Positions 1 through 20,890 of a DNA stretch of 20,890 nucleotides are shown here, piece by piece. How positions within the stretch are numbered: position 1 is the stretch's first letter; the number at the start of each line of letters is the position of its first letter. The DNA comes from a virus: positions 1 through 20,890 of the IMG/VR virus record IMGVR_UViG_3300025645_000562; one strand, 5' to 3'. The notes beneath the pieces are model-generated. The model saw only the letters and a list, made by a program, of their open reading frames with translations, was not told the origin of the DNA and searched no databases. Position numbers and translations under genes: made by a program.

Positions 1-2
1 CA

Positions 3-416
3 GAATCTGCGCATGCCCATACGCAAAATCTGCGCATCCATAACCTTGGAAATAATAACCTTGGAAATATAACCAGTAATAATACGGCCATTTTTGATGA
101 TTTATGGAAGATCTATCCAAAGAAGGTCGGCAAGGGCCAAGCTCGCAAAGCATTCAACGCAGCACTGCGCAAGGTAGACTATGACAAGATCCATGCAGCG
201 CTGATCGATTACGTCAAAGCATCTACCGGCAAGGACAAGAAATATCTGCCGCATCTCTCAACATGGCTAAACGGTGAGCGATGGGATGACGAGCTGCAAG
301 AACAATCTTTGCAAGACATGACCAGCGAGCAGCAAATGCAAGCAATACTCGGAAGCAGCGAGCCTTCAATAAATCAATCGCTCCTGGCAAAGTATGATAG
401 AAAGCTGATCCAATGA
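3..416 (+). CDS. Phage replication initiator, C-terminal part (5' end outside window)
   Basis: An open frame runs from the left edge to the TGA at 414-416, with no start visible, so only the last 137 residues are seen. After an Asn-rich linker encoded by repeats (to about position 92), the tail reads FDDLWKIYPKKVGKGQARKAF, later HLSTWLNGERWDDE. From family knowledge, the F-x-x-(F/L)W-x-x-YPKKVGK...(H)xxTWLNxxRW pattern is the conserved C-terminal domain of phage and prophage replication initiators that carry a winged-helix N-terminus and act like lambda O, binding the origin and recruiting the replisome. The N-terminal DNA-binding part is not in view, so that part is inferred. The next gene starts inside the stop codon (ATGA at 413-416), suggesting translational coupling. 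Codons are strikingly poor in T, as in the next two genes and unlike everything after 1820. Confidence 0.72.
   Translation, partial: ESAHAHTQNLRIHNLGNNNLGNITSNNTAIFDDLWKIYPKKVGKGQARKAFNAALRKVDYDKIHAALIDYVKASTGKDKKYLPHLSTWLNGERWDDELQEQSLQDMTSEQQMQAILGSSEPSINQSLLAKYDRKLIQ
4..42 (+). repeat. Two-copy direct repeat, AATCTGCGCAT...CCATA
   Basis: The 11-mer AATCTGCGCAT occurs at 4-14 and again at 27-37, 23 bp apart. In both copies it is followed within two to four bases by CCATA (17-21 and 38-42). It lies in the coding frame of the replication initiator, in a low-complexity linker. Iterons within an initiator gene are the arrangement seen in the lambda origin; an origin role here is an inference. 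Confidence 0.6.
41..70 (+). repeat. 15-bp tandem repeat with palindromic CCTTGG core
   Basis: TAACCTTGGAAATAA (41-55) is followed directly by TAACCTTGGAAATAT (56-70), 14 of 15 identical. Each copy has a CCTTGG palindrome at its centre. It encodes the repeated peptide NLGNN/NLGNI in the replication initiator. Possible iterons for the protein encoded by the same gene; only two copies are visible and the array may extend left of the window. Confidence 0.65.
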
Positions 417-961
417 AATATCAGGACAGAACACGCACCATCGGCGCATGGCTCCAAGAAGAACTCAAGCGCTACGATGTACCAGCAAACCACACGCCAG
501 AACGAGCAAGGCAAGAAATGGACGCAATGGTTGAAGACATCAACTCCGAAATACCCAGCGATGTCCAGCAATCCAGCCTAGATCATATTCTCAGCAAGAT
601 GTCGCAAGACATCCGAAAAAACACCCGCAGCCGATCATGGCCCACAATCTACACGCTCACCAAAGCCGCGCAGAAGTGCAGCGAAACACAAGCAACAGCA
701 ATCACAGGGCCAAGACAGCCGCATATCTTCGACAGCGACAGCATCGCAGCCAGCCGCATAAATGCCGGTGAACCAGTAGCAGAAAGCTACATCAACGGAT
801 CAGGCGCAACCAGGCTAATCGATAAGAAGCTGATAAAACCAGAGCAACTAGAGCCATACAAAAACTATCTCAAGGAAGGGATGAAGATGTATGCAACGCC
901 AGAGCCGGTGAAGTACACCGAGCACGATCCAGAACCGGAACTGATGGAGAACCCGTACTGA
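413..961 (+). CDS. Replication-module protein of unknown function (182 aa)
   Basis: A 182-residue acidic, hydrophilic protein with no signal peptide or membrane segment. An N-terminal helical part (residues 1-75) ends in SRSWPTIYTLTKAAQ; a middle part reads AASRINAGEPVAESYINGSG; the tail is rich in Pro and Glu. I recall a similar SWPT...INAARIxxGEPV layout in proteins encoded directly after replication initiators in alphaproteobacterial phages, where lambda P-type helicase loaders also sit. A loader role is therefore a guess from position; no Walker motif is present. It overlaps the initiator's stop (ATGA, 413-416), and its own TGA (959-961) shares one base with the next ATG. It is very T-poor: for example 661-720 holds only two T on the + strand. 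Confidence 0.7.
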   Translation: MKYQDRTRTIGAWLQEELKRYDVPANHTPERARQEMDAMVEDINSEIPSDVQQSSLDHILSKMSQDIRKNTRSRSWPTIYTLTKAAQKCSETQATAITGPRQPHIFDSDSIAASRINAGEPVAESYINGSGATRLIDKKLIKPEQLEPYKNYLKEGMKMYATPEPVKYTEHDPEPELMENPY

Positions 962-1566
962 TGAGACCAAAGCAGCTCAAAGCCAAAGACCTAAGAGCGT
1001 TTGCAGTCGTGCCAATCAGGGCGTTAAAAGATCCACGCATAACGCCGTCAGCATTCAGAGTGCTCGCGGCGTTTTGTTCCTACGCCGATCACATGGGAAG
1101 AACATTCGTAAGCCAAACAAGGATAGGACAAGACATAGGGCTGTCACAGTCAGGTGTAAGCTGGCACGTAGTAAGGCTGCGCAAGTTCGGATACATAACG
1201 TTCTGTAAGCCGTTCTACAAAGACCAGAAGAGCACCAGCAACCGCATAGTTTACGATCAACAGGTCAAGTTAGAGGAAACCATACGCTCCAGGCTAACGC
1301 CTAAACAGCAAATCCAATTAGGTGAAGCTGAGGCAATGCTAAAACAGGAAGGTAACATGCGCCTAACTGGTATTAACACGGCAGTCGAACTGGACCTATC
1401 TAAGCTAGTGGATGAATTTCAGTGTTTGACGACAGAGTTTTTCACACGGGCAATAGCTGACGGCTGGGTAATCAAGCCGGAGAAGCTCAGACGCGGCGCA
1501 GCAATGCTGGCAAACCAAGCAATAGAGCTGCTGAGCGAGCCGTACAGCGACGAAAGGGCAGCTTGA
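961..1566 (+). CDS. Winged-helix DNA-binding protein, probable replication or regulatory protein
   Basis: A 201-residue protein. Residues about 25-85 read as a winged helix-turn-helix: ITPSAFRVLAAFCSYADH, then TRIGQDIGLSQSGVSWHVVR with a recognition-helix pattern, then the wing FGYITFCKP. This resembles the wHTH_36-like domain at the N-terminus of many phage and plasmid replication proteins. The C-terminal half (105-201) is helical, with no catalytic motif that I recognise. It starts in the stop of the previous gene (TGATG at 959-963). It could be a second origin-binding factor, a regulator of the module, or an accessory initiator; the sequence does not decide. It is the last gene with the A/C-rich codon pattern. 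Confidence 0.75.
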   Translation: MRPKQLKAKDLRAFAVVPIRALKDPRITPSAFRVLAAFCSYADHMGRTFVSQTRIGQDIGLSQSGVSWHVVRLRKFGYITFCKPFYKDQKSTSNRIVYDQQVKLEETIRSRLTPKQQIQLGEAEAMLKQEGNMRLTGINTAVELDLSKLVDEFQCLTTEFFTRAIADGWVIKPEKLRRGAAMLANQAIELLSEPYSDERAA

Positions 1567-1625
1567 TGACCATACCTAGCCTGATGACATCTAACGGCAC
1601 TGAGCGAGCAGGATATGCAAAGTCG

Positions 1626-1641
1626 CATAATACACATTATG
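1626..1641. repeat. Perfect 6-bp inverted repeat, CATAAT-ACAC-ATTATG
   Basis: CATAAT (1626-1631) and ATTATG (1636-1641) are exact reverse complements separated by four bases, in an AT-rich stretch (about 1626-1652) just after the wHTH gene. This could be an operator for that wHTH protein or part of an origin; both are inferences. Confidence 0.5.
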
Positions 1642-1709
1642 TTAAATAAATCTGCACAGCCACCGGCATACGTTTCCAGACTGGCCTGGCAAAACATCGA
1701 GGCCCCGTC

Positions 1710-1767
1710 AGCAGGCAATTGCTCGGATTTGCAGCAATCGACCCCTTGCCCCCCGCCCCCGCCTGCT
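1710..1767. other. Nested inverted repeats enclosing a C-rich (minus-strand G-rich) tract
   Basis: AGCAGGC (1710-1716) pairs perfectly with GCCTGCT (1761-1767). Inside it, ATTGCT (1718-1723) pairs perfectly with AGCAAT (1733-1738) around a nine-base loop. The remaining inner stretch 1742-1760 has C runs of four, six and five, giving a G-rich minus strand with possible G-quadruplex potential. It may act as RNA leader structure for the following operon or as DNA structure at an origin. Confidence 0.45.
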
Positions 1768-1819
1768 ATGGCTGCATATCCCCACGAAACTATTTTCCAA
1801 AAAACCATGAGGTCGTCTA

Positions 1820-2005
1820 ATGCCCCGCAAGTTTAAGTCTGTTGCCAAGGATCGCAAGTCAGGCATTCCTAAGAAGTACGTTAGTGGATCTGGTGATGCG
1901 GAAGGTACGCGCAAGGAAATATTGAGAACACGAGCGTTATATCGTATGGGTAAGTTGACTGGTTCTGATATGGACCGGATTTCTAGGGAAAGGTCTAAGC
2001 GATGA
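1820..2005 (+). CDS. Small basic phage protein, unknown function (61 aa)
   Basis: A 61-residue, Lys/Arg-rich protein of the pattern MPRKFKSVAKDRKSGIPKKY...TRKEILRTRALYR. I associate the 'GIPKKYVSG...EI.RT' pattern with short hypothetical proteins of cyanophages and other marine phages; their role is not known to me. GAGG at 1809-1812 lies seven bases before the ATG and supports this start. It is the first gene with the G/T-rich codon pattern. The next gene overlaps its stop (ATGA at 2002-2005), making it the head of a chain of tiny coupled genes. Confidence 0.7.
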   Translation: MPRKFKSVAKDRKSGIPKKYVSGSGDAEGTRKEILRTRALYRMGKLTGSDMDRISRERSKR

Positions 2006-2205
2006 AGTTACCTGCTAATTATGTTAAGGCTGTTGGTGGTCGGGTGAAGGCTGAGAAGATTTATAAGCGTGGGCTGGGTGCTTATTACAGCTCTGGTTCA
2101 CGTCCGAAGGTTTCTGCGCATCAGTGGGCGATGGGTAGATTGAAGAGTGCTGCTACTGGCAAGGGTGGTGCTCGTAAGGCTGATGCTGATATATTGAAAG
2201 GATAG
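2002..2205 (+). CDS. Small 'YYSSGSRP' phage protein, unknown function (67 aa)
   Basis: A 67-residue basic protein. The centre reads AYYSSGSRPKVSAHQWAMGRL, then a Gly/Lys-rich tail ending in DADILKG. The motif (Y/F)-S-S-G-S-R-P followed by a small helix with W-x-x-x-R and a basic tail is one I know from short, widespread phage proteins of unknown role. It overlaps the preceding stop by four bases (ATGA), so it is probably translated by coupling. No cysteines, signal peptide or membrane segment. A DNA- or capsid-associated role would fit its charge but is speculative. Confidence 0.75.
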   Translation: MKLPANYVKAVGGRVKAEKIYKRGLGAYYSSGSRPKVSAHQWAMGRLKSAATGKGGARKADADILKG

Positions 2206-2209
2206 TGCT

Positions 2210-2287
2210 ATGCCTAAAGGAAAAGGAACGTATGGAACGAAGGTTGGTAGACCTCCCAAGCAAAAACCTAGCGGAAAGAAAAAATAA
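2210..2287 (+). CDS. 25-residue basic mini-protein with AT-hook-like GRPPK
   Basis: The frame from ATG 2210 to TAA 2285-2287 encodes 25 residues, beginning MPKGKGTYGTKVGRPPKQK and ending in a poly-Lys tail. A good Shine-Dalgarno (AAAGGA, 2197-2202) lies seven bases before it, and its stop overlaps the next start (TAATG). The pattern MPKGxGTYGxKxGRPPKKK recurs in my memory of aquatic-phage genomes, where it is often left unannotated. The GRPPK core resembles the GRP core of AT-hook minor-groove binders, so DNA binding is plausible but unproven. It fills the space between its neighbours exactly, which supports it as a real gene. Confidence 0.72.
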   Translation: MPKGKGTYGTKVGRPPKQKPSGKKK

Positions 2288-2619
2288 TGGCTGAAAATAT
2301 TTCTGATATAAAGGCGAAGCTTTTGTCTGTTGAGAGGCAGTTTAGCAAGGGCTATGGTGTTTATTCATTGGATCCAGACGAAAAGGGTCAGTATGGCGCA
2401 TTTTTGCGTAAGTATAACTTAAAGCCGACAATGGAAGCTCTTAATCGTGTTAGCTCGGTCAAAGCATCTTTAAGCAAGGATTCTTCACGGCAAGAAATTC
2501 AAGCTGCTCAAGGCTTAATAAAAAAATGGCATGCCCCCTTATCGGAATTAGACAAAATGAAAGAGCGTGATAAAAAAACACTTAAACGTGCTGCGACTAG
2601 GCGTATGGGAAGGAAGTGA
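2287..2619 (+). CDS. Hypothetical helical protein (110 aa)
   Basis: A 110-residue, highly charged protein with a basic C-terminus (TLKRAATRRMGRK). It appears mostly helical, lacks cysteine and shows no motif I recognise. It begins in the stop codon of the mini-protein gene (TAATG at 2285-2289), and its own TGA (2617-2619) overlaps the GTG start of the next gene. It belongs to the same cluster of tiny basic genes. The pattern is compatible with a DNA-binding or virion-internal protein, but nothing in the sequence shows this. Confidence 0.65.
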   Translation: MAENISDIKAKLLSVERQFSKGYGVYSLDPDEKGQYGAFLRKYNLKPTMEALNRVSSVKASLSKDSSRQEIQAAQGLIKKWHAPLSELDKMKERDKKTLKRAATRRMGRK

Positions 2620-2774
2620 TTACTTGGCACGTTTATCCTGATGGATTACGGGTATGGCGTGATGGTGAGTTAGTTGCTGTAATAGGGCATGATTTGTTTC
2701 CCCAGCTTATTGAGCAGTTGGCGAGGGGTTTGCTGGATAAGTCTCGTAGCAATATCACTGATATGCATTCATAG
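2616..2774 (+). CDS. Small conserved-type phage protein with GTG start (52 aa)
   Basis: A frame beginning at GTG 2616, overlapping the previous stop as GTGA (2616-2619), runs to TAG 2772-2774 and encodes 52 residues. It starts (M/V)ITWHVYPDGLRVWRDGEL and continues VAVIGHDLFPQLIEQLARGLL. Residues 3-24 look like a small beta hairpin and residues 27-42 an amphipathic helix. The 'WHVYPDGxRVxRDGELVA...FPxLIxxLAR' pattern is one I associate with short phage proteins encoded near structural genes. Function unknown. The overlap, the coherent hydrophobic pattern and the tight fit argue for a real gene despite its size and GTG start. Confidence 0.65.
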   Translation: MITWHVYPDGLRVWRDGELVAVIGHDLFPQLIEQLARGLLDKSRSNITDMHS

Positions 2775-2803
2775 GTATTGTAATATCACTTGTGTAATGT
2801 TAT
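2774..2803. repeat. Short repeats shared with the gap at 3439-3470 (left copy)
   Basis: This gap before the methyltransferase gene contains GGTATTG (2774-2780), TTGTAATATC (2778-2787), ACTTGTG (2788-2794) and GTTAT (2799-2803). All four recur, in a different order, in the gap after the methyltransferase gene. AATATCACT also occurs twice nearby (2751-2759 and 2782-2790). They could be paired regulatory sites or recombination scars. Confidence 0.5.
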
Positions 2804-2833
2804 CGCTTATCTACAATGTTGGAGAGCGATGTT

Positions 2834-3439
2834 ATGATAAAATCATGTGAGTATGACCAGACTGAGATATTGAGCGGCATTATGCAGCTTTGTGGTATTG
2901 AGCGCTTTGACGCTGATATTACCTATGGCAATGGGATGTTTTACAAGCATCTTCCTCAGCCAGAGCTAAAGTTTGATATAGATCCTCAGCTTGATGGGGT
3001 TATTGAGGCTAGTAGCGATAGCCTTCCTGTGGATGATGCGTCCTTGCGGTCTTTGGTGTTTGACCCGCCGTTTATGACTTATGTGAGGGCTGGCAGATCT
3101 GGTAATGGCAACATGGTCATGGCCAAGAGGTTTGGCGGTTACTGGCGTTATGATGAGCTTGAGGATCACTACAAGTCCACGCTTAGAGAGTGTGGCAGGG
3201 CTCTAGGAAAGAAAGGCATTATGGTGTTTAAGTGTCAGGACATTGTTCACAATCATCGCCTTCATCCTACGCATATATTTATTACTGAGTGGATGCGTGA
3301 ATGGTTCCGTTTGAAGGATTTGTTTGTGCTTGCCGCTAAGAGCCGCATGCCAATACCTCAAAAGCAGGGTGAGCGTAAGAAGGTTCAGAAGCATGCGCGT
3401 ATCCATCATTCGTATTTTATGGTACTGGAGAGATTGTAA
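2834..3439 (+). CDS. DNA methyltransferase, DPPF type (probable N6-adenine or N4-cytosine)
   Basis: A 201-residue SAM-dependent DNA methyltransferase. It shows an N-terminal glycine loop DADITYGNGMFY (residues 27-37 from this start), an acidic FDIDP after the next strand (47-51) and the catalytic motif IV FDPPF (76-80). DPPF is the (D/N/S)PP(Y/F) signature of amino-methyltransferases. The C-terminal part, with GIMVFKCQD, H-x-FITEW and HARIHHSYF, matches small phage methyltransferases. The motif order (I before IV) and lack of a target-recognition domain suggest a stand-alone enzyme that marks phage DNA, perhaps against host restriction. I prefer ATG 2834, with GGAG at 2821-2824, over the in-frame ATG at 2816, which has no Shine-Dalgarno. 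No endonuclease partner is nearby. Confidence 0.82.
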   Translation: MIKSCEYDQTEILSGIMQLCGIERFDADITYGNGMFYKHLPQPELKFDIDPQLDGVIEASSDSLPVDDASLRSLVFDPPFMTYVRAGRSGNGNMVMAKRFGGYWRYDELEDHYKSTLRECGRALGKKGIMVFKCQDIVHNHRLHPTHIFITEWMREWFRLKDLFVLAAKSRMPIPQKQGERKKVQKHARIHHSYFMVLERL

Positions 3440-3470
3440 CTTGTGGTATTGCTTTATTTGTAATATCGTT
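3439..3470. repeat. Short repeats shared with the gap at 2774-2803 (right copy)
   Basis: Just after the methyltransferase stop lie ACTTGTG (3439-3445), GGTATTG (3445-3451), TTGTAATATC (3458-3467) and GTTAT (3468-3472). The ten-base TTGTAATATC is identical in both gaps. The rest of the gap to 3502 shows only a strong Shine-Dalgarno (AGGAGG) for the next gene. I see no convincing promoter. Confidence 0.5.
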
Positions 3471-3502
3471 ATTGAACTTGCAACGCTGTATAGGAGGAAA
3501 TA

Positions 3503-3742
3503 ATGTCTAAGCGTTTTAGTGTTGTGCAAGCCAAGGAAGTGCCTGGTCGGGATAAGCCGGTTTGGTTACGTCATGGGATTGCTTTTCAGAATGACAAGGG
3601 TATCAGCATTAAGTTGGAGGGATTGCCGCTTCCGAATAAGGAGGGTGAGGTCTGGTTGAAGCTGTTTGAAGATGATGGCTCACGTTCTCAGCAACCTTCT
3701 CGTGCCGATACGGATACGGGCGGTGATAGTATTCCGTTCTGA
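3503..3742 (+). CDS. Small phage protein with SSB-like acidic tail DSIPF (79 aa)
   Basis: A 79-residue protein preceded by a strong AGGAGG. Residues 1-55 read as a small beta-rich domain (FSVVQAKEVPG...KPVWLRHGIAF...GISIKLEGLPLP...EVWLKLFE). A short disordered linker leads to the C-terminal DTGGDSIPF. Bacterial and phage single-stranded DNA-binding proteins end in an acidic DDDIPF-type tip that recruits replication and repair partners; the tail here is close to it. The core is too short for a standard OB fold and I cannot assign it, so a partner-docking or DNA-binding role is only an inference. It sits between the methyltransferase and a Cys-cluster gene. Confidence 0.68.
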   Translation: MSKRFSVVQAKEVPGRDKPVWLRHGIAFQNDKGISIKLEGLPLPNKEGEVWLKLFEDDGSRSQQPSRADTDTGGDSIPF

Positions 3743-3753
3743 GGAGGGGCGTT

Positions 3754-4194
3754 ATGAAAAAAGAGACTAACTACTACGATGAAGAAACTCTTGAGATTGC
3801 CAAAAGGCTGAAAGGCTATGTAGCATATCGCCCGAACATTATGATGGAGTTGGACGAGGGCACGGATAATCATCAAATTTATGTCGCTAGTTCATACCAT
3901 TCGGCAAATAATGAGAGGTGTGCAAATTGCAAGTTTTATGAGCGTTACACTTATGACTGCGCGAATCATGACAATTTCAACTGGGAGGCTACAGAGGAAA
4001 TAACGCACGGAAAATGCCTTCGTTACCCGCCACAATTCCAGAATCATGGTGAGCAGGGTTTTCAGCCAACCGTTGAAAATATCATGTGGTGTGGTGAGTA
4101 TGTTCGCGCTCCTGATAATATCTATATCAATGGCGCTCATGGTATTCCAGCTTCATTGTTGAAGGATGAAGATGAGCAGAAAAAAAGAGGATAA
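3754..4194 (+). CDS. Cys-cluster (putative metal-binding) phage protein (146 aa)
   Basis: A 146-residue protein with a good GGAGG before its ATG. The core has four spaced cysteines in a recognisable frame: CANCKFYE, then GKCLRYPPQ, then P-x-x-x-x-IMWCGEY; one further cysteine lies in between (YDCANH). The pattern C-x2-C-(K/R)-(F/Y)...G-x-C-x-(R/N)-x-PP...WCGE(Y/W) recurs in many short phage proteins and presumably binds zinc or another metal. Function unknown to me. Its C-terminus overlaps the terminase small-subunit start (4172-4194), so the two are probably co-translated. Confidence 0.72.
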   Translation: MKKETNYYDEETLEIAKRLKGYVAYRPNIMMELDEGTDNHQIYVASSYHSANNERCANCKFYERYTYDCANHDNFNWEATEEITHGKCLRYPPQFQNHGEQGFQPTVENIMWCGEYVRAPDNIYINGAHGIPASLLKDEDEQKKRG

Positions 4195-4600
4195 GATAAA
4201 ACCTATCCCGCCGGTTGGTCGGTTTGGCGGTGCGCGTTTGTTGCAGCGTCGAATTGGCCGCTCGGAGACATTAGCTCAGAATAAAGAGGCTGTGGCTACT
4301 GAGCTGATAGCAATGGGTACGGCTCGTATTACTGACATCATTGATCTGCACAGTGGCCAGGTAAAGCCTTTGGAGGATATTCCTGATGAGGCTTTGGCTT
4401 CGATCAAGAAGGTGACTGTTGGCCAGCATGGCACGACGATAGAAATGTTTGACAAGGTAAGTGTTCTGCGCGTGTTGGCTAAGGCTAGTGGCTTGCTCGA
4501 TGTGGAAAAGAATGTGGACAAGCCTTCGATTGTTGGGATCAACATGAAGGGGCCAGACATTACCACAACGTATGAGGCAGATGATGACGACAGATATTAA
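4172..4600 (+). CDS. terS: Terminase small subunit (putative)
   Basis: A 142-residue protein encoded shortly before the large terminase. After a basic, disordered N-terminus it has a helical segment (ATELIAMGTARITDIIDL), a short turn, and the pattern DEALASIKKV...TTIEMFDKVSVLRVLAKASGLL. The last part matches the C-terminal region I know from Terminase_2-like small subunits (strand pair, then a K-x-x-x-L-x-x-L-A-K-x-x-G-L helix). TerS recognises the packaging site and regulates the ATPase. The N-terminal HTH usual in the family is not obvious. ATG 4172 is favoured over ATG 4166 because AAGGA (4162-4166) lies five bases upstream. The Asp-rich tail is encoded over the next gene's start. Confidence 0.62.
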   Translation: MSRKKEDKIKPIPPVGRFGGARLLQRRIGRSETLAQNKEAVATELIAMGTARITDIIDLHSGQVKPLEDIPDEALASIKKVTVGQHGTTIEMFDKVSVLRVLAKASGLLDVEKNVDKPSIVGINMKGPDITTTYEADDDDRY

Positions 4601-4919
4601 GAATGATCTACTCAGGGCTTGTAACTATTATGAAAATTTTGGGGCCAGAGAGACTGCGGATGAAGCAAAGAGCTGTGCTATGGTGTTTTCTCCGCGACGA
4701 ATAGATCAAGTATTTTGTTGCCCTGAGTGCAAATGGGCATTTCACGCAAAAACAAGAACCAAGACCTATAAGCGACAACCTGTGCATAAGAGTTTAAAAA
4801 ACCGCATTCAGGATTTAGAAGCTTGCTTGGAAGAGATCGAGCGAGTTGCTCTGGTGAGCGAGGGTGTTGAGTGGTATGCAATGATGGCTCGTAAGGGATT
4901 GGACGCTGAATATGACTGA
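4584..4919 (+). CDS. Zinc-finger-like small protein between TerS and TerL (111 aa)
   Basis: A 111-residue protein. Its middle, SCAMVFSPRRIDQVFCCPECKWAFH, resembles the phage finger C-x2-C-x3-F-x-P-x-R-x-D-x-x-(F/Y)-C-s-x2-C-(R/K)-x-A. The second cysteine of the usual first pair is missing, so the finger may be degenerate or use another ligand. The C-terminal part (LKNRIQDLEACLEEIERVAL) is a predicted coiled coil. Small finger proteins beside terminase genes are common in phages, but their job is not known. ATG 4584 is chosen because GAGG at 4574-4577 is six bases upstream; ATG 4572 and 4581 are possible. It overlaps TerS by 17 bases and TerL by eight. Confidence 0.65.
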   Translation: MTTDIKNDLLRACNYYENFGARETADEAKSCAMVFSPRRIDQVFCCPECKWAFHAKTRTKTYKRQPVHKSLKNRIQDLEACLEEIERVALVSEGVEWYAMMARKGLDAEYD

Positions 4920-6435
4920 TCTTCCCAGCATGAACTTGGATTTTTCCAAGTCTGCAACGGTTTGGAAGTTTCTACACGATAAATCTTTTGTTCGCGGTCT
5001 GATGGGGCCGGTTGGATCTGGCAAGTCATACGGCTGCGCTGCTGAAATAATGCTCAAGGCTGTTCAGCAAAAGCCCTCGCCGCGTGATGGCATTCGGTAT
5101 TCTCGGTTTGTAATCGTGCGCAACACCTATCCAGAGCTAAGAACAACAACGATTAAGACCTGGCAAGAGTTATTCCCAGAGGATGTATGGGGTGCAATGC
5201 GCTGGCAACCGCCTATCACGCATCATCTAAAGCTGCCTTCGAGGGAAGGTGCGCCTGGTATAGACTGCGAAGTTATCTTCATGGCTCTTTCTACCCCGCA
5301 AGATGTAAGGAAGCTGCTGTCGCTGGAGCTAACAGGGGCATGGGTAAACGAGGCCCGCGAGCTGCCGAAGGCTGTGATCGACGGGCTGACGCACCGTGTT
5401 GGCCGTTATCCTACTCAGTCTGACGGTGGCGCGTCCTGGTATGGCATTATCATGGACACTAACCCGCCTGACGCCGATCACTGGTGGCATGAGCTGGCAG
5501 AGAAGAATCCTATTGGCGGTCGGTTTCCGTGGAAGTTCTACCGGCAACCTGGCGGTGTGCTGGAGGTAAGCGCTAAGGATCTACCAGAAAACCCAGAGGC
5601 CAATGGGTTTGTGTTCTCTGGTGCTAAGTGGTGGATGGTTAATCCCTCTGCTGAAAACAAGGTTCATCTGCCTAGCGGGTACTATGAGCAGCTTCTCGGC
5701 GGTAAGAATGCTGATTGGATTAGGTGCTATGCTGAGGGCAAGTACACGTTTGTACAAGAAGGGCGTCCGGTATGGCCTGAGTACGATGATGATATGATGT
5801 CAGGTGATGTCACTTATGACCCACAATATCCCTTGCAGATCGGCGTTGACTTTGGTTTGACGCCAGCCGCTATCTTCGGGCAGCGTACATCTGGTGGTGC
5901 CTGGAAGGTTCTGGATGAGCTTGTGACGTTTGACATGGGGCTTGAGAGGTTTGGACAAGAGCTACTGGCTAAGATCGCTGCGAGCTTCAATAAGGCTGAG
6001 GTGGTAATCTGGGGCGATCCCGCCGGTAACAAGCGCGATGAGATCTATGAGGTGACTGCCTTCGATCACTTGCGCTCGATTGGTTTCAAAGCATCTCCGA
6101 CCGATAGTAACGCCTTTAACGTGCGCCGTGAGGCCGCTGCTGCGCCTATGAACCGGCTGGTGGGTGGTAAGCCTGGGCTAATGATAAACAAGAAGTGTTT
6201 GCGGGTGCGAAAGTCTTTGGCTGGTGGTTATTTTTTCAAGCGTCAATCTCTCGGTGCTGGCCAGGAGCGGTTCAAGGACATGCCGGTAAAGAATGAGCAT
6301 TCTCACTGCGGGGATGCGTTTGGCTATTTAATGCTGGGTGGTGGTGAGCAGCGTCGATTGCGGCGCGGTAACTACGGCAACAGCTTTGCCGGTGGTCAGA
6401 CGTTTAATGCCGCAACAGACTTCGAGATCTTCTAA
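4912..6435 (+). CDS. terL: Terminase large subunit (packaging ATPase and nuclease)
   Basis: A 507-residue protein with both terminase domains. ATPase: Walker A GPVGSGKS at residues 32-39; an R-NTYPELRTTT segment (70-80); Walker B-like strand TGAWVNEARELP (141-152) with Glu147. Nuclease (RNase H fold): IGVDFGLTPAA with Asp313, VVIWGDPAGNK with Asp369, and HCGDAFGYLM with Asp468, the expected three acids. The length fits the family. It translocates DNA into the procapsid through the portal and cuts the concatemer. Packaging strategy cannot be read from the sequence. It starts within the previous gene and its TAA shares a base with the next ATG (TAATG at 6433-6437). Confidence 0.95.
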   Translation: MTDLPSMNLDFSKSATVWKFLHDKSFVRGLMGPVGSGKSYGCAAEIMLKAVQQKPSPRDGIRYSRFVIVRNTYPELRTTTIKTWQELFPEDVWGAMRWQPPITHHLKLPSREGAPGIDCEVIFMALSTPQDVRKLLSLELTGAWVNEARELPKAVIDGLTHRVGRYPTQSDGGASWYGIIMDTNPPDADHWWHELAEKNPIGGRFPWKFYRQPGGVLEVSAKDLPENPEANGFVFSGAKWWMVNPSAENKVHLPSGYYEQLLGGKNADWIRCYAEGKYTFVQEGRPVWPEYDDDMMSGDVTYDPQYPLQIGVDFGLTPAAIFGQRTSGGAWKVLDELVTFDMGLERFGQELLAKIAASFNKAEVVIWGDPAGNKRDEIYEVTAFDHLRSIGFKASPTDSNAFNVRREAAAAPMNRLVGGKPGLMINKKCLRVRKSLAGGYFFKRQSLGAGQERFKDMPVKNEHSHCGDAFGYLMLGGGEQRRLRRGNYGNSFAGGQTFNAATDFEIF

Positions 6436-6914
6436 TGGGATTAATACAGCTTCCAGAGTTCCGCATGAGCCAAGATGAGCAGATTGTTCCTCTGCGCTAC
6501 GAGCATCTGGCCAGAATGCGTATGGCAGAAGATAGCAAAGAATACATGGAGTATATTCCAAACTATATAGATTATATTTGGGATAATTCTGAGGATGGCT
6601 GGAGCTGGGCGGGTATTGGTCGCGGCAAGGTTGTTACAGTTTTTGGTATTCGGCATATTTGGCATGGCCTGGCAGAGATGTGGATGGTGCCAGGCGAGGG
6701 TCTTTCCAAACATGCGATATCACTTGTGCGGGGGGCGAGGGCCGTAACCGATATCGCTTTGCAAGATTATGGGGTTAGAAGGCTACAAATCTGTGTAAAA
6801 GTAGAAAATGATAGCGCATTTAGGTTTGCCAAAGCACTGCATTTTGAGGTAGAAAGTGTTATGAGAAAGTTTGGCCCAGAGGGGGCTGACTACTGCATGA
6901 TGACGAGGTTTTGA
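6435..6914 (+). CDS. T7 gp13-like internal virion protein (GNAT-like fold)
   Basis: A 159-residue protein. Residues about 55-75 (WSWAGIGRGKVVTVFGIRHIW) and the following AEMWMVPGEGLSKHAISLVRGAR, then LQICVKVENDSAFRFAKALHFE...RKFGPEGADYCMMTRF, follow the pattern of phage proteins annotated either as acetyltransferases or as 'internal virion protein A' (T7 gp13). They appear to share a GNAT-type fold, but the acetyl-CoA loop (R/Q-x-x-G-x-G/A) is not clear here, favouring a structural or assembly role. In T7, gp13 is needed to build the internal core. Its place directly after TerL is typical of this phage type. An alternative start at ATG 6465 has no better ribosome site. Confidence 0.72.
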   Translation: MGLIQLPEFRMSQDEQIVPLRYEHLARMRMAEDSKEYMEYIPNYIDYIWDNSEDGWSWAGIGRGKVVTVFGIRHIWHGLAEMWMVPGEGLSKHAISLVRGARAVTDIALQDYGVRRLQICVKVENDSAFRFAKALHFEVESVMRKFGPEGADYCMMTRF

Positions 6915-6915
6915 C

Positions 6916-7155
6916 ATGGCGGGATTATTTGGTGGTCGCAAAAAGCGTGGCCCTACTCAGGCAGAAAAAGATGCTGAAGCGGCTCGCGCAAGAGCAGAGC
7001 AAAGAGCTGAGGCTGAAGAGCGCACTGAAATGCAAGGCGCTCAGTCTCGTCGCAGATTGCGCCGCACCGGTGGCATGAGGCTTCTGTTCTCTCCAGCTCG
7101 TCGTGAAGGGCCAGGCGATATACCGCAGCAAACAAAACTTGGCGGCGGTCAATAA
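6916..7155 (+). CDS. Small basic phage protein with GGMRLLFSPAR motif (79 aa)
   Basis: A 79-residue protein: a glycine-rich start (MAGLFGGRKKR), a charged coiled-coil segment (QAEKDAEAARARAEQRAEAE), then RRLRRTGGMRLLFSPARREG and a Gly-rich end (TKLGGGQ). This three-part plan (GLFGG, coiled coil, RLLFSPxR...LGGG) is familiar from short proteins encoded next to the portal or gp13-like gene in podovirus-like phages. A minor virion role is likely from position only. The stop shares a base with the next ATG (TAATG). Confidence 0.7.
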   Translation: MAGLFGGRKKRGPTQAEKDAEAARARAEQRAEAEERTEMQGAQSRRRLRRTGGMRLLFSPARREGPGDIPQQTKLGGGQ

Positions 7156-7502
7156 TGAAGCGGCCAAAGAAAAGGCCAAGTGCCATTCAGAGAACTCTCG
7201 GCAGCATTAAGAGTCAGTTTCTTAGTGATGTTAAGGGTTTTGCCGCTGGGCTTAAAGATCCTCTTAATTATAAAGATCCATCACCCGAAAGAACCGCTAA
7301 GTCTAAAAAGGCATTAGAGGATTTGCGTAAAAACAATAAGCGCCCGTCTAAAAAAGATCCTGTTGCTGATGCTGCTGCCGCTAGAATTGCCAAGACCAAA
7401 GAAGAGGGTCGCAAGCGCAGAATAAAGTTTGAAAAGAAACAGGGCGAGAAGGCTAAAAAGAAAAGAGCATTGCTGCTCAATATTCAGAAGGCAACAACAT
7501 GA
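7155..7502 (+). CDS. Lys-rich protein of unknown function (115 aa)
   Basis: A 115-residue protein in which about a third of the residues are Lys or Arg, with little hydrophobic core apart from SIKSQFLSDVKGFAAGL near the N-terminus. The C-terminal half is a long charged helix (AAARIAKTKEEGRKRRIKFEKK). I recognise no family. The charge suggests nucleic-acid contact, for example inside the capsid. It is coupled at both ends: TAATG with the previous gene and ATGA with the next (7499-7502). Confidence 0.62.
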   Translation: MKRPKKRPSAIQRTLGSIKSQFLSDVKGFAAGLKDPLNYKDPSPERTAKSKKALEDLRKNNKRPSKKDPVADAAAARIAKTKEEGRKRRIKFEKKQGEKAKKKRALLLNIQKATT

Positions 7503-7627
7503 CACAGATTAAATCAGATCCACGAGTCCATAATCGCGCTAAACCAGCTCAGGAAAAGCCTAAAGAGGTAAAGGTTGCCGCTAAGGAAGCTGCTCCTAAG
7601 CGCAAAGCTGCTAAACCTAAGGAGTAA
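7499..7627 (+). CDS. Short Lys/Ala-rich protein (42 aa)
   Basis: The frame from ATG 7499 to TAA 7625-7627 encodes 42 residues: MTQIKSDPRVHNRAKPAQEK followed by Lys-Ala-Pro-rich repeats (KEVKVAAKEAAPKRKAAKPKE). It overlaps the previous stop (ATGA) and ends ten bases before the next ATG, filling the interval. Its low-complexity Lys/Ala/Pro tail resembles histone-H1-like tails, so DNA binding or condensation is possible; this is inferred from composition alone. It is too short for strong statistical support, but position and overlap favour it. Confidence 0.6.
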   Translation: MTQIKSDPRVHNRAKPAQEKPKEVKVAAKEAAPKRKAAKPKE

Positions 7628-7636
7628 GCAGGGATT

Positions 7637-7927
7637 ATGGTAGCGAAGATTTATCAGAATCCTGAAGGTGGTTTAAACCGCAGGGGTCGTGAGTACTTCA
7701 AGCGCACGGAAGGCTCTAATTTAAGGCCTCCTGTTAAGAAAACGCCTCCCAAAGATAGCAAGGATTTTGGTCGCAAGGTTGCATTTGCTGCTCGTTTTGC
7801 TGGCATGAAAGGCCCAATGAAAGATGAAAAGGGCAGGCCCACTAGAAAGGCTTTGGCTCTCAAGGCGTGGGGATTTGGCTCTGTTGAGGCAGCTCGTAAC
7901 TTTGCCCAACGGAATAAAAAAGGATAA
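7637..7927 (+). CDS. Conserved-type small phage protein with GGLNRRGREYF...KGRPTRKALALKAWG
   Basis: A 96-residue basic protein. It contains GGLNRRGREYFKRTEGSNLRPPVK, then KVAFAARFAGMKGPMKDEKGRPTRKALALKAWGFGS. The order 'G-G-L-(N/T)-x-x-G-R-x-(Y/K)...GSNLxPP...F-x-A-R-x-x-x-M-x-G-P-x-(K/R)-D-x-x-G-R-P-T-R-x-A-L-x-L-x-x-W' is a well-recurring phage family that I recall as a DUF found across marine and cyanophages. Function not known to me. Located just before the portal gene, whose ATG is five bases after its stop region, so it is co-expressed with head genes. Confidence 0.78.
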   Translation: MVAKIYQNPEGGLNRRGREYFKRTEGSNLRPPVKKTPPKDSKDFGRKVAFAARFAGMKGPMKDEKGRPTRKALALKAWGFGSVEAARNFAQRNKKG

Positions 7928-7931
7928 GTAA

Positions 7932-9494
7932 ATGGCTCGGCTGAATGTAAAAGATATTATTGAACGTGAAGCCAAAGCTCAGGCTCGCAAGGATGAGTGG
8001 CGTTCTATCTATGAAGATTGCTATGAGTTCGCTCTTCCGCAACGAAACCTATACTCAGGCTATTATGAAGGCGGTGTGCCAGGCAAAGGTAAGATGGCGA
8101 GGGTCTTTGACTCCACAGCCATTCACGCCACTCAGCGCTTTGCTAATCGCATCCAGGCTGGATTGTTTCCCCCGCAAAAGGAATGGTGTCGCCTAGAGGC
8201 TGGCACTGGCATTCCACAACAACAACAGCCACAGGCTCAGGCAGCGCTCGATGCTTATACAACCCGTATGTTTGAAATCATGCGGCAGACGAACTTTGAT
8301 CTGGCTATGGGCGAGTTCTTGCTGGATCTTTGCGTAGGTACTGCCGTGATGATGGTGACGCCTGGTGATGAGGTTACGCCTATCCGCTTCACGCCTATTC
8401 CTCAGTATCTTGTTGCCATAGAGGAAGGTACATTCGGAAACGTCGATAATGTTTACCGCAAACTCCGAATGAAAGCCGAAGCGATACCACAAGAGTTTCC
8501 TGACGCGGAAATGACCAGCGAACTAGCTCAGGCAATAGAGCAATCGCCATCTAAAGAGATAGATCTAATGGATGCGGTTATCTATGATTATGAGCGAGCC
8601 GTTTATTGTTATCACGTTATCTGGCCAGGCAAGAAGCAAGAGCTTGTCTACCGAACAATGAAGTCATCTCCGTTTATTGTTGCTCGATATATGAAGGTGG
8701 CTGGTGAGATATATGGCCGTGGCCCATTGGTTACAGCCATTTCTGACATTAAAACGCTTAACAAAACTGTTGAGCTGGTTCTCAAGAATGCTTCTCTGGC
8801 AATCGCTGGTGTATATACGGCGGCAGATGATGGAGTTCTCAATCCTCAGAACATTAAGATACAGCCTGGCGCGGTTATCGGTGTCGCTCGTAACGGTGGC
8901 CCCCAGGGTGCGTCACTGGCTCCTCTCCCTAGAGCCGGTGACTTTAACGTAAGCCAGATCGTAATGAATGATCTGCGTATGAACGTGAAGAAGATCCTGA
9001 TGGATGACACGTTGCCGCCTGACAATATGTCTGCTCGATCAGCAACAGAGATTGCAGAGAGATCTCGTGAGCTTGCGACTAATCTAGGATCTGCCTTTGG
9101 CCGATTGATAGATGAGACAATGGTTCCAATTGTATCGCGCATTCTGTTTATCATGGATCAGCAGGGCTTCATCGACCTACCGCTGAAAGTGAACGGTGTT
9201 GAGGTTAAGGTTACGCCGGTAGCTCCTTTGGCCCAGGCTCAGAAGCTACAAGAGGTAAACGATATTGTGCAGTTTATGCAGATCGCCAATGCTCTCGGCC
9301 CACAGGGTCAAGCAGCTCTGTCTATCCCGCGCATAACACAATTCATCGCAAGCAAGATGAACATAAACCAAGAACTGCTTACCACACCAGAAGAGCAGCA
9401 AATGATGATGGAACAGATGCAGCAAGCAATGATGGCAGAACAAGGCCCACCCGCTGCAACTGATGGAGGGGCCACAATGGAGGCAATGCAATGA
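7932..9494 (+). CDS. Portal protein (head-to-tail connector)
   Basis: A 520-residue protein of the podovirus head-to-tail connecting family (PF12236-type, as in T7 gp8). Recognisable segments: the N-terminal helix with EWRSIYEDCYEFALPQRN, GKGKMARVFDSTAIHATQRFANRIQAGLFPP (about residues 50-80), the stem-like region YGRGPLVTAISDIKTLNKT (about 257-275), and MSARSATEIAERSRELATNLGSAFGRL. The C-terminus is Gln/Met-rich (EEQQMMMEQMQQAMMAEQ), a common disordered portal tail. Twelve copies form the vertex channel for DNA packaging and the tail attachment site. AGGA about ten bases upstream supports the start. The next ATG overlaps the stop (ATGA at 9491-9494). Confidence 0.92.
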   Translation: MARLNVKDIIEREAKAQARKDEWRSIYEDCYEFALPQRNLYSGYYEGGVPGKGKMARVFDSTAIHATQRFANRIQAGLFPPQKEWCRLEAGTGIPQQQQPQAQAALDAYTTRMFEIMRQTNFDLAMGEFLLDLCVGTAVMMVTPGDEVTPIRFTPIPQYLVAIEEGTFGNVDNVYRKLRMKAEAIPQEFPDAEMTSELAQAIEQSPSKEIDLMDAVIYDYERAVYCYHVIWPGKKQELVYRTMKSSPFIVARYMKVAGEIYGRGPLVTAISDIKTLNKTVELVLKNASLAIAGVYTAADDGVLNPQNIKIQPGAVIGVARNGGPQGASLAPLPRAGDFNVSQIVMNDLRMNVKKILMDDTLPPDNMSARSATEIAERSRELATNLGSAFGRLIDETMVPIVSRILFIMDQQGFIDLPLKVNGVEVKVTPVAPLAQAQKLQEVNDIVQFMQIANALGPQGQAALSIPRITQFIASKMNINQELLTTPEEQQMMMEQMQQAMMAEQGPPAATDGGATMEAMQ

Positions 9495-9748
9495 GTTCAC
9501 CCGAAGGCTGGGAAGGATTAACCCAGGCTGTCAGTGAAGCGCCAAGAGCCGAAGATATAGACATTCTATATGGCAAGGTTTTCAAAAGTTCTGAAGGGCA
9601 GAAGGTTCTAAGCCATTTGCGTAGCGTTACGATTGAGCAACCAACTTGGCACCCTGGAGAAGATGCGAGCTTTGGTTATGCTAGAACAGGAATGGCAGAG
9701 ATCGTTCGCATGATTGAGAAAAAAATAGAAAGGTCAAACAATGGCTGA
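9491..9748 (+). CDS. Bbp19-like small structural protein (85 aa)
   Basis: An 85-residue protein. The core pattern YGKVFKSSEGQKVLSHLRSVTIEQPTWHPGEDASFGYARTGMAEIVRMIEKKI matches small phage proteins of the Bbp19 type (F-x-x-(V/T)-F-x-(T/S)-x-x-G-x-x-V-L-x-x-L...G-x-R/M-x-x-V-x-x-I), usually encoded between portal and scaffold or capsid genes. The molecular role is not established; a virion-associated role is presumed. GGAGG (9479-9483) lies seven bases before the ATG. It overlaps the portal gene by four bases and the scaffold gene by eight. Confidence 0.75.
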   Translation: MSSPEGWEGLTQAVSEAPRAEDIDILYGKVFKSSEGQKVLSHLRSVTIEQPTWHPGEDASFGYARTGMAEIVRMIEKKIERSNNG

Positions 9749-10511
9749 GGAAGCGGCAGCAGTAGAAGCGGATGCAGATGCACCGTTGATTAACGTGGTA
9801 GAACCAGAGGCTCCCCAAGAGGATGCGCCTATTCCGGTTCACGAACAGCCACAGGAAGAGATGCAAGCATCTGAAGATGATGATGGGCCGCTAGAGCGCC
9901 CTGACTATTACCCTGCAAAGTTTTGGGATGAGGATGGCCCTGATGTTGAAAAGCTGGCGAAAAGTTACGCAGAGCTGGAAAAGAAGTTTAAGTCGGGCAA
10001 GCATAAAGCACCGGAGCAGTATGATATATCTTCACTTGCGGATCAGGGTTTGGACTCTGACGATCCGACTGTCGCCGTATATCAGGATTGGGCTAAGGAA
10101 AACGGGATTAGCCAGGATGCATTCGAGGATCTGGCCGGTCGTGTCTTATCGATGTCAAAAGATGAGCAAGAAAGCATTGAATACGATCAACGCGCTGAAA
10201 TGGAGAAGCTAGGCTCTAACGCCTCTGAGAAGATCCAAATGACAGAGCGCATCTTGCAAAAGGCACCTTTGAATAACTCTGAGCGTGAAGCGATAGCGTA
10301 TTCTCTGAACAATGCTGACTCGATCAATGCGTTTTTAAAGTATCACCAGGCCATTACGAATGAGAACATTCCGATCAAGCCGGTAGTTGAGCAGCAAGAG
10401 TTTACTAAAGAAGATCTTAATGTTGCTATTGCAGATCCGCGTTGGAAAACTGATGCCGCCTGGCGCACCAAAATAGAACGTCAATGGTTCCAATCACAGC
10501 AAAGAGCCTAA
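9741..10511 (+). CDS. Scaffolding (capsid assembly) protein
   Basis: A 256-residue acidic protein directly before the capsid gene. The first 50 residues are disordered and rich in Glu, Ala, Asp and Pro. They are followed by RPDYYPAKFWDEDGPDVEKLAKSYAELEKKFKSGK (about 53-87), the hallmark of T7 gp9-like scaffolds in this phage type. A helical middle and a C-terminal segment WKTDAAWRTKIERQWFQSQ, with basic and aromatic residues, probably docks the coat protein. Scaffolds direct procapsid assembly and leave or are degraded before packaging. AGG seven bases upstream of ATG 9741 supports the start. Confidence 0.85.
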   Translation: MAEEAAAVEADADAPLINVVEPEAPQEDAPIPVHEQPQEEMQASEDDDGPLERPDYYPAKFWDEDGPDVEKLAKSYAELEKKFKSGKHKAPEQYDISSLADQGLDSDDPTVAVYQDWAKENGISQDAFEDLAGRVLSMSKDEQESIEYDQRAEMEKLGSNASEKIQMTERILQKAPLNNSEREAIAYSLNNADSINAFLKYHQAITNENIPIKPVVEQQEFTKEDLNVAIADPRWKTDAAWRTKIERQWFQSQQRA

Positions 10512-10515
10512 ACTC

Positions 10516-10544
10516 TTGCAATAAGTATCGCTTGCGTGTATTTT
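10516..10544 (+). promoter_or_regulatory. Possible sigma70-like promoter before the capsid gene
   Basis: TTGCAA (10516-10521) and TATTTT (10539-10544) are separated by 17 bases, each matching four of six consensus positions. It would give the capsid gene an extra transcript. It overlaps the 5' strand of the RNA stem described for 10528-10621, so transcripts from this site would lack that stem. Low information content; weakly supported. Confidence 0.3.
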
Positions 10545-10621
10545 AGCTTTAACGGCTAACCGCGCACCGGCCCGTTGGATGTAGTATTCTACTGGCTGGC
10601 GCGGCCATAACGCGCAAGCGA
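10528..10621 (+). ncRNA. Putative structured RNA element in the capsid leader
   Basis: Hand pairing gives a 12-bp closing stem: 10528-10539 (TCGCTTGCGTGT) with 10610-10621 (ACGCGCAAGCGA), one G-U pair. Inside it, TTAGC (10543-10547) pairs with GCTAA (10555-10559). Immediately next to it CCGCGC (10560-10565) pairs with GCGCGG (10599-10604), enclosing a weaker GGCC/GGCT stem and GTAG-TATT-CTAC (10581-10592). This is a three-way-junction layout with two adjacent helices, much more GC-rich than its surroundings, lying in the only sizeable gap of the late operon. There is no U tract, so it is not a standard terminator. It could be an RNA-stability or processing element, or a translation control site for capsid. 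Confidence 0.5.
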
Positions 10622-10679
10622 CCGCCCGACCCTCGGATAACGGAAGCGTTTTGTTGAAACCCAATAGGAGGTATCTGCA

Positions 10680-11513
10680 ATGGCGCAGAACGTCACAACG
10701 GCGTTTGTTGATCTTTTCGACTCTGAGGTCAAACAAGCGTATCAAGCCGAATCGCTGCTTCGCGGCACGATGCGGACACGCACCGGAGTAGCCGGTAATA
10801 CTGTAAAGTTTCCCACAATCGGAAAAGGTGTTGCTACACTTCGCGTTCCACAAACTGATGTCACACCACTAAACGTGACTTATGGTCGAGTAACTGCAAC
10901 GATGGAAGATTACATCGCGGCAGAATATTCAGACATCTTCCAGCAATCGCACATCAACTTTGATGAGCGCTCTGAGTTGGTTCAAGTCGTATCTAAATCT
11001 ATCGCTCGCCGTATGGATCAGATTATGATTGATGCTCTGAACGCGGCCACTGGTACATCTACAGTTGCAACAACTGTGGGCGGTGCTGGCACCAACATGA
11101 ACATTGAAAAGCTACGCGCTACAGCTAAAGCACTGAATGAGAAGAACGTACCTTCAGAAAATCGTAGGTTGCTCATGCATGCTTCTCAGCTTGACGCATT
11201 GCTTGGTGAAACTGAAATCACTAGCCAAGACTTTGCTGCTGTAAAGGCTCTTGTGCAAGGTGAGATCAACACGTTCATGGGCTTCACCATTTTGACTATG
11301 GGTGATCGTGATGAGGGTGGTATTCCTAAGCCTTCTACTCGCACCTGTTTTGCTTGGCACCAGGATTCAATGGGCTACGCTGAGTCAATGTCGCAGAAAA
11401 CCGAAGTAAATTACGTTCCAGAAAAAACGTCATTCTTGGTTAGCTCGATGTTCTCTGCCGGTTCTGTTGCAATCGACGGTGAAGGCATTGTCAAAATTTC
11501 TTGCACCGAATAA
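10680..11513 (+). CDS. Major capsid protein
   Basis: A 277-residue coat protein. Landmarks: FDSEVKQAYQAESLLRGTMRTRTGVAGNTVKFPTIGKG near the N-terminus, VTATMEDYIAAEYSDIFQQSHINFDERSELVQVVSKSIARRMDQIMIDAL (about 70-120), and a C-terminal beta region ending in SAGSVAIDGEGIVKISC. This matches the 'phage capsid protein' family of podovirus-like phages, expected to have an HK97-type fold and to form the icosahedral shell. It has no N-terminal delta or protease partner; the separate upstream scaffold serves instead. A strong AGGAGG (10666-10671), eight bases from the ATG, agrees with high expression. Its 168-base leader carries a structured element. Confidence 0.9.
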   Translation: MAQNVTTAFVDLFDSEVKQAYQAESLLRGTMRTRTGVAGNTVKFPTIGKGVATLRVPQTDVTPLNVTYGRVTATMEDYIAAEYSDIFQQSHINFDERSELVQVVSKSIARRMDQIMIDALNAATGTSTVATTVGGAGTNMNIEKLRATAKALNEKNVPSENRRLLMHASQLDALLGETEITSQDFAAVKALVQGEINTFMGFTILTMGDRDEGGIPKPSTRTCFAWHQDSMGYAESMSQKTEVNYVPEKTSFLVSSMFSAGSVAIDGEGIVKISCTE

Positions 11514-11528
11514 TTAGGAGATTAGACA

Positions 11529-11768
11529 ATGGCATTCGCATCTGCAAATTGGGCAACAGTTGGCGCTTCTAAAAGCGGCAATGCTCCAGCAATTTATAGC
11601 TATAAGTCATCTGGTGACAACAAAGCTGCTATTGCTGGTTCTGGTTACTTCAATACCGTTCAAGCTCTTATCACTACTGGTGATTGGATCTATACATACG
11701 GTAGCGATGGTGGTCAGACCCTTGTTGCTACAAATACATCTGGCGTTATTACAACGGCAGTTATCTAA
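11529..11768 (+). CDS. Small post-capsid structural protein (possible head decoration, 79 aa)
   Basis: A 79-residue protein rich in Ala, Gly, Ser and Thr, encoded 15 bases after the capsid stop with AGGAG eight bases before its ATG. It reads as a small beta protein: APAIYSYKSSGDNKAAIAGSGYF, QALITTGDWIYTYGSDG, QTLVATNTSGVITTAV. The sequence 'P.I(Y/W).Y.S.D......G.GYF......L..GD.I' recurs in short proteins encoded right after the major capsid gene in many phages. A decoration or capsid-stabilising role is inferred from this position. A hairpin follows its stop. Confidence 0.68.
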   Translation: MAFASANWATVGASKSGNAPAIYSYKSSGDNKAAIAGSGYFNTVQALITTGDWIYTYGSDGGQTLVATNTSGVITTAVI

Positions 11769-11773
11769 AGGTT

Positions 11774-11791
11774 GGGGGGCTTCGGCTCCCC
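11774..11791 (+). terminator. GC-rich hairpin with TTCG loop after the capsid unit
   Basis: GGGGGGC (11774-11780) pairs with GCTCCCC (11785-11791) around the stable tetraloop TTCG, with one G-U pair. Only two T residues follow, then CCCC, so it may be a weak terminator or a 3'-end stabilising hairpin for the capsid message. It sits in the 46-base gap between the post-capsid gene and the tail adaptor gene. Confidence 0.7.
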
Positions 11792-11814
11792 TTCCCCACT
11801 AACAGGAGGGCAAT

Positions 11815-12432
11815 ATGGCCGCTGGTGATACTTCACTCTCAATCTGCTCAGATGCTCTAATCCTGTTGGGTGCCGCGCCCATTTCTTCGTTTACAGAAGG
11901 AAGCGATGCGGCCCAGGCTTGCGATAGATTATACCCAGATCTGCGCGATACTCTTTTATCAAGCTACCTTTGGAGCTGGAGCGTTCAAAAAGAACAGCTC
12001 GCTCGATTGGCTGCCGCTCCAGTAGACGAATGGAAGTATGCTTATCAAATGCCAGGCGATATGCTTTCTGGCGTTATAGCGTTGTTTCAAAGCTCCGGCA
12101 TTGGCCAGTTGCCGGTAAGATACGGCTGGGAAGTCTATCAGGATCAGGTCTATACAAACTTTGAGGAAGTCTACATTGACTACCAGGCGACAGTAGATGA
12201 AAGCAAAATGCCGCCCTACTTTATTGAGCTGCTCACCTATGCGTTAGCTTCTAAGCTATCTTTCGTTATAACAGATCAAATCTCTAAGGCTGATTACTTC
12301 AGGGCAGAGGCATATGGCACACCGGCTGATTCTGGGCGTGGTGGTAAAATGCGAGCTGCCATGAATATTGATGGACGAGGAAAGCCGCCGCAAGTTATTG
12401 AGGACTATTCTTTAATCAGTGTAAGGTACTAA
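11815..12432 (+). CDS. Tail adaptor protein (T7 gp11-like, tail tubular protein A)
   Basis: A 205-residue protein. SLSICSDALILLGAAPISSFTEGSDAAQACDRLYPDLRDTLLSSYLWSWSVQKEQLARL (about 6-64) is the hallmark helical start of podovirus tail tubular A / adaptor proteins. Next come EWKYAYQMPGDMLSGVIALF and a beta-rich part with YIDYQATVDESKMPPYFIELLTYALASKLSFVI. These form a ring under the portal and connect it to the nozzle. AGGAGGG (11804-11810) precedes the ATG. The nozzle gene follows one base after its stop, as in T7 (gp11-gp12). Confidence 0.88.
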   Translation: MAAGDTSLSICSDALILLGAAPISSFTEGSDAAQACDRLYPDLRDTLLSSYLWSWSVQKEQLARLAAAPVDEWKYAYQMPGDMLSGVIALFQSSGIGQLPVRYGWEVYQDQVYTNFEEVYIDYQATVDESKMPPYFIELLTYALASKLSFVITDQISKADYFRAEAYGTPADSGRGGKMRAAMNIDGRGKPPQVIEDYSLISVRY

Positions 12433-12433
12433 A

Positions 12434-15004
12434 ATGCGGGTAATACAGTTCCAAACCAATTTCTCGGTTGGCGAGCTTGATCCGCTTATTCGTGCTAGAA
12501 CGGATCTACAGCAATATCAGAATGCCCTGGAAGAAGCTACGAATGTAATCATTCAGCCTCAAGGCGGGTTTCGTCGCCGTGATGGGCTTCAGTTCATCTA
12601 TGACTTTGGGGCTACGTTTACAGATTTTAAAATCATTCCCTTTGAGTTCAGCGTAAATGACAGCTATCTTTTAGTTCTGGTCAATCAAAGGATTTATGTT
12701 TTTAAGGCTGGAGTGCTGCAAACAAACATAAATGCCTCTGGCAATGATTATATTCCGGCCACTGATATAACTGCTGCTATGCTCGATGAGATTAACTACA
12801 CGCAGGCGGTTGATACGCTTATTCTCTGCCATGAGGATCTACAAACCAAACGCCTGGTGAGAAACAGCGATACGTCTTGGACGCTAGAAAACTTGCCTCT
12901 GACAAACTTGCCTCAGTACGCTTATGCGTTTGATACGCACCAGCCTAACTTTACCATTACGCCTAGCGCCACCACTGGTAATATTACAATTACGGCCTCA
13001 GCTGCAACGACAGACACAGGAACGGCTCAGGCTGGCGGTGCTGAAACAATTACTCTTAAATCCTCATCTAGCTTTAGCTCTGACGATCAGCCAAACGGAA
13101 TGTTTATTACTTTAACATCTGGTACTGGCTCAGGGCAAACGCGCCATGTTGAGGACTATGTTGCTTCCACAAAGGTTCTAACTGTTTATCCCGCCTGGAC
13201 TACAGCGCCAGACAACACAACAGGATACAAGGTTGAGCCATTTGCCGCTTCTGCTGTTGGCGAATATGCTCAGGTTATTAGCACCTTTGGCCGCGCTCGG
13301 TATGTGGAGTTTGTTTCCTCTACAGAAATGAAGGCTGTTGTTGAAGTAAACTTCTTTGATACCAGTGCTGTTACAGCCGGTAACTGGGAGAGTGAGCATG
13401 GCTATGAGGATGTGTGGTCAACTACAAGGGGCTGGGCTAAGTCTGCTGCATTCCACGAAGGGCGTTTGTACTTTGGTGGATCTAAGTCCAGGCAGAATAC
13501 GATCTGGGGATCTAATGTAATTAATTACTTTGACTTCAATCCTGGCACTGGTCTTGACGATGAGTCAGTTGAGGCAACGATTAACACAAACCAGCTTAAC
13601 AGCATTGTTAATTTGTTCTCAGGCAATGACTTGCGAATATTCACAACGGGCGGTGAGTTCGCTGTAATACAAACAAGCGATGATCCAATTACGCCATCGA
13701 GCTTTTTTATAAGACCACAAACCAGGCTCGGATCTAAGCCTGGTGTGCCTATCGAAGATTTAAACGGCGCGTCTGTCTTTATTCAAAGGCAGGGAAAATC
13801 TCTGAATGCGTTTCAGTTTGGCGATACAACAGCATCTTATCAGGTTCAGCCTCTTTCAGCTCTTAGCTCCCACTTGCTAAAGAACCCCGTTGATCTTGCA
13901 GCTCGTCGCGCAGCATCTACAGATGAGTCAGATCGCTTGTTTGTGGTGAATGGCACAGATGGCTCGATGGCTGTTTACTCTATTCTGGTTGGCCAGAACG
14001 TGATTGCGCCTAGTAGGTTTACAACTGACGGTGAGTTTATTGCTGTTGGTGTGGAAATTTCAGACGTTTATACAATCGTTAAAGCTCCTGTTATGGATTG
14101 GAATACAACCAATGGGCTTGCTGCAGCAATAAACGAAATCGCTGCCGGTACAAAGGACGCATCTGACGGTGGTGTATATGCTTGGTTGCTGGAGACTGTT
14201 GACTCCTACCCAAGAGCAGATCTCGGTAAGAACGGCGCTGTCGGAACTTTGGATGCTGGGTTTTGGGAATCATATGGCAACGGCACATCTACAATAACCA
14301 TTAATGCAAATGGTGACGTTACTTTGATTAGAATTGTTTATGGGCCAGGCCCGACAACGATTTCTTTTACTGATGTAACAAGTAATAATTATATCTATGC
14401 CAGAATATTATTGTTTGTTGGCGCATTCTGGGATGCTCATGCTGCCGGTGATTCATGGGTAAGTAGCTATATTACAAACACTTATCATCTGCAAAAGTTT
14501 AATCCAAATCTTACTTTAGATAGATCTGTGTCCGGAGGGGCTGCTGGAGAAGTTACCAGCACTGGGCTTAGAGATAGAATTGTTAAGATTATACGCGATG
14601 GCGTGATTGATGGCACTAAGGTTGCAAGTCACGATGGCCGTGTGGACTTTGCAACGGCTTCAACTACATCCTTCGTTGCTGGGCTTGATTATACGGTGAC
14701 AGCCAAAACAATGCCAGCCGAGCCGACTTTATCCTCTGGATCTGTTCAAGGGTTCAAGAAAAGGATCATCCAGGTTGATGCAATCGTCAATGGCACTCAG
14801 AATATGACAATCAACGGCAAGCAAGTTCCGTTTAGAAACCTTGGCGAGAATGTTTTAGACAAACCTGTTGATCCATTTACCGGCACTAAAACCGTTCACG
14901 GCTTGCTGGGCTATAGTGGAACCGGACAAATAACTGTAAGTCAGAATGTGCCGTTGGCAATGACCGTTCTAGGCTTAGAATATCGTTTAAGCGTGGGGAA
15001 TTGA
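12434..15004 (+). CDS. Tail nozzle/tubular protein B-like (T7 gp12-like), with inserted domains
   Basis: An 856-residue protein. The N-terminus, FSVGELDPLIRARTDLQQYQ...IIQPQGGFRRRDG, is the conserved start of the gp12-like tail tube family. Residues about 172-268 form a beta module with AGGAETITLKSSSSF and TSGTGSGQTRHVEDY, a pattern seen in other phage tail proteins. A core follows (AFHEGRLYFGGSKSRQNTIWGSN; FSGNDLRIFTTGGEFAV; VFIQRQGKSLNAF). In relatives as I recall them, 'DVYTIVKR..' runs straight into 'YxxEKFDDDLTLDS'. Here DVYTIVKA (544-551) and YHLQKFNPNLTLDRSV (from 684) are separated by about 130 extra residues. The C-terminus (GLDYTVTAKTMP...KKRI) is conserved again. AAGG seven bases before the ATG supports the start. 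Confidence 0.85.
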   Translation: MRVIQFQTNFSVGELDPLIRARTDLQQYQNALEEATNVIIQPQGGFRRRDGLQFIYDFGATFTDFKIIPFEFSVNDSYLLVLVNQRIYVFKAGVLQTNINASGNDYIPATDITAAMLDEINYTQAVDTLILCHEDLQTKRLVRNSDTSWTLENLPLTNLPQYAYAFDTHQPNFTITPSATTGNITITASAATTDTGTAQAGGAETITLKSSSSFSSDDQPNGMFITLTSGTGSGQTRHVEDYVASTKVLTVYPAWTTAPDNTTGYKVEPFAASAVGEYAQVISTFGRARYVEFVSSTEMKAVVEVNFFDTSAVTAGNWESEHGYEDVWSTTRGWAKSAAFHEGRLYFGGSKSRQNTIWGSNVINYFDFNPGTGLDDESVEATINTNQLNSIVNLFSGNDLRIFTTGGEFAVIQTSDDPITPSSFFIRPQTRLGSKPGVPIEDLNGASVFIQRQGKSLNAFQFGDTTASYQVQPLSALSSHLLKNPVDLAARRAASTDESDRLFVVNGTDGSMAVYSILVGQNVIAPSRFTTDGEFIAVGVEISDVYTIVKAPVMDWNTTNGLAAAINEIAAGTKDASDGGVYAWLLETVDSYPRADLGKNGAVGTLDAGFWESYGNGTSTITINANGDVTLIRIVYGPGPTTISFTDVTSNNYIYARILLFVGAFWDAHAAGDSWVSSYITNTYHLQKFNPNLTLDRSVSGGAAGEVTSTGLRDRIVKIIRDGVIDGTKVASHDGRVDFATASTTSFVAGLDYTVTAKTMPAEPTLSSGSVQGFKKRIIQVDAIVNGTQNMTINGKQVPFRNLGENVLDKPVDPFTGTKTVHGLLGYSGTGQITVSQNVPLAMTVLGLEYRLSVGN

Positions 15005-15005
15005 T

Positions 15006-15464
15006 ATGGCTGTTTTAGCTCCATTAGTAACCAGTGGTGGCTTTCAGCTTGCTATGGCTGGAGTTTCTGCTGCTGGATCAATAGCTGCGGGTAATGCTCA
15101 GCGCAGGCAATATGAAGAACAAGCCAGGCAAGCAGAGCTTCGCGGCAGATCTGAGGCACTTGCGTACAAGCAAAAGGGCGTTGATGCCTTGCGCAATCTC
15201 AATCAAACGCTTGCGGCTATTATTGCTCGTTCTGCTGTTGGAGCCGATCCCACATCTGGGTCTGCTGCTACCTTGCAAAAGTTTGCAACAGGTGAAGGCG
15301 TTAGAGAGTTTAATGTTGCTGCTGACAATGCAGTTATGGCTCTTGGTCAGGCAAGCACACAAGCTGGCATTTACAAACAAGCGGGGCAAGCAGCTCAGTT
15401 AAGCTCTTATGTTGGCGCTGCCGGTACGCTTGGACAGGGCGCATATAGATACGGACAATTATAG
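15006..15464 (+). CDS. Internal virion/ejection protein (T7 gp14-like)
   Basis: A 152-residue protein with an N-terminal hydrophobic stretch (FQLAMAGVSAAGSIAAG, about 13-29), then a long Ala/Gln/Arg helix (AQRRQYEEQARQAELRGRSEAL) and the segment IIARSAVGADPTSGSAATLQ. This matches the gp14-like family in podovirus-like phages ('R.(A).A(S)G(V).P.SGSA'), which in T7 forms an outer-membrane channel during DNA ejection. Location between the nozzle gene and the next large ejection gene fits. It starts one base after the nozzle stop. Confidence 0.82.
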   Translation: MAVLAPLVTSGGFQLAMAGVSAAGSIAAGNAQRRQYEEQARQAELRGRSEALAYKQKGVDALRNLNQTLAAIIARSAVGADPTSGSAATLQKFATGEGVREFNVAADNAVMALGQASTQAGIYKQAGQAAQLSSYVGAAGTLGQGAYRYGQL

Positions 15465-15472
15465 GTTAAGAC

Positions 15473-17839
15473 ATGGCTATCCTTCCCAGATATCAGCGCA
15501 TCGGCTTACAGACCAGACAGCCGCAACAGATGGACTTTGCGGCTACGCGTGAGCAGGCAAGGCTTGGCCAGACCATTTCTCAGCAAGTAGATCGTATGTC
15601 AGACTTTGCCTTTAAACAGGCCGCTCAAGCAGCGGAATTGCGAGGTCAGGAGCGTGTGCGCGAAGAAGGCGCTTTGCCTACCCTACAAGCACTACAAGAG
15701 GCCGGTGGGCCTACTACAATAGCAGAACGCGCTGCATTTGATGCTGCTAATCGGATTGCTGTTATTGAGATTGAAAGCCTGGCGAAACAAGACATGCAAA
15801 ATCTTGTTCGTGAAGCTGACAAAGGCAATATGTCTATGCCTGCGTTTGAGGCGTCTATGGCAGATATTCAAGATGGCTACGCTGCCTCTATGCAGGCGGT
15901 TGATCCGGTTGCTGCTGGTGTTCTGTCTGCTCGTTTAGGTGATAGTGCAATGACCTATCAGGGCAGATATTCTGATATTGCATTTAAAAAAGCTGAAGCT
16001 GCTGCAAAAGAGCGTGTAACTCAGATCGTTTCTGTTAGCTCTCAGGAAATACTTGATAGCGCAATACAGCCAGATGCAACAAGAGAAACCATCGAGGCTG
16101 CTGGTGCAAAGCTATTAGAAACTCAGTTAGAGCTTGGCGTAAAGGAAGAAAACGCTCGCAGGGTTGTTGACGCAACGCTCAAGCAAGCTGTTAGGCAAAA
16201 CCGCTTATATCTGTATGATAATGCAGATGGTATCGCCGCAAAGCAGGAATTGCTGAAGGAATATGAAGAGAATCCTCTGCCTGGTTATACCTATGAGCAG
16301 AATAGATCCTTTATGATCTCGCTCGACAACAATCTAAAGTCTGAAGTTAATCGTGCGCAACAGCAATCTCTCAGTGAATTAAATAATGCTATAACCGTCC
16401 TTGGAGTTACTGGCGAAGCGCCAGAGGGCTATGAGATTGACGAGGGTGCGATTGATGACATCTTCCCACCAGAGCAAGCTGCCGCTTACAAAGAGGCATG
16501 GGCTGATGCAAATGAAGATGTTCTTAATCGTGGCGCTCTATCAAATATGTCACCGGCTCGCGCTGAAGAAATAACACAAGAACTACTTGCTGAGGTAAGC
16601 ACATCCCCAGATTCCACCAAAGCTGCGAAACGTCACATTGAATGGGTGGAGGCTGTTGCCAATAGGAGTGATGCACTTAAAAAAGATTCGGGGCTTTTTT
16701 TGGCTCAGACAAATAAATCTGTTGCTGGAATGATTGAGGACATTCAACGCGTGATAGCCGATGGAGACATTGGCCTCGCAGCAGAGGGAATTTTAATGCT
16801 TAATGATATGGTTCAAATTGCATTTGATAACTTGGAAACTCCTCCAGCCCAAAGAAATATAATGCCAAAGGCTTTTGCCTCTCAAATGGTGAATATCATT
16901 CAAAACCTTGAAGCAGATATTGCGCCTGGCGTGTTTTCTGAAATTACATCTATTCTTGGAGATGTTGCGCCTAAATTTATTGAAGAACTGAGGGCGCAAG
17001 GAATGCGTCCAGAATATGTGCAATCATTGTACATAAACGATGTTAATATTCAAAAAGAACTTTTAGAAATATCTGGTCGAAATATAGAAGATATTAAGGT
17101 TAGCATGGAGCCTGCCGATATAAACGACACCAGAAGAGCAATTAACATGCTTGTTGCAGATTATCGTGAGGGCTTTATGGCTGGTGGCGGTAATATTGGC
17201 GAGCAGATATTTAATGAACAATATATGGTTATTGAAAAACTGGCTCTAACCAGGCTTAAAGACGGATATAAACCTATTGATGCTGCCGAGCATTCTGTTG
17301 CCGACATTATAAAAGAGTTCGATCAGGTGGTTCTTAACAGGCAGGGCAAATATGTAATTCCATTTGAATTTGATGCCGTGGTTATAGAGCAAAATGCGTC
17401 TATGTTTTTTAATGAGCAAGTTCTTAAAATGCTTGACTTACAGCCACTAGATTCCTCAATAGATCCTGATTTTGTTGATGAGGCCATAAGTATTGCTGCA
17501 ATTTCTAGCAACGGAATGTGGCTAAACAATAGCACCGGAGACGGTCTAACTTTGCACTATTCAGTCAATGATGAATTGCTTCCCGTTCTCAGCAGGGATG
17601 GATCTGAATATGAAGTTAAATTCTCAGAAATGTCTCGAATACTTAATGAGATGTATGCGAAAACTCCAGAAGGTACGGGCGATCTTGATGAGGCGGCGGG
17701 TTATTTGAGGGAAAGCAGAAAGATAATTAGAGAGCAAACGGGTGTAGGTCGCGCGCCCCTTCAAGTCGAGATAGATGAGGCGGCTGGGTTTGCTGCTGAA
17801 TCAGAAGCGTTTGCTACCGGAGCCAGGACAACAGAATGA
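15473..17839 (+). CDS. Internal virion/ejection protein (T7 gp15-like position)
   Basis: A 788-residue, mostly helical, Gln/Ala/Glu-rich protein with no signal peptide or membrane segment and no Cys-rich motif. The N-terminus (RYQRIGLQTRQPQQMDFAATREQARLGQTISQQVDRMSDFAFKQAAQAAELRGQE) resembles the start of long helical virion proteins encoded after the gp14-like gene in podovirus-like phages. Length (T7 gp15 is 747 aa) and gene order make it the likely gp15 counterpart, forming a periplasmic tunnel with the following protein. I see no sequence identity to T7 gp15 itself. The next gene overlaps its stop (ATGA, 17836-17839). Confidence 0.72.
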   Translation: MAILPRYQRIGLQTRQPQQMDFAATREQARLGQTISQQVDRMSDFAFKQAAQAAELRGQERVREEGALPTLQALQEAGGPTTIAERAAFDAANRIAVIEIESLAKQDMQNLVREADKGNMSMPAFEASMADIQDGYAASMQAVDPVAAGVLSARLGDSAMTYQGRYSDIAFKKAEAAAKERVTQIVSVSSQEILDSAIQPDATRETIEAAGAKLLETQLELGVKEENARRVVDATLKQAVRQNRLYLYDNADGIAAKQELLKEYEENPLPGYTYEQNRSFMISLDNNLKSEVNRAQQQSLSELNNAITVLGVTGEAPEGYEIDEGAIDDIFPPEQAAAYKEAWADANEDVLNRGALSNMSPARAEEITQELLAEVSTSPDSTKAAKRHIEWVEAVANRSDALKKDSGLFLAQTNKSVAGMIEDIQRVIADGDIGLAAEGILMLNDMVQIAFDNLETPPAQRNIMPKAFASQMVNIIQNLEADIAPGVFSEITSILGDVAPKFIEELRAQGMRPEYVQSLYINDVNIQKELLEISGRNIEDIKVSMEPADINDTRRAINMLVADYREGFMAGGGNIGEQIFNEQYMVIEKLALTRLKDGYKPIDAAEHSVADIIKEFDQVVLNRQGKYVIPFEFDAVVIEQNASMFFNEQVLKMLDLQPLDSSIDPDFVDEAISIAAISSNGMWLNNSTGDGLTLHYSVNDELLPVLSRDGSEYEVKFSEMSRILNEMYAKTPEGTGDLDEAAGYLRESRKIIREQTGVGRAPLQVEIDEAAGFAAESEAFATGARTTE

Positions 17840-19692
17840 GAGCTAGACCGCTCATAACGGAGAACAGGGTTGCTCGCTTAACTGCCGGAGATGATATTCG
17901 CGTTTCTCTGGGTCGTGCTGTGACTGAGATGGCCGGTACGCCAATGACCGGCACGTTGATTTCTCGTGCATTCCAGCAGGGTCAAGCGGCAACAACAGCA
18001 CTTACTGAAGATCAGCGCGAACAGTTTGCACAAGCAGAGCGTGATCGTCGCAATCTGCAAGCCGCTATTGAGTACGACTTGGATACAACAACAGATCCAA
18101 CCCAACGCGAAGAGCTGCTTTCTAAGCTCGATGGCCTATACCAGGAAAGCCAGGGCCAAAAAGATGCACTGCTTCAGCAAAGCATTGATGAAGGCAGAAT
18201 GGCAGAGCCAGAAGATCTTAACGATATGTACGATGGGATTGTAACATTTACAGAGCGAACCTCTATTGAGGAAGCTAGGCTTATTGCTGAAGGTAAAAAA
18301 GAAGAGATGATGCGCAATGCTATTATCTCTCGCAGCCCAACGGGGTTTGTGCCTAGCGTTGCCAAGTTTGGTGGCGGTATGCTGGCAATGGCGACAGATC
18401 CGGTTGAAGTCGCCACAATGTTTATTCCTTTCGTTGGTCAGGCTGGAAGGGCCAGGTCGATTGCTAGATTTGGTCGTGTAGGTGGCAGAGCAAGGGTCGG
18501 AGCCATAGAGGGTACTGCCGGTGCCTTGCTCACTGAGCCACTATATTATGGCCTCTCAAGAGATCAGCAGCTTGACTACACAATGGGCGAGGCTCTGCTG
18601 AATGTTGGCGCTGGGCTGTTTCTAGGTGGAGGTATTGGCACTGTTGCTGGAATGCTTGCTCGCGCTGATGTAGATGCTGAGGTTGTAGTCAGGGCTTCTG
18701 AGCCAGAGGCTCCTGTTCGTACTGATGTTGTGCCTATTGAGTTTCCCCCGCGTATGACTGAGGCCGAAGCGATGGCCAAGGCTGATCGTGTCGTAAAGCA
18801 AACTCGTGAGATGTATGGTGTTACTGGCGGTCGCGTTACATACGAAACTGCGGTTCGCCAGCTCGTAACGGATCAAAGTGTAAATGTTGCAATAGTTTTG
18901 CCTAAAGCTGTTAAAAGGCCGCAAACCCTAAGCGATTTCATTCGCGCTCGTGGTGGTATAAATGACCAAGATCCAGTGTTTAGGGGTGAATTTAAAAATA
19001 TTGGCTATGGCGCTAGGGCTGGTTATTTCAATAGCTCAGGCAACATGGTTAATGGCATCAGCAACTCAAAGACAGATACTAATGCTGATGGCATGGCTGA
19101 GATGGCATTTGAGGCTGGGTTTCTGCCAGAAAGAAATGCAAATGCTTTAATAGAAGCGGTTAAAGAGGAAAGCAGAGGAAACTTTGTGTTTGCTCGTGAG
19201 GACATGGATCAAGCAGAGGCTTGGCGCGCATACCATAAGAGCAAAGATGATCGTGAGAGAGAGCTTTCTCATCGCTCGGACATACGCGCAGAGCTTGAGG
19301 CCTTGGGCGCTCGTGACATTACCGATGAAGAGATTGCGCTTATTTCGCAAGAAATGGCTCAGAACGATATAGATGTAATGCCAGCATTTGAAAGCGTGAC
19401 CGGTCGAGTGATGGATACGCAAGCAGAAATGGCCGCGCGTCACGGGCTTGATATTCACAACGATCCTCTTGCTGACTTCGATGCTGCTGCACGTTTTGAT
19501 CGTGTAGGTGATGACATTGAACTTGATGAGCCAATCGCGCAAGAAGAGGCAATCATTGCTCAGATGCGTCAGGATGGTGAGCTTACACCAGATCAGATCA
19601 AGCAGCTCGATGAGATAGAACAAATAGATGCTCAGGCCCAGGCGTATGTTGAGGTCACTGAAGCTGTAACCGTTTGCGTGGCGAGGTCATAA
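17836..19692 (+). CDS. Large ejection protein, N-terminal component (T7 gp16-like position)
   Basis: A 618-residue protein. Residues 57-160 are a charged coiled coil. Residues about 172-205 and 224-275 are hydrophobic and Gly-rich (FGGGMLAMATDPVEVATMFIPF; ALLNVGAGLFLGGGIGTVAG) and could enter the host membrane, as in gp16-like ejection proteins. Residues about 365-460, LSDFIRARGGIN...EMAFEAGFLPE, resemble a domain I know from large polyvalent and internal virion proteins of podovirus-like phages ('FLR..GG..DEGGEL...(A/W)EAGYF'). The end, VEVTEAVTVCVARS, stops abruptly at TAA, whose last base starts the next gene (TAATG). In relatives the two may be one polypeptide; the split is discussed as a finding. 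Confidence 0.72.
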   Translation: MRARPLITENRVARLTAGDDIRVSLGRAVTEMAGTPMTGTLISRAFQQGQAATTALTEDQREQFAQAERDRRNLQAAIEYDLDTTTDPTQREELLSKLDGLYQESQGQKDALLQQSIDEGRMAEPEDLNDMYDGIVTFTERTSIEEARLIAEGKKEEMMRNAIISRSPTGFVPSVAKFGGGMLAMATDPVEVATMFIPFVGQAGRARSIARFGRVGGRARVGAIEGTAGALLTEPLYYGLSRDQQLDYTMGEALLNVGAGLFLGGGIGTVAGMLARADVDAEVVVRASEPEAPVRTDVVPIEFPPRMTEAEAMAKADRVVKQTREMYGVTGGRVTYETAVRQLVTDQSVNVAIVLPKAVKRPQTLSDFIRARGGINDQDPVFRGEFKNIGYGARAGYFNSSGNMVNGISNSKTDTNADGMAEMAFEAGFLPERNANALIEAVKEESRGNFVFAREDMDQAEAWRAYHKSKDDRERELSHRSDIRAELEALGARDITDEEIALISQEMAQNDIDVMPAFESVTGRVMDTQAEMAARHGLDIHNDPLADFDAAARFDRVGDDIELDEPIAQEEAIIAQMRQDGELTPDQIKQLDEIEQIDAQAQAYVEVTEAVTVCVARS

Positions 19693-20890
19693 TGGCAGAT
19701 TGTTTAAAGATTGCTGATGAAGCCAACAAAGGCCGGTTGAGCGATGATGGGCTTGATGAGATCCTGACAGAGCTAAACGCTGAGAAGAAGGCTCGGCAAG
19801 CTGCTGGTGCTTTGGATCAGATCGAATCTGCTATCTTTGAGCGTGGATTGCTGATTGCAAAAGAGGCAGAGATTGCCAAGAAGATCGAAAAGCGCAATCG
19901 GTACATGAATATTCTCAAAGAGCAGAAGCTAATGGCTCTAGCAGAACGCGCTGATGAAATGACCGGCGACCCATCTCTCGGCCTAGAGGCTGCTCTTGTT
20001 GGTGTGAATGCGCCGTTTGAGGGGGCTGCTCGATCCGTTGACTCAATAACTGGTGCGCTTGTAAATTCATACGCTGGCGGCATGATTGCGGATCTAAAAA
20101 AAGCTGGCCTGCTTACAAAGTTTAATAATATGAAGGGCGACTTCGAGCGCCAGGTTGCTAATGTTCTTGGCGATCTTAACCTTAAAACGCCGGTCGGTGT
20201 TGCTGAGGCATCTGCGGATGCTAAGGCAATGGGCAAGATATTGTTTAAATATCAACGCGCCGCTCTTCAGAGGGAGAACCAGGCTGGATCTTACATAATG
20301 CTAAAGGAGGGTCGTGTTGTTCGAGCGAGCCACGATCAACGCAGATTGGTTAAGGTTGGGCCAGAGGAATGGAAGAACTACATTCGTGGCAAACTTGACT
20401 ATGAAAAGATGGGAATAGCTCCTGATCGGATAGAGGGATTTCTTGATAGCGCATATGAGGCAATTACAACGGGCATTCGCAAAGAGGGTGATCGTACTGA
20501 GATAAGCCTTGCGTTTAAGGGGCCAGGCAATCTCGCAAAGAAGGAAAGCGCCTCCGGTGTCTTTACCTTTAAAAGCCCAAATGACTGGTACGATTACGAC
20601 CAGAAGTTTGGCAAGGCTTCCTTGCGTGAATCATTTATGCAAGATATTCAGTCTTCTGCTCGCGCTACTGCTCTCATGGAAGTTCTTGGCACTAACCCTG
20701 AAGCAATGGTTGAGCGTGTTCAGAAGCGTCTTATGGAAAAGTATCGGGGCGATCCAAAGAAGCTAAGCAGAATTAAACGTGAAACTGCTGCTATAAATTT
20801 TGACGCAGCTCTTGCTGAAGTAACTGGAGATGTGAACATTGGCTCACATACTCCGCTTGCACGTTATATGCACTTCTATCGCTCTATTCA
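19692..20890 (+). CDS. Large ejection protein, second component (3' end outside window)
   Basis: An open frame of 399 codons runs from ATG 19692 to the right edge without a stop. GCGAGG (19681-19686) lies five bases before the ATG, inside the preceding gene. The protein begins MADCLKIADEANKGRLSDDG, with a long charged helical part (LDEILTELNAEKKARQ; AEIAKKIEKRNRYMNILKEQK). It then has GLEAALVGVNAPFEGAARSVDS, and a mixed region with KEGRVVRASHDQRRLVKVG and EEWKNYIRGKLDYEKMG. No catalytic motif is recognised in the visible part. Gene order and composition mark it as a virion-internal, gp16-like ejection protein. The family is usually above 1000 residues, so much may lie beyond the window. Confidence 0.75.
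   Translation, partial: MADCLKIADEANKGRLSDDGLDEILTELNAEKKARQAAGALDQIESAIFERGLLIAKEAEIAKKIEKRNRYMNILKEQKLMALAERADEMTGDPSLGLEAALVGVNAPFEGAARSVDSITGALVNSYAGGMIADLKKAGLLTKFNNMKGDFERQVANVLGDLNLKTPVGVAEASADAKAMGKILFKYQRAALQRENQAGSYIMLKEGRVVRASHDQRRLVKVGPEEWKNYIRGKLDYEKMGIAPDRIEGFLDSAYEAITTGIRKEGDRTEISLAFKGPGNLAKKESASGVFTFKSPNDWYDYDQKFGKASLRESFMQDIQSSARATALMEVLGTNPEAMVERVQKRLMEKYRGDPKKLSRIKRETAAINFDAALAEVTGDVNIGSHTPLARYMHFYRSI

Follow-up and report, generated by a model that had tools for sequence, protein, structure and literature searches.

The analysis of strand composition revealed an abrupt reversal of base use on the + strand, from A/C-rich to G/T-rich, at a conserved C-rich element in the window studied here (20,890 bases, a linear virus record from an uncultured marine phage that infects bacteria). 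On balance, the reversal appears to be the junction of an early unit, RepC-P413-HTH961-leader, and a late unit, with the replication origin lying elsewhere. The swap is taken to mark an early/late border more surely than an origin because the likely origin is about 1.7 kb further left, inside RepC. The first-pass annotation had attributed the asymmetry to the direction of replication, with an origin between the two compositions. This was borne out in part: the asymmetry is strand-specific and not of foreign character, and a GC-skew minimum was present, whereas neither an opposite maximum nor local iterons were found.

The window is a fragment of a marine podophage of roughly 32-37 kb, kin of Methylophilales phage MEP301. 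Among IMG/VR contigs, several were near-complete relatives, 32-37 kb long and in some cases with repeated ends. The gene order on the + strand of the window is replication genes, small variable genes, TerS, TerL, portal, capsid and tail genes (Table 1). The earlier statement that all genes lie on the + strand holds for the window but not for longer relatives, in which a block about 3-7 kb leftward is on the - strand. A Mu Gam-like end-protection protein is encoded in the left early arm of one of them (L117/L118, contig G014, 3890-4414, minus strand in TerL-forward orientation). MEP301 is the nearest sequenced and annotated phage; its genome of 34,774 bases was assembled as a circle (PMC8024684). 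It has the late gene order in common with the window phage, with identities of 69% for TerL, 63% for portal and 62% for major capsid protein. It differs in having no conserved element and only a partial HTH961 homologue, and its skew segment is weak, with 49 of 2000 shuffles reaching its value compared to 0 of 2000 for the window. A host search via TerL in prophages gave no match.

Table 1. Features of the left part of the window
Feature	Position	Strand	Evidence or remark
Iterons 2 and 3 of the putative lambda-type origin	1..37 (copies 1-14, 24-37; start-to-start 23 nt)	+	direct repeat
RepC, C-terminal part, O-like replication initiator	3..416	+	phrog_270 E 9e-23
AT-rich tract adjoining iterons, candidate unwinding element	38..107	+	69% AT vs 52.5% in the window
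P413, all-helical protein, strongest A/C bias	413..961	+	
HTH961, winged-helix protein	961..1566	+	HTH_36 E 6e-8, phrog_391 E 6e-6
Noncoding A/C-rich leader	1567..1740	+	
Conserved single-copy noncoding element: C tract (ACCCCTTGCCCCCCGCCCCCGCC), then CCCCACGAAACTATTTTCCAAAAAACCATGA, ribosome-binding site	1741..1819	+	
Start of late region, G/T-rich: variable small genes and DNA methyltransferase, then TerS, TerL	1820..6435	+	
TerS	4166-4600	+	
TerL	4912-6435	+	

All four of the earlier hand counts of bases (481-540, 661-720, 2041-2100 and 3601-3660) were exact on recount, and the sharp switch of strand asymmetry claimed from them was confirmed by block shuffles, fourfold sites and 49 distinct relatives. 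GC skew changed from about -0.1 to 0.06 in positions 1-1500 to between +0.25 and +0.30 in 1751-2500, and AT skew from +0.2 to +0.49 on the left to about 0 right of the switch. The strongest A/C-rich segment within 1-6400 was 1-1830, with G+T minus A+C equal to -340; block shuffles gave a mean of -75 and a minimum of -185, and none of 2000 reached the observed value. The change at third codon positions was also evident, fourfold sites being strongly biased with opposite sign on the two sides: A.46 C.32 G.19 T.03 in P413, compared with A.09 C.21 G.21 T.48 in the methyltransferase gene and A.06 C.03 G.19 T.72 in the gene at 2002. Far late genes had almost no skew. The flip had been placed across 1567-1819; it is present, but not spread over that range. 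In 97% of relatives the noncoding DNA that follows HTH961 is also A/C-rich, and the turn falls at about 1815-1830, the end of the element. The cargo between the element and TerS (1820-4160), G/T-rich on the + strand, varies among close relatives and encodes small basic proteins and a DNA methyltransferase.

To place the flip in the wider group, 49 distinct contigs were aligned on the conserved element and the keto excess, (G+T minus A+C) per base, was calculated. It was negative in the 250 bp left of the element in 97% of contigs and positive 250-500 bp right of it in 98%. The excess was -0.17 over the 250 bp on the left; on the right it was +0.08 to +0.14 within the first 1 kb and faded to zero by about 3.5 kb. 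Leftward it was lowest (-0.25) at about 1-1.25 kb, was near zero again beyond about 2 kb and reached about +0.1 at 4.75-6.5 kb, where genes are on the - strand. Among left-arm genes the + strand was G/T-rich in most, regardless of gene direction, and the early + strand genes R1 and RusA, left of RepC, were G/T-rich as well (+0.19 and +0.11). Fourfold sites across genomes were near mirror-image, with A.45 C.31 G.16 T.07 in P413 (31 genomes) and A.12 C.12 G.30 T.46 in TerS. A cumulative skew plot with a single minimum and a maximum opposite it had been proposed as a check for an origin. In four near-complete relatives (G008, G012, G014, G020) the detrended cumulative G-C skew did have its global minimum +18 to +76 bp from the element. 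However, the keto walk had its maximum 2.8-4.3 kb left of its minimum, not opposite, and the position of the G-C skew maximum varied from 6.7 to 15.2 kb leftward. Because of the return to zero beyond about 2 kb and the nearby keto maximum, the A/C-rich zone (RepC-P413-HTH961 and leader) is an island of about 2 kb with two edges, the right one sharp, rather than a replichore arm.

The element, a C tract plus CCCCACGAAACTATTTTCCAAAAAACCATGAAAGG, sits at the skew turn in relatives, and the turn coincides with its right end, just before the first late gene. A TGAAAGG ribosome-binding site forms its 3' end; in 35 of 49 relatives, 8 nt separate this site from the start codon. The core pattern occurred once each in 56 matching viral contig stretches, and those examined belonged to this phage group. 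Scans of the element site for Rfam families, tRNA, sigma-70 promoters and intrinsic terminators gave no match, and no iteron family or initiator repeats were found at 1567-1819. An inverted repeat, CATAAT-ACAC-ATTATG, is located in the leader at 1626-1641 and is present in most, not all, of 18 aligned relatives; a possible role is that of an operator, for example one bound by HTH961.

Nine of the 62 element-bearing contigs begin no more than 36 bp upstream of CTATTTT in the element, the next start being at 142 bp, and L134, recovered by pattern search, is a further case. Together with the position of the element upstream of the terminase genes, these starts would suit a packaging cut site, the skew then arising from damage at exposed DNA ends. 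We regard this as extremely improbable, since the starts are scattered over about 30 bp, a pattern that a C tract difficult to sequence or a branch in the assembly would give, and most contigs read through the element; the starts may stem from a break in sequencing or assembly at the C tract. The circular assembly of MEP301 also suggests permuted or terminally repeated ends (PMC8024684), although that phage is without the element. L134 has two element copies within 1-2370, one at 1-43 and a variant at about 2289-2370. The first is followed by G/T-rich cargo; from about 600 the sequence is A/C-rich and encodes an O-like initiator that is largely dissimilar. This contig may have arisen by recombination, or by chimeric assembly at a shared methyltransferase gene.

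The first-pass annotation had offered a module of different ancestry as the alternative explanation, the left genes having brought their own base usage. Exchange of pieces has evidently taken place, as the N-terminal part of RepC and the iteron sequence vary between lineages. Nevertheless, strand-symmetric k-mers of the island were ordinary (rank 33 of 45 other windows) and did not stand out in six relatives either, whereas its strand-specific k-mers were the most extreme in the window. When the window was compared with relatives whose replication proteins are about 60% identical, shared fourfold sites were at 67-82% of saturation and the bases at differing sites still tracked the local bias. 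The noncoding leader before the C tract was A/C-rich in 97% of 39 relatives, and a like island exists in a sister lineage whose initiator is largely dissimilar. Foreign ancestry is therefore very unlikely. Given ordinary k-mers, biased synonymous sites despite divergence and biased noncoding DNA, the sequence comparisons indicate that the bias is maintained and strand-specific, acting on the DNA strand or on RNA; neither simple inheritance nor codons alone account for it. An old inversion is unlikely as well, the bias being upheld at strongly diverged sites.

If the bias acts on RNA, replication mRNA might be kept A/C-rich, poor in G and U and unstructured, with a C-rich Rho-loading end separating early from late transcription. 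In line with this, the C tract is conserved and, of the two largest C-over-G stretches on the + strand of the window, one lies in P413 (500-828) and the other at the element (1584-1875). In other relatives, however, larger stretches of this kind are found at other places, for the most part in the minus-strand early arm, and the G/T excess right of the element is left unexplained. Such selection appears improbable to us, though less so than a foreign module.

The probable origin was found at the left end of the window. The N-terminal winged-helix part of RepC lies outside the window; a homologue of full length matched phrog_270 (E 2e-43), the O-like family phrog_391 (E 6e-21) and HTH_36. In relatives having the full gene of this type the RepC linker holds three iterons with spacing of 22 and 23 nt, or about two helical turns, exceeding dinucleotide shuffles, and these lie about 1.73-1.9 kb left of the element. 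Only two are seen in the window because it starts there, iteron 1 being beyond its left end. Their position is fixed among relatives and their sequence is lineage-specific; they are not clear in G017, whose RepC N-terminal part differs. The adjoining AT-rich tract is in the top 1% of 70-nt windows, its counterparts in five relatives are 66-70% AT, and it contains tandem copies of ATAACCTTGGAAATA at 40-54 and 55-69. No skew switch of the expected kind was found at the iterons. The lambda origin has been described (PMC7466680, PMC3985674) and likewise has an AT-rich tract beside its iterons (PMC7466680). Both phages have iterons inside the gene for an O-like winged-helix initiator, four in lambda (annotated spacing 20, 24 and 23 nt) and three here; unlike in lambda, the sequence here shifts between lineages at a fixed position. 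On this anatomy, a lambda-type origin inside RepC, about 1.7 kb left of the flip, is most likely. The next gene product, P413, is not recognizably lambda P: although it adjoins RepC, as a P-like helicase loader should, it matched no family or solved structure (no meaningful PDB match) and had no homologue in annotated phages. Its predicted structure is all-helical (pLDDT 76). HTH961 resembles the N-terminal domain of O-like initiators, and MEP301 alone among annotated phages has a homologue. Of the lambda genes, O is mildly A/C-biased (-0.13 at fourfold sites) and P is unbiased.

The main competitor is a start or restart of replication at the element itself (1.74-1.82 kb), with a rightward fork rounding the genome and a leftward one ending about 2 kb away near RepC. 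The skew minimum in the four near-complete relatives would be explained, as would the mirror-image composition of fourfold sites, which diminishes with distance from the element, the effect on noncoding DNA and the G/T-rich + strand of R1, RusA and most left-arm genes of either direction. The sharp sign change and the minimum are also common to classical bacterial-origin GC-skew switches. Those switches differ in that the keto maximum is opposite and the biased side is not limited, as the A/C zone is here, to about 2 kb. Moreover, no iterons are present at the element, the lambda-type ones being 1.7-1.9 kb away; the element merges with the ribosome-binding site of a late gene; and far late genes are almost free of skew. 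We consider such a start possible but doubtful. It could be activated by iteron-bound RepC via looping, and the more specific proposal, that the C-rich element is a displaced start activated from iterons 1.7 kb away and creating two oppositely biased flanks, seems to us a little less probable still.

A sister lineage with a largely dissimilar initiator separates the two landmarks. Its iteron-like repeats are only about 0.5 kb from a variant element, compared with about 1.75 kb, yet here too the flip stays close to the C tract, with its minimum -126 to +132 bp away. In relatives of the sister initiator without a C tract it was weak or missing; g3503, with a sister-type initiator and no C tract, gave a keto value of -0.27 in place of +0.38. 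The flip thus follows the element and not the iterons, although the sister-lineage repeats are only slightly above shuffles and their assignment as iterons is weaker.

In the unit-boundary reading, which we prefer, the O-like initiator would bind the three iterons in its own linker, the adjacent AT-rich tract would open and helicase would be loaded there. The late unit begins with small genes, TerS and TerL, and the two units are presumed from gene order to be transcribed as such. The position of their junction is constant: it lies at the conserved C-rich leader element, immediately before the first late gene. On either side a strand-specific substitution bias of opposite sign is upheld; its cause may be a process tied to the two units, such as a strand left single-stranded in early or late transcription or in late replication. 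This reading agrees with the position of the element before the late genes. Against it stand the symmetry of the two flanks and the location of the GC-skew minimum at the element, both as expected of an origin; in addition, no promoter or intrinsic terminator was recognized at the element, and the G/T-richness of R1 and RusA is left unexplained. These two genes, early and on the same strand, also count against a pure early-versus-late gene-class rule, and a simple codon class of early genes was rejected on their account.

These data locate a likely lambda-type origin in a group of uncultured marine phages with good representation among public viral contigs, together with iterons fixed in position and lineage-variable in sequence, and a conserved element where the strand bias flips. 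They also suggest that a sharp skew minimum in a phage need not mark the origin bound by the initiator, although origins are often called in this way from sequence alone. If a displaced start does exist, the flip would be a trace left by locally single-stranded DNA near it; to our knowledge, a phage layout with a displaced start at a C-rich element has not been described.

Possible hairpins were observed upstream of RepC in L111 (11630-11750) and at equivalent sites in G012, G014 and G020; one candidate, GCCCCTGCAA...TTGCAAGGGC, is found in G008 and G012. Another, a GCAGGGTCAGAATA...CCTGCCC motif, directly precedes the RepC start and is kept even where the N-terminal part of RepC is different. 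These sequences are possibly regulatory.
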